Source: Curvibacter lanceolatus ATCC 14669 (lineage in GTDB: Bacteria; Pseudomonadota; Gammaproteobacteria; Burkholderiales; Burkholderiaceae_C). From it: a DNA stretch of 58,078 nucleotides. The translations under genes were made by a program, and so were the position numbers. Location: NCBI RefSeq assembly GCF_000381265.1, contig NZ_KB906284.1, positions 1 to 58,078 on the forward strand, written 5' to 3'. The notes beneath the pieces were generated by a model, which worked only from the letters and a program-made list of their open reading frames with translations, had not been told where the DNA came from and searched no databases. Shown one piece after another: positions 1 to 58,078 of the stretch. How positions within the stretch are numbered: the stretch's first letter is position 1; each line of letters begins with the position of its first letter.

Positions 1-410
1 GGCTTGGTCAGGTTGGGGTTGGTGGCGGCACCGGTGATGTGCGGGATGCCGCAGTCGTTGTACACCTTGGCGGCCGGGATGGTGGTGCCCGAGTTCAGGT
101 GGCCGACCACGCCGGCGACCTTGGCGTCGCACAGCTTCTGTGCCGCGGCCGTGCCTTGCTTCGGATCGGCTGCATCGTCTTCAGCGGCCAGTTCCCACTT
201 GATCTTCTTGCCACCGATCACGATGTTTTGCGTGTTCAGGTCTTCAACGGCCATGCGGGCGCCGTTCTCGTTGTCCTTGCCGTAGTGGGCCTGGGCACCC
301 GACATCGGGGCGACGTGGCCGATCTTCACGACCTGGACGTCTTGTGCCGAGGCAGCGCCTGCCAGAACTGCCAGTGCGGCAACAGCGGTAAGTGTCAACT
401 TCAATTGCAT
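1..410 (-). CDS. Branched-chain amino acid ABC transporter substrate-binding protein, N-terminal part (runs off the window)
   Basis: The reading frame begins at an ATG ending at base 410 and leaves the window at base 1, so only about 136 N-terminal residues are visible. Residues 1-22 form a signal peptide (MQLKLTLTAVAALAVLAGAA, then SA before the mature start). The mature part has the LivK/Leu-Ile-Val-binding pattern: VKIGHVAPMSGAQAHYGKDN, then VGHLNSGTTIPAAKVYND and a GIPHITGAATNP segment. These belong to the periplasmic binding fold of high-affinity branched-chain amino acid or related importers. A GGAG ribosome site lies about 7 bases before the start. The permease and ATPase genes would lie outside the window. 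The ligand cannot be told from this fragment; urea, amides and aromatic acids are also used by this family. Confidence 0.9.
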   Translation of the reverse strand, partial: MQLKLTLTAVAALAVLAGAASAQDVQVVKIGHVAPMSGAQAHYGKDNENGARMAVEDLNTQNIVIGGKKIKWELAAEDDAADPKQGTAAAQKLCDAKVAGVVGHLNSGTTIPAAKVYNDCGIPHITGAATNPNLTK

Positions 411-877
411 GGATGAACTCCGAATCAGTAATAAACGCCGATAGAAGGCGGCGGTGGAAGGTATTTCAATTTCCGGGCCAGCTTTGTCGGGAGATGCCCT
501 TAAAGCCATCCTGCATCACTTCGATTCATGAGCTGGCAGTAACGCTAATAGAGCAAACATCGATCCTGCCCCCGTTTCTGTTGAAGATCCCAGCCCGCAT
601 CCGCCACCGCACCGGGAAGCTAACCAGTCAAGCATCAGAAAATTTGATATTGCTTGAAGTGCGCTAATTGGCATCAAGCTGTAACAAAAACCCAACAGAC
701 CCAAGTCACGAAACGCAAACCTGTCTCTAAAATCCGCCTCCTGTCGTCAAAGACATTTATTTGTGGGCGAAAAACCATTTCGCCTCATCTTGGTGCCTTC
801 CTGGTCGGATGCACCCAGACGCGGCGCGATGCGGCCCCTCTGACTCACCCCTGCCCCACCTGAACACAGGATTTGCA
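411..877. other. Intergenic region between livK-like gene and porin (divergent promoters)
   Basis: These 467 bases separate two divergently transcribed genes and must hold both promoters. It is AT-richer than its surroundings, especially around 640-760. I see no convincing small gene: the short open frames here have no ribosome site and no family resemblance. The one clear structure is the inverted repeat at 766-784, listed separately. Confidence 0.6.
766..784. promoter_or_regulatory. Perfect inverted repeat in the porin leader
   Basis: GGCGAAA (766-772) and TTTCGCC (778-784) are exact reverse complements around the 5-base loop AACCA, about 95 bases before the porin start. It could be a regulator site or a hairpin in the untranslated leader. 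There is no U-tract, so it is not a terminator. The function is inferred from position only. Confidence 0.35.
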
Positions 878-1915
878 ATGAAAAAGACATTTCTGATGAC
901 CGCCCTCGCCATGAGCATGGGTTCGGCCTTTGCTCAATCGAGCGTCACCCTGTACGGCGTGATCGACACCGCCTACCAGCACCAGACCAACGCCACCGCC
1001 ACCGGCGGCACCCTGAACGCCGTCACCTCGGGCTCGATCAGCGGCAGCCGTTATGGATTCAAGGGCAAGGAAGACCTGGGCGGCGGTCTGTACTCGCTGT
1101 TCACCCTGGAAGCTGGCTTCAACCCCAATGACGGCAGCCGCGGTCAAGGTGGCCTGGCTTTCGGCCGTCAAGCCTTCGTGGGCCTGGGTGGTGACTTCGG
1201 CCAACTGACCGTGGGCCGTCAGTACACCCCGCTGTTCGAGCACTATGGCAACTTCGATCCGCTGTGGGGCATCTCCAACGTGAACGAGTCGGGCTTCTAC
1301 CTGGCCTACGGCACCTTCCGCCAGAACAACGCCGTGCGTTATGCCAAGAACATCGCCGGCGTGAACTTCGCCGCCATGCACGGCTTTGGCAACGTGTCGG
1401 GTTCCACCTCGGCCGGCCAACTGAACGGCCTGCAAGCCAACTACACCGCCGGCCCCCTGCTGGTGGGCGCCGCCTACCAGAAGTTTGACGTGAACGCCTC
1501 GTCCAGCACCAACCTGGGCAGCACCTCCAACGCCATGATCGGCGCCAACTACGGCTTCGGCCCGGCCCGCGTGTTCTTCAACTACATGGACACCAAGCTG
1601 AGCACCGGCGCCAAGAGCGACATCGCCACCCTGGGCGTGAACTACGAAGTGACCCCGCTGGTGGGCCTGGTGGGTGCGTACTACAACGACAAGACCAAGT
1701 CGACCACCAACGTGAGCGGCAGCCGCAACACCCTGGCCCTGGGCCTGACCTACTCGCTGAGCAAGCGCACCATGGTCTATACCTATGTGGATCGCTCCAA
1801 GCAAAACAGCGGTTATTCGGCGACCGCCATCTCGGCCGGCTCGGACCTGTTCGGCGCCCCGACCACGCTGACCACCCGCTCCAACCTGATGGTGGGCGTG
1901 CGTCACGCCTTCTGA
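878..1915 (+). CDS. Gram-negative general porin (OmpC/Burkholderia porin family)
   Basis: This 345-residue outer-membrane beta-barrel allows passive diffusion of small hydrophilic solutes. Residues 1-19 are a signal peptide ending AFA before QSS. The mature start SSVTLYGVIDTAY is the hallmark of betaproteobacterial trimeric porins, as are the first hairpin SRYGFKGKEDLGGGL, the LAFGRQAFVGL strand, and the C-terminal strand ending in Phe (VGVRHAF), the signal read by the BAM complex. I chose the ATG at 878 because it begins exactly at the signal peptide and has an ACAGGA site upstream; the longer open frame to 761 is not plausible. A strong terminator follows at 1982-2011, so the gene is a single transcription unit. 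Porins of this type are often highly expressed and environmentally controlled. Confidence 0.95.
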   Translation: MKKTFLMTALAMSMGSAFAQSSVTLYGVIDTAYQHQTNATATGGTLNAVTSGSISGSRYGFKGKEDLGGGLYSLFTLEAGFNPNDGSRGQGGLAFGRQAFVGLGGDFGQLTVGRQYTPLFEHYGNFDPLWGISNVNESGFYLAYGTFRQNNAVRYAKNIAGVNFAAMHGFGNVSGSTSAGQLNGLQANYTAGPLLVGAAYQKFDVNASSSTNLGSTSNAMIGANYGFGPARVFFNYMDTKLSTGAKSDIATLGVNYEVTPLVGLVGAYYNDKTKSTTNVSGSRNTLALGLTYSLSKRTMVYTYVDRSKQNSGYSATAISAGSDLFGAPTTLTTRSNLMVGVRHAF

Positions 1916-1981
1916 TCGGTCCACCCGATCGGACCCGGGATCGCCGCTGCCCGGCACCCCGGTCCTGGTTTCTCCAAGTTC

Positions 1982-2011
1982 AAGCCCCTCGCAGCCGCGA
2001 GGGGCTTTTTT
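1982..2011 (+). terminator. Rho-independent terminator of the porin gene
   Basis: An 11-bp perfect stem (1982-1992 pairing with 1997-2007, arm AAGCCCCTCGC) with loop AGCC is followed by a run of six T, ending just before the convergent molybdenum hydroxylase gene. Confidence 0.92.
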
Positions 2012-2016
2012 CATGG

Positions 2017-4362
2017 TCAGGCCGCCTCAGCTTGCAAGAGGGCCCACAGCCGACTCGACGACAGTGGCATCTGCAGTCTCGGTGCCGCATCGGCGTGGCC
2101 TGCTCGGGTCAGCGCGTCAGCCACGGCATTCACCAAGGTGGGGGTGGCGCCGATGGTGCCCAGTTCACCCACACCCTTGACACCCAGGGGGTTGTTCTTG
2201 CATGGGGTGGATTCGTCCATCGTGGTGCGGAAATCGGGCGCCAGATCAGCGCGTGGTGCCGCGTAATCCATCAGGCTGCCCGTGACCAGTTGCCCGGTTT
2301 CGCGGTCGTACAGCAGGTGCTCGCTCATGGCCTGCCCCAGGCCTTGCACCGCCCCGCCGTCGAGCTGTCCACGCACGATGAGCGGGTTCACCACGCGCCC
2401 CACATCGTTGACCGAGGAATAGGCCACCACCTGCAAGTCACCCGTCTGCGGATCCAGCTCCACTTCGCAGACATGGCAGCCATTCGGCCAGGTGGGGCCC
2501 GACACCGTGCTGGTCGAGTCGATGTGGATGCGCTGCTCGCTTTGGGCCCGTGCCAGTGCAAACAGGTCGATCCCCAAATCGGTGCCTTTCACACTGAAAC
2601 GACCGCCTTCATAAGAAATGTCTTCGGCCGCCACCTCCAGCTCGGCCGCCACCTCCAGCTCGGCCGCCGCCAGGGTCTTGGCGTGCTCGATGGTGCGCTC
2701 GGCCCCCACCCGCACGGCCGAGCCGCCGGTGAACAGCGAGCGCGAACCCGCGCTGCCAAAGCCGTCGCCACGGTCGGTGTCGCCCAGCACCACGCGCACC
2801 TGCGTGATCGGCACACCGAACACATCCACCACCAGTTGAGCCAACGTGGTGGCAATGCCCTGGCCCATGGCGTTCACCGCCGAGAAGACCTCGATGGTGT
2901 CATCCGGCAGCACCGTCACGGTGACGCGTTCCTCGAACACATTGCCCCCCGTCCACTCCAGGAAGGTGGCAATGCCCTGGCCGCGCAGCAGGCCCTTCTG
3001 ACGCGAAGCCGCCGCCCGCGCCTCGAAGCCGGCCCAATCGGCCTGGGCCAGGGCCTGGTCCATGACCTTCTCGAAGCAGCCGGTGTCGTAGGTCTGGCCC
3101 ATGGGGTTTTTGTAGGGCATCTGCTCGGGCTGGATGAAGTTGCGCCGGCGCAGGGCGACCCGGTCGATGCCGGTCTGCCGGGCCGCCTCGTCCATCAGGC
3201 GCTCCATCGTGAAGATGGCCTCGGGCCGGCCTGCACCGCGGTAGGCCCCGGTGGGCGCGGTGTTGGTCAGCACCGCCTTGAAATGGAAGTCGATGGTCTG
3301 GATGTCATACACGCTGGTCTGCACCCAGGGGCCGATCAACAACTGGATGGCCACCCCGGTGCCGGTGGCATAGGCCCCCACATTGGCCAGCGAGCGCAGC
3401 CGCAGGCCCAGGATCTTGCCGTCGGCGGCCAGGGCCAGCTCGGCCAGGGTCTGCAGATCACGGCCATGGCTGGACGACAGGAACTCCTCGCTGCGCTCGG
3501 CCACCCATTTCACGGGGCGCTGCAGGCGCTGGGCACTCCAGGCCACCACCATGTCTTCGGGGTAGGCCCCCGTCTTCATGCCAAAGCCGCCCCCCACATC
3601 GCCCACCACCACCCGCAGGCGCTCGCGCGGCAGGCCCAGCACGGCGATCAGGGTGTCGCGCACGCCCGAGGGCATCTGGGTGCTCATGCGCAGGGTCAGG
3701 CGACCATCGGCTGGGTCGGGGTAGGCCAGCACGGTGCGCGGCTCCACCGTGAGGGCCGCCAGGCGCTGGTTGACCACCTCCAGCGCCACCACATGGGCGG
3801 CCTGGGCAAAGGCCGCGGCACAGGCCGCCGGGTTGCCATGCTGCATCTCGGCGGCGATGTTGTCGGGCGCCTCGGGGCACAGGCTGGGGGCGCCAGGGTG
3901 GGTGGCGTCGTCGAGGTGCACCACCATGGGCAACTCGTCGTATTCAACGAACACCGCCTCGGCCGCATCTCGGGCCTGCTGGGGCGTTTCGGCCACCACC
4001 GCCACCACAGCCTCGCCGACATAGCGCACCCGCTCATGGGCCAGCGGGTGGCGAGGTGGCGAGGCCGCCACACCATCGGCCCGCTTGAAACCGGCGTTGC
4101 CCGGCAGCGGCTTGACGCCGGCCTGCACCAGATCCGCCCCGGTGTAGACGCCCAGCACCCCGGGCAGACCCAGCGCCCCCGAGGTATCGATGCTCACGAT
4201 GCGCGCATGCGGGTAAGGCGAGCGCTGAAACGCCAGATGGGTCTGGCCGGGCAGGCTGAAGTCGTCGGCATAGCGGCCTGCCCCCTTGAGCAGACCTTCG
4301 TCTTCGAGGCGCAGCACGGCCTGGCCGCTGCCGAATCGGGCAAAGGATGTGGGTGTGTTCAC
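2017..4362 (-). CDS. Xanthine dehydrogenase-family protein, molybdopterin-binding (large) subunit
   Basis: This 781-residue protein is of the CoxL/aldehyde-oxidase type, the catalytic subunit that hydroxylates aldehydes, aromatic heterocycles or CO using molybdenum cofactor. An N-terminal aldehyde-oxidase a/b hammerhead domain (VLRLEDEGLLKGAGRYADD, residues about 15-150) precedes cofactor-binding domains with GGGFGMK, GAYRGAGRPEA, and a late GVGELGTIG motif holding the active-site Glu. I set the start at the GTG at 4362 (VNTPTSFARFG) because homologous sequence begins there; the longer upstream frame is unlike the family. The usual partners, a 2Fe-2S small subunit and an FAD medium subunit, are absent on both sides, so it is an orphan here. 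An 18-base tandem duplication near its middle gives AAELEV twice. The substrate is unknown. Confidence 0.88.
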   Translation of the reverse strand: MNTPTSFARFGSGQAVLRLEDEGLLKGAGRYADDFSLPGQTHLAFQRSPYPHARIVSIDTSGALGLPGVLGVYTGADLVQAGVKPLPGNAGFKRADGVAASPPRHPLAHERVRYVGEAVVAVVAETPQQARDAAEAVFVEYDELPMVVHLDDATHPGAPSLCPEAPDNIAAEMQHGNPAACAAAFAQAAHVVALEVVNQRLAALTVEPRTVLAYPDPADGRLTLRMSTQMPSGVRDTLIAVLGLPRERLRVVVGDVGGGFGMKTGAYPEDMVVAWSAQRLQRPVKWVAERSEEFLSSSHGRDLQTLAELALAADGKILGLRLRSLANVGAYATGTGVAIQLLIGPWVQTSVYDIQTIDFHFKAVLTNTAPTGAYRGAGRPEAIFTMERLMDEAARQTGIDRVALRRRNFIQPEQMPYKNPMGQTYDTGCFEKVMDQALAQADWAGFEARAAASRQKGLLRGQGIATFLEWTGGNVFEERVTVTVLPDDTIEVFSAVNAMGQGIATTLAQLVVDVFGVPITQVRVVLGDTDRGDGFGSAGSRSLFTGGSAVRVGAERTIEHAKTLAAAELEVAAELEVAAEDISYEGGRFSVKGTDLGIDLFALARAQSEQRIHIDSTSTVSGPTWPNGCHVCEVELDPQTGDLQVVAYSSVNDVGRVVNPLIVRGQLDGGAVQGLGQAMSEHLLYDRETGQLVTGSLMDYAAPRADLAPDFRTTMDESTPCKNNPLGVKGVGELGTIGATPTLVNAVADALTRAGHADAAPRLQMPLSSSRLWALLQAEAA
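2626..2661 (-). repeat. 18-bp in-frame tandem duplication inside the molybdenum hydroxylase gene
   Basis: The unit beginning GGCCGCCACCTCCAGCTC occurs twice back to back (2626-2643 and 2644-2661) and a third partial copy follows. It encodes AAELEV-AAELEV followed by AAED. The insertion keeps the frame and lies in a loop before the residues VKGTDLGIDLF, so the enzyme may tolerate it. Confidence 0.9.
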
Positions 4363-4649
4363 GGATTTGTCTCGCTGGTTGGGGCGTTGGAAACAGGATG
4401 CGGAAAACGGGAAATGCACCGCCGACCACTCTAGCCAATTCCCGCCCATCCTGCTGTCACGCGCCACACGCCGGGCCCTCCGTGTGCCCATCAGGCACCG
4501 ATCTGGCGCACCCCCCCCCGAAAAATGCCCCACAACCCAGGAATGCTTCGTGCTAGATGTTGCATCGCAGCAATACCCCGTGGTGCGCCATCGAGTGACG
4601 TCACGCTGGGTCTTCTGGCCTCTTTCCCAACCCTCGACAGGAGCCTTTC
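4363..4649. other. Divergent intergenic region, molybdenum hydroxylase / cupin
   Basis: This 287-base spacer between divergent genes has no supported gene and presumably carries both promoters. A run of nine C near 4509-4517 is the only unusual feature. No clear operator palindrome was seen. Confidence 0.5.
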
Positions 4650-5072
4650 ATGCTGGACCGAACCTCGACCCTGTTCTCCCACGTCAAGCCTGGCGACAAC
4701 GACTACGTCAGCGGCGGATTGCGCGACTTCTTTCTGTACCGGGACCTGGGCGTGGCCGCGGCCACGCACGGCAAGGTGATTGCCCACCTGGTGAAGGCCA
4801 ACATGGCCCCTGAGACCGGCACGGGTTGGCACCGGCATGAGGCCGATTTCCAGATCGTCATCATGCTCAAGGGCTGGGCACGCTTCATGTACGAAGACCA
4901 GGAAACCCTGGTGCAGGCCGGTGATTGTGTGCACCAGCGCCCGGGCATCCGGCACTACCTGTTCGACTACTCACCCGACATGGAGTACCTCGAAATCGTC
5001 TCACCGGCCGATTTCAAGACGGTGGACGTGCCCGCCGTCTGCCCCATCCCTGCGCCCACACCCTGGGCGTGA
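4650..5072 (+). CDS. Cupin-domain protein
   Basis: This 140-residue protein has a single cupin barrel. Motif 1 is seen as GTGWHRHEADFQIVIMLKG, with two His (HRH) and an acidic residue as likely metal ligands. Motif 2 is GDCVHQRPGIRHYLFDYS, which provides the last His. The remainder (about 40 residues before, 25 after) has no extra domain, so it is a stand-alone small cupin of the ChrR-like or dioxygenase-like kind. An AGGAG ribosome site lies just before the ATG at 4650. It is divergent from the molybdenum hydroxylase and convergent with the GST gene. The metal and substrate cannot be told; a role in binding or oxidising a small organic molecule, or in sensing, is possible. Confidence 0.85.
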   Translation: MLDRTSTLFSHVKPGDNDYVSGGLRDFFLYRDLGVAAATHGKVIAHLVKANMAPETGTGWHRHEADFQIVIMLKGWARFMYEDQETLVQAGDCVHQRPGIRHYLFDYSPDMEYLEIVSPADFKTVDVPAVCPIPAPTPWA

Positions 5073-5081
5073 AGCCCGGCA

Positions 5082-5104
5082 TGCACCCGCCTGGGGCGGG
5101 TGCA
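5082..5104. terminator. GC-rich hairpin between convergent cupin and GST genes
   Basis: TGCACCCGCC (5082-5091) pairs perfectly with GGCGGGTGCA (5095-5104) across a TGG loop, 10 bases after the cupin stop. It lacks a U-tract on either strand, so it is at best a non-canonical bidirectional terminator or an RNA-end stabiliser. Confidence 0.45.
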
Positions 5105-5125
5105 CCGGCAACGGGCGCCCAGCGA

Positions 5126-5782
5126 TCAGAACTCGGCGTCCAGTTCGTCGATCTCGTCGGGTTCCAGGGCTGCAGCGGCCACCCACTCTTTCATGGCGGG
5201 CAGGGCCATGATGGTCTGGCAATAGGCGGCACACACCGGGTCCAGTGCCACGTCGTAGGTCAGAAAACGGGTCACCACCGGCGCGAACATGGCGTCGGCG
5301 ATGCAGGGCTGGGCACCGAACAAATAGGGGCCGCCATAGCGCTGCAGGCACTCGGTCCAGATGGCGGTGATGCGGTCGATGTCGGTCTGCGCGCGCGACC
5401 ACAGCTTGAAGCCCGGGAAATGCGCCTTGATGTTCATGGGCAGGGACGAGCGCAGCGCGCTGAAGCCCGAATGCATCTCGCCACAGATGGCCCGGCAATG
5501 GGCCCGGGCGGCACGATCGGCAGGCAACAGGCCAGCATGGGGCTTGATTTCGTTCAGGTACTCGCCAATGGCCAGGGTGTCCCACACATAGAGGCCGTCG
5601 TGGTCCAGTGCCGGCACCCGCATGGACGCCGACAACAGCAGCATCTCGGCCTTCATGTCCGGGTCGTCGGGCGAGATCACCTTTTCAGTGAACGCCAGCC
5701 CCGCCAGCTTCGCCATCAGCCAGCCGCGCAAGGCCCAGGCACCGTAGTTCTTGCTGCTGATCGTCAAAACCGCTTTGGCCAT
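5126..5782 (-). CDS. Glutathione S-transferase family protein
   Basis: This 218-residue cytosolic protein has an N-terminal thioredoxin-like GST domain (residues about 3-85) and an all-helical C-terminal domain. The N-terminal segment SSKNYGAWALRGWLMAKLAG aligns with the usual NYSSWSLRxWLALK pattern of this bacterial GST group, and YVWDTLAIGEYLNE is the cis-Pro/Ser-Asp-type region that binds glutathione. The usual Ser-Ser before Trp are Gly-Ala here, so catalysis through that serine is doubtful. I chose the ATG at 5782 because it has a CAGGAG site 7 bases upstream; the longer frame to 5854 has none. It is convergent with the cupin gene and divergent from PHB depolymerase. Confidence 0.87.
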   Translation of the reverse strand: MAKAVLTISSKNYGAWALRGWLMAKLAGLAFTEKVISPDDPDMKAEMLLLSASMRVPALDHDGLYVWDTLAIGEYLNEIKPHAGLLPADRAARAHCRAICGEMHSGFSALRSSLPMNIKAHFPGFKLWSRAQTDIDRITAIWTECLQRYGGPYLFGAQPCIADAMFAPVVTRFLTYDVALDPVCAAYCQTIMALPAMKEWVAAAALEPDEIDELDAEF

Positions 5783-5892
5783 GGCTTGCTCCTGTTGGTC
5801 CAGCGGCTGTGCAAGCACCGTGCCATGCCACCTGGCCGGGCCCTTGGCCCGCAACTTGCCTTCGCCCCGGCAACACCCACCGAAAGATTGCC

Positions 5893-7113
5893 ATGCTGTA
5901 TCAGGCCTACCAACTCCAGTCTGACCTGATGTCCCCGCTGCGCCTGATGGCCCAGGCCATGGGCTCGGCGTTCATGGTGCCCGGCACCGAGCGCACGATG
6001 CTGCGCCAGATGGCGGCCGCCGGCGAGGTGTTCTCGCGCCTGCGGCTCACGCACAGCCGGCCGGCCTATGGCATCGAGTCGGTGCAGATCGGCGAACAGC
6101 GCGTGGCCATCACCGAGCGGGTGGCGCACACCCTGCCCTTCGGCACCCTGCTGCACTTTGCCAAAGACCCGGCCGCCGGCCTGCCCACCCAACCGCCGGT
6201 GCTGCTGGCCGCGCCGCTGTCGGGCCACTTTGCCACCCTGCTGCGCGAAACCGTGCGCACCCTGCTGCAGGACCACGACGTCTACATCACCGACTGGCAC
6301 AACGCCCGCGACGTGGCCCTGCGCGAAGGCGCCTTCGGGCTGGACGACTACATCCGCTACATGATGCTGTTTCTGCAGCACATCGGCCCCGGCACCCACC
6401 TGGTGGCCGTGTGCCAGCCCTGCGTGGCGGCCCTGGCAGCCACCGCCTTGCTGGCCGAAGACGACGACCCGGCCCAGCCGCGCAGCCTGACCCTGATGGC
6501 CGGCCCGGTGGACTGCCGCGTCAACCCCACCGAGGTGAACCGCCTGGCCACCAGCAAGCCGATCGAGTGGTTTGAAAAGAACCTGATCAGCCATGTGCCG
6601 CTGCCGCACCGCGGCTTCATGCGCCGCGTGTACCCGGGCTTCGTGCAGCTCAGCGCCTTCATGAGCATGAACCTGGAGCGCCATCAACAATCGTTCGAGC
6701 ACCTCTACCAGCACATCCTGGAAGGCCGGCTCGACGAGGCCGAGACCATCAAGACCTTCTACGAGGAGTACCTGGCCGTGAACGACCTGCCCGCCGAGTT
6801 CTACCTGGAGACGGTGGAGAAGGTGTTCCAGACCTACGACCTGGCCGTGGGCCAGCTCCACTACCAGGGCCGCCGCGTCAACCCCGCCGCCATCCGGCGC
6901 ACCGCCCTGCTCACGGTCGAGGGGGAGCGCGACGACATCTGCGCCATCGGCCAGACCGTGGCCGCACAAGACCTGTGCAAAAGCGTGCGCCCCTACCTGA
7001 AGAACCACCATGTGCAGACCGGCGTGGGCCACTACGGCGTGTTCAGCGGCCGCAAGTGGAACCAGCAGATCTACCCCCGGGTGCGCGACAGCATCCACGC
7101 CAGCCTGGGCTGA
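5893..7113 (+). CDS. phaZ: Intracellular polyhydroxybutyrate depolymerase
   Basis: This 406-residue enzyme mobilises stored native PHB granules, releasing hydroxybutyrate or its CoA ester as a carbon source. It has the alpha/beta-hydrolase fold of the PhaZa1 group. There is no signal peptide, which fits an intracellular enzyme. The nucleophile elbow has cysteine rather than serine (VAVCQPC at about 172-177), as in the Ralstonia eutropha i-PHB depolymerases, where a Cys-Asp-His triad is used. The late VEGERDDI holds the likely acid residue and GVGHYGVFSG the catalytic His. The start at 5893 (MLYQAYQLQSD) matches the usual N-terminus; the longer frame to 5809 lacks family sequence. No phaC or phasin gene lies nearby. 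Confidence 0.93.
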   Translation: MLYQAYQLQSDLMSPLRLMAQAMGSAFMVPGTERTMLRQMAAAGEVFSRLRLTHSRPAYGIESVQIGEQRVAITERVAHTLPFGTLLHFAKDPAAGLPTQPPVLLAAPLSGHFATLLRETVRTLLQDHDVYITDWHNARDVALREGAFGLDDYIRYMMLFLQHIGPGTHLVAVCQPCVAALAATALLAEDDDPAQPRSLTLMAGPVDCRVNPTEVNRLATSKPIEWFEKNLISHVPLPHRGFMRRVYPGFVQLSAFMSMNLERHQQSFEHLYQHILEGRLDEAETIKTFYEEYLAVNDLPAEFYLETVEKVFQTYDLAVGQLHYQGRRVNPAAIRRTALLTVEGERDDICAIGQTVAAQDLCKSVRPYLKNHHVQTGVGHYGVFSGRKWNQQIYPRVRDSIHASLG

Positions 7114-7247
7114 GCCCCTGACCCGTCCAGCACAGGCAGCCAACACCTCGGCGCCAGCCTCTGGGCCTCGAGGAAAGCGACACGATCAAGCGGTATCGAC
7201 AGCGCACCTGGAAACAGCTGTGCCCATGCGCTTGCGTTAGCCCGGAC

Positions 7248-7261
7248 GATGTAGCAACATC
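7248..7261. promoter_or_regulatory. Palindrome upstream of the toxin-antitoxin operon (candidate operator)
   Basis: GATGT (7248-7252) and ACATC (7257-7261) flank AGCA. An overlapping wider pair, ATGTA (7249-7253) and TACAT (7264-7268), is also present. They lie 25-45 bases before the antitoxin start, where Phd/YefM antitoxins normally bind to repress their own operon. Binding is inferred. Confidence 0.45.
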
Positions 7262-7292
7262 AGTACATTATCCAGGCCTATGGAGCATCTCC

Positions 7293-7547
7293 ATGACGAT
7301 TACCACCATCTCAAGCCGCGAGTTCAATCAAGGGGCGAGCGAGGCGAAACGAGCCACCCGCAAGGGGCCGGTGTTCATCACAGACCGAGGCAGACCGGCC
7401 CATGTGCTGATGAGCTTTGAGGACTATCAGCGGCTCACCCAGCAAGGGCGCAACATCGCCGATGCGCTGGCCATGCCGAGTGCGGCCGACATGGAGTTTG
7501 ACCCGCCGCGTGTCACGATCGAAGTTCGACCGGCTGATTTCTCATGA
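7293..7547 (+). CDS. Type II antitoxin, Phd/YefM family
   Basis: This 84-residue DNA-binding antitoxin starts MTITTISSREFNQGASEAKRA, the Phd/YefM fold that dimerises and binds operator DNA. A VFITDRGRPAHVLMSFEDYQRL segment follows (conserved strand and helix), and then a flexible tail (residues about 55-84) that should wrap the toxin. GGAG lies about 6 bases before the ATG. Its stop overlaps the toxin start in an ATGA arrangement, so the two are translationally coupled. It should neutralise the PIN-domain toxin next door and autorepress through the upstream palindrome. Confidence 0.9.
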   Translation: MTITTISSREFNQGASEAKRATRKGPVFITDRGRPAHVLMSFEDYQRLTQQGRNIADALAMPSAADMEFDPPRVTIEVRPADFS

Positions 7548-7972
7548 TGTTTGTTCTCGATACCAACGTGGTGTCCGAACTGCGCAAGGTGCGGCTTGGC
7601 AAGGCCGATGCGAACGTGACAGCATGGTCGCAAAGCGTTGATGCCGCCGACCTCTTTGTGTCGGCCATCACCATCATGGAACTGGAGCTCGGCGTGCTGT
7701 CGATTGAGCGAAAGGACGCCGCCCAGGGGGCCTTGTTACGCTCGTGGCTGGAGCAGCAGGTCTTGCCTGAGTTCTCCGGGCGCACGCTGTCCATCGATAC
7801 CGCCGTGGCACAGCGCTGCGCCCGGCTTCATGCCCCCGACAAACGCAGCGAGCGCGATGCACTGATTGCAGCAACCGCCCTGGTCCACGGCATGACCGTC
7901 GTCACCCGCAACGTCGCTGATTTCAAGCCAACGGGCGTGCCGCTCACCAACCCGTGGGAGGTACCGCCGTGA
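7544..7972 (+). CDS. PIN-domain ribonuclease toxin, VapC/FitB type
   Basis: This 142-residue toxin is a metal-dependent RNase that in this family cuts tRNA or other RNA to halt growth. All four acidic PIN positions are present: Asp in FVLDTNVVSEL (residue 6), Glu in MELELGV, Asp in SERDALIAATA and Asp in TRNVADF. It ends after the typical NPW motif (PLTNPWE). The ATG at 7544 overlaps the antitoxin stop; a second ATG at 7547 is an equally possible start one residue later. The domain looks intact, so the pair is probably functional. Confidence 0.92.
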   Translation: MMFVLDTNVVSELRKVRLGKADANVTAWSQSVDAADLFVSAITIMELELGVLSIERKDAAQGALLRSWLEQQVLPEFSGRTLSIDTAVAQRCARLHAPDKRSERDALIAATALVHGMTVVTRNVADFKPTGVPLTNPWEVPP

Positions 7973-8085
7973 CGGGACACCGACGTTCTCCGTCACATCG
8001 AGACAGCGGCACGAACAACCCCGCCCTCAGCACAAGATGGGCACGGCAAGCTCAGGCCTTGTGAAGCCCTCAATGCCCTCTGTGC

Positions 8086-10731
8086 TCAGCCCACCACCTG
8101 CCGCGCCACCCGAGCCACCTGGGCGGCGTCCACGCCAAAGAAGGCACGCAAGGCGGCGCGCGTGTCGCTGCGGCCGAAGCCATCGGTGCCCAGGGTCAGA
8201 TAGCGGCGGCCGGCCGGCACCCAGGCGCGCACGCTCTCGGGCACGGCGCGCACATAGTCGGTGGCGGCAATGACCGGGCCTTCGGTGTCGGCCAGCAGGG
8301 CCGTCAGCCACGGGGTGCCGGGCTCGGGGTCACCAGCCAGGGCGCGTGCCTCGCAGGCCTGGCCGTCGCGGGCCAGCTCGCTCCAGCTGGTGACGCTGAT
8401 CACGTTCACACTGAAACCCTCGGCCGCCAGTTGTTGCGCGGCCTTGACCACCTCGGTGAGGATGGCGCCCGAGCCGAGCAGGGTCACCTTGTGGGTGGCC
8501 GTGCCGGGGATGCGCTGCAGCCGGTAGGCGCCGCGCAACACGCCCTGCGACGCGCCTTCGGGCAGGTCGGCTTGGGCGTAGTTCTCGTTCATCAGGGTGA
8601 GGTAATAAAAAACGTCTTGCTGCTCGACCAGCATCTCGCGCATGCCCTGGTCGATGATCACGGCCAGCTCGCCCGCGTAGGCCGGGTCGTAGGCCTTGCA
8701 GTTGGGGATGGTGGCCGCCACCAGGTGGCTGCTGCCGTCCTGGTGTTGCAGGCCTTCGCCGCCCAGCGTGGTGCGGCCCGAGGTGGCACCCAGCAGAAAG
8801 CCGCGGGCGCGCTGGTCGGCGGCGGCCCAGATGGCGTCGCCCACGCGCTGAAAGCCGAACATCGAGTAATAGATGTAGAAGGGCAGCATGGCCAGGCCGT
8901 GCACGCTGTAGCTGGTGGCCGCCGCCGTCCAGCTGGCGATGGCACCGGCCTCGCTGATGCCTTCTTCGAGGATCTGGCCGTCCAGGGCCTCGCGGTAGCT
9001 CAGCACCGAGCCGATGTCTTCAGGGGCATAGCGCTGGCCCACGCTGCTGTAGATGCCCACCTGCTTGAACAGATTGGCCATGCCGAAGGTGCGCGCCTCG
9101 TCGGCCACGATGGGCACGATGCGCGGGCCCAACTGCGGGTCTTTCAGCAGGTTGCCCAGCATGCGCACAAAGGCCATGGTGGTGCTCATCTCCTTGCCCT
9201 CGGGCTGCAGGGCAAACTGCCCGTAGCGGGCCAGCTCGGGCACCGGCACCACCGCGCAGGCGGCTTCGCGGCGCGGCAGGTAGCCCCCCAGGGTGGCGCG
9301 GCGCTGCTGCAGGTAGCGCATCTCGGCACTGTCGGGCGCGGGTTTGTAAAAGGTCAGCGACTTGGCCTGCTCATCGCTGAGCGGCAGCTGGAAGCGGTTG
9401 CGGTACTCGATCAGGTCGTCTTCGTCGAGCTTCTTCTGGCTGTGCGTGGTCATCTTGCCCTGACCGGCCGTGCCCATGCCATAGCCCTTCTTGGTGTGGG
9501 CCAGGATCACCGTGGGCTGGCCGCGGTGCGCAGCGGCCGCGGCATAGGCGGCGTGGATCTTGACCAGATCGTGCCCGCCGCGCTTGAGGCGGTCGATCTG
9601 CTCGTCGGTCAGGCCCATGGCCAGCGCGGCCAGTTCGGGGTTCTGGCCGAAGAAGTTGTCGCGGTTGAAACGGCCGTCCTTGGCGGCGAAGGTCTGCATC
9701 TGGCCGTCCACCGTGCCCGACAGGGCGCGGGCCAGGGCGCCGGTGATGTCGCGCGCAAACAGGCCATCCCAGTCACTGCCCCAGACCAGCTTGACCACGT
9801 TCCAGCCGGCGCCGGCAAACAGGCGCTCCAGCTCGTCGATGATGCGGCCGTTGCCGCGCACCGGGCCGTCCAGGCGCTGCAGATTGCAATTGACCACCCA
9901 CACCAGATTGTCCAGGCCCTCGCGGGCGGCCAGGGTCAGGGCGCTCATGCTTTCGGGCTCGTCCATCTCGCCGTCACCGAACACGCCCCAGACCTTGCGC
10001 GCACTGCAATCGAGCAACTGCCGGTGCGACAGGTAGCGCATGAAGCGCGCGTGGTAGATCGAGCTGATCGGCCCCAGACCCATCGAGCCGGTGGGGAACT
10101 GCCAGAACTCGGGCATCAGCCAAGGGTGGGGGTAGCTGCTCAGGCCCTGGGCACCGGCCGCCGGGGCCGAGATCTCCTGGCGGTAGTGCATCAGGTCGGC
10201 TTCCTGCAGGCGGCCTTCGAGGAAGGCGCGCGCATACACCCCGGGGGCGCTGTGCGGCTGGAAGAACACCAGATCGCCCCGGTGCTGGCCCGGGCCCAGG
10301 CCCTGGCGCGCATGGAAGAAGTGGTTGAAACCCACCTCGAACAGGTCGGCCGCGCTGGCGTAGCTGGCAATGTGGCCGCCCAGCTCGGCCGAGCCGCCGG
10401 TTTCCACCTGGTTGGCGCGCACCACCATGGCCAGGGCGTTCCAGCGCATCAGGGAGGCAAGTCGCTCCTCGACGGCCAGATCGCCCGGGAAAGCCGGTTG
10501 CTGCCCCACCGGCACCGTGTTCACATAGGCCGTGTTCAGCCCGGGGCGCCAGCCGGTCTGGTGCGCCCGGGCCAGTTGCGCCAGCTCGTCCAGCACGAAG
10601 CGGGCGCGTTCCGGCCCCTGGGTCTGCACCAGGGACTCGAAGGCCTCACGCCACTCGGCGGTCTCGGTCGGGTCGGCATCGGGCAGGCCATCGCTGAGCT
10701 GCAGGAGTCGGGGGTCGGCGGGTGCGTTCAT
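8086..10731 (-). CDS. Pyruvate dehydrogenase-type E1 component, homodimeric (AceE/MdeB-like 2-oxoacid dehydrogenase)
   Basis: This 881-residue thiamine-diphosphate enzyme decarboxylates a 2-oxoacid and reductively acylates a lipoyl E2 partner. The TPP-binding core is complete ([13 protein letters not shown], then [16 protein letters not shown]), as are [12 protein letters not shown] and a C-terminal transketolase domain. Length matches E. coli AceE (887). The usual start [12 protein letters not shown] at 10731 was chosen over the longer frame. Unlike the normal aceE-aceF-lpd operon there is no E2 or E3 gene here, and a divergent Lrp-family gene sits 104 bases away. That is the arrangement described for Pseudomonas putida mdeR/mdeB, where MdeB acts on 2-oxobutyrate from methionine breakdown. 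It may thus be a paralogue with a different 2-oxoacid, borrowing E2/E3 from elsewhere. The core reaction type is sure; the exact substrate is inferred. Confidence 0.88.
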
Positions 10732-10798
10732 ACCTTGGTACTTTAGAGAGATCGCAGCAGAATGAGCCGCCAAATCCAGCCTCAAAAACACACCAAGC

Positions 10799-10813
10799 CA
10801 GCACAATATGCTG
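10799..10813. promoter_or_regulatory. Lrp-type operator in the divergent E1/Lrp intergenic region
   Basis: The 15-mer CAGCACAATATGCTG is a palindrome with arms CAGCA and TGCTG. It matches the E. coli Lrp consensus YAGHAWATTWTDCTR at 13 of 15 positions. It lies 23 bases before the regulator start and about 68 before the E1 start, well placed to let the Lrp-family protein control both genes. Confidence 0.7.
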
Positions 10814-10835
10814 CTTAACAAAAAATTCAAAGCAT

Positions 10836-11309
10836 ATGAAGCTTGACAACCTGGACCTCCGCATCCTGGCCGAACTGCAGGCCGATGGCGCGCTGTCGAA
10901 CGTCGAACTGGCCCGCCGCGTGCACCTGTCGCCCTCGCCCTGCCTGGCCCGTGTCAAGGCGATGGAGCAGGCAGGTGTCATCTCTCGCTACGTGGCCCTG
11001 GCCAGTGCGGCCGCGCTGGGCTTGGGGCTCAATGTGTTCATCTCGATCAGCCTGCGCACCCAGAGCAAGGCCGCGCTGGCAGACTTTGAGCAGCGCATCT
11101 GCGAGCACGACGAGGTCATGGAGTGCTACCTCATGACCGGCGACAGCGACTACCTGATCCGCGTGGCGGTGACCGACATTGCCGCCCTGGAGCGCTTCAT
11201 CCTCGAACAGCTCACCCCCATTCCGGGCGTGGAAAAGATCCGCTCCAGTTTTGCACTCAAGCAGGTGCGCTACAAAACCGCCCTCCCACTGCCATCCACC
11301 AGCCGCTGA
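10836..11309 (+). CDS. Lrp/AsnC-family transcriptional regulator
   Basis: This 157-residue regulator has an N-terminal winged helix-turn-helix (residues about 5-60: [20 protein letters not shown], then [18 protein letters not shown]) and a C-terminal RAM ligand-binding domain (residues about 70-150: [18 protein letters not shown], then a [18 protein letters not shown] strand). Lrp/AsnC proteins form octamers and respond to amino acids. It is divergent from the E1 gene with a near-consensus Lrp site between, so it very likely regulates that enzyme and itself. MdeR of P. putida, a methionine-responsive member, is the closest contextual analogue. No good ribosome site is visible before the ATG at 10836, so translation may be leaderless or weak. 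Confidence 0.93.
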
Positions 11310-11436
11310 TCCGTATTAACGAGACAAATGACCTTGACATGACCTTCAAATTCACCTTGTAACAATTTTTTGATTCACCCAGAATGGGGCTGTCCGAACC
11401 GGTTTCGTCGGGTCCGTTCCAGGAAGGCCGCCAATC

Positions 11437-12348
11437 ATGCAGGGCAGGGGAGTTCAAAAAGATCATCGTCCAGGCGACAGGCTGAGGGCTGGGCTGCGGC
11501 ATGCCTGCCTGGCCTTGGGCCTGGTGGCCGGAGTCCCGTCGGGCTGGGCTGGCGACGCCTTGCGCCTGCGCTTTGCGCCTGAAAAGGACTACGGCCCGTT
11601 CATCTACGAGACCCACGAAGGTCAGGTGGAAGGCCTGTCGGCCGACTTCCTGAATGCCATGGCCGCCCAGGGTGAACTTCAAATCGACACCCTGCCAGCA
11701 CAACCCCTGGCCGCCATTCTGGAGGCCGCCCGGCAGGGCCAGGTCGACCTGATCTCGTCCCTGCGCCCCACACCGGAACGCGCCGAGTTCCTGGGGTTCA
11801 CCCGCCCCTACGTCACCGTGCCTGCCGTGCTGGTCACCCTGCCCAGTCGGGACCCCCAGTCGCTGGGCGACTTCCGAGGGCGGCCTGTGGCCGTGGGCCG
11901 CGGCTATGCGGTGGAATCCTTTGTGCGTGAGAAATACCCTGAGGTCCAATGGACGCCGGTGGATGATGACAGCGAGGGGCTGCGTCTGCTGCGTGCGGGC
12001 CACGTGGGCGCCGTGGTGGCCGACGTGGCCAGCGTGCACTTTGCAGCCGACCGGCTGGGCCTGCGCTCCGTGCAGGTGAACGCCGCCATCGGCTTCGAAT
12101 ACCCCCTGAGCTTTGCCTTCCCCAAATCCCGCCCGGACATTGGGCGAGCACTGGAGGACAGCTTGCGTCAGTTGCCGGAGCCAAGGCGTCAGACACTGCG
12201 CCAGCACTGGCTGGACGGACGCCAGCAAAGCGGTGACGACCCGCGCGCGGTGTGGTTGCGCCGAATCGGTCTGGGCCTGGCCGGGGTGGCCGTGCTCGGC
12301 CTGGTCGTGACCTTGGTGCGCAGGAGCCCGGATGACGACGCCCTCTGA
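11437..12348 (+). CDS. Periplasmic substrate-binding-domain protein with C-terminal membrane anchor
   Basis: This 303-residue protein is an SBP_bac_3-type (amino-acid-binding) solute-binding domain without ABC transporter partners. An Arg-rich N-terminus and a hydrophobic segment (residues about 21-38) act as signal peptide. The binding domain follows (LRLRFAPEKDYGPFIY to LRQHWLDGRQ), with the typical GLSADFLNAM, VDLISSLRPTPERAEFLGFT and LGDFRGRPVAVGRG motifs. A single C-terminal membrane helix (IGLGLAGVAVLGLVVTLV) ends in a short RRSPDDDAL tail. An AGGAAGG site lies before the ATG at 11437. Its last 17 bases overlap the start of the GGDEF/EAL gene, so the two are coupled. It probably senses an external ligand and passes the signal to that enzyme. 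Confidence 0.85.
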   Translation: MQGRGVQKDHRPGDRLRAGLRHACLALGLVAGVPSGWAGDALRLRFAPEKDYGPFIYETHEGQVEGLSADFLNAMAAQGELQIDTLPAQPLAAILEAARQGQVDLISSLRPTPERAEFLGFTRPYVTVPAVLVTLPSRDPQSLGDFRGRPVAVGRGYAVESFVREKYPEVQWTPVDDDSEGLRLLRAGHVGAVVADVASVHFAADRLGLRSVQVNAAIGFEYPLSFAFPKSRPDIGRALEDSLRQLPEPRRQTLRQHWLDGRQQSGDDPRAVWLRRIGLGLAGVAVLGLVVTLVRRSPDDDAL

Positions 12349-15300
12349 GCACGAAGCCTACCCATCCAGCGAACTGGAGTCTGATACCCCCAGCCCGCCT
12401 GTGCAAAGTCACAGCGTGTGGGAGGCCGCCCTGTTCGGCGCTCTGCTTTATGCGCTGCTGGCGGGCATGAGCATCGCCCTGTCACGCCTGCCGGGCAGTG
12501 TGGCCACGCTGTGGTTCGCCAACATCGCCGGGGCCTTGCTGGTGGCACACCGACCGGAGCGCGAGGCCTGGGTACTGCTGTCCGCTCTGATCCTGGGCAA
12601 CCTGGGGGCCAATCTGTTGCTGGTGGAAGACTGGCATGCAGCCCTGGCTTTTGTACTGCCCAACCTGGTCGAGGTAGCGCTGGCAGCCCGAGCCCTGCGC
12701 CGGGTGAAAGGCGACACCGATCTGTTGAGCAGCCCGGCCCGACTCCTGCTGATCTTGCTGAACGCAGGCCTGCTGCCGGCGCTGACAGGGGCCACCCTGG
12801 GCGCGGCCATGCTGGCTGGCAGCACCCACGCCAGCTTCGGGTTTGTGTGGCCGCGCTGGCTGGAGGGGAGTCTGATCGGCGCCATCTCGATGCTGCCACT
12901 GGCCCTGTTTGTGCTGATGCAGGGGGCACGCACACTGTGGCGGCAGTTGTGCACGCTGGAGAACGGCTCGCTGTTGTTGCTGAGTGCTGCCGTGGCCTTG
13001 GTGGTGCCGGTGAGCGTGCCCTTTCCCTTTGTCTACATCACCCTGCCCCTGGCCCTGGCCGCCCTGCGGGGTGGCTTTGCCGTGACGGCCAGCGCCTGCC
13101 TGCTGGTGTCGGTGCTGACAGGGGCTCAGATCGGTCTGGGCCTGCTGATCCCCCCCCCGACCACCCTGCACTGGGAGCACGTGCTGTTCTACCTGCCCAT
13201 CCTGGCCGTGGTGGTGCCGCCCACGCTGCTGGCCAGTGCCATGGAAGGCTACCGCCGCAGCCTGCGCGAGCTGCGCACCAGCGAGCGCCGGCTGCGCACC
13301 CTGTACAGCCACACCCCGGCGCTGATGATGTCCTTCCTGCCCGATGGCCGCCTGCTGAGCGTGAGCGATCTGTGGCTCCACAAGCTCGGGCGCTCAGGGC
13401 CCGAGGTGCTGGGCCAGCCCTTCACCGACTTCATGCCGGCCGAATCGGCCCAATACGTCCAGGCCCACGTGCTGCCTGAACTGCTGCAGCGCGGCCAGTG
13501 CCGGGATGTGGCCTGCCGCTGGGTCACCGGCCGGGGCGAGCTGATCGAGTCGCGCCTGTCTGCCGTGTGGGAGCGCAACGCGCGCGGCCAGGCCACGCGC
13601 GCGCTGGCGGTCATCGAGGACGTGACCGAGAACCAGCGCCTGGCTCATTTCGCGGCCCAGCGCGAATTCATTGAAGTGACCTTGCACTCGATTGGCGACG
13701 GGGTGGTGGCCTGCGATGCCGAGGGCCGCATCCAGTACCTCAACCCGGTGGCCGAAGCCTTGCTGGGCGTTCAGCGCCAGAGTGCACAAGGCCATGCCTT
13801 TGACCAGACCCTGGTGCTGCTGGACCCTGAAACCCAATTGCGAATCGACAACCCGGTGCTGCGCTGCCTGCGCACCGGCCGTGGCTCCGGCCTGCCCCGC
13901 GAAGCGCTGATGCGCGGCCTGTCGGGGCAGCAACACCCGATTCAACATGCTGTCTCGCCCATCTTCGGCCCGCACGGCCAGTTGCGTGGTGCCGTGATGG
14001 TGTTCCAGGACGTGCGTGAAGCCCGTGCGCTGGAGCAACGCATGGCCCACCTGGCCCACCACGACGCCCTGACCGACCTGCCCAACCGGGTGCTGCTGCA
14101 GGACCGCATCCAGCAGGCCTGCGAGCGCAGCCGGCGTGAGGGCGGCGGCTTTGGCGTGATGTTCCTTGACCTGGACCACTTCAAACACGTCAACGACTCG
14201 CTGGGCCACGCCGCCGGGGATGAGCTGCTGCGCGAAATGGCGCGCCGCCTGAAGACCACACTGCGCACCTGCGACACCATCTGCCGCCTGGGTGGTGACG
14301 AGTTCGTCATGCTGGTGGGCGATATCCAGAGCCCGCAGGACCTGGGCGCCGTGGCCGAGAAGGTGTTGTCCGAAGTGGCACGCCCCTGCCTGATCGCGGG
14401 GCGCGACATGAACATGTCGGTCAGCCTGGGCCTGGCGCTGTTCCCGGCCGATGGCGAGAACGTGGAACTGCTGATGAAGCATGCCGACACCGCCATGTAC
14501 CGAGCCAAGCGCGAGGGGCGCAACCGCTACCACTTCTTTTCGCGGGCGCTGGACGAGGCCGCCACCGTGCGCCTGCAGCTGGAGCAGGACATCCGCCGGG
14601 GCATTGCAGAGCGCGAATTCATCGTGCATTACCAGCCCCTGGTGCGGGCCCGCGATGGCGCGGTGATCGGGGCCGAAGCCCTGGTGCGCTGGCAGCGCGG
14701 GCCTGAGGAATGCTGGGGTCCGGGGCAATTCATCCCGGTGGCCGAAGAAAGCGGCCTGATCGTGGCGCTGGGCGAGCAGGTGCTGGAGCAGGCCTGCGCC
14801 CAATTGCGCCAATGGCAGGACCTGGGCCTGCCGGTGCAGCGCCTGTGCGTCAATGTATCGCCGCTGCAGTTTGCTGCGCCGGGCTTTGTCGAGCAGGTGC
14901 TGGCCCAGGCCGGCCGCCACCACATCAACCCGGCCCTGCTGGAGCTGGAGATCACCGAAGCTTCGCTGATGAGCCACCCCGAGCAGACCCGCGAGGCCCT
15001 GCAACGGCTGAAGGCGGTGGGCGTGAAAGCGGCACTGGATGACTTCGGCACCGGTTACTCCAGCCTCAGCTACCTGCGCCAATTCCCGGTGGACACACTC
15101 AAGGTCGACCGCTCTTTTGTGGCCGAACTGCAACAGGACGCCGGCAACCTGCAACTGGTGGCCGCCATCGTGGCCATGGCCGCCACCCTGAAGCTGCATG
15201 TGGTGGCCGAGGGCGTGGAAACCCAGGCCCAGGCGGCCCTGCTGGCCGACATGGGCTGCGACACCCTGCAGGGCTTTCTGTTCGCCCGCCCCATGCCTGC

Positions 15301-15421
15301 CACCGCCATGATTGACTGGTTGGGCCGACGCTGGCCCACCGAGACGCCAGGCAGCGACCCTGAGCGGGCCTCAGGATCAGCCCCAGCCCTGCAGCACGAC
15401 CTTGCCACGGGCACGCCCTGA
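12332..15421 (+). CDS. Membrane diguanylate cyclase/phosphodiesterase, MASE1-PAS-PAS-GGDEF-EAL
   Basis: This 1029-residue inner-membrane enzyme makes and/or degrades cyclic di-GMP. Residues about 30-310 form an 8-to-10-helix MASE1 sensor. Two PAS-like domains follow (about 322-440 and 445-565), joined by short helices. The GGDEF domain has an intact GGDEF motif (654-658) and an I-site RTCD five residues before it, so cyclase activity with product inhibition is expected. The EAL domain has EALVRW (EAL at 782-784), NVSPLQF, ELEITEA, DDFGTGYSS and KVDRSF, so phosphodiesterase activity is also expected. The ATG at 12332 has an AGGAG site. The 3' end overlaps the convergent alcohol dehydrogenase gene by 45 bases. 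The upstream substrate-binding protein is a likely signalling partner. Confidence 0.94.
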   Translation: MTTPSEHEAYPSSELESDTPSPPVQSHSVWEAALFGALLYALLAGMSIALSRLPGSVATLWFANIAGALLVAHRPEREAWVLLSALILGNLGANLLLVEDWHAALAFVLPNLVEVALAARALRRVKGDTDLLSSPARLLLILLNAGLLPALTGATLGAAMLAGSTHASFGFVWPRWLEGSLIGAISMLPLALFVLMQGARTLWRQLCTLENGSLLLLSAAVALVVPVSVPFPFVYITLPLALAALRGGFAVTASACLLVSVLTGAQIGLGLLIPPPTTLHWEHVLFYLPILAVVVPPTLLASAMEGYRRSLRELRTSERRLRTLYSHTPALMMSFLPDGRLLSVSDLWLHKLGRSGPEVLGQPFTDFMPAESAQYVQAHVLPELLQRGQCRDVACRWVTGRGELIESRLSAVWERNARGQATRALAVIEDVTENQRLAHFAAQREFIEVTLHSIGDGVVACDAEGRIQYLNPVAEALLGVQRQSAQGHAFDQTLVLLDPETQLRIDNPVLRCLRTGRGSGLPREALMRGLSGQQHPIQHAVSPIFGPHGQLRGAVMVFQDVREARALEQRMAHLAHHDALTDLPNRVLLQDRIQQACERSRREGGGFGVMFLDLDHFKHVNDSLGHAAGDELLREMARRLKTTLRTCDTICRLGGDEFVMLVGDIQSPQDLGAVAEKVLSEVARPCLIAGRDMNMSVSLGLALFPADGENVELLMKHADTAMYRAKREGRNRYHFFSRALDEAATVRLQLEQDIRRGIAEREFIVHYQPLVRARDGAVIGAEALVRWQRGPEECWGPGQFIPVAEESGLIVALGEQVLEQACAQLRQWQDLGLPVQRLCVNVSPLQFAAPGFVEQVLAQAGRHHINPALLELEITEASLMSHPEQTREALQRLKAVGVKAALDDFGTGYSSLSYLRQFPVDTLKVDRSFVAELQQDAGNLQLVAAIVAMAATLKLHVVAEGVETQAQAALLADMGCDTLQGFLFARPMPATAMIDWLGRRWPTETPGSDPERASGSAPALQHDLATGTP

Positions 15422-16435
15422 TTCCACGTGGGCGTGGGCGCGGCGCAGGTTGGTGGCGTTGATGGCCCCCATGTGCTCGCCTTCGGTGCTGCGCAACTGG
15501 CCGGCATCAACCAACTCGGCCACGCGGCTGAGCAGGCGGTGCTGCTCGATCTGGTCGGGCGTGCCGAAGCGGCTGCGCGCAAACATCATCTCCCAGTGCA
15601 GGCTCAGGCTCTTGGGCTTGAGGGCCATCACATCGAGTTCTCCAGGGGCCAGGTCATCGATCAGGCCCAGCCGGCCCTGAGGCGCCAGCAGCTCGACCAA
15701 CTGGGGGAAGTAGTCGCCGGTGTGGGTCAGTGAAGCCACCAGCGGCACCTCAGCATGGCCCAGGGCCTGCAACTGCGGCACCAGCGGCTGGCGGTGGTCG
15801 ATCACGGCGTGGGCCCCCAGGGCCTCGCACCATTGGCGTGTCTCGAGGCGCGATGCCGTGGCCACCACGGTCAGGGCCGTGAGCCGGCGGGCCAGCTGCA
15901 GCAGGATGGAGCCCACCCCGCCGCCGGCGCCCAGCACCAGCAGGGTCTGCCCGGCGCCGCCTTGTCCGTCGGCCTGCAGCGGCACGCCCAGGCGATCGAA
16001 CAGCAGCTCCCAGGCGGTGATGGCCGTCAGCGGCAAGGCGGCGGCCTGGGCGTCGTTGAGGCTGGCGGGCGCCCGCGCGGCGATGCGCTCGTCCACCAGC
16101 TGCCGCTCGGCATTGCTGCCGGGGCGGGTGATGCTGCCCGCATACCAGACCCGATCACCGGGCTGGAACAAGGTGACTGCCGGGCCCACGGCCAGCACCG
16201 TGCCCACCGCATCCCAACCCAGCACCTCGGCCTGGCCGGGCGCCGGGGCGCGGCTGCGCCGCACCTTGGTGTCCACCGGGTTGACCGACACGGCCGACAC
16301 GGCCACCAGCAGATCGTGCGGCGCCAGGCTCTGCGCCTGCGGGGCGGGCAATTGCAGGTCCAGCAGCGACTCGGGGTGATCGATGGGCAAGGCCTGGTGG
16401 TAGCCCACGGCTTTCATGAGGGTGGAAGAGGTCAT
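15377..16435 (-). CDS. Zinc-type alcohol dehydrogenase family / quinone oxidoreductase-like protein
   Basis: This 352-residue medium-chain dehydrogenase/reductase has a GroES-like N-terminal domain (ALPIDHPESLLDLQLPAPQ, then SVNPVDTKVRR and EVLGWDAVGTVLAVG) and a Rossmann NADPH-binding domain (LLVLGAGGGVGSILLQLARR, about 167-186). The zinc ligands of true alcohol dehydrogenases are missing, and NPVDTK is typical of the zinc-independent quinone-oxidoreductase-like adh_fam_1 group. The ATG at 16435 has an AAGGA site; the ATG at 16417 is an alternative. It is divergent from a LysR regulator, 94 bases away, which probably controls it. Likely role: NADPH-dependent reduction of an activated alkene or quinone; substrate unknown. 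Confidence 0.88.
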   Translation of the reverse strand: MTSSTLMKAVGYHQALPIDHPESLLDLQLPAPQAQSLAPHDLLVAVSAVSVNPVDTKVRRSRAPAPGQAEVLGWDAVGTVLAVGPAVTLFQPGDRVWYAGSITRPGSNAERQLVDERIAARAPASLNDAQAAALPLTAITAWELLFDRLGVPLQADGQGGAGQTLLVLGAGGGVGSILLQLARRLTALTVVATASRLETRQWCEALGAHAVIDHRQPLVPQLQALGHAEVPLVASLTHTGDYFPQLVELLAPQGRLGLIDDLAPGELDVMALKPKSLSLHWEMMFARSRFGTPDQIEQHRLLSRVAELVDAGQLRSTEGEHMGAINATNLRRAHAHVESGRARGKVVLQGWG

Positions 16436-16529
16436 GGCATGCGTCCTTCTGACAAAAAGAGTGATGAAGGGGAGAATCTAGGCCTGCACATTCATTTGAT
16501 AAACCACCTCAAAACAGCATCAATTTCAA

Positions 16530-17495
16530 ATGAAACTTGAAAATATCGACGAGCTGCGCGTGGCCCTGGCCTGTGCCGACACGGGCAGCCTGACGCGCAG
16601 CGCACAGCGCCTGTACATCACGCCAGCGGCGGCCAGTGCCGCCCTCAAGAAGCTGGAGTCGCGCCTGGGCGTGCGCCTGTTCGAGCGCAGCACGCGCAGC
16701 ATGCGCATCACGCCGGGGGGTGAGCTGTTCTGCCAGTACGCCCGCCGCGCCCTGGACCTGCTCGACGAGGGCCAGGCCCAGTTGCACGACGATGGCGCCC
16801 AACTGGTGGGCACCATCCGCCTGGCCGCCTCCAGCGACCTGACGCGGCGCGTGTTGCTCGACTGGCTGGACGACTTTCTGCAAGACCACCCGGCGGTCGA
16901 GCTGCAGCTTGCCGTCAGCGACACCCTGACCGACGTGGTGCGCGACCAGGTTGACCTGGCCCTGCGCTACGGCGAGCTGGACGACTCGCGTCTGGTGGCG
17001 CGCCGCTTGCTGACCACCCGGCGGGTGGTGTGCGCCGCCCCCGCCTACCTGGCCCGCCACGGCGCCCCGCAGCACCCCAGCGAACTGGCCCGGCACGAGT
17101 GCCTGAGCTTCATGATCCGCGGCCGGCGGGTGCTGCAGTGGCCGTTTGAACGCAACGACGGGCAAGAATCACTGACGGTGCGTGTGCAGGGCCGGCGCAG
17201 CGCAGACGACGCCGAGATCGCCCACCGCTGGGCCCTGGCGGGCCACGGCATCCTGTGCAAGAGCGAGATCGATGTGCATGCCCACCTGGCCAGTGGCGCG
17301 CTGGTGCGCCTGCTGCCCGACTGGCAAGGCATCACCATGCCACTGCACGCGGTGCTGCCCAGCAACCGCTTTGTGCCGGCCCGGGTGCGGGCGCTGGTCG
17401 ACACCCTGGCCCGGCGCTTCGAGGCCTCGGGCATGGGCCTGCCCGGCCCCTTGGCGCACACGGGTGGGCCCGCTTCGCTACCATCGAGCCCATGA
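16530..17495 (+). CDS. LysR-family transcriptional regulator
   Basis: This 321-residue regulator has an N-terminal winged helix-turn-helix (residues about 5-65: ELRVALACADTGSLTRSAQR, then TPAAASAALKKLESRLGVRL and the wing TRSMRITPGG) and a C-terminal substrate-binding co-inducer domain (about 90-290, with DLALRYGELDDSRLVARRLL). It belongs to the CrgA/DsdC-like half of the family. It is divergent from the alcohol dehydrogenase across an AT-rich 94-base spacer, the classical arrangement for LysR control. Its stop overlaps the alaX start in an ATGA junction, so alaX may be co-transcribed. Ligand unknown. Confidence 0.93.
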   Translation: MKLENIDELRVALACADTGSLTRSAQRLYITPAAASAALKKLESRLGVRLFERSTRSMRITPGGELFCQYARRALDLLDEGQAQLHDDGAQLVGTIRLAASSDLTRRVLLDWLDDFLQDHPAVELQLAVSDTLTDVVRDQVDLALRYGELDDSRLVARRLLTTRRVVCAAPAYLARHGAPQHPSELARHECLSFMIRGRRVLQWPFERNDGQESLTVRVQGRRSADDAEIAHRWALAGHGILCKSEIDVHAHLASGALVRLLPDWQGITMPLHAVLPSNRFVPARVRALVDTLARRFEASGMGLPGPLAHTGGPASLPSSP

Positions 17496-18247
17496 CCCAA
17501 GACCTGTTCCGCCAAGATGCCCGGCTGCGCGAATGCAGCGCCCATGTGACCGCCCTGACCGACGCCGGCGTGGTGCTGGACCGCAGTGTGTTCTACCCCC
17601 TGGGCGGCGGCCAGGCCGGTGACGCCGGGCAGCTGCTGCTGGCCGACGGCAGCGTGCTGCACATCATCGACACCCGCAAGGCCAAGGACGAACAGGGCCA
17701 GCCCACCGCCGACATCGTGCATGTGCCGGCCCCCGGGCAGGAGGCCGTGCTGGCCCGGCTGCAGCCGGGCAGCGAGCTCACGGCGCGCATCGACTGGGAG
17801 CGCCGCCACCGCCTGATGCGCTTTCACACCGCCACCCACCTGCTGTGCCACTTGGTGGCGCAACCGGTGAACGGCTGCTCGATCACACCCGACTATGCCC
17901 GGCTCGACTTCCACATGACCGAGCCCCTGGACAAGGACGCCCTGAGCGCCGGCTTGGCGCGCCTGGTGGCGGCGGCGCTGCCGGTGACGGTGGGCGCCAT
18001 CAGCGATGCCGAACTGGACGCCAACCCCGAGCTGGTGAAAAGCATGTCGGTGCAGCCCCCGCGGGGCAGCGGCCAGGTGCGCACCATCGCCATTGCGGCC
18101 CTGCCCGGCAGCACGGCCTTGGTCGATCTGCAGCCCTGCGGCGGCACCCATGTGGCCAACACCGCCGAGATCGGCGCCATGGTGGTGACCAAGATCGAGA
18201 AGAAAAGCGCCAACTCGCGCCGCGTCGTGCTGGGGTTTGCAGCGTGA
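17492..18247 (+). CDS. alaX: Alanyl-tRNA editing protein (AlaX)
   Basis: This 251-residue free-standing editing domain is homologous to the C-terminal part of alanyl-tRNA synthetase. It hydrolyses Ser- or Gly-mischarged tRNA-Ala in the cytoplasm. The zinc site is complete: HTATH in RFHTATHLLCHL (about residues 112-116) and CGGTH in LQPCGGTHVANTAEIG. The N-terminal FYPLGGGQAGD motif is typical of the AlaX-M size class. The start at 17492 overlaps the LysR stop by four bases (ATGA). The DsbD gene follows 56 bases later. Confidence 0.93.
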   Translation: MTQDLFRQDARLRECSAHVTALTDAGVVLDRSVFYPLGGGQAGDAGQLLLADGSVLHIIDTRKAKDEQGQPTADIVHVPAPGQEAVLARLQPGSELTARIDWERRHRLMRFHTATHLLCHLVAQPVNGCSITPDYARLDFHMTEPLDKDALSAGLARLVAAALPVTVGAISDAELDANPELVKSMSVQPPRGSGQVRTIAIAALPGSTALVDLQPCGGTHVANTAEIGAMVVTKIEKKSANSRRVVLGFAA

Positions 18248-18303
18248 GTCAGCGGCCCCTGATCGGCGGAACTTCGGCCACGGCGCCCGCTCCCAGAGCG
18301 GCC

Positions 18304-20580
18304 ATGTCCTTTTTATATCCCACCCTCCGCGCCTTGCGCTCCTGGCGGCTGACCACGGCCCTGCTGGGCGCGGCCAGCCTGCTGCTGCCCGCCACCGCCC
18401 CGGCCCAGATCGAACTGCGCACCGGCGCCGGGGCCGGCCGGCCAGCCTTGTCCAGCCCGGCCGCGCCGCCCAGCAGCGTCAGCACCCCACGCGTGCGGGC
18501 CGAGTTGCTGGCCCTGGCGCCGCAAGGCGTGGGCCCGGGCCAGCCGCTGTGGCTGGGCCTGCAGATCACCCACCAGCCCGAATGGCACACCTACTGGAAG
18601 AACCCCGGCGACTCCGGCCTGCCCACCCAGCTGAGCTGGCAGTTGCCCGCTGGACTGAGCGCGGGCGAGATCGCCTGGCCCGTGCCGCACAAGATCCGCA
18701 TCGGCGCCCTGGCCAACCTGGGCTACGAAGGCACGGTGCTGCTGCCGGTGCCCGTGACCGTGGCGCCGGGCTGGAGCGCCGCCTCCGGCACGCTGCCGAT
18801 CCGCCTCAAGGCCAGCTGGCTGGTGTGCCGCCAGGAATGCATTCCTGAAGAGGCCGAGCTGGGGCTGGACCTGCCAGTGGGCAGCTCCACCGCCGCCAGC
18901 CTGCCCGCCTTTGAGGCCGCCCGGGCCGCCCAACCCCAGGCCCTGGCAGGCGCCGCGGCCAGCCAGAGTGCGGCCCAGGTGTCGGCCGACGGCCTGAGCC
19001 TGCGCATTGCCGGCCTGCCGGCGGCCTGGCGCGGCCAGCCCCTGAACCTGTACCCCGAAACCCCGGAGATGCTCGACATCGCCGCCCCCGCCGAATCGCG
19101 CTGGGACGGCGACACCTGGGTCACCCGGGTGCCCCTGTCGGCCCAGCGCAGCGGCCAAGCCAGCCAGATCGCGGTGGTGCTGCAACGCGAAGGCACGGCC
19201 CTGCCGGCCTGGCGGGTCGAACTGCCGGTGCGCGGCGACTGGCCGGCCACGCCGGTGGCCGGCAAGGTCGAGGTCTCGCCCGCACTGAGCGCCGCGCTGG
19301 CGGCCAACCAGGCCGCGGCCCAGGCAGCGCCCGCCACCGAAAGCGGCACGGGCTCTGCCTGGCTGCCGGCCCTGCTGGGCGCCTTGCTGGGGGGGCTGAT
19401 CCTGAACCTGATGCCCTGCGTGTTCCCGGTGCTGGCCATCAAGCTGCTGGGCTTTTCGCGCCACAGCGGCGAGCACGGTGCCCGCCACCTGCGCCTGCAG
19501 GGCCTGGCCTACACCGGCGGCGTGGTGCTGTCTTTTCTGGCCCTGGGCGCGCTGATGCTGGCCTTGCGCGCGGGCGGCGCCCAGCTGGGTTGGGGCTTTC
19601 AGTTGCAGTCGCCCGGCGTGGTGGCGGCCCTGGCAGCCCTGTTCACCCTGGTCGGGCTGAACCTGGCTGGCGTGTTCGAGTTCGGCGCCTGGCTGCCCAG
19701 CGGGCTGGCCAGCGTGCAGGCGCGCCACCCCGTCATCGATGCCGGCCTGTCGGGCGTGTTGGCGGTGGCCATCGCCTCACCGTGCACCGCGCCCTTCATG
19801 GGGGCTTCGCTGGGCTTTGCCGTGGCCCTGCCCGCAGCCCAGGCGCTGGCCATCTTCGCCGCCCTGGGCCTGGGCATGGCCCTGCCTTACCTGGCCGTGG
19901 CCCTGGTGCCCGGTCTGAGCCACGGGCTGGCGCGGCGCCTGCCCCGCCCCGGCCCCTGGATGGTGGTGTTCCGCCAGTTGATGGCCTTCCCCATGTTCGG
20001 CACCGTGGCCTGGCTGGTCTGGGTGCTGGGCCAGCAAAGCGGCATCGACGGCGCGGGCGCCCTGCTGGCCCTGCTGGTGGCCCTGAGCGCCACCGTCTGG
20101 GCGCTGACGCTGCGCCACCGCGCCCGCCTGGTGCTGGGGGCGGCCTTCGCCGCCCTGCTGCTGTGGCTGGGCTGGAGCCTGGGGCCCCAGGTGACCCACC
20201 TGGCCGAACCGACCCCCAGCAGCGCCCAGGCCGACGCGACCTGGGCCCCCTGGTCCGAAGCCCAGGTGCAGAGCCTGGTGGCCCAGGGCCGGCCGGTGTT
20301 CATCGACTTCACTGCCGCCTGGTGCGTGACCTGCCAGGTCAACAAGCGCAGCACGCTGTCCAATCCGGCCTTGCTGGCCGACATGGCCCAGAACAAAGTC
20401 GCCTTGCTGCGCGCCGACTGGACACGGCAGGACCCGGCCATCACCACCGCCTTGCGTGCCCTGGGCCGCAGCGGCGTGCCTGTTTACGTGGCCTACCGGC
20501 CGGGCCAGCCGCCCCAGGTGCTGTCCGAGCTGCTGAGCGTGCGCGACGTGCGCCAGGCCCTGAACCTGCCGGGCACCTGA
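18304..20580 (+). CDS. dsbD: Thiol:disulfide interchange protein, DsbD/ScsB family
   Basis: This 758-residue inner-membrane reductase carries electrons from cytoplasmic thioredoxin to periplasmic thiol proteins. A signal peptide (residues 1-34, ending in APAQ) leads to a periplasmic immunoglobulin-like domain with a CRQEC cysteine pair. An eight-helix transmembrane domain follows, with cysteines in NLMPCVFPVLAIK and ASPCTAPFMGASL. The C-terminal thioredoxin domain has AAWCVTCQVNK. All three redox pairs are therefore present. The ATG at 18304 directly precedes the signal peptide; GTG at 18244 would add 20 unlikely residues. A small thioredoxin-like gene follows 33 bases later and may be a partner. 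Confidence 0.9.
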   Translation: MSFLYPTLRALRSWRLTTALLGAASLLLPATAPAQIELRTGAGAGRPALSSPAAPPSSVSTPRVRAELLALAPQGVGPGQPLWLGLQITHQPEWHTYWKNPGDSGLPTQLSWQLPAGLSAGEIAWPVPHKIRIGALANLGYEGTVLLPVPVTVAPGWSAASGTLPIRLKASWLVCRQECIPEEAELGLDLPVGSSTAASLPAFEAARAAQPQALAGAAASQSAAQVSADGLSLRIAGLPAAWRGQPLNLYPETPEMLDIAAPAESRWDGDTWVTRVPLSAQRSGQASQIAVVLQREGTALPAWRVELPVRGDWPATPVAGKVEVSPALSAALAANQAAAQAAPATESGTGSAWLPALLGALLGGLILNLMPCVFPVLAIKLLGFSRHSGEHGARHLRLQGLAYTGGVVLSFLALGALMLALRAGGAQLGWGFQLQSPGVVAALAALFTLVGLNLAGVFEFGAWLPSGLASVQARHPVIDAGLSGVLAVAIASPCTAPFMGASLGFAVALPAAQALAIFAALGLGMALPYLAVALVPGLSHGLARRLPRPGPWMVVFRQLMAFPMFGTVAWLVWVLGQQSGIDGAGALLALLVALSATVWALTLRHRARLVLGAAFAALLLWLGWSLGPQVTHLAEPTPSSAQADATWAPWSEAQVQSLVAQGRPVFIDFTAAWCVTCQVNKRSTLSNPALLADMAQNKVALLRADWTRQDPAITTALRALGRSGVPVYVAYRPGQPPQVLSELLSVRDVRQALNLPGT

Positions 20581-20613
20581 GCGGCCCGGCCCCTTGCACT
20601 TGAACGGACCACC

Positions 20614-20934
20614 ATGCCCGCCTTTCCACTCTATGAACCCGAAGCCCCCTCGCGCGCCGAGGTCGAAGCCCTGCCCGGGCGCACCCTGCTGCAGTTCGGC
20701 ACCGACTGGTGCGGCCACTGCCGCGCCGCCCAGGTGCCGGTGACCGAAGCCCTGGCCGCCCACCCCGGGCTGCGCCACCTGCTGGTGGAAGACGGCCCCG
20801 GCCGCCCGCTGGGCCGCGCCTATGGCGTCAAGCTGTGGCCGACGCTGATCCTGCTGATCGATGGCCAGGAAAAGGCCAGGCTGGTGCGCCCGACCGAGAC
20901 AGCCGCGGTGCTGCAGTGGCTGGCCACTGAATAA
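20614..20934 (+). CDS. Small thioredoxin-family protein
   Basis: This 106-residue thioredoxin-fold protein has active site TDWCGHCRAAQ (Cys-Gly-His-Cys, about residues 31-36) and a YGVKLWPTLILLIDG segment whose WPT holds the cis-Pro loop. There is no signal peptide, so it should be cytoplasmic. It follows dsbD by 33 bases on the same strand, which suggests it feeds electrons to DsbD or is co-expressed for thiol stress. The WCGHC motif is the more oxidising PDI type rather than the WCGPC of TrxA. A weak site (ACGGACC) precedes the ATG. Confidence 0.88.
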   Translation: MPAFPLYEPEAPSRAEVEALPGRTLLQFGTDWCGHCRAAQVPVTEALAAHPGLRHLLVEDGPGRPLGRAYGVKLWPTLILLIDGQEKARLVRPTETAAVLQWLATE

Positions 20935-20995
20935 GGCCCGAAAGCCAGCTGAGGATTCAGGGTGAACAAGCCAACGCCCCGGGCTGATGACCTCT

Positions 20996-21011
20996 TTTTG
21001 TTACAACAAAA
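20996..21011. promoter_or_regulatory. Perfect AT-rich palindrome upstream of brnTA
   Basis: TTTTGTT (20996-21002) and AACAAAA (21005-21011) flank AC. It lies 35-50 bases before brnT in the promoter region and is a candidate operator for the BrnT-BrnA complex, which autorepresses in this family. Binding is inferred. Confidence 0.45.
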
Positions 21012-21031
21012 TAAAGATTGAAGCCTGCAAA

Positions 21032-21053
21032 TCCACCATCCTAAAATGGTGGA
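21032..21053 (+). promoter_or_regulatory. Hairpin overlapping the brnT start codon
   Basis: TCCACCAT (21032-21039) and ATGGTGGA (21046-21053) are exact reverse complements around CCTAAA. The right arm begins with the brnT ATG itself, so folding in mRNA would hide the start codon; as DNA it could be an operator. No ribosome-binding sequence is visible before this ATG. Confidence 0.5.
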
Positions 21054-21333
21054 GCTTGAATATGATCCCCGCAAAAACGAAGCCAACATCCGGCAGCGCG
21101 GCCTCTCGTTTGAACTGGTGCGACAGTTTGACTTCGAGTCTTCGCTGATCTGGCAGGACAGGCGCCAGCCCTACCCTGAAACACGCTACATCGCCCTGGG
21201 CTTGATCGGTGTCCGAGCCCATGTGGTGGTGTACTCCGAGACGAACCGGGGCATCCGGGTGATCAGTTTTCGCAAGGCCAATTTCGGAGAGCAAAGCCGC
21301 TATGAGCAAGAAGCCCGATCCCGAGACGACTGA
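21046..21333 (+). CDS. brnT: BrnT-family type II toxin (ribonuclease)
   Basis: This 95-residue protein is a RelE-fold RNase of the BrnT family. The N-terminal EYDPRKNEANIRQRGLSFEL and the C-terminal RVISFRKANFGEQSRYEQ match the family pattern. The usual Lys-His-Gly in the N-terminal motif is Gln-Arg-Gly here and the usual SARRA is SFRKA, so catalytic strength is uncertain. It overlaps the antitoxin gene by 32 bases. The start codon lies in an inverted repeat and lacks a ribosome site, suggesting tightly limited translation. Confidence 0.9.
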   Translation: MVELEYDPRKNEANIRQRGLSFELVRQFDFESSLIWQDRRQPYPETRYIALGLIGVRAHVVVYSETNRGIRVISFRKANFGEQSRYEQEARSRDD

Positions 21334-21580
21334 CGCCGACAATCCGGCCTGGACAGAGGCCATGTTCAAGCAGGCAGTGCGTGTGGACGACTTGCCCGAC
21401 AGCCTGCGCGACAAGCTCAGGCGCAGCCCCCGCGGCCCGCAGAAGGCACCGCGGAAGATCTCGACCACCATCCGCTTGTCGCCCGAGGTGGTGACCGCTT
21501 TCCGCGCGGCTGGAGACGGATGGCAAACCCGCATCGATCAAGCCTTGAAAGAGTGGCTGAAGATGCACCCTCAGAGTTGA
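21302..21580 (+). CDS. brnA: BrnA-family antitoxin
   Basis: This 92-residue antitoxin has an acidic N-terminus (residues 1-50) that should mask the toxin, and a C-terminal ribbon-helix-helix DNA-binding domain (KISTTIRLSPEVVTAFRA, then GWQTRIDQALKEWL). It starts inside the toxin gene, giving the toxin-first order typical of brnTA. It should autoregulate through palindromes just upstream of brnT. Confidence 0.92.
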   Translation: MSKKPDPETTDADNPAWTEAMFKQAVRVDDLPDSLRDKLRRSPRGPQKAPRKISTTIRLSPEVVTAFRAAGDGWQTRIDQALKEWLKMHPQS

Positions 21581-21708
21581 GGTTTTGCAGCAAACTGGCT
21601 TCCGCTGCTTTCGTCAGCACTTGCTCAGCACATCAAAATTGATCCAGGGCAAGAAACCCGGGCACCCTGCGTTACAGCCAGAACGCACGGTGCTGCGACA
21701 ATCCAGGG

Positions 21709-22851
21709 ATGAGCACCTCCGCCGCCCCCCACCCAGCCGCCAGCCGCTTCGCGCCGCTGCAAAACGACACTTTTCTGCGCGCCTGCTGGCGCCAGGCCAC
21801 CGACCACACCCCGCTGTGGCTGATGCGCCAGGCCGGCCGCTACTTGCCCGAGTACTGCGCCACCCGGGCGCGGGCCGGCAGCTTCATGGGCCTGGCCACC
21901 AACACCGATTTCGCCACCGAGGTCACGCTGCAGCCGCTGGAGCGCTATGCGCTGGACGCCGCCATTTTGTTCTCCGACATCCTGACCGTGCCCGATGCCA
22001 TGGGCCTGGGCCTGTCCTTCGCCCAGGGCGAGGGCCCGCGCTTTGCCACCCCCGTGCGTGACGAGGCCGCGGTGGCGGCCCTGCAGGTGCCCGACATGGA
22101 CAAGCTGCGCTACGTGTTCGACGCCGTCACCAGCATCCGCCACGCCCTGAAGGGCCGGGTGCCACTGATCGGCTTTTCGGGCAGCCCCTGGACGCTGGCC
22201 TGCTACATGGTCGAAGGCAAGGGCAGCGATGACTACCGCCTGGTCAAGACCATGCTGTACAGCCGCCCCGACCTGATGCACCGCATGCTCGAGGTCAACG
22301 CCGATGCCGTGGCCACCTACCTGAACGCCCAGATCGAGGCCGGCGCCCAGGCGGTGATGATTTTTGACAGCTGGGGTGGCGTGCTGGCCGATGGCGCCTT
22401 CCAGCAGTTCAGCCTGGCCTACACGGCCCGCGTGCTGCAGCAGCTCAAGCGCGAACATGAGGGCGTGGCCATTCCGCGCATCGTGTTCACCAAGGGCGGC
22501 GGCCAGTGGCTGGATGCCATGTCGGCCCTGGACTGCGAGGTGCTGGGCCTGGACTGGACGGTTAACCTGGGCCAGGCGCGTGCCCGCGTGGGCGGTGCCG
22601 TGGGTGGCCCGGGCAAGGCCCTGCAGGGCAACATCGACCCCAACGTGCTGTTTGCCCCGCCGCAGCAGATTGCGCAAGAGGTAACCCGCGTGCTCGACAG
22701 CTTCGGCACCCCGCACCTGGACCCGCTGACCACCGGCCCCACCCACATCTTCAACCTGGGCCATGGCATCAGCCAGTACACCCCGCCCGAACACGTGAGC
22801 GCACTGGTCGAAGCCGTGCACACCCACTCACGGCGCCAGCGTGGGCTCTGA
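21709..22851 (+). CDS. hemE: Uroporphyrinogen decarboxylase
   Basis: This 380-residue cytosolic enzyme removes four carboxyls from uroporphyrinogen III to give coproporphyrinogen III in heme synthesis. Hallmarks are [12 protein letters not shown] (about 38-49), the [12 protein letters not shown] loop with the catalytic Asp, [19 protein letters not shown] and [12 protein letters not shown]. Length fits the family, slightly extended at the N-terminus. The ATG at 21709 is preceded by CCAGGG. A strong terminator follows. hemE and priA flank the DnaA-box array described below. Confidence 0.96.
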
Positions 22852-22870
22852 AGCCTGAACGCCCCCCTGA

Positions 22871-22895
22871 AACGCCCGATCCGGGCGTTTTTTTT
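22871..22895 (+). terminator. Rho-independent terminator of hemE
   Basis: AACGCCCG (22871-22878) pairs with CGGGCGTT (22882-22889) across ATC and runs into eight T (22888-22895). It is 20 bases after the hemE stop and isolates hemE from the DnaA-box array. Confidence 0.93.
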
Positions 22896-22935
22896 CGCCT
22901 CCTCATGCGGTGCTGGAACAAGTCAAAACGGCCGC

Positions 22936-23290
22936 GTCAAGCCTCTTATGCACAAATCATCTGATGCACCGCAACACATGGGCAGCGTGGCCGCCGATAC
23001 CGCTGGAGTCTGCAAGTCATTGATTCATATAGAGTTTATGGACTGCCGATTTTGCAGGCAACCTAAGCAAAGCCTTGTGGCACAAGGGTTTTGACGGTTC
23101 ACGAACGGGATATCAACAAACTTATCCACAGGTTCTGTGAGTTTTTGTTAAACCACCCATCTGACAAGCACTTAGCGCCGTATTTTCAAGCCCGGCCTCA
23201 GCAACGCCGGCGATCGCCGAGCGAACATCTGTCTGCCAACCTCCAGGCCCCACAACACCTGCCCAGACAAGCCCCCTGAAGAACCGCAAA
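22936..23290 (+). repeat. DnaA-box unit 1
   Basis: G-box TTATGCACA at 22946-22954; AT-rich stretch about 23022-23056 (GATTCATAT, then TGCCGATTTTG); imperfect palindrome at 23069-23091 (AAAGCCTTGTG, G, CACAAGGGTTT, one mismatch); TATCAACAAAC leading into C-box TTATCCACA at 23122-23130; CAAGCACTTAGCGC at 23165-23178. Confidence 0.85.
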
Positions 23291-23300
23291 AGACCGTGCC

Positions 23301-23640
23301 GTCAAGCACTTATGCACAAAATATCTGATGCATCGCAACACGATGCGCCCCCTGACACAGCCCTGCGCGAATTACATAAGTCGTTGATTCATATGGGCTT
23401 TATATTTTGCCGATTTTGTGGGCAGCGTAAGCAAACCCTTGTGCCACAAGGGTTTGCGGCGCTTGAGGGGCGGATATCAACAAAGTTATCCACAACTTCT
23501 GTGTACACCTGAAAAACCCCTTTTGGCATCAAGCACTTAGCGCGGCTTTCTCGGCCTGCGATGAACTGAACGGAGCGAATTGACCGACAGTCGGAAAGTC
23601 TCGCGCTCGCTTCCACAGGGCCCACCCGTCGGCCGCCCTT
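23301..23640 (+). repeat. DnaA-box unit 2 (best preserved)
   Basis: G-box TTATGCACA at 23310-23318; AT-rich stretch about 23385-23420 with the same GATTCATAT and TGCCGATTTTG; a perfect 13-bp-arm palindrome at 23431-23457 (arm GCAAACCCTTGTG, centre C at 23444); TATCAACAAAG leading into C-box TTATCCACA at 23486-23494; CAAGCACTTAGCGC at 23530-23543. Box and palindrome spacings equal those of unit 1 exactly. Confidence 0.88.
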
Positions 23641-23654
23641 GACACAGGGCATGC

Positions 23655-23990
23655 TCCGAGACTTGTGCACAGCAGCAAGCCACCCCCAGGCTTGGCTTGA
23701 AGAGGGTGTCTTTTCACAATTCACGTTTTCATGCATTTCCAAGCCTTTGATTTCATTGGACTTTTTAAACTGCCAAATAAACAGGCAAGTCGTTGAAAGC
23801 CTTGTGGGACAAGGCTTTGACGTGGCTGGCGACAGGCTATCCCCAAAGTTATCCACAGAAAACCGGTGCTCTTCTGAAAAATGCAAGCAAATCAAGCACT
23901 TGCGGACAAGTCGTGAGACCCAGGCTGATGCGAACAAGTCTGTGGACAGTTTGTGCAGCCTTGGGGACAAGTCTTGTTGGCACGAAAGTG
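23655..23990 (+). repeat. DnaA-box unit 3 (diverged)
   Basis: Degenerate G-box TTGTGCACA at 23663-23671; AT-rich stretch about 23725-23785 (TTTAAACTGCCAAATAAAC inside); palindrome at 23796-23818 with arms AAAGCCTTGT and ACAAGGCTTT around GGG; C-box TTATCCACA at 23849-23857; CAAGCACTT at 23893-23901. The palindrome arms differ from unit 2 at matching positions on both sides. Confidence 0.78.
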
Positions 23991-24000
23991 CGTTCGCTGG

Positions 24001-24200
24001 TCGAAGTTATGCACAAAACTGGGGCACCTGCTCGGCCCTGAAAAACACCCCTTCTGGGCCGCTTGAAAAAATGGCTAAGTCCTTGTCCGCATTCAATTTG
24101 CGAGTGGCCATGGCGGCAGGGGCAGCCGCTCGCGCGAGCGGCCCAGGCCAAGCCCAGTGGCCCTGCGCGAGCATCTGTCAACAAACTTATCCACAGTTGG
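24001..24200 (+). repeat. DnaA-box unit 4 (truncated, abuts priA)
   Basis: G-box TTATGCACA at 24007-24015; a different perfect palindrome of 18 bases at 24125-24142 (arms GCCGCTCGC and GCGAGCGGC) replaces the one seen in units 1-3; TGTCAACAAAC leads into C-box TTATCCACA at 24187-24195. The CAAGCACTT element is absent, and priA starts 69 bases after the C-box. Confidence 0.75.
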
Positions 24201-24263
24201 CACAGGCGTTCCAAGCCGGGGGCTGGGTCGGGCCCCCGGCGCACTGACGCACAATCCAGCCCC

Positions 24264-26375
24264 ATGACCCACCGGATTGCCGTCGTGGTCCAGACGCCGG
24301 CCCACAGCGGCCTCTCAGGGCCCCTCACCTACCTGAGCCCGGAGCCCGTCGCCCCGGGCACCCTGGTGCGCGTGCCCCTGGGCAAGCGCGAGACCCTGGG
24401 GGTGGTCTGGCCGGTGCGTGAAGCCGAGCTGGACAGCGCCGGGGTGGCCGAACGCCAGATCGCCGGCGTGCTGGGCGGCCTGCCCCCCCTGGGCCAGGCC
24501 TGGATGCGGCTGGTGAGCTTTTCGGCCCGGTACTACCAGCGCTCGCTCGGCGAAGTGGCGCTGGCCGCCCTGCCCCCTCAATTGCGTGAGCTGGGTCCGG
24601 AGCAGTTGGCGCGCCGGCTCAAGCGCCAACCGCAGGCCACCGACGGTGCCGACGCCCCAGCCAGTGCGGTGGCGCTGCCTGAACTGACGGCCGAGCAAGT
24701 GGAGGTGACCCGGGCCATCGAAGAGGGCAGCGGCCCCTTCCTGCTGTTTGGCGCCACCGGCAGCGGCAAGACCGAGGTCTACCTGCGCAGCGTGCAGGCC
24801 CTGCTGGAACGCGACCCCACGGCCCAGGCCCTGGTGATGGTGCCCGAGATCAACCTGACGCCGCAGCTGGAAGAGCGCTTCCAGGCCCGCTTTGCGCCAC
24901 GCTGGGGCGAGCAGGCGGTAGTCTCGATGCACAGCGGCATGACCAACCCGCAGCGCCTGAAAAGCTGGCTGGCCGCGCATGGCGGCGCGGCGCGCATCGT
25001 GCTGGGCACGCGCATGGCCATCTTCGCCTCGCTGCCGGGCCTGCGCCTGATCATCGTGGACGAGGAGCACGACCCCAGCTACAAGCAGCAGGAGGGGGCC
25101 CGCTACTCGGCGCGCGACCTGGCGGTGTACCGCGCCCAGCAAGAGGGTGCCAAGGTGCTGCTGGGCTCGGCCACGCCCTCACTCGAGAGCTGGCACCACA
25201 GCCGCCCGGCCGCCGAAGGCGGGCGCTACCAGCGCCTGCTGATGCCCACGCGGGTGGGTGCGGCCGCCGCGGCCGGCCTGCCCCGGGTGCGCCGGGTGGA
25301 CATGAACCGCCAGCCCCGGGGCAGCGTGTTCTCGGCCCCGCTGAGTGCCGCCCTGCGCGAGCGGGTGGCCCGCGGCGAGCAGGTGATGATCTTCCTGAAC
25401 CGGCGCGGCTACTCGCCCGTGCTGCACTGCCGCGACTGCGGCTGGAAGAGCGAATGCCCGCACTGCAGCGCGTTTCGCGTCTTCCACAAGATCGACCGCA
25501 CCCTGCGCTGCCACCACTGCGGCTTCACCCAGCCCGTGCCACGTGCCTGCCCCGAATGCGGCAACCTGGACATCTCACCCCTGGGCCGGGGCACCGAGCA
25601 GCTCGAAGAACAGTTGGCCGAATTGTTCGAAGGCACGCTGCGGCCCGACGGCCAGCCGGTGCGCATCGCCCGCATCGATGCCGACAGCACCCGGGCCAAA
25701 GGCGCCCTGGAGTCCCAGCTGGCCCAGGTGCACACCGGCGAGGTCGACGTGCTGGTGGGCACGCAGATGATTGCCAAGGGGCACGACTTCCGCCGCGTCA
25801 CCCTGGTGGCGGCCATCAACCCCGACGGGGCCCTGTTCTCCAGCGACTTCCGGGCGCCCGAGCGCCTGTTTGCCCTGCTGATGCAGGCCGGCGGGCGGGC
25901 CGGACGCGACGCCGCCTTCGTGAGCGCACAAAACAGCGAAGGCGAGATGTGGGTGCAGACCTTCCACCCCGACCACCCGCTGTTCGAAGCCCTGAAGCGG
26001 CACGACTACCCGGCCTTTGCCGCGCAACAACTGCGCGAGCGTGAGCAGGCCGGCATGCCGCCCTTCTCGTTCCAGGCCCTGGTGCGCGCCGAGGCCCGCA
26101 GCCAGGACGTGGCCCAGGCCTTTCTGAATGCCGCCAGCGCCACAGGTGAGGCCCTGCCCGGGGCCGAGCAGGTGTTCCGCTTTCCGGCCGTGCCCATGAC
26201 GGTGCAGCGTGTGGCCAACATCGAGCGGGCCCAGATGCTCATCGAGTCGGATTCGCGTGCCGCGCTGCAGCGCTTTCTGGCCGCCTGGCAGGGCGTGCTG
26301 CACGCCACCCGCGCCCTGCCCGAGCACAAGGGCCTGATCCGCTGGGCCATCGATGTCGACCCGCTCATGATCTGA
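24264..26375 (+). CDS. priA: Primosomal protein N' (replication restart helicase PriA)
   Basis: This 703-residue DEAH-type 3'-to-5' helicase reloads the replisome at stalled forks. The N-terminal 3'-OH-binding region comes first (IAVVVQTPAHSGLSGPLTYL), then Walker A GATGSGKTEV (about 163-171), DEEHDPSYKQ (Walker B), and eight zinc-binding cysteines (about 390-435: CRDCGWKSECPHC, CHHCGFT, CPECGN). The helicase C domain has VLVGTQMIAKGHDF and AGGRAGR. I chose the ATG at 24264 because the upstream frame to 24063 lies in the DnaA-box array and is unlike PriA. It directly follows the array, so DnaA could influence its expression. Confidence 0.95.
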   Translation: MTHRIAVVVQTPAHSGLSGPLTYLSPEPVAPGTLVRVPLGKRETLGVVWPVREAELDSAGVAERQIAGVLGGLPPLGQAWMRLVSFSARYYQRSLGEVALAALPPQLRELGPEQLARRLKRQPQATDGADAPASAVALPELTAEQVEVTRAIEEGSGPFLLFGATGSGKTEVYLRSVQALLERDPTAQALVMVPEINLTPQLEERFQARFAPRWGEQAVVSMHSGMTNPQRLKSWLAAHGGAARIVLGTRMAIFASLPGLRLIIVDEEHDPSYKQQEGARYSARDLAVYRAQQEGAKVLLGSATPSLESWHHSRPAAEGGRYQRLLMPTRVGAAAAAGLPRVRRVDMNRQPRGSVFSAPLSAALRERVARGEQVMIFLNRRGYSPVLHCRDCGWKSECPHCSAFRVFHKIDRTLRCHHCGFTQPVPRACPECGNLDISPLGRGTEQLEEQLAELFEGTLRPDGQPVRIARIDADSTRAKGALESQLAQVHTGEVDVLVGTQMIAKGHDFRRVTLVAAINPDGALFSSDFRAPERLFALLMQAGGRAGRDAAFVSAQNSEGEMWVQTFHPDHPLFEALKRHDYPAFAAQQLREREQAGMPPFSFQALVRAEARSQDVAQAFLNAASATGEALPGAEQVFRFPAVPMTVQRVANIERAQMLIESDSRAALQRFLAAWQGVLHATRALPEHKGLIRWAIDVDPLMI

Positions 26376-26554
26376 GCCTCTCGCGCCCGAAGCTGCGCCA
26401 CTGGTGCCGTCGGCCTGGTTACAAAGCTCTCAAAGCGAAAGATCAAAGGACGGCGGCCGCCCCCTGGCTCGACACTGCGCAGGCTCTGCAAGGCCCGGGG
26501 AAGGACCCTGGGTCTTCGTGCAGAGCAAGCAAGTACAAACAGGGAGCACCTTCC
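26376..26554. other. Intergenic region priA / M48 protease
   Basis: This 179-base spacer has no gene, no U-tract terminator and no clear palindrome. It presumably holds the promoter of the M48 protease. Confidence 0.4.
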
Positions 26555-27307
26555 ATGAAACACCGTTTCTGGCCCAGCGCCACACTGGCCGCCGCACTGA
26601 GCTTCACCGGCAGCCTGGCCCAGGCCTTCGACCTTGGGAGCGCCGTCAGCGCAGCCGGCAAGGGCCTCAAGGCCGCCACCCTGAGCGACGCCGAAGTGGC
26701 CGATGTGGCGCGCCAGGTCAGCGCATCCGAGGACAAGCGCAACAAGGTGGCGGCCGCCGGCTCGTCGTATGCGGCCCGGCTGGACCGGCTGGCCGCAGGC
26801 CTGAAAAGCGAAGACGGCCTGAAGCTCAACTTCAAGGTCTACCTCAACCCCGAGGTGAATGCCTTTGCCATGGCCGATGGCACCGTGCGGGTGTACAGCG
26901 GCTTGATGGACAAGATGAACGACAACGAGCTGCGCTTTGTCATCGGCCACGAAATCGCGCACGTGAAGCTGGGCCACAGCAAAAAGGCCTTGCAGACGGC
27001 CTATGCGGCCTCTGCGGCACGCGATGCGGCCGCCGCATCCGGCAATACCGCGGTCGCCGTGCTCAGCCAGTCGGCACTGGGAGACCTGGCCGAAAAGCTG
27101 ATCCACGCACAGTTTTCACAAAGCCAGGAGAGCGATGCCGATGCGTATTCCGTTCGCTTCATGCAAACGCACCAGTACGACACCCAGGCCGCCAGCAGCG
27201 CTCTGCGCAAACTGCAAGACCTGGGCGGCGGCGAGAAAAGCATGTTCTCCAGCCACCCGGCCCCGGGCGATCGGGCCAAACAGGTGGAATCTCAGCTGAA
27301 AGGTTGA
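26555..27307 (+). CDS. M48-family zinc metalloprotease, periplasmic (LoiP/YggG-like)
   Basis: This 250-residue exported protease has a signal peptide (residues 1-24, LAQA before FDL). The catalytic HEIAH motif (about 131-135) and a downstream acidic ligand in SQESDADAYSVRFM complete the zinc site. A SHPAPGDRAKQV tail is typical of M48 members such as LoiP and BepA. There are no TPR repeats and no lipobox cysteine, so it is a small soluble or peripherally bound enzyme, likely in outer-membrane quality control. Its stop is 20 bases from the convergent AEC transporter stop. Confidence 0.9.
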   Translation: MKHRFWPSATLAAALSFTGSLAQAFDLGSAVSAAGKGLKAATLSDAEVADVARQVSASEDKRNKVAAAGSSYAARLDRLAAGLKSEDGLKLNFKVYLNPEVNAFAMADGTVRVYSGLMDKMNDNELRFVIGHEIAHVKLGHSKKALQTAYAASAARDAAAASGNTAVAVLSQSALGDLAEKLIHAQFSQSQESDADAYSVRFMQTHQYDTQAASSALRKLQDLGGGEKSMFSSHPAPGDRAKQVESQLKG

Positions 27308-27326
27308 GCAGCGCCGGCTCTCACGC

Positions 27327-28304
27327 TCAGCGCAGCCAGGCCACGGCGGCCGGAAAGCTGACAAAGGCCACCACCGTCGACAGCAGGATGATGCGCGCCA
27401 CGCGCCCCGTGTCGGCGCCAAAGCGCTCGGTCAGCATGGACACATTGCTGGCGCTGGGCAGGGCCGCCAGCAAGACCACCACGGTCAAGGCAAAGGGGTC
27501 CAGCGGCAAGCCGGCGGCCATGGCGGCGCGGCCTGCACCCCACACCAGCACCGGGTGCAGCACCAGCTTGTACAGCGCAATGCGCGGCACATCGCCCCAG
27601 CCCCGGGTGCTGGCGGCCTGGCGCGAGGGCAGCAGCTGCGAACGCGCCAGCACCGCGCCCATGGTGAACAGGGCCACGGGCGAGGCGGCATCGGCCAGCA
27701 GCGAGACGGTTTTCTGCAGCGGCGCCGGCAGACTGAAGCCCAGCACCGAGGCCAGCCCACCCAGCAAAATGGACCAGGGCATGGGGTTGGCCACCACCCC
27801 GCGCAGGGCATTGCGCAGGGCCTGCGCCACACCATGCTGGCCGGCACCGTCCAGGCGCGACAAGGCAATGCACAGCGAGGAGGTAAAGACCATGTCGGCC
27901 ACCAGCGTGACGATGGTGGGCCCCACCACCTGGGCCCCCAGCAGGGCCACCAGCAAGGGCACGCCCATGAAGCCGGTGTTGGGAAACGCGGCCACCAGGG
28001 CGCCAAAAGCCGTGTCGTTCCAGCCCAGCCGGGTGGCTGCCGGCCCGCGGCGGGTGCTGAGCACGGTCAGCCCCACCAGCGCCAGCGAGCACAGCAGGTA
28101 GACCCCGAACAGCGTGGCGTCCAGCATCTGGGCAATCGGGGTGCTGGCGCCGAAGCGGTACAGCATGCAAGGCAGGGCAAAGAACAGCACAAAGCTGTTC
28201 AGCCCGCCAATGGCCTCCAGCGGCAGCATGCGCCGGCGCGTCGCCACATAGCCGCACAGGACCAGGGCAAAGAAGGGAAAGGTGACTTGCAGAATCGAGA
28301 GCAC
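27327..28304 (-). CDS. AEC (auxin efflux carrier) family transporter
   Basis: This integral membrane protein of about 325 residues has ten predicted helices in two halves, the AEC/BART pattern. The first helix is SILQVTFPFFALVLCGYVA and NTGFMGVPLLVALLG is the conserved helix-break motif of the N-terminal half. SNVSMLTERFGAD marks the C-terminal half. Family members export or import small organic anions such as malonate, malate or auxin; the substrate is unknown here. No ATG start exists: I chose GTG at 28304 (MLSILQVTF once initiated), while TTG at 28310 would add two residues. No strong ribosome site is seen. Confidence 0.88.
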   Translation of the reverse strand: MLSILQVTFPFFALVLCGYVATRRRMLPLEAIGGLNSFVLFFALPCMLYRFGASTPIAQMLDATLFGVYLLCSLALVGLTVLSTRRGPAATRLGWNDTAFGALVAAFPNTGFMGVPLLVALLGAQVVGPTIVTLVADMVFTSSLCIALSRLDGAGQHGVAQALRNALRGVVANPMPWSILLGGLASVLGFSLPAPLQKTVSLLADAASPVALFTMGAVLARSQLLPSRQAASTRGWGDVPRIALYKLVLHPVLVWGAGRAAMAAGLPLDPFALTVVVLLAALPSASNVSMLTERFGADTGRVARIILLSTVVAFVSFPAAVAWLR

Positions 28305-28397
28305 GGCCAAACGCTTTCAGCCGGCTGCCCGGCAGGGGGTGCCGGGCGGACCCCCAACCTCGGCAAGCGGCCTATTCTGCCGGCTTTGCGGGCGCGT

Positions 28398-29318
28398 TCA
28401 AGGCTTCAGCGCCAAGGCCTGCGCTTCGGCGGCGCAGTCTCGCACCAGGGGCGGCGCGGCCTGGCGCAAGGCCGCCACCTCGGCCGCCGCGCGCTTCCAT
28501 TGGGCCTGGTAGACCGGATCGGCCTGCAGCCGCGCCACCGCCGCGGCCGCCACGACCCGGCCGTTGTCCACATCGCTTTGCCAATGCGCACCGCAGATCA
28601 TGCGGCTTTGGCCGAAGGCATAGCCCCGCGCCAGCAGGGCATCGGTGCGCTCCGGCATCAGGCTGGTGAGCACCAGGGCCCAGGCCCAGCCGATGGCCGT
28701 GTGGCCCGAGGGGTAAGACCCATCCTTGCGCAGCGCGGGCTCGTCGTCCGGGGTGCAGGTGCCGGTGTTGTTGACCACGAAGGGGCGCTCACGCTGGTAG
28801 AACACCTTGGCCTTGTAGGTGCTCAGGCCCGCATCGGCAAAGCTGCGCTGCATCAGCGTGGTCAGGTGGGGGGTGAGCTGGGGGTCGAACTCGAAGCCGG
28901 TGGTGCAGGCAAAGGCGTTGGCCGAGGCCGGGAATTTCAGATTAGCATCTTGCCGCGCCAGTGCACCGCGCGGCCCCTGGGCCAGGGCGCGGGTGTTTTC
29001 AAACGCGGCCTGATCGGCCTGGGCCGCCGCCGAGCCCGGTGCGGGCGGCGCCGGCAGCAGGGCCAGGCTGTCGGGGTATTGCTCGGCCTTCAGGTACCCA
29101 CGCATCACGCCCGAGCCGGGCCGGGTTTCACCCACCTCGGCCAGGGTGGTGGGGGGCTCGGACGGATCGTTGGCTGAGCCGGCGTGGCTGCCACCGCAAC
29201 CGCTCAGGAAAAGGGGCGAGGCGAGTGCCGCCCCCAGGGCCAGCACAGCTGCAAAGGAGCGTGGGGCAAGCCCGCGGGTGGCGGAATGGGGGTGAGGGGT
29301 GGGCAAGGGCAAAGGCAT
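28398..29318 (-). CDS. Class A non-specific acid phosphatase lipoprotein (PAP2 superfamily)
   Basis: This 306-residue exported phosphatase has a lipobox (LFLSGC, Cys 41) and no other membrane segment, so it should be lipid-anchored. The PAP2 catalytic motifs are complete: K(x6)RP in KAKVFYQRERPF, PSGHT in GSYPSGHTAIGW (the class A signature GSYPSGHT), and SRxxxGxHxxSDxxxG in SRMICGAHWQSDVDNGR. It hydrolyses many organic phosphomonoesters at acid pH, giving phosphate and nucleosides. I chose the ATG at 29318 because it starts the signal sequence; a longer frame to 29450 is not plausible. It is divergent from rep. Confidence 0.92.
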   Translation of the reverse strand: MPLPLPTPHPHSATRGLAPRSFAAVLALGAALASPLFLSGCGGSHAGSANDPSEPPTTLAEVGETRPGSGVMRGYLKAEQYPDSLALLPAPPAPGSAAAQADQAAFENTRALAQGPRGALARQDANLKFPASANAFACTTGFEFDPQLTPHLTTLMQRSFADAGLSTYKAKVFYQRERPFVVNNTGTCTPDDEPALRKDGSYPSGHTAIGWAWALVLTSLMPERTDALLARGYAFGQSRMICGAHWQSDVDNGRVVAAAAVARLQADPVYQAQWKRAAAEVAALRQAAPPLVRDCAAEAQALALKP

Positions 29319-29511
29319 GGGTGTTGTCTCCGGATCGCAAGCGTTGTGAACGGAGCCGGCCTCGGCAGGCAGGTACCGGCTCCCGGGCCGGCCAGCGCGC
29401 CGGCGCCAGCCGGGGGCCCACCAGCGTGCGCTGGCCGGTGCCGGTATCATTGCGGGCCCCGCTGGCCTCCCTGCCGCTCATCAGCCTGTCACAGGCGCCG
29501 TCCATCTCCCC

Positions 29512-31569
29512 ATGTCTGCTGGTCTGAATTTCGCCCAACTTGAAGCCGTGAACTACCTGCAGGGCCCCTGCCTGGTGTTGGCAGGCGCCGGCTCGGGCAA
29601 GACACGGGTGATCACGATGAAGATCGCGCGCCTGATCGAGGCGGGCATGCCCCCGAAGCGCATCGCGGCCATCACCTTCACCAACAAGGCCGCGGCCGAA
29701 ATGCGCGAGCGGGCCAAGGGCCTGATCGGGCGCAATGCCAAAGACCTGGTGATCTGCACCTTCCACGCGCTGGGCGTGCGCCTGATGCGTGAAGACGGCC
29801 AGGCCCTGGGCCTGAAGCCGCAGTTCAGCATCCTGGACGCCGATGACGTGACCGGCATCCTGAAAGACTGCGGCGGCAGCCCCGACATGGCCACGGCGCG
29901 CCAGTGGCAATGGACCATCAGTGCCTGGAAGAACCAGGGCATGAACTCGGCCGATGCCATGGCCCAGGCCGAGAACGACCACGAGCGGGTGATCGCCGAG
30001 ATCATGGCGCGCTATGAAGAACGCCTGACGGCCTACCAGAGCGTCGACTTCGACGACCTGATCGGCATGCCCTTGAAGCTGTTGCGCGACTTCCCCGAGG
30101 TGCGCGAGAAATGGCAGAACACCCTGGGCCACGTGCTGGTGGACGAGTACCAGGACACCAATGCCACCCAGTACGAGGTGCTCAAGGCTCTGGTGGGCGA
30201 GCGAGCGCGCTTCACCGCGGTGGGCGACGACGACCAGTCGATCTACGGCTGGCGCGGCGCCACGCTGGACAATCTGCGCAAGCTGCCGATCGATTTTCCG
30301 CAGCTGAAGGTGATCAAGCTGGAGCAGAACTACCGCTCCACCTCGGCCATCCTGCGTGCGGCCAACAACGTGATCCAGCCCAACCCCAAGCTGTTTCCCA
30401 AGACCCTGTTCTCGGAGCTGGGCGAGGGCGAGCCGGTGCGCGTGGTCGACGCCGACAACGAAGAGCACGAGGCCGAGCGTGCCGTGGCCCGCATCCAGAG
30501 CCTGCGCGCCACCTCGCAATGGAAGAACCTGAAGGATTTCGCCATCCTGTACCGCGCCAACCACCAGGCGCGCATGTTCGAGCAGGCGCTGCGCCGTGCG
30601 CAGATCCCGTACAAGGTGTCGGGCGGGCAGAGCTTTTTTGACCGGGCCGAAATCAAGGACCTGTGCGCCTGGTTCCGGCTGTGGATCAACAACGACGACA
30701 ACCCCGCGTTCCTGCGCTCCATCACCACGCCCAAGCGTGGCATCGGCCACACCACGCTGGCCCAGCTGGGGGTGTATGCCGACCAGTACAAGCTGAGCCT
30801 GTTCGAGTCGCTGTTCAGCTCGTCGCTGCAGAACGTGCTGCCGGCGCGGGCGTCGGCGGGGCTGCAGGAGTTCGGCCGCTACGTGAACGACCTGGAATAC
30901 CGGGCCAAGCAGACGCTGGGCGCCGAAGATGCACGCGCCTTCCTCAATGAATTTCTCAAAGAGATCGGCTACGAGCAGCATCTGTACGACAACGAGGACA
31001 GCGAGAAGGCCGCTGCCACGCGCTGGACCAACGTGATGGAGTTCTGCGACTGGATGGCCGGGCGCTGCGGTGGCCAGATCGACGACACCGCGGGCGTGAC
31101 CACCAGCACCGAGAAAAAGAACCTGCTGGAGGTGGCGCAGACGATTGCCCTGCTGTCCACCATCAGCGACCGCGAGCAGGAGCAGGACGTGGTGACGCTG
31201 TCCACCCTGCACGCCTCCAAGGGCCTGGAGTGGCCGCATGTGATGCTGGTGGGCGTGAACGAGAACATCCTGCCCTTCAAGATGGACCAGGAGCCCGGCA
31301 GCGCCGAGAGCGGTGAAAGCCTGGCGCTGCGCCTGCAGGAAGAACGCCGCCTGATGTATGTGGGCATCACCCGCGCCCAGCGCACGCTGGCGGTGAGCTG
31401 GACGCGCCGGCGCAAGAAGGGCCGCGAGATGGTCGCCGCCCTGCCCAGCCGCTTCATCGCCGAAATGGCGCTGGACCAGAAAACCGTGAAGGAAGACCCG
31501 CGCGAGAAGCTCAAGGCCTTGCGCGCCGAATTCGCCAAGCGGGCGGCGGCCGGCGCCGCCCCCACCTGA
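29512..31569 (+). CDS. rep: ATP-dependent DNA helicase Rep (UvrD/Rep superfamily 1)
   Basis: This 685-residue helicase (E. coli Rep is 673) unwinds DNA 3' to 5' and clears proteins ahead of forks. Motifs: LAGAGSGKTRVI (Walker A, about 24-31), TFTNKAAAEM, VDEYQDTN (Walker B), DDDQSIYGWRGA, LEQNYRST, TLHASKGLEW and YVGITRAQRTL. The ending lacks the long C-terminal extension of UvrD and PcrA, which fits Rep. The ATG at 29512 gives the usual start MSAGLNFAQLEAVNYLQGP; the ribosome site is weak. priA and rep, both restart/accessory replication genes, are neighbours. Confidence 0.92.
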   Translation: MSAGLNFAQLEAVNYLQGPCLVLAGAGSGKTRVITMKIARLIEAGMPPKRIAAITFTNKAAAEMRERAKGLIGRNAKDLVICTFHALGVRLMREDGQALGLKPQFSILDADDVTGILKDCGGSPDMATARQWQWTISAWKNQGMNSADAMAQAENDHERVIAEIMARYEERLTAYQSVDFDDLIGMPLKLLRDFPEVREKWQNTLGHVLVDEYQDTNATQYEVLKALVGERARFTAVGDDDQSIYGWRGATLDNLRKLPIDFPQLKVIKLEQNYRSTSAILRAANNVIQPNPKLFPKTLFSELGEGEPVRVVDADNEEHEAERAVARIQSLRATSQWKNLKDFAILYRANHQARMFEQALRRAQIPYKVSGGQSFFDRAEIKDLCAWFRLWINNDDNPAFLRSITTPKRGIGHTTLAQLGVYADQYKLSLFESLFSSSLQNVLPARASAGLQEFGRYVNDLEYRAKQTLGAEDARAFLNEFLKEIGYEQHLYDNEDSEKAAATRWTNVMEFCDWMAGRCGGQIDDTAGVTTSTEKKNLLEVAQTIALLSTISDREQEQDVVTLSTLHASKGLEWPHVMLVGVNENILPFKMDQEPGSAESGESLALRLQEERRLMYVGITRAQRTLAVSWTRRRKKGREMVAALPSRFIAEMALDQKTVKEDPREKLKALRAEFAKRAAAGAAPT

Positions 31570-31613
31570 ACCGCGGCCCCCCGGTCTACCGGGCCCGACG
31601 CACTGACACTGCC

Positions 31614-32105
31614 ATGCTCCGACCCTCCAGCCCCCTGAAGAATGCCCTCCTGCTGGCCGCCCTGAGCGGGGGCCTGCAGGCCCTGGCCGCCGATGCCCCG
31701 GCGCCTGCCCAGGCCACCGCGGCCACACCCCAGGTTTCCACGGCGCCCCAGGCCGCGCCCTGCCCCCAGCCCGATGAGCTGCAGGCGGCGGATCTGTACG
31801 GCCTGTGGCGGGCCGAGTTCGAACCCCAGGCCACCCCGGCCACCGTGCTGCTGGAGCGCCACCCCGATCTGGCCGGCAGCGTGCGGGGCGTGCTGCAGCG
31901 CGAGGGCGTGCGGGCCTGGGTCAGCGGCGACGTGGACAATGGCGACTTCACGCTCGAAGAGTCTGCCAACGGGCGCAACATCTCGGCCACCTGGCTGGGC
32001 GAGGTCAGCCCCGAGAGCTGCGGACGCGAAATCAAGGGCACATGGACCTCCGAAACACAGCCTCAGAAACCACTGCGCTTTGTGCTGCGCAAGGTGGCCC
32101 AATGA
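31614..32105 (+). CDS. Secreted protein of unknown function, coupled to phospholipase A
   Basis: This 163-residue protein has a signal peptide (residues 1-25, ALA before ADAP), an Ala/Pro-rich linker (about 26-48) and a compact domain (about 50-163) with two cysteines and many short beta-like segments (LYGLWRAEFEP, ATVLLERHPDLAGSVRGVL, SGDVDNGDFTLEES, ISATWLGEV, EIKGTWTSE). I do not recognise the family. Its stop overlaps the pldA ATG by four bases (ATGA), so it is translated with phospholipase A and may assist it, for example as a periplasmic partner or inhibitor. This role is inference. Confidence 0.8.
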   Translation: MLRPSSPLKNALLLAALSGGLQALAADAPAPAQATAATPQVSTAPQAAPCPQPDELQAADLYGLWRAEFEPQATPATVLLERHPDLAGSVRGVLQREGVRAWVSGDVDNGDFTLEESANGRNISATWLGEVSPESCGREIKGTWTSETQPQKPLRFVLRKVAQ

Positions 32106-33355
32106 AACGACCGACCCGCCCCCTCCGCCGAGCCGCAGCCCGCTGGTCTGCGCTGCTCCTGATGGCCCTGGCTGGCCCGCTGCAGGCCCAGGTCGAGCCG
32201 GCCACCCCGGCGCCCGGCACAGCCACCGGCTGGCAAGCCTGCAAGGCCCTGGCCCACGACCCGGCAGCGCGACTGGCCTGCTTTGATGACTGGGCCGAGC
32301 AACGCACGGCCCCCACCCCCACCGTGGCGGCCAAGCCGACCCAGGCGACCGATGGGGGCAGCAGCCCGGCCGCGCCGGTGCGCGAGCTCACGGTGTCGCC
32401 TGGGGCCCTGGCCAGCCAGCAGCCGAGCACCCGCCCCGTGGACACCACCCTGCCGGCCACGCGCATCATCACCGTGGGCAGCGAGGCCGGCTGCCACGAC
32501 CCGCAATACTCGGAGCTGTCGCGCTTCTGGGAGCTGGAGGCGGGCAGCGACTGCGGCACCTTCGGCATCCGGGGCTACCGCCCGATCAGCCTGTCGGTGA
32601 TTGCCTCGGACAGCGTGAACACCCAGCCCAGTTCGCCCAGCGAAGGCCACACCCAGACCACGGCCACAGACTACCGCCGCACCGAGACCCGGCTGCAGCT
32701 GTCGGTGCGCACCAAGATCGCCCAGGGCCTGCTGACCCAGGGCCACCCCACGCTGAAAGACTCGCTGTGGTTTGGCTACACCCAGCAGTCGTACTGGCAG
32801 CTGTTCAGCCCCGAGATCTCGCGCCCGTTCCGCACCACCGACCACGAGCCCGAGCTGGTGTACGTGTACCCGACCACCCTGGCCCTGCCCGGCGGCTGGC
32901 GCCTGCGCTACAACGGGCTGGGCCTGGTGCACCAGTCCAACGGCCAGAGCCTGCCGCTGTCGCGCAGCTGGAACCGCTATTACTGGATGGCGGGCGCCGA
33001 GCTGGACTCGCGCTGGCGCCTGCAGGGTCGGCTGTGGCGGCGCATCTCGGAGAGCGCGGCCAATGACGACAACCCCGGCATCAGCAACTACATCGGGCGC
33101 GGTGAGTTGTCGCTGGCCTGGAACAAGGACCTGGACAACACCCTGATCGCCACGGCACGGCACTCGCTGGGCTCGCAGGCCCGGGGCTCGGTGCGGCTGG
33201 AATGGCTCAAGGCCCTGGGCAACGGCCCGGCCACCGGCGGGCACAGCGGGCTGCGCCTGCACACCCAGCTGTTCAGTGGTTACGGCGACAGCCTGGTCGA
33301 CTACAACCGGCGCCGCGTGGTGTTCAGCGTGGGCCTGAGCCTGGTGGACTTCTGA
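32102..33355 (+). CDS. pldA: Outer-membrane phospholipase A (OMPLA)
   Basis: This 417-residue calcium-dependent outer-membrane phospholipase hydrolyses misplaced phospholipids on the cell surface. After a signal peptide (residues 1-30) and a non-barrel N-terminal part with two cysteines (WQACKALAHDPAARLACFDDW), the 12-strand barrel carries the catalytic signature YNGLGLVHQSNG: His277 and Ser279, with Asn291 in SRSWNRYYW. The His-to-Asn spacing of 14 equals that of E. coli (142/144/156). It ends in a Phe-terminated strand (VGLSLVDF). The N-terminal part is longer than in E. coli OMPLA (269 residues mature), as in other betaproteobacteria. Confidence 0.93.
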   Translation: MKRPTRPLRRAAARWSALLLMALAGPLQAQVEPATPAPGTATGWQACKALAHDPAARLACFDDWAEQRTAPTPTVAAKPTQATDGGSSPAAPVRELTVSPGALASQQPSTRPVDTTLPATRIITVGSEAGCHDPQYSELSRFWELEAGSDCGTFGIRGYRPISLSVIASDSVNTQPSSPSEGHTQTTATDYRRTETRLQLSVRTKIAQGLLTQGHPTLKDSLWFGYTQQSYWQLFSPEISRPFRTTDHEPELVYVYPTTLALPGGWRLRYNGLGLVHQSNGQSLPLSRSWNRYYWMAGAELDSRWRLQGRLWRRISESAANDDNPGISNYIGRGELSLAWNKDLDNTLIATARHSLGSQARGSVRLEWLKALGNGPATGGHSGLRLHTQLFSGYGDSLVDYNRRRVVFSVGLSLVDF

Positions 33356-33377
33356 GCCAGATCAAGCCGCAATGACC

Positions 33378-33399
33378 GTCAGCCCCGCGCAGGGCTGAC
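33378..33399 (+). terminator. Hairpin after pldA (possible weak terminator)
   Basis: GTCAGCCC (33378-33385) pairs exactly with GGGCTGAC (33392-33399) over CGCGCA, 22 bases after the pldA stop. No U-tract follows, so termination strength is doubtful. Confidence 0.4.
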
Positions 33400-33539
33400 T
33401 GGTGTACGCTTGCGCGCCAGCCGGCCCAGCCCGGGCCACCCGATGTTTTCACGGGGTGCTTTTACGGGGTGTTTTACCGGCCTTTTCCAACCATCAAACC
33501 GAAGCGCACACACCACAATCAGATCAAGAGGACACACCG

Positions 33540-33980
33540 ATGGATCTGCAATACCAACTCAAAGCCGGCAGCTACTATCTGTACGACATGAAGGAGCCGC
33601 CCAGCCCGTACACGGGTGAACGGCGCTTCCGCCTGAAGACGGACACCGTGGCCATCGCCTTTGACCGCAGCACCGGCGAGCTGCACCAGCACGGCAACCC
33701 GACGCGCATCCAGTCGTGGGCCACCGGTGCCCGGCGACGCCTGCGGGCGGCGGGGGCGATCGACATCGCCAACGACATCGTGGTGGTGTCGGGCCCGCTG
33801 CCGGTGGAAGAGATCAACAAGTGCCTGGGCATCAGCGGCTATTGCCGTCGGCTGTTTCACCGCCTGCACGCCCTGCCCCACGGCAAGTTCCCCAAGGCCA
33901 CGCCGCCCCGGCAAGGCCCCTTCAGCCAGCAACAGTCTGCCTACGGTGCCTCCTCGGCGGGCCGGCGCCCCACGCATTGA
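33540..33980 (+). CDS. Hypothetical cytoplasmic protein
   Basis: This 146-residue protein has no recognised family. It starts MDLQYQLKAGSYYLYDMKEP with an AGAGGA ribosome site, has a beta-rich N-terminal half (residues 1-90) and a basic Pro/Ser/Gln-rich tail. No signal peptide or membrane helix is seen. The codon pattern and the good ribosome site support a real gene. It stands alone between pldA and the amino acid transporter. Confidence 0.7.
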   Translation: MDLQYQLKAGSYYLYDMKEPPSPYTGERRFRLKTDTVAIAFDRSTGELHQHGNPTRIQSWATGARRRLRAAGAIDIANDIVVVSGPLPVEEINKCLGISGYCRRLFHRLHALPHGKFPKATPPRQGPFSQQQSAYGASSAGRRPTH

Positions 33981-34229
33981 GTTGACGCCACGGCGTTGAC
34001 ACCCTTGGGCGGACGAACCCGAGGGCGGCCGTCCGGGGCCTGCGCAATGCCCCCGCCCCCCCCGGCACCAGGCCTAGCATGCATCTTGCTACGGCTGTGG
34101 CATGCCCAACACCCCCCTCTCGCTCAAGGCACGGCCTGGCCTACAGGCCGGCTGCACTGAAGCCCCCGTGGGCCGTCTGACGGCCTGCCTCAAAGGCCGG
34201 TTCACGGCCCAGTTCACGGGGTCGCCATC
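33981..34229. other. Intergenic region before the amino acid ABC transporter
   Basis: This 249-base stretch is GC-rich with several short self-complementary GGCC-rich pieces near 34130-34200, but I see no gene and no U-tract terminator. It likely holds the ABC operon promoter. Confidence 0.4.
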
Positions 34230-34887
34230 ATGACCCTGGACTTCTCCATCGTCCTGGCGCAATGGCCCCTGTTGCTCAAGGGCCTGGCGCTGACCTGCCT
34301 GTTGACCCTGCTCACCGCCCCCCCTGGGCGTGACCCTGGGCGTGCTGTGCGCCTGGTTGCGCGTGCATGGCCCGGCCTGGCTGCGTGCTGTGGTGGCCGC
34401 CTATGTGGAGCTGGTGCGCAACACGCCCTTCATCATCCAGCTGTTCTTTGTCTTTTTCGGGCTGCCTTCGCTGGGCCTGCGCCTGTCGCCCGAAGTGGCC
34501 AGCGCGCTGGCCATGGTGCTGAACCTGGGCGCCTATGCCAGCGAGATCGCGCGCGCCGGCATCGAGGCCACGCCCCAGGGGCAGATCGAGGCCGCACTGA
34601 GCCTGGCCATGAGCCGCTGGCAGATCTTCACCCGGGTGGTGCTGCCGCCGGCACTGGCCCGCGTCTGGCCGGCGCTGGTGAGCCAGATGATCATCGTGAT
34701 GCTGGGCTCCTCGGTGTGCGGACAGATCTCGACCGAGGAGTTCTCGTTTGCCGCCAACCTGATCGCCAGCCGCACCTTCCGCAACTTCGAGGCCTACATC
34801 CTGGTCACCGGGGCCTACCTGGCCCTGGCGGTGGCCCTGCGCCGCCTGCTGAACTGGTTCGGGCCGCGTTTCATCTTTGGCCGCTGA
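34230..34887 (+). pseudogene. Amino acid ABC transporter permease, frameshifted in a C7 run
   Basis: The frame opens at ATG 34230 (MTLDFSIVLAQWPLLLKGLA, the first membrane helix) but shifts at a run of seven C (34318-34324). The rest of the permease continues in the next frame, in register from VTLGVLCAWLRVHG to the stop at 34887 (FGPRFIFGR). With six C the codons read GCC CCC CTG GGC, giving TAPLGVTLGVLCAW with no break. The second part has the polar amino acid permease features VELVRNTPFIIQLFF and the EAA loop ASEIARAGIEATPQGQIEAA. It is of the HisM/GltJ type. Either a real frameshift or a homopolymer sequencing error; the rest of the operon looks intact. Confidence 0.88.
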
Positions 34888-34899
34888 GGAGTCATTGCG

Positions 34900-35550
34900 A
34901 TGGTTGAATTTTCTCTGTGGGACATCGCCCGGCACCTGCTGCTGGCCCTGCGCTGGACGGCCGGCCTGTCATTGATCGCCTTCGTCGGCGGCGGTGCGGT
35001 CGGGCTGGCCCTGCTGGTGGCACGCACCGCGCGCTGGCCTGGGGCGCAGCGCGGTGTGGCCCTGTATGTGCAGCTGTTTCAGGGCACCCCGCTGCTGATG
35101 CAGCTGTTTCTGACCTACTTCGGCCTGGCCATGCTGGGCGTGGAGACCACGCCACTGACCGCCGCCTCGCTGTGCCTGACGCTGTACGCCAGTGCCTACC
35201 TGACCGAGATCTGGCGCGGCTGCGTGGAGTCGATCCCGCGCGGGCAGTGGGAGGCCTCGGCCAGCCTGGCCATGAACTTTGGCGAGCAGTTGCGCCATGT
35301 GATCCTGCCGCAGGCCGCGCGCCTGGCGATTGCCCCCACCGTGGGCTTTCTGGTGCAGGTGATCAAGGGCACGGCCCTGGCCTCGGTGATCGGCTTTGTG
35401 GAAGTGACCAAGGCCGGCCAGATGATCGCCAATGCCACCTACCAACCGTTTCTGGTCTACAGCTGCGTGGGCCTGATGTACTTCGTGCTGTGCTTTCCGC
35501 TGTCGTGGTGGAGCCGACGCATCGAGCGCTCCCTGCGCCCCCAACGCTGA
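34900..35550 (+). CDS. Polar amino acid ABC transporter permease
   Basis: This 216-residue inner-membrane permease has five predicted helices. The HisQ/GltK-family motif LYVQLFQGTPLLMQLFL is present, and the EAA loop (SAYLTEIWRGCVESIPRGQW) contacts the ATPase. It starts 13 bases after the frameshifted permease, so the two were meant to form a heterodimer. The ATPase follows 52 bases later. The substrate class (polar amino acids such as Glu/Asp, Gln, His or Arg) comes from family knowledge; no binding-protein gene is nearby to narrow it. Confidence 0.92.
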   Translation: MVEFSLWDIARHLLLALRWTAGLSLIAFVGGGAVGLALLVARTARWPGAQRGVALYVQLFQGTPLLMQLFLTYFGLAMLGVETTPLTAASLCLTLYASAYLTEIWRGCVESIPRGQWEASASLAMNFGEQLRHVILPQAARLAIAPTVGFLVQVIKGTALASVIGFVEVTKAGQMIANATYQPFLVYSCVGLMYFVLCFPLSWWSRRIERSLRPQR

Positions 35551-35601
35551 CCCCTGCCACCCCCACCACCGCACCCAGCCGCCCCCGACCGGAACCCCGC
35601 C

Positions 35602-36366
35602 ATGACCCAGCCTGAGCCCGCCACCCCCAGCACCCTGCCCCTGATCGACATCCGCGGCCTGCGCAAACGCTACGGCGACAACGAGGTGCTCAAAGGCATC
35701 GACCTGCAAATCCACCGCCGCGAGGTGGTGTGCATCATCGGCAAAAGCGGCTCGGGCAAAAGCACGCTGCTGCGCTGCATCAATGGCCTGGAGGTGTTCC
35801 AGGAAGGCGCGCTGACCGTGCACGGCCAGCCGCTGCAGCCCGACAACGCCCAGGCCATGCGCGAGCTGCGCCAGAACGTGGGCATGATCTTCCAGAGTTT
35901 CAACCTGTTCCCGCACCTGAGCGCCGGGCGCAACGTGATGCTGGCCCCCACCCTGGTCAAGAGCCTGCCGCAGGCCGAGGCCCGGCGCCGGGCCGAGCAG
36001 TTGCTGGAGCGCGTGGGCCTGGGCAGCAAGTTCGACAGCCTGCCCGAGCAACTGTCCGGCGGTCAGCAGCAGCGCGTGGCCATTGCGCGCGCGCTGGCCA
36101 TGGACCCCGAGGTGCTGCTGTGCGACGAGGTGACCTCGGCCCTGGACCCCGAGCTGGTGGGTGAGGTGCTGCAGGTGGTGGAGAGCCTGGCCGAACAAGG
36201 CATGACCCTGGTGATGGTCACGCACGAGATGAACTTTGCCCGCAAGGTGAGCGACCGCATCATCTTCATGCACCAGGGCAAGGTGCATGAGGAGGGCCCG
36301 CCAGAGGCCTTGTTCAGCCAGCCGGCCACACCCGAGCTGCGCCAGTTCCTGTCGGCCATGGCTTGA
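35602..36366 (+). CDS. Polar amino acid ABC transporter ATP-binding protein
   Basis: This 254-residue ATPase powers the importer above. Walker A is GKSGSGKST (about residues 49-57), the Q-loop is [13 protein letters not shown], the signature [19 protein letters not shown] and Walker [16 protein letters not shown]. The H-loop lies in [13 protein letters not shown]. It matches the HisP/GlnQ/GltL group. It ends the operon; an inverted repeat follows at 36411. Confidence 0.95.
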
Positions 36367-36410
36367 TCGGCGCCCTGCAAGCTTTGTCCTGCGGCCTCGG
36401 TCGTAACCGA

Positions 36411-36431
36411 TTGGCAACTGGCGCTTGCCAA
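36411..36431. promoter_or_regulatory. Inverted repeat between ABC ATPase and chemoreceptor
   Basis: TTGGCAA (36411-36417) and TTGCCAA (36425-36431) are exact reverse complements around CTGGCGC. It has no U-tract and lies about 155 bases before the chemoreceptor start. It could be an operator or an RNA stem at the operon end. Confidence 0.35.
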
Positions 36432-36584
36432 CTGTCGGGAACCATGTCACAAACACGGCAAGCATTGAAACTTTTTGATACGAAAGCGCGGCATTCGCCT
36501 CGCTTTCCGTGACGGGTGCTTCGGCCCTGAATGAGCACCCGGATTCTGTCCGTGTCCGTGTTCATTTCGCGATCGGAGTTGTCA

Positions 36585-38321
36585 ATGAAGTTGTCCGACC
36601 TGAGGATTGGCGCCAAGCTGGGCGCCGCATTCGCCGCCATCGTCGTGATGACGATGGCCCTGGGCATTTTTGCCTGGAGCCAGTTGGGCGCCATCAACAA
36701 CAACGTGGTCGATCTGGCCAGCAACTGGCTGCCCTCGATCCGGGTGCTGGGCGAGATCCAGGACACGCTGGGCCAGATCCGCCGAGCCGAAGGCCAGCAC
36801 GTGATCGCCACCGCGGCCGAAGACAAGAAGGCCCAGGAAGAACGAACGCGCAAACTGGTGCAGTTGCTGGGCGAGCAGGAAAAGCGTTACGAGGCGATGC
36901 TGACGCCCCCTGAGAAACCGATCTACGCCGATTACCAGCAGCACCGGCAGGCCTATCTGGCCAGCTCGGAAAAACTGGCTGCCCTGTCCGCCCAGGGCGA
37001 GGAGAAATTGCCCGATACCCGGGCTTATTTCAATGGCGAGGCCCGCAGCACCATGCAGGCCACATTTGCCGACGTTCAGAAGCTGACCGACCTCAACCTG
37101 AAAGGCGCCGATGATTCGTTCCGCCGCTCGCAGGAGCGCTATGCGCAGACCCTGGTCTGGGTGGCGGTGGCGGTGGCCTTGTCACTGGTGCTGGCGGTGG
37201 TGCTGGGGCTGCTGCTGACCCGGGCCATCGTGCGCCCCCTGGCCCAGGCGGTGAGCGTGGCCGAGCACCTGGCCGCCGGCGACCTGACGGTGGCGGTCGA
37301 TGTGTCAGGCAAGGACGAAACCGGCCTGCTGCTCAAAGCCATGGCGCACATGCGGGACCAGTTCAGCCTGATCGTGCAACGGGTGCGCAGCAATGCCGAA
37401 GGGGTGTCCAGCGCCAGCGCCGAAATCGCCATGGGCAACCAGGACCTGTCCAACCGCACCGAGCAGCAGGCCAGCGCTTTGGAACAGACGGCGGCCTCGA
37501 TGGAAGAACTGAACGCCACCGTGAAGCACAACGCCGACAACGCGCGCGGTGCCAACCAACTGGCCCAGAGCGCCTCCCACGTGGCCACCCAGGGCGGGCA
37601 GGTGGTGTCTGAGGTGGTCGACACCATGCGCGGCATCAACGACAGCTCGCGCCGCATCTCCGACATCATCAGCGTGATCGACGGCATCGCCTTCCAGACC
37701 AACATCCTGGCCCTGAATGCCGCGGTGGAGGCCGCCCGGGCCGGTGAGCAAGGGCGTGGCTTTGCCGTGGTGGCCAGCGAGGTGCGCAGCCTGGCCGGCC
37801 GCTCGGCCGAAGCCGCCAAGGAGATCAAGGCCTTGATCTCAGACAGCGTGGAGCGCGTGGGGCATGGCAGCACCCTGGTCGACAAGGCCGGCGCCACCAT
37901 GGCCGACGTGGTGAGCTCGATCCGCCGGGTGACCGACATCGTGGGTGAGATCAGCGCCGCCAGCACCGAACAGAGCTCGGGCGTGGCGCAGGTGGGCGAG
38001 GCCATCACCCACATGGACCAGGCCACCCAGCAGAACGCCGCCATGGTGGAAGAGATGTCGGCCGCCGCCAATGCCTTGCGCACCCAGGCCGCCGAGCTGG
38101 TGGAGGCGGTGGCCCAGTTCAAGATCACCAGCGACCAGACACGCGCCAAGACGGCCCCCCAGCCCCAGGCAGCCCCCAGCAGCCCGCGACCGGTCAGCCG
38201 GGGCCCGGCCGTGGCCAAGCTGGTTCAAACCAAGGCCCCGGCCTCTTCTGCCGCGCCCGCATCGGCACCATCGCCCGCGCTCAGCCACAGCAAAGGCAAC
38301 GATGACTGGGAGAGCTTCTGA
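36585..38321 (+). CDS. Methyl-accepting chemotaxis protein
   Basis: This 578-residue transmembrane chemoreceptor has an N-terminal helix (about 11-33), a periplasmic four-helix-bundle sensor (about 34-185), a second membrane helix (about 186-212), a HAMP domain (about 212-265) and a long cytoplasmic signalling rod. The CheA/CheW-binding tip is intact ([20 protein letters not shown], about 365). The protein ends in a flexible Pro/Ala-rich linker and DWESF, which fits the xWxxF pentapeptide that tethers CheR/CheB. I chose the ATG at 36585 ([20 protein letters not shown]) with a GGAG site; the longer frame to 36531 adds 18 unlikely residues. Ligand unknown. Confidence 0.94.
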
Positions 38322-38337
38322 ACCCAGGCTGCGGGGT

Positions 38338-38712
38338 TCAGGCGCTGTGCGCCGGCTCTGCGGCAGGCCACAGCAGGCCGGTCAATTGCTGAGGCACATC
38401 ATTGTCAAAGCTCATCAGCGCCTCGGGCGGCTGCGCCGCCGCGGCAGCCTGCAACACCGCGGCCACGCGGGCGCTCTGCGGCGCACTGGGGGCCGCCTTC
38501 AACTGCAGCGCCAGCGCGGCCAAGGTTGCGTCCAACAGACGCTCGGAACCCAGCACGCTCCAGGCATAGTCAATTTCATAGCGCTCCACCGCCTGGCTCA
38601 GGCTCTCGCCATCCAGCCGGGCTTCCGCAGCGAAATCATTCAGCGTGCGGGTGCTGAGCAGCCCTTGCAGCGCCTGGGCGTGGTCTTGGATGGAGAGGGT
38701 ATCGACGACCAT
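38338..38712 (-). CDS. Hypothetical protein
   Basis: This 124-residue, mostly helical, acidic protein (MVVDTLSIQDHAQALQGLLS at the start) has no membrane segment and no family I recognise. The ATG at 38712 has a good AAAGGA site; the longer frame to 38829 lacks one. It is convergent with the chemoreceptor, 16 bases between stops. Confidence 0.65.
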   Translation of the reverse strand: MVVDTLSIQDHAQALQGLLSTRTLNDFAAEARLDGESLSQAVERYEIDYAWSVLGSERLLDATLAALALQLKAAPSAPQSARVAAVLQAAAAAQPPEALMSFDNDVPQQLTGLLWPAAEPAHSA

Positions 38713-38856
38713 GGGGTGTCCTTTGAGAACGGTGCGACTTGCAGGCCCTCGGGCCTGGCCCGCGCAGGCCACCAGCCAACAAGGCTGAAACCGGCTGAGC
38801 CGACGCAAAAACAGAAAGCCATCCAACAAGATGGCTGCATGGAGAGGCCCGAAACG

Positions 38857-38893
38857 AAAAAAGCCCTAAGCGGTTGATTGCTTAGGGCTTTTT
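38857..38893 (-). terminator. Terminator of tRNA-Phe (also works on the plus strand)
   Basis: GCCCTAAGC (38863-38871) pairs with GCTTAGGGC (38880-38888) across GGTTGATT. Six A on the left (38857-38862) read as U6 on the minus strand, and five T on the right (38889-38893) serve the plus strand. It lies 12 bases downstream of the tRNA-Phe 3' end. Confidence 0.9.
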
Positions 38894-38900
38894 GATGTTT

Positions 38901-38976
38901 TGGTGGCCTGGGACGGAATCGAACCATCGACACGCGGATTTTCAATCCGCTGCTCTACCAACTGAGCTACCGGGCC
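38901..38976 (-). tRNA. tRNA-Phe (anticodon GAA)
   Basis: This 76-base cloverleaf on the minus strand has the anticodon loop context GGATTGAAAATCC, giving anticodon GAA. The TGGTTCGATTCC T-loop arm, the AGCTCAGTTGGTAGAGC D-arm and an encoded CCA are all present. The acceptor stem has one C-A mismatch at the fifth pair. Confidence 0.95.
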
Positions 38977-39027
38977 TGCTGAGAAATAAATTATAGCAAG
39001 CTTTTTTAGGCCAAAAAGGAAAAACCC

Positions 39028-39693
39028 TTAAATTGCATTTTTTTTGCTGCGCGACAGGTCGACGCCGAGCTGACGCAGCTTGCGATACAGGTGGGTGCGC
39101 TCCAGCCCGGTCTTTTCAGCCACGCGGGTCATGGAGCCGTTTTCCTGCAGCAAGTGGAATTCGAAATAGGCTTTCTCGAAGCCGTCGCGCGCTTCGCGCA
39201 GGGGCTTGTCCAGGTCGAACAGTTGCTGGGCCTGGGTCTGCACTTCGGCCAGCAGGGTGACGGGCGTGGCCTGGGCTTCGATCCGGGGTTCGGGCACGTT
39301 GACCACGGGGGCCGCGGTCTTGCGCAGCTGGTTGCGGGCCAGGCCCTGCTCCACGGCCTTCAGCAGCTTTTGCAGGGTGATGGGCTTTTCGAGGAAGGAG
39401 AAGGCCCCGATGCGGGTGGCTTCGACGGCGGTATCGATGGTGGCGTGGCCGCTCATCATGATCACGGGCATGGACAGCAGGCCGCCGGCCGCCCACTCCT
39501 TGAGGAGGCTGACGCCATCGGTGTCGGGCATCCAGATGTCGAGCAGGACCAGGTCGAACTCGTCGCGTTGCCGGGCGTTGCGCGCTTGCGAAGCGTTTTC
39601 GGCAAGTTCGACGTTGTGGCCCTCATCGTTGAGGATTTCGGACAGCAGATCCCGGATGCCCAGTTCGTCGTCGACCACCAGTATGTTTGCCAT
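39028..39693 (-). CDS. NtrX-like response regulator without AAA+ domain
   Basis: This 221-residue regulator has an N-terminal receiver (residues 1-120: ILVVDDELGIRDLLSE, phosphorylated Asp in LVLLDIWMPDTDG, K in FLEKPI) and a C-terminal Fis-type helix-turn-helix (about 180-215: ENGSMTRVAEKTGLERTHLY). A variable linker joins them. Classical NtrX has a sigma-54 AAA+ ATPase domain in between, which is missing here, so it cannot activate sigma-54 polymerase by ATP hydrolysis and probably acts as a conventional activator or repressor. It follows ntrY by 35 bases and is its cognate partner. Confidence 0.92.
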   Translation of the reverse strand: MANILVVDDELGIRDLLSEILNDEGHNVELAENASQARNARQRDEFDLVLLDIWMPDTDGVSLLKEWAAGGLLSMPVIMMSGHATIDTAVEATRIGAFSFLEKPITLQKLLKAVEQGLARNQLRKTAAPVVNVPEPRIEAQATPVTLLAEVQTQAQQLFDLDKPLREARDGFEKAYFEFHLLQENGSMTRVAEKTGLERTHLYRKLRQLGVDLSRSKKNAI

Positions 39694-39728
39694 GATTGAA
39701 AGAAAGCGGTTCCAGGGAAGATGTTGTG

Positions 39729-42005
39729 TCAGGCAGGGGATGCCGGCGCAGTGGCGAATGATAGCGACACTTGAGCCCCGGCGATGTTGTCGCCGCTCAT
39801 GTGATTGGACAGATCGATCCGTGCGCCATGCTCGTCGGCGATTTTCTTGACCACTGCAAGACCCAGGCCAGTGCCTTTGGATTTGGTGGTGACATAGGGC
39901 TCGAAGGCCCTTTTGAGGATGTAGTCGGGAAAGCCAGTGCCGTGATCGCGCACCACCAGGCGCACGCGACGCGAACTTTCGCTCCAGCGGGTGCGGATTT
40001 CGACCGGCTGGCGGTCGGCTGCGGCCACCCCCTCGGTGGCGTCCTGCGCGTTCTGCAGCAGGTTGTGGATGACCTGGCGCAACTGCTGGGCGTCGCCCAG
40101 CACCGGCAGGCAGCGCGGATCGAGCTCGACGCGCACCGGCACGGTGGCGTTCTCGGGGCCATACAGATGCAGGATGTCGTGCACCAGGGCGTTGAGGTCC
40201 AGGGGTTTGAGTTCGGCCGCAGGCAAGCGGGCGTAGTCCCGGAACTCGTTGACCAGGCGCTTCATGCCGTCCACCTGATCCACGATGGTCTTGACCGACT
40301 TGGTGAGCACGGCCTGCTCAGGGGCGGCCAGCTTGCCGCTCAGCTTCATCTCGAGGCGTTCGGCCGAGAGCTGGATGGGCGTGAGCGGGTTCTTGATTTC
40401 ATGGGCCAGGCGGCGCGCCACCTCGCCCCAGGCCTGGGCGCGCTGGGCCGAGACGATTTCGGAGATGTCGTCAAACACCAGCAAGCGGGCGGAGCCGGGC
40501 ATTTCGGCCCCCCGGGCGACCAGGGTGATCATGCTGGCGGCGGCCCCGTTTTGCCCGTCGGGCAGTTCGAAGGATTGCTGCCAGTGGTCCAGTCCGTGCT
40601 GCTGGGCGTTCTCGCCCAGGAAGGCATCGAACTGGCTTTGCACGCGCTGCGCAAAGTCTTCCAGGCTGGGCACCGCCGCCAGCGGGCGGCCCTCGTAGGC
40701 GGCCAGCGGCACCTTGAGGATGCGGGTGGCCCCGGGGTTGGACGACTGGATCTGCCCTTGAGCGTCCAGCACGATCACCCCGGCGGTGAGGTTGTCCAGA
40801 ATGGTTTGCAGATTGGCCCGGGCGGTGCTGACCTGGCGCATGCTTTTTTCGACCGTGGCGCGGGCGTCGGCCAATTGCTGGGTCATGTCGGCAAACGAGC
40901 GGGTCAGCCCGCCCAGCTCGTCGCGGCCTTGCAGCACGGCCTTGGGGCTGAGGTTGCCGGCGGCCACTTCGCGCACGCCCTCGGCCAGCACCAGCAGGGG
41001 CCGGGCCAGCTGATTGCCCAGCAGCACGGCGAGCAGCACGGCGCCAAACACCGCCAGGAACAGGCTCAGCGTGAGGGTGCCGATGTACATGCGGCGCAGG
41101 CCGGATCGGGCCAGGGCTCGCTCCTGGTATTCACGGTAGGCCTCTTGCACGGCCAGGGCATTGGCCACCAGGGTGGGCGGCAAGGGCACGGAGACCTGCA
41201 AAAAGCGCGACTCGGACAACAGGCCCAGGCTGGACGAGTTGACCAGGGCCATGGCGCGGATGCGGGCGTTGTTGATGGCGGCCGCGTTGGCGGGGTCGTC
41301 CAGGCCTTCGATCTGGGCCACGGCGCGCTGCTTGCGCACATTGCGGATGTTCTGCACCGAGGGGCGCTCGGGATTGAGCTGGAAGCGCGACTGGCCCACG
41401 CTGGCCACCAGTTGGCCCGAGGCGCTCCAGAGCACGACGTCGCTGGCCCCGAGCTGGTCGCGGATCTTTTCCAGCACCAGGCCGGCAGTGGCGTCGGGCA
41501 CATCGGTGAGCTGCGAGCCCGCGGCCCGGGTCTTGTTGGCCAGGTCGTTGGACAAGGTGTCGAGGGTGGCCCGGCCCAGGCTCACACCGGCATCCAGCGC
41601 GCCCTCGACCTTGACGTCAAACCAGCTCTCGATCGAGCGTGACACGAACTGGTAGGACACCACATAGATCAGCACGCCGGGCACAAAGCCCACCAGGGCA
41701 AAGATGGCCGCCAGCTTGACCAGCAAGCGGCTGCCGAAGCGCCCGCGCCTCAGCCGCTGGTACAGGCGCAGGGCGATCCACAGGATGGCCGACAGCAAGG
41801 CGCCCGCCACGATGAGGTTGATGACGAACAAGCGCAGGTAGTTGCGCTCGTACAAGGCCCGGTTGTTGGTGGCCTGGGTGAGCAAGAACAGCAGCAAGAT
41901 GCCGATGATGACCATCATGGCAATGCCGATGCCGACGGTCCAACGGGCGGTGCGGGTGCTGAACAGGGAGTGTCGATCGATGCCCGGTCTGGGCGCAGTG
42001 CTCAT
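39729..42005 (-). CDS. ntrY: Sensor histidine kinase NtrY
   Basis: This 758-residue membrane kinase has three N-terminal helices (about 17-45, 52-78, 88-115), a periplasmic sensor region, a fourth helix (about 300-328), HAMP (about 330-385), a PAS domain (about 400-500), and HisKA with AHEIKNPLTPIQLSAERL (His about 535). The HATPase has NLLQNAQDATEG, DHGTGFPD and KGTGLGLAVV. NtrY senses nitrogen or redox status in related bacteria. I chose the ATG at 42005 because it overlaps the DUF4390 stop (ATGA) and starts the usual protein. Confidence 0.93.
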   Translation of the reverse strand: MSTAPRPGIDRHSLFSTRTARWTVGIGIAMMVIIGILLLFLLTQATNNRALYERNYLRLFVINLIVAGALLSAILWIALRLYQRLRRGRFGSRLLVKLAAIFALVGFVPGVLIYVVSYQFVSRSIESWFDVKVEGALDAGVSLGRATLDTLSNDLANKTRAAGSQLTDVPDATAGLVLEKIRDQLGASDVVLWSASGQLVASVGQSRFQLNPERPSVQNIRNVRKQRAVAQIEGLDDPANAAAINNARIRAMALVNSSSLGLLSESRFLQVSVPLPPTLVANALAVQEAYREYQERALARSGLRRMYIGTLTLSLFLAVFGAVLLAVLLGNQLARPLLVLAEGVREVAAGNLSPKAVLQGRDELGGLTRSFADMTQQLADARATVEKSMRQVSTARANLQTILDNLTAGVIVLDAQGQIQSSNPGATRILKVPLAAYEGRPLAAVPSLEDFAQRVQSQFDAFLGENAQQHGLDHWQQSFELPDGQNGAAASMITLVARGAEMPGSARLLVFDDISEIVSAQRAQAWGEVARRLAHEIKNPLTPIQLSAERLEMKLSGKLAAPEQAVLTKSVKTIVDQVDGMKRLVNEFRDYARLPAAELKPLDLNALVHDILHLYGPENATVPVRVELDPRCLPVLGDAQQLRQVIHNLLQNAQDATEGVAAADRQPVEIRTRWSESSRRVRLVVRDHGTGFPDYILKRAFEPYVTTKSKGTGLGLAVVKKIADEHGARIDLSNHMSGDNIAGAQVSLSFATAPASPA

Positions 42006-42658
42006 TTGGCAGGCTCCGGCTGCAGGCGCTGGTTGCGGCTGGCGGCCAGGTTCCAGTCGGTCCGGCCGGTCACGCCCAGTTGGAAGGGGCGGGGCAGTTG
42101 CGAGACATCCAGGCGGAAGCGGAAATCGACGCTGTGTCGGGCCTCGTTGTCGATGGCCGCCGCATCGGCAATGCGCCAACGCGATATGCGCTGGATGGCG
42201 CCAAGCGCCTCATCCAGGTCTTCGAAGCTCTGCCCCAGGCTCACGCCCAGGCCGGAGTTGGCAATCGGGGTCGGCGCCACCTGCAGGCGCCAGCGGCGGG
42301 TCAGGGGCTGGTAGGCCAGGCGCATGTAGCGGGCCACACTGACAACACGCTGGTCATACCAGTACCAGCGGTCGCGCAGCACCTCGGCCTCGGCCACAAA
42401 GTACAAGGGGATGCCTTTGGCCGCAGCATCGGCCACCAGCTGGGGCAGGTCAAAACGCACGGAGGCCGACAGGAAAAGCCCCTCTTCGGTGCGCTCCAGC
42501 CGCATTTGGGCTACCTCGATCTCGGGCGTGTCGGCCCACGCAGGCCGAATGCACCAGAAAAGGGCAGCCAGCAGCCATCCCGCGAGAAAGACGATCCGGT
42601 CAATCTGCGCGTTTTTCGAGCAAGGCGTAGAAAAATCCGTCGTGGTCACGGAGCCCAT
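42002..42658 (-). CDS. DUF4390 domain protein, exported
   Basis: This 218-residue protein has an N-terminal hydrophobic segment ending in ALFWCIRPAWA (about 25-42), probably a signal peptide or anchor, followed by the DUF4390 beta-rich domain (TPEIEVAQMRLERTEEGLFL, YLVAE-like YFVAEAEVLRDRWYWYDQRV, VARYMRLAYQPLTRRWRLQV). It sits in nearly all betaproteobacterial ntrYX operons I know of; function unknown. Its start overlaps the end of rsmB by 59 bases and its stop overlaps the ntrY start, so the three are tightly coupled. Confidence 0.88.
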   Translation of the reverse strand: MGSVTTTDFSTPCSKNAQIDRIVFLAGWLLAALFWCIRPAWADTPEIEVAQMRLERTEEGLFLSASVRFDLPQLVADAAAKGIPLYFVAEAEVLRDRWYWYDQRVVSVARYMRLAYQPLTRRWRLQVAPTPIANSGLGVSLGQSFEDLDEALGAIQRISRWRIADAAAIDNEARHSVDFRFRLDVSQLPRPFQLGVTGRTDWNLAASRNQRLQPEPAK

Positions 42659-43991
42659 TGTCCCGGACGGGATCCCCCTTGCGCGCCGTGCGGGGAATTA
42701 AATGCCCAGGCGATGGGCTTAAAGCCGCGTCGGTGTTGTGCGCAAGAAACGTTTGAATCTGCAATTCACCTTCGGCGCGGAAGACGGAGCAGGTGCAATA
42801 AAGCAGGCGGCCCCCGGGGCGCACCAGGGGCCACAGCAAGGACAGCAAGGCCGCCTGGATGATGGCCAACTGGCCGATGTCGCTTTCGCGGCGCAGCCAA
42901 CGCACATCAGGATGGCGCCGCACGATGCCCGAAGCGGTGCAAGGCGCATCGAGCAAGATGCCGTCGTAGGGCACTTTCCGGCCGTTTTCGGGCCACCAGA
43001 GTTCAGGGTCACGCGCGTCGGCGGCGACCACGCGGGCTTGCAGGCCCAGGCGCGACAGGTTCTGGTGGATGCGCTCGCAGCGGCGGGCGTCGATGTCCAG
43101 GGCCGTGACGTCGCAGTCGGCAAGCTCCAAGAGGTGGGCCGTTTTGCCGCCCGGGGCGGCGCAGGCGTCCAGCAGGCGCAGGCGCTGGCCGGGGTGGGCC
43201 GGGGCCAGGCCCTCCAGCAGCAAGGGGGCGGCCAGCTGGGCCCCAGCGTCCTGCACCGACACGTCGCCCGCGTCGAAGCCGGGCACCTCGAACACGGGGC
43301 GGGCCTGCTCCAGCATGATGGCCGGGCCGCCAAGGGCCTCGGCCGCGATGCCGGCCGCGGCCAGGCGCTGCAGGTAAGCAGGCACCGTGGTGTGGCGCTG
43401 GTTGACACGCAGGGTCATGGGCGCCTGGGTGGCGTTGGTGCGCAGAATCTCCTGCCAGTGGCGCGGGTGGTCCTGGCGCAGGCGGTCGATCCACCAGCGG
43501 GGATGGTTCCACTGCGCCATGGGTTCGCGGGCCGTCGCCTCCACCAAGGCATCGCGCTCACGCAGAAAGCGGCGCAGGCAGGCGTTGATGAAGGACGACT
43601 GGGGCCGGATGGCCGGCAGGCGCTTGGCCGCCTCGACCGTCTGGTCGACCAGGGTGAACATTTCGTAAGGAGCGTCCTGTTCGCGCCAGCCCAGGGCCAG
43701 CGCCGTGCACAACAGGGCATCGGCCAGCACCGGCGGGTTGCGGGGGGCCAGCTTGCGGCGCAAGGCTTCGGCCTGGCCCAGCCAGCGCAGCACATGGAAC
43801 AGCAGGGATTGCACGCCGGGGCGCAGCTCGGCGGGCACCGCCTCGATGGCGGTGGTGGCCGAGGCGCCCGAACGGACTTCGGCCAGGGCCACGGCCACGG
43901 CTTGCAGCTGTTGCCAAAGGGGGATGGAGCCGCTGTAATCGCCCGACTTCAGGCCGGCATTCAAATCGATTTTTTTGTAGTTGCTTGTCAT
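42600..43991 (-). CDS. rsmB: 16S rRNA (cytosine-967-C5)-methyltransferase RsmB
   Basis: This 463-residue enzyme methylates C967 of 16S rRNA with S-adenosylmethionine. A NusB-like RNA-binding domain comes first (about 25-150), and a Rossmann methyltransferase domain follows with motif LDACAAPGGKTAHLLEL, the acidic LDIDARRC, the cysteine in DAPCTASGIVRRHPD and the catalytic cysteine in LYCTCSVF. The LemA-like gene ends in an ATGA overlap with its start. Confidence 0.94.
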   Translation of the reverse strand: MTSNYKKIDLNAGLKSGDYSGSIPLWQQLQAVAVALAEVRSGASATTAIEAVPAELRPGVQSLLFHVLRWLGQAEALRRKLAPRNPPVLADALLCTALALGWREQDAPYEMFTLVDQTVEAAKRLPAIRPQSSFINACLRRFLRERDALVEATAREPMAQWNHPRWWIDRLRQDHPRHWQEILRTNATQAPMTLRVNQRHTTVPAYLQRLAAAGIAAEALGGPAIMLEQARPVFEVPGFDAGDVSVQDAGAQLAAPLLLEGLAPAHPGQRLRLLDACAAPGGKTAHLLELADCDVTALDIDARRCERIHQNLSRLGLQARVVAADARDPELWWPENGRKVPYDGILLDAPCTASGIVRRHPDVRWLRRESDIGQLAIIQAALLSLLWPLVRPGGRLLYCTCSVFRAEGELQIQTFLAHNTDAALSPSPGHLIPRTARKGDPVRDNGLRDHDGFFYALLEKRAD

Positions 43992-44566
43992 AAAGACCGT
44001 GCCGTCCTGTAGGCAAAAACCCAGGCCAGCAATATCGCCGGAAACTGGCGGATGGCTTGGTTGTACCGTTGCGCCGCCTCATTGAAAACGTCCACCGCGG
44101 CCTGATCCTGAAGCAGTATCTGTTCCCAGTGGGTACTCAGCACCTGGGGCAGACGCGGCACGCCGGCGTCCTCATCGGCCAGCACCTGGCGGATCGCCAT
44201 GCGAAAGACCGTCCAGGCTGACGACAGCGACCCCAGCAACTCGGGGTTCAAGGGGCTGAGCTTGGCGGCCTGCAGGCAGGCGCGAAACTGGGCCACGGCG
44301 GGCTGAAGAATGTGCAAATCGGGTCGCCCATGTTCCGCGGTGTCGGTGTCTCCAGCGGGGGCCGTCACCTCTTGTGAACTGTGCAGCCATTGCACTTCGA
44401 TCCATGCCAGGTGTTTGAGCCACTGGGACTCAAGCAAGCTGAATGCCTGAACGGCGGCCACACGCAGGCGCACCAGGCGGTTGTAGGCCCCGACGGCCCA
44501 GAACAGGAGCACGGCCACCGTGATCCAGACCCCGATCGGCAGGTCAAGCAAACCTTCCAAGGACAT
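43988..44566 (-). CDS. LemA-family-like protein
   Basis: This 192-residue membrane-anchored protein has a single N-terminal helix (LPIGVWITVAVLLFWAVGAY) followed by the NRLVRLRVAAVQAFSLLE segment and a helical domain. The C-terminal NEAAQRYNQAIRQFPAILLA and VFAYRTARSL match the LemA pattern (YN-x-FP-x-L-x-F), though diverged. I chose the ATG at 44566, which has a GGAG site 7 bases upstream, over the ATG at 44587. It begins the compact LemA-rsmB-DUF4390-ntrY-ntrX run. Function of the family is unclear; envelope stress and protease links are known in some bacteria. Confidence 0.8.
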   Translation of the reverse strand: MSLEGLLDLPIGVWITVAVLLFWAVGAYNRLVRLRVAAVQAFSLLESQWLKHLAWIEVQWLHSSQEVTAPAGDTDTAEHGRPDLHILQPAVAQFRACLQAAKLSPLNPELLGSLSSAWTVFRMAIRQVLADEDAGVPRLPQVLSTHWEQILLQDQAAVDVFNEAAQRYNQAIRQFPAILLAWVFAYRTARSL

Positions 44567-44603
44567 GGCAGGCTCCACGCATTCCAAAGGCTAGTGTCAG
44601 ATG

Positions 44604-44641
44604 AAAAACGCCCCAGTCCCATCGTTGAATGGGGCTGGGGC
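44604..44641 (-). terminator. Rho-independent terminator of rpoC
   Basis: GCCCCAGTCCCAT (44610-44622) pairs with ATGGGGCTGGGGC (44629-44641), one G-U pair, loop CGTTGA. The A5 at 44604-44608 reads as U5 on the minus strand. It is 30 bases past the rpoC stop. Confidence 0.88.
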
Positions 44642-44670
44642 GCTGATCGCTCACGCGTCAAAGGGCGTGA

Positions 44671-47600
44671 TTACTCCGAGGCAGCACCCTCGGCTTCGGC
44701 GCTGGCGTCCTGGCTGGCAGCCAGGTCGGCGGCTTCGGCTTCGGCGATGGCTCGGCGCTCGGCTTCGTCCATGGCGTCCTTGGCCTTGCGGGCCTGGTGG
44801 TAGGCCAGACCGGTACCGGCCGGGATCAGGCGACCCACGATGACGTTTTCCTTCAGGCCACGCAGCTCGTCGCGCTTGCCCATGATGGCAGCCTCGGTGA
44901 GCACGCGGGTCGTTTCCTGGAACGACGCGGCCGAGATGAAGGAGTCGGTCGACAGCGAGGCCTTGGTGATGCCCAGCAACAGGTTGCTGTAGGTGGCAGG
45001 CACCTTGTTGTCGCGCTGCAGGGCCTCATTGGTGTTGAGGATCTCCGAGCGCTCGACTTGCTCGCCAGCGATGTAGTTCGACTCGCCGGTGTTCTCGACC
45101 ACCACACGACGCAGCATCTGGCGAACGATCACTTCAATGTGCTTGTCGTTGATCTTCACGCCTTGCAAGCGGTACACGTCCTGCACTTCGTCGACGATGT
45201 AGCGGGCCAGCTCTTCCATGCCCAGCAGGCGCAGGATGTCTTGCGGGTCGGCCGGGCCGTCCACAATCGATTCGCCCTTGTTGACCACCTGGCCTTCGTG
45301 CACCAGGATGTTCTTTTCCTTGGGCACGAGTTCTTCGAACACACGGCCTTCCGGATCGGTGATCTGCAGGCGGACCTTGCCCTTGGTTTCCTTGCCGAAC
45401 GACACGGTACCGGTCATTTCGGCCAGGGTGCCCTTGTCCTTCGGCGTACGGGCTTCGAAGAGCTCGGCCACACGCGGCAGACCGCCGGTAATGTCGCGGG
45501 TCTTCTGACCTTCGATTGGGATACGGGCCAGCACTTCGCCAGGGCCCACGTCCTGGCCGTCGCGCACCTGGATCAGAGCGCCGACCTGGAAGCCGATGGT
45601 CACCGAGTGATCGGTACCCGGGATCTTGACTTCCTGGCCTTGGGCGTCGATCAGCTTGACCTGCGGACGCACCACCTTGGCCGAGCCACGACGCTTGGGA
45701 TCGATCACCACCAAGGTGGACAGACCGGTCACTTCGTCGACCTGCTTGGCAACGGTCAGACCTTCTTCGACGTTCTCGAACTTCACCTGGCCGGCGAACT
45801 CGGTGATGATCGGGCGAGTCAGCGGATCCCAGTTGGCGAGGATGGTGCCAGCCTTGATGGTCTGGTCGGCCTTCACCGTCAGGGTCGCACCGTAAGGCAC
45901 CTTGTGGCGTTCGCGTTCGCGGCCATGCTCGTCCTGGATGATGATTTCACCCGAACGTGCAATCACCACCAGTTCGCCCTTGGTGTTGCTCACGTAGCGC
46001 ATCGTGGCATTGAAGCCGATGATGCCGTTGGACTTGGCTTCCACGCTGGAGGCGATGGCAGCACGCGAAGCGGCACCACCGATGTGGAAGGTACGCATGG
46101 TCAGCTGGGTACCCGGCTCACCGATGGACTGGGCAGCGATCACACCCACGGCTTCGCCGAGGTTGATCAGACCGCCGCGACCCAAGTCGCGACCGTAGCA
46201 ACGGGCGCACAGACCATAGCGGGTTTCGCAGATCAGTGCGGTGCGGACCTTCACTTCGTCGACGCCAGCGGCTTCGAGGTCTTCGATCAGGTCTTCGTCC
46301 AGCATGCTGCCGGCCACGGCCAGCACAGCGCGGGTTTCCGGGTGCAGCACGTCTTCGGCAGCGGTGCGGCCCAGGATACGGTCGCGCAGCGATTCGATCA
46401 CTTCACCGCCTTCGACGATGGCGCGCATCAGCGAGCCATTGGTGGTGCCGCAATCGTCTTCGGTGACCACCAGATCCTGCGTCACGTCGACCAGACGACG
46501 GGTCAGGTAACCCGAGTTGGCCGTCTTCAGCGCCGTATCCGCCAGACCCTTACGGGCACCGTGGGTGGAGATGAAGTACTGCAACACGTTCAGACCTTCA
46601 CGGAAGTTCGCCGTGATGGGGGTCTCGATGATGGAGCCGTCAGGCTTGGCCATCAGGCCCCGCATCCCTGCGAGCTGACGGATCTGGGCGGCAGAACCGC
46701 GGGCGCCGGAGTCGGCCATCATGTAAATCGAGTTGAACGATTCCTGATCGACTTCATTGCCGTGGCGGTCGATGGTCTTTTGCTTGGCCAACTGGGCCAT
46801 CATGACCTTGGAGACTTCGTCACCCGACTTGCCCCAGATGTCCACCACCTTGTTGTAGCGTTCGCCAGCGGTCACGAGACCGGAGACGTACTGCTGTTCG
46901 ATTTCCTTCACCTCGCGCTCGGAGCGCTCGATGATGCCTTGCTTCTCCGGCGGCACCAGCATGTCGTCGATGCAGATCGAGATGCCGGCACGGGTGGCCA
47001 GACGGAAACCGTTTTGCAGCAGCTTGTCGGCGAAGACCACCGTTTCCTTGAGACCGCACTTGCGGAAGGAGACGTTGATCAGCTTCGAGATTTCCTTCTT
47101 CTTGAGCGCCTTGTTGATGTTGGCAAAAGGCAGGCCCTTGGGCAGGATCTCGGACAGCAGAGCGCGGCCGGCGGTGGTTTCCACCAGCTTGGTGTCAGGC
47201 ACGAATTCGCCGGTGGCCTTGTCCTTGTTCCACTCGGTGATACGCACGGTGACGCGGGCGGTCAGCTCGACCTGGCCGGCATCGAAAGCGCGTTGCACTT
47301 CGGGCACATCGGAGAACACCAGACCTTCGCCCTTGGCGTTGATGCGGTCACGGGTCGTGTAGTACAGACCCAGCACCACGTCTTGCGAGGGCACGATCGA
47401 GGGTTCGCCAGAGGCCGGGAACAGCACGTTGTTGGAGGCCAGCATCAGCGTGCGGGCTTCCATCTGGGCTTCCACCGACAGCGGCACGTGAACAGCCATC
47501 TGGTCACCGTCGAAGTCGGCGTTGAAGGCCGCGCAAACCAGCGGGTGCAGTTGGATGGCCTTGCCTTCGATCAGGATGGGTTCGAAGGCCTGGATGCCCA

Positions 47601-48888
47601 GACGGTGCAGCGTAGGCGCACGGTTGAGCATGATCGGGTGTTCCTTGATGACTTCTTCAAGGATGTCCCACACCACCGGGGTGCCGGATTCAACTTCCTT
47701 CTTGGCTGCCTTGATGGTGGTGGCAATGCCCATCGCCTCGAGGCGCGAGAAGATGAAGGGCTTGAACAGTTCCAGCGCCATCAGCTTGGGCAGACCGCAC
47801 TGGTGCAGCTTCAGGGTCGGGCCCACGGTAATCACCGAACGACCCGAGTAGTCGACGCGCTTGCCCAGCAAGTTCTGACGGAAACGACCGCTCTTGCCCT
47901 TGATCATGTCGGCCAGCGACTTGAGAGCACGCTTGTTGGCACCGGTCATGGCCTTGCCGCGGCGGCCGTTGTCGAGCAGCGAGTCGACGGCTTCCTGCAG
48001 CATCCGCTTTTCGTTGCGGGCGATGATTTCAGGGGCCTTCAACTCCAGCAGGCGACGCAGACGGCTGTTGCGGTTGATGACGCGGCGGTACAGGTCGTTC
48101 AGGTCGGAGGTGGCGAAGCGGCCGCCATCCAGCGGCACCAGCGGACGCAGGTCCGGCGGCAGCACGGGCAGCACTTCGAGCACCATCCACTCGGGCTTGA
48201 TGCCCGACTTCTTGAAGGCTTCGAGCACCTTGAGGCGCTTGGCGTTCTTCTTGACCTTGACTTCAGAGCCGGTCAGGTCGCCGCGCAGACGTTCGATCTC
48301 GGTGTCGATGTCGATCGCCTCCAGCAGATCCTTGATGCCTTCAGCGCCCATCTTGGCGATGAATTCATCGCCGTATTCCTTGCGCTTGGCGTCGTAGTCG
48401 TCCTCGGACATGATGCTGAACTTCTTCAGCGGGGTCATGCCGGGGTCGGTCACCACGTAGGCTTCGAAGTACAGCACGCGTTCGATGTCGCGCAGCGTCA
48501 TGTCGAGCACCAGGCCCAGACGCGAAGGCAGCGACTTCAGGAACCAGATGTGGGCGCAAGGAGCGGCCAGGTCGATGTGACCCATGCGTTCACGACGCAC
48601 CTTGGTCTGGGTGACTTCAACGCCGCACTTCTCGCAGATCACACCGCGGTGCTTGAGGCGCTTGTACTTGCCGCACAGGCACTCGTAGTCCTTGATGGGG
48701 CCGAAGATCTTGGCGCAGAACAGGCCGTCACGCTCGGGCTTGAAGGTCCGGTAGTTGATGGTCTCGGGCTTCTTCACTTCACCGAAAGACCAGGAACGGA
48801 TCTTCTCAGGCGAGGCCATGCCGATGCGGATGGCATCGAAATGCTCATCGGGCGTGAATTGCTTGAACAGGTCGAGTAGCGATTTCAT
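44671..48888 (-). CDS. rpoC: DNA-directed RNA polymerase subunit beta'
   Basis: This 1405-residue beta' subunit carries the catalytic magnesium site ([12 protein letters not shown], about 458-469). Other hallmarks are the N-terminal zinc ribbon ([19 protein letters not shown], about 70-88), [14 protein letters not shown] and the bridge-helix region [12 protein letters not shown]. The second zinc site includes CARCYGRD. It begins [20 protein letters not shown] at 48888 and ends in an Ala/Glu-rich tail. It starts 20 bases after rpoB. Confidence 0.98.
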
Positions 48889-48908
48889 GTGACTCTTTCC
48901 TTTTCAAA

Positions 48909-53021
<4,113 letters not shown>

Positions 53022-53309
53022 GAAATCTCCGGGCAAAGACATGAGTCCTGGGTCTTCGACGACTGGACCCGCGGGACGGTGGTGCACGCTGGGCACACAC
53101 GTGCGGGCTTGGCGGTTGGCCACTACCAACCATGGCTGACGGCGATGCATTGCACATCGCCCGGACCAAGGCATCTTCTGCTGTCGGGGTCAGAAGACAC
53201 TCAAAAGCTGCCAGTTTGCAGCTTTTGGGTGCGCTCTGTGAGACGCATCCTATAAGCACCAAAGGCTGGAGGCCCTTTGTGAGCACTCCAGCCTCTGAGC
53301 GAGACCCAA
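53022..53309 (-). promoter_or_regulatory. rplL-rpoB intergenic region with two hairpins (attenuator/processing region)
   Basis: On the minus strand, just after rplL, AGGCTGGAG and CTCCAGCCT (53286-53294 with 53263-53271) form a 9-bp stem followed by only three U. Further on, CAAAAGCTGC and GCAGCTTTTG (53202-53211 with 53218-53227) form a perfect 10-bp stem. In E. coli this gap holds an attenuator and an RNase III site that lower rpoB expression relative to rplL. These stems probably do the same; the mechanism is inferred. Confidence 0.6.
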
Positions 53310-53684
53310 TTACTTGAGTTCGACCTTGGCGCCAGCTTCTTCCAGCTTCTTCTTGGCAGCTTCGGCGTCAGCCTTGGCAATGCCTTCCTTGACGGCCTTG
53401 GGAGCGCCGTCGACCAGGTCCTTGGCTTCCTTCAGACCCAGGCCGGTGATTTCACGCACGGCCTTGATGACGGACACCTTGTTGGCGCCGGCTTCGAGCA
53501 GAACGACGTTGAATTCGGTCTTCTCTTCGGCAACAGCAGCAGCAGCACCGCCACCAGCAGCAGGAGCGGCCATAGCGGCAGCGCTCACGCCAAACTTCTC
53601 TTCGATGGCCTTCACCAGGTCGTTGAGTTCGAGGACCGTCATGCTGTCGAGAGCGGTCAGAAATGCGTCTTTATCGAATGCCAT
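53310..53684 (-). CDS. rplL: 50S ribosomal protein L7/L12
   Basis: This 124-residue stalk protein recruits translation factors. It has a helical N-terminal dimerisation part (about 1-35, [20 protein letters not shown]), an Ala/Gly-rich hinge (about 36-54) and the C-terminal domain with [20 protein letters not shown]. It follows rplJ by 39 bases. Confidence 0.98.
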
Positions 53685-53723
53685 TTTTAAATTCCTAACA
53701 ATTGGTTCAAGGTTGCTGTGGGC

Positions 53724-54242
53724 TTAGGCAGCCACAGCAGCTTCTTCGGTTGCGCCTTCGCCTTTTTTGGCCGCCAGAGCACCCAACACCACAGCGGTGC
53801 GAGAGATGGGGGACATCAGCAAGCCACACAACTGGGCCAGCAACACTTCCTTCGACGGAATGTTGGCCAGTTGCTTAACGCCGTTCACATCCAGGGCTTT
53901 ACCTCCGAAAGCGCCGCCGCGAATCACCAACTTGTCGTTGGTCTTCGCGAAATCGGCCACCACCTTAGCGGCGGCCACAGCGTCTTCGGAGAAGCCATAG
54001 ATCAGCGGACCGGTCATCTGGTCGGCGACAACATCAAACTGGCTGCCAGCCACAGCACGGCGGGCCAGGGTGTTCTTCAGAACACTCAGGCTCACACCCT
54101 TGCTGCGAGCGTCAACGCGCAGTTTGGTCATGTCAGCGACCGTGATGCCACGGTATTCCGCGATCACGAGCGTTTGAGCTTTAGCGGCGAGGCTGGTCAC
54201 TTCGGAAATGACCGCTTCTTTCTCACTGCGATTCAGACTCAA
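53724..54242 (-). CDS. rplJ: 50S ribosomal protein L10 (TTG start)
   Basis: This 172-residue protein anchors L7/L12 to the ribosome. The N-terminal rRNA-binding domain runs to about residue 130 ([20 protein letters not shown], then [13 protein letters not shown] and [10 protein letters not shown]) and the C-terminal helix binds L12 dimers. No ATG exists at the right place: the start is TTG at 54242, six bases after a strong AAGGAG site. Translation is regulated in this family by L10-L12 binding to its leader, which is present upstream. Confidence 0.96.
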
Positions 54243-54339
54243 GGTCTACTCCTTCAAAATGCGTCTCGGGATCACTCCTTCGACGCGCCTTAGTGCAGCG
54301 ACCAACTGTTTTGGAAAATTTCCATCTGCAGCGGGATCG

Positions 54340-54407
54340 CCATCTGCGCTGGCCCCTCGGGTATTAAGTGATAGCCTTTCGGCTCCCACACCAGCGGTCT
54401 TGGATGG
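54340..54407 (-). ncRNA. L10 (rplJ) mRNA leader, L10-L12 binding element
   Basis: On the minus strand, about 100 bases before rplJ, the pieces CATCCAAGACCGCTGG and CCAGCGCAGATGG pair as CGCTGG/CCAGCG and CCATC/GATGG. The unpaired CAAGAC and CAGA between them fit the kink-turn of the conserved L10 leader. L10-L12 complexes bind this in other bacteria and repress rplJL translation. Confidence 0.7.
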
Positions 54408-54485
54408 CCCTGCGGTCTCTTTCAAGACCCCAGGCCCACCACACCAGAGGACTTGCGCCCTCTGACGATTTCTTGCTCGAAGCGA

Positions 54486-55181
54486 TTAAGCTGCGATGGT
54501 TTGGGTATCGACGCGAACGCCCACGCCCATGGTCGACGACACAGCCACCTTGCGCAGGTAAACACCCTTGCTGGTCGCCGGCTTGGCCTTGTTCAGGGCA
54601 TCCACCAGAGCAGCCAGGTTGCCCTGGAGCTTGTCGGTGTCGAACGAACGACGGCCGATGGTGGAGTGAACGATACCGGCCTTGTCAACGCGGAATTGCA
54701 CTTGACCAGCCTTGGCGTTGCGCACGGCGGTGGCGACGTCAGGGGTCACAGTACCCACCTTGGGGTTAGGCATCAAACCGCGCGGGCCCAGGATCTGACC
54801 CAGGGTACCCACGATGCGCATGGCATCGGGAGCAGCGATCACGATATCGAAAGGCATGTCACCAGCCTTCACCTGGGCGGCCAGATCGTCCATGCCGACC
54901 ACGTCAGCGCCGGCAGCCTTGGCTTCTTCAGCCTTGGCACCTTGGGCGAACACAGCAACGCGCTTGGTCTTGCCGGTACCGTTGGGCAGCACCACGGCGC
55001 CACGAACGACTTGATCCGACTTCTTCGCGTCAATGCCGAGCTGCACAGCCACGTCGATGGACTCATCGAACTTGGCAGTCGCAAACTCTTTCACCAGGGT
55101 GATGGCATCGTTCAGGGCGTACAGCTTGTTGCTGTCGACCTTGCCTTGCAGGGCTTTTGCTTTTTTGGTGAGCTTAGTCAT
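54486..55181 (-). CDS. rplA: 50S ribosomal protein L1
   Basis: This 231-residue protein binds 23S rRNA at the E-site stalk and represses its own operon. Motifs are [40 protein letters not shown] and [19 protein letters not shown]. The ATG at 55181 overlaps the rplK stop by one base (TGATG); GTG at 55184 is a less likely start. Confidence 0.97.
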
Positions 55182-55612
55182 CACAGACCCTCCACCGTCA
55201 CGCCCATGGAGCGTGCGGAACCAGCGATGGTACGAATTGCGGCATCAACGCTGGCAGCGTTCATGTCCTTCATCTTGGTCTTGGCGATTTCTTCGAGCTG
55301 AGCGCGAGTGATCTTGCCAACCTTGTCGCTGTGCGGACGAGCAGAGCCCTTGTCCAGCTTGATGGCCTTCTTGATCAGAGTCGTCGCGGGCGGCGTCTTG
55401 ATGATGAAGGTGAAGCTCTTGTCAGCGAACGCGGTGATGACCACGGGCAGCGGCAGACCAGGTTCAACACCTTGGGTCTGGGCGTTGAACGCCTTGCAGA
55501 ACTCCATGATGTTCAGGCCGCGCTGACCCAGTGCCGGGCCGATCGGGGGGGACGGGTTGGCCTTGCCAGCTGGCACTTGCAGCTTCACAAAACCGACGAT
55601 TTTTTTCGCCAT
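55181..55612 (-). CDS. rplK: 50S ribosomal protein L11
   Basis: This 143-residue protein of the GTPase-associated centre starts [20 protein letters not shown] and has the conserved [20 protein letters not shown] stretch and a C-terminal rRNA-binding domain ([34 protein letters not shown]). AAGGAG lies just before the ATG. It follows nusG after 127 bases. Confidence 0.97.
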
Positions 55613-55739
55613 GCTTTACTCCTTGCGGGTCAAACGCCATGCAGGTCAAGCAACCAGCACATGGCTTCCCGGGGTTAACGACTCTGGATTTGACGCTGCG
55701 CCGAGTCGGGTGGCGCAACAACCGGCAAGCCGGAAAAAC

Positions 55740-56327
55740 TCAGGTCTTTTCGACCTGGGTGAATTCGAGCTCGACGGGTGTGGCGCGACCGAAGATCGTC
55801 ACAGACACGCGGACCTTGCTCTTTTCGTAGTTCACTTCTTCCACAGAACCATTGAAGTCTGTGAAAGGACCTTCCTTGACGCGAACCAACTCGCCGACCA
55901 CAAACTCGACCTTGTGACGCGGCTTGTCGGTGCCTTCCTGCATCTGGCTGACGATCTTCTGGACTTCTTCTTCAGAGATCGGTGCAGGACGGTTCTTGGC
56001 GCCCCCCACAAAACCAGTGACCTTGTTGGTGTGCTTCACCAAGTGCCAGGATTCGTCATCCATCACCATCTCCACCAGCACGTAGCCAGGGAAAAAGCGA
56101 CGCTCGGTGGTCTTGCGCTGGCCATTCTTCATTTCCACCACTTCTTCGGTGGGGACCAGAATGCGCCCGAACTTGTGCTGCATGCCAGCACGATTGATGC
56201 GTTCGGTGATGTTGCGCTCAACAGCCTTTTCCATACCCGAATAGGCATGGACAACATACCAACGCAGATCGGGATTTGTGGGGGTGGCAGCCGCTGGGGC
56301 CACCGAATTGTCAACAGCGTCAGTCAT
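55740..56327 (-). CDS. nusG: Transcription elongation/antitermination factor NusG
   Basis: This 195-residue factor binds RNA polymerase beta' and couples transcription to Rho or to the ribosome. The NGN domain is seen as [20 protein letters not shown], then [12 protein letters not shown] and VTGFVGG. The C-terminal KOW domain has [20 protein letters not shown]. Start at 56327 overlaps the secE stop by one base. A short Ala/Thr-rich N-terminal extension precedes the NGN domain. Confidence 0.97.
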
Positions 56328-56710
56328 TATCGTTTCCACCCCAGAATCACGTCGTAAAACAACCACTCAAGGGTCTTGTCGGTGAACCACAGAAACAAAG
56401 CCATGATCACGACAAAGCCAAAAACATAGGCGGTGATCTGAATGGCTTCTTTGCGGGTAGGCCAGACAACCTTGCGCACTTCACGCACAGCCTCACGGCC
56501 AAATGCCACCAACTGCCGACCCGACTCCGAAGTCAGGAACACAGCACCCGCAGCAATCAGACCCACAATCAGCGCAGCCCATTGCGCCAAAGCGCCCTGT
56601 TGAGTCAGCAGATAGAACGCCACCAAGGCCGCAAGCACCAATGCGCCTGCAGCCACGAGTTTGGCCTTGTCGGCCCCTGTGTTGACAGTTTCAACCTGTG
56701 AAGTTGCCAT
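56327..56710 (-). CDS. secE: Preprotein translocase subunit SecE
   Basis: This 127-residue inner-membrane protein stabilises SecY. It has three predicted helices (about 18-36, 44-60 and 92-115), as in E. coli, and the conserved amphipathic region [19 protein letters not shown]. It overlaps nusG by one base (TAATG). Confidence 0.96.
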
Positions 56711-56757
56711 GATGGGCTGGATTCCGCTTCAAATTTGTTGTGTGCCCTGAGACACAG

Positions 56758-56784
56758 AAGCCCGTCAGGGCTTGACGGGCTTTT
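56758..56784. other. Hairpin between tRNA-Trp and secE
   Basis: AAGCCCGTCA (56758-56767) pairs exactly with TGACGGGCTT (56773-56782) over GGGCT. On the minus strand it has no U-tract, so it is unlikely to terminate fully between tRNA-Trp and secE; it may be a processing signal or partial attenuator. The four T are on the plus-strand side, where no gene precedes it. Confidence 0.45.
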
Positions 56785-56799
56785 GATGCCACCTTCAGG

Positions 56800-56875
56800 T
56801 GGCAGGGGCAGTAGGAATCGAACCTACAACCTTCGGTTTTGGAGACCGACGCTCTGCCAATTGAGCTATACCCCT
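56800..56875 (-). tRNA. tRNA-Trp (anticodon CCA)
   Basis: This 76-base minus-strand cloverleaf has the anticodon loop context GGTCTCCAAAACC (anticodon CCA), T-arm TAGGTTCGATTCCTA and acceptor AGGGGTA pairing with TGCCCCT, plus an encoded CCA. It lies between tuf and secE as usual in proteobacteria. Confidence 0.95.
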
Positions 56876-56884
56876 CCGAGACAA

Positions 56885-58075
<1,191 letters not shown>

Positions 58076-58078
58076 TTT

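Follow-up and report, generated by a model that had tools for sequence, protein, structure and literature searches.

The gap between hemE and priA in Curvibacter lanceolatus contains a regular series of DnaA boxes, which raises the question of what kind of element these boxes form and whether its design is known elsewhere. In the window (the whole stretch of DNA that was analysed, 58,078 nucleotides), the upstream neighbour is hemE (uroporphyrinogen decarboxylase; 21709-22851, + strand; Pfam PF01208, E 2.1e-129), followed by a GC hairpin and T-run at about 22876-22896, read by eye. The downstream neighbour, priA (primosome helicase; 24264-26375, + strand), is identified by its Pfam PriA domains, with the start codon read from the sequence. 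Seven exact copies of TTATNCACA, all on the + strand, begin at 22946, 23122, 23310, 23486, 23849, 24007 and 24187, and an eighth box on the same strand, TTGTGCACA at 23663, carries one mismatch; the 58-kb window contains no further exact TTATNCACA. A recount reproduces the A-to-B distances (176, 176, 186 and 180 bases) and the unit steps (364, 353 and 344 bases) of the initial annotation, which regarded this order as beyond chance. The genome-wide counts bear this out: 7 of the 34 exact boxes in the 6.83-Mb genome (22 for the reversed-pattern control) fall in the array, and same-strand pairs of exact boxes 159-189 bp apart occur within this genome only in the array, with four matches against none for the control.

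A comparison of the units reveals a component that the initial annotation overlooked, in that a perfect IHF consensus, YAANNNNTTGATW, is located between box A (TTATGCACA) and box B (TTATCCACA) in units 1, 2 and 3. The consensus is given as TAAnnnnTTGATW and WATCAAnnnnTTR (reverse complement YAAnnnnTTGATW) in the available part of PMC10380432. The order within each complete unit is box A, IHF consensus, low-affinity box, strong box B and decayed inverted box. In unit 1, the exact box A TTATGCACA (22946-22954, +) lies 67 bp before the IHF consensus CAAGTCATTGATT (23013-23025, +), which in turn lies 109 bp before the exact box B TTATCCACA (23122-23130, +). The low-affinity box ATATCAACA, with two mismatches, is found at -12 relative to B (23110-23118, +), and the decayed inverted box, which reads TGTGAGTTT on the + strand, is found at +14 (23136-23144, -); the boxes at -12, B and +14 occupy the positions of DARS boxes III, II and I, respectively. 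Unit 2 repeats the distances of 67 and 109 bp, with an exact box A TTATGCACA (23310-23318, +), a perfect IHF consensus TAAGTCGTTGATT (23377-23389, +), a low-affinity box ATATCAACA (23474-23482, +), an exact box B TTATCCACA (23486-23494, +) and a decayed inverted box that reads TGTGTACAC on the + strand (23500-23508, -). In unit 3, the one-mismatch box A TTGTGCACA (23663-23671, +) is 77 bp from the perfect IHF consensus CAAGCCTTTGATT (23740-23752, +), which again precedes the exact box B TTATCCACA (23849-23857, +) by 109 bp, and the low-affinity box is CTATCCCCA (23837-23845, +). Unit 4 retains exact boxes A TTATGCACA (24007-24015, +) and B TTATCCACA (24187-24195, +; 68 bp before the priA start), and its IHF site TAAGTCCTTGTCC (24076-24088, +), located by eye at the conserved place (69 and 111 bp), is decayed. 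Thus, box B is perfect in all four units, the -12 box has two to three mismatches, and the inverted box has two to three mismatches in units 1 and 2 and leaves no trace in units 3 and 4.

The sequence model R1, which covers the part of the element from the IHF site to the inverted box, assigns 61-79 bits to units 1-3 and 17.5 bits, in the core part only, to unit 4, in which the exact DnaA-IHF-DnaA scan detects no module. R1 was built from alignment A1, whose 60 rows were chosen from 77 listed and contain only modules with IHF-to-B distances of 108-112 bp; units 1 and 2, but not unit 3 or the copy on contig C2, were among the training sequences. The spacer of unit 2 between the IHF site and box B contains a perfect 13-bp inverted repeat (23431-23457), found in the inverted-repeat listing. 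This repeat, of the form CCTTG..CAAGG, is common in the family rows of A1, and none was seen by eye in the other rows; judged by eye, it does not fit the Fis consensus and was rejected as a Fis site.

The initial annotation described tandem units of approximately 350 bp. Four units are indeed present, but not as a near-identical repeat: their pairwise identity is 41-62%, and the array is absent from the TRF tandem-repeat output. The units are thus old and diverged, and it is the layout that is conserved. A comparison with the genome of a sister species (G194) supports this view, in that 131/131 motif positions are identical, against 1142/1281 (89%) of the other positions (Fisher p 1.4e-6), where the decayed box I and the unit-4 IHF site are not counted as motif. 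The array has no match in Rfam, a PLSDB search gave no match, and an RNA element and a plasmid were dropped as candidates. From its sequence, the array appears to comprise four copies of an old predicted DnaA- and IHF-binding element, of which one has decayed. The genome encodes DnaA, Hda and IHF alpha (above the cut-off), IHF beta falls slightly short (118.2 bits against a cut-off of 119.95), and a Fis-like protein is under its cut-off (72.3 against 99 bits).

The distances within the element are constrained. After removal of modules in which a further exact box follows the counted one by 12 bp, 98 exact modules with a complete B box remain, all with an IHF-to-B distance of 108-112 bp. The A-to-IHF distance in these modules is 65-70 bp in 25, 76-80 bp in 72 and 90 bp in one, and the two main classes differ by one helical turn, a difference that a bent, looped complex would accommodate. 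A scan that permitted 30-120 bp for A-to-IHF and 50-150 bp for IHF-to-B yields no A-to-IHF distance of 71-75 or 81-89 bp, and one stray at 30 bp. Many loci were fetched with patterns that permit 53-83 bp (A-to-IHF) and 92-122 bp (IHF-to-B), so most of the empty ranges were open to occupation. The priA loci were selected without regard to spacing; their 23 exact spacings have Rayleigh values at 10.5 bp of 0.80 for A-to-IHF and 0.89 for IHF-to-B, and the latter distance forms one cluster. A division of IHF-to-B into two classes (97-100 and 108-112 bp) was considered and rejected, since the values of 97-100 bp correspond to the -12 box wherever checked, except in E. coli datA. Six of the 104 modules have an IHF-to-B distance below 105 bp: in five, the -12 box had been counted although an exact B follows it by 12 bp, and the remaining one is E. 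coli datA. At 55-56 bp from the first IHF consensus, a second one, which is not part of R1, is exact in 4/46 family modules and present with at most one mismatch in 21/46.

Conservation between hemE and priA in relatives, which had been proposed as a check, is found. The bare box-pair pattern occurs in 154/299 family genomes, and the exact DnaA-IHF-DnaA pattern occurs in 70/369 class genomes and 80/300 order genomes (both sets include some family members), with no match of the reversed controls. In tblastn searches with the window PriA, PriA is found beside the element in 22/30 family loci (8/30 are not beside priA) and, outside the family, in 12/27 class loci and 19/24 order loci; the order search also held three family loci, all with PriA. 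This neighbour analysis was capped at 30 loci for each genome search, and more genomes matched. A mismatch-tolerant scan detects the module in 41 of 78 priA upstream regions of named genomes, against 0/2340 shuffles (two of the 80 regions were left out as too short). R1 at E <= 0.01 matches 49/80 priA loci of named genomes, on the same strand as priA, and a match ends no more than 1 kb ahead of the start of the priA match in 49/49 and within 300 bp of it in 42/49. Eleven of these 49 loci are R1 training sequences, and two (L065 and L075) are partial matches of about 18 bits. The loci under G handles and the named loci may include one species twice.

An Acidovorax locus (L031) contains four R1 matches, and the four-unit array is therefore not unique to the genus Curvibacter; a genome of the same genus (G268) has three modules. 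R1 at E <= 0.01 detects no element upstream of priA in the loci examined from Pseudomonas, Vibrio, Nitrosomonas, Gallionella and Azonexus. Elements are present elsewhere in two Pseudomonas genomes, one Nitrosomonas genome and one Azonexus genome, and the stretches around them contain no PriA, HemE or DnaA match. In three genomes from another family of the class (f68; L183, L184 and L185), a DnaA-IHF-DnaA module lies away from priA, and it adjoins aroE in L183 and L185. The orientation of the boxes and priA was assigned by hand in 12 family genomes (G217, G262, G289, G079, G270, G128, G080, G283, G190, G272, G254 and G121), and in 11 of these, all except G121, both face the end of the chromosome where dnaA lies.

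The initial annotation stated that the array matches no described arrangement known to it, and this part is not supported: the spacing of the boxes and the presence of an IHF site correspond to E. coli DARS2 and partly to datA. The same features support its comparison of the array, as a DnaA-box cluster outside oriC, with datA and DARS. In both DARS1 and DARS2, the boxes are located at offsets 0, +14 and +26, which on the other strand is the layout of the element, with boxes at -12 and 0 and an inverted box at +14. A box at -12 with at most two mismatches is present in 94/104 exact modules (E. coli datA included). An inverted box with at most one mismatch, sought from +9 to +19 in the 104 modules, occurs at +14 in 35 and once each at +12 and +15; by group, it is present in 19/25 class, 14/27 order and 2/46 family modules, with none at four control offsets. 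The three-box core of DARS2 is thus present in class relatives. The array is not peculiar to one lineage, and its arrangement is a known one.

R1 was also applied to 222 kb of E. coli stretches, in which four regulatory loci were included on purpose. DARS1 receives the top score (31.8 bits), followed by DARS2 (25.0 bits), datA (partial match, 22.8 bits) and a second DARS2 stretch (22.8 bits); the next best are the region upstream of nrdA (16.1 bits) and oriC (15.3-15.4 bits). The IHF-box 3 part of datA scores 9.3 bits, and the region upstream of E. coli priA at most 4.8 bits. An earlier nhmmer run gave 25.1 bits for DARS1, 15.6 for datA, 13.2 for DARS2 and 7.9 for the best negative, with datA above DARS2 in that run. 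The nrdA match (L260:44617-44723) is the best in the E. coli background and lies just upstream of the gene; the available part of PMC8682772 reports DnaA boxes in the nrdAB promoter.

DARS2 has the three-box core at the same offsets (III at -12, II, and I inverted at +14), and R1 aligns with it end to end, with the IHF site on IBS2. As in units 1-3, where a perfect consensus is located 109 bp from the core, DARS2 has an IHF consensus on the same strand (its second, with one mismatch), but at 99 bp from box II against 108-112 bp in the element; the IHF-to-box II distance is therefore one helical turn shorter than IHF-to-B. According to the accessible portion of PMC4245941, the gap between IBS1 and IBS2 is 3 bp, which agrees with the IHF placement chosen here, and effects of 5- and 10-bp shifts of the IHF site are reported. 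DARS2 differs in that it lies between rppH and mutH, has no A box, as judged by eye, at the place of A in the array, and is described as having Fis sites (FBS2-3) there instead. The array, in turn, is present in tandem copies, and box I is decayed in the family of the window; with two to three mismatches or no trace in the window, the head-to-head pair of DARS is doubtful there. DARS1 shares the core offsets (0, 14 and 26), but is located between bioD and uvrB and has no IHF consensus at one mismatch or fewer.

datA resembles the other half of the unit, in that two high-affinity boxes in the same direction flank one IHF site. In the array, such a pair surrounds the IHF site with exact boxes in units 1 and 2 and with one mismatch in box A of unit 3. 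In the E. coli datA locus (L171), a box at 2745, the IHF site at 2810 and a box at 2907, all on the + strand, are separated by 65 and 97 bp, in agreement with the arrangement box-65-IHF-97-box in one direction given in the part of PMC5742627 that is available. The distance of 65 bp compares with 67 or 77 bp in the array and fits within one turn. However, the distance of 97 bp compares with 109 bp in the array, where only the weak -12 box is located at 97 bp; datA box 3 thus occupies the low-affinity place, and datA has no box at the place of B. Additionally, its inverted neighbour is at +12 rather than +14, and it is a single copy between glyVXY and queG. datA has an essential low-affinity box 7, to which the conserved low-affinity box of the element at -12 of B may or may not correspond. 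datA is located 10.1% of the genome from oriC, near the typical element-dnaA distance in the family. oriC likewise combines DnaA boxes and IHF, but with a different box layout.

On account of its layout, fixed spacing, conservation and match in E. coli, the array is probably a tandem DnaA-IHF array that controls the nucleotide state of DnaA in the manner of DARS or datA. DnaA would occupy the strong boxes A and B plus the weaker box beside B, and IHF, at sites called here by consensus, would bend the DNA sharply between them. The bend would bring two DnaA clusters together on a fixed face of the helix, and the resulting complex would alter the nucleotide bound by DnaA and thereby set the cellular level of initiation-competent ATP-DnaA.

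The direction of this control can be stated only more tentatively. DARS2 stimulates ADP release from DnaA, and datA promotes ATP hydrolysis by DnaA in an IHF-dependent manner (DDAH). The three-box core argues for a DARS2-like reactivation, in which ADP is exchanged for ATP; this is a plausible assignment, though held at somewhat less than even confidence. Inactivation of the datA kind, or titration, finds support in the A-IHF-B half and in the decay, within the family, of the inverted box I, which is needed for the head-to-head pair of DARS; such inactivation is possible but rather unlikely. A pure datA was dropped once the boxes at -12 and +14 matched the DARS core and R1 ranked DARS1 and DARS2 above datA. 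A more speculative and distinctly unlikely proposal is that the element represents an ancestral composite switch of DnaA, in which the A-IHF-B arm is of the datA type, the III-II-I arm is the DARS core, and IHF bending selects between them. E. coli would then have split the two functions, with datA keeping box-IHF-box and DARS1 and DARS2 keeping the core; betaproteobacteria and many gammaproteobacteria would keep the joint form at priA, and the family of the window would be shifting from a reactivator to an inactivator, losing box I while multiplying the copies.

DnaA tuning outside the enterics is poorly known, and related elements before priA in many beta- and gammaproteobacteria may offer a direct handle on replication timing. 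The constant spacing of the DnaA-IHF element and its constant gene address, priA, make such tuning testable, and they offer a way to ask whether activating and inactivating elements share one original design. Among the matches listed from the literature, whose sources were available in part, no element similar to datA or DARS is described at priA. The conservation of DARS2 is given as covering E. coli-related species, described as beta- or gammaproteobacterial, in the available part of PMC5742627, and as gammaproteobacterial in that of PMC4245941.

The address itself suggests another function, namely that DnaA and IHF on the array set the cell-cycle expression of priA, the array being a DnaA-controlled promoter region. 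The recurrent position upstream of priA on the same strand, described above, would fit this, as would the distance of 95-150 bp between box B of the best module and the priA match start in 16 of the 18 loci L031-L048. However, the unit nearest to priA is the one with the decayed IHF site and the low R1 score, which speaks against priA control as the main role; the last unit of G194 likewise has no module, and in one locus (L033) a second unit follows priA. The same genome (contigs C2 and C5) and Pseudomonas also contain such elements away from priA. In E. coli, none of DARS1, DARS2 and datA adjoins priA, and no element lies upstream of that gene. Control of priA is therefore improbable as the main explanation.

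Equally improbable is a DnaA sponge, whose many strong boxes would mainly titrate DnaA near the origin without nucleotide chemistry. The concentration of the exact boxes of the genome in the array, the variable copy number (three modules in G268, four in Acidovorax L031) and the proximity to the origin in relatives would agree with titration: the unit is located 3.3-18.4% of the genome from dnaA in 18/18 usable family genomes. Three of the 21 family genomes (G000, G260 and G280), with dnaA and the unit on different contigs, were left out. In contrast, the conserved IHF site and the fixed spacing are not needed by a sponge, and among 24 order and class genomes the module is 1.2-10.6% of the genome from dnaA in 16 but 22-44% in eight. 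Nine of 33 genomes were left out of the latter set, with dnaA and the module on different contigs (G952, G688, G890 and G729), a module not beside priA (G718, G953 and G728) or several modules (G545 and G538), and the presence of PriA beside the module was checked in those genomes with a locus. For multi-contig genomes, the distance is that along the shared contig divided by the rounded genome size; the value for G726 is an upper bound set by hand.

The clustered DnaA boxes, the IHF site and a local drop in GC content are also features that a main or secondary replication origin would have. In the relatives G217 and G262 (20 samples of 20 kb each), which were tested in place of the window genome itself, GC skew flips sign at dnaA and not at the unit, which is 527 kb (G217) and 500 kb (G262) away. 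In 14 of the usable family genomes, 4-17% of the genome separates the unit from dnaA, and in the same-genus genome G268 the two are 430 kb apart on one contig; in the window genome, the array (C32) and dnaA (C3) are on separate, unlinked contigs. Together with the low R1 score of E. coli oriC, the results from the relatives make an origin very improbable. A chance or functionless relic repeat, which the low identity of the units and the lost IHF consensus of unit 4 might suggest, is scarcely credible against the invariant motif bases in the sister species and the conservation across order and class with zero control matches.

Apart from the array, R1 detects two elements in the same genome. 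The first, at C2:428708-428847 (L240:2509-2648; 67.4 bits), comprises the IHF site and the core and lies upstream of an exbB-like gene and lpxK; the second, at C5:125757-125865 (L241:2458-2566; 38.0 bits), comprises the core part only and is located between a molybdopterin oxidoreductase-like gene and trhP. In the Azonexus genome, the element lies between xseA and an exbB-like gene, and in an Alcaligenaceae genome, it adjoins xseA, with lpxK near, which suggests a possible second conserved betaproteobacterial address at xseA / exbB-lpxK (L249, L253 and L240). Several elements happen to lie near repair or replication genes, namely uvrB, mutH, priA, xseA, rmuC and recR (L173, L172, L249, L253, L243 and L203). 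Additionally, pairs of TTATCCACA are present in three genomes of one genus (L007, L008 and L009), in L007 beside a ParA-like gene, and these pairs perhaps mark the origin of a secondary replicon.
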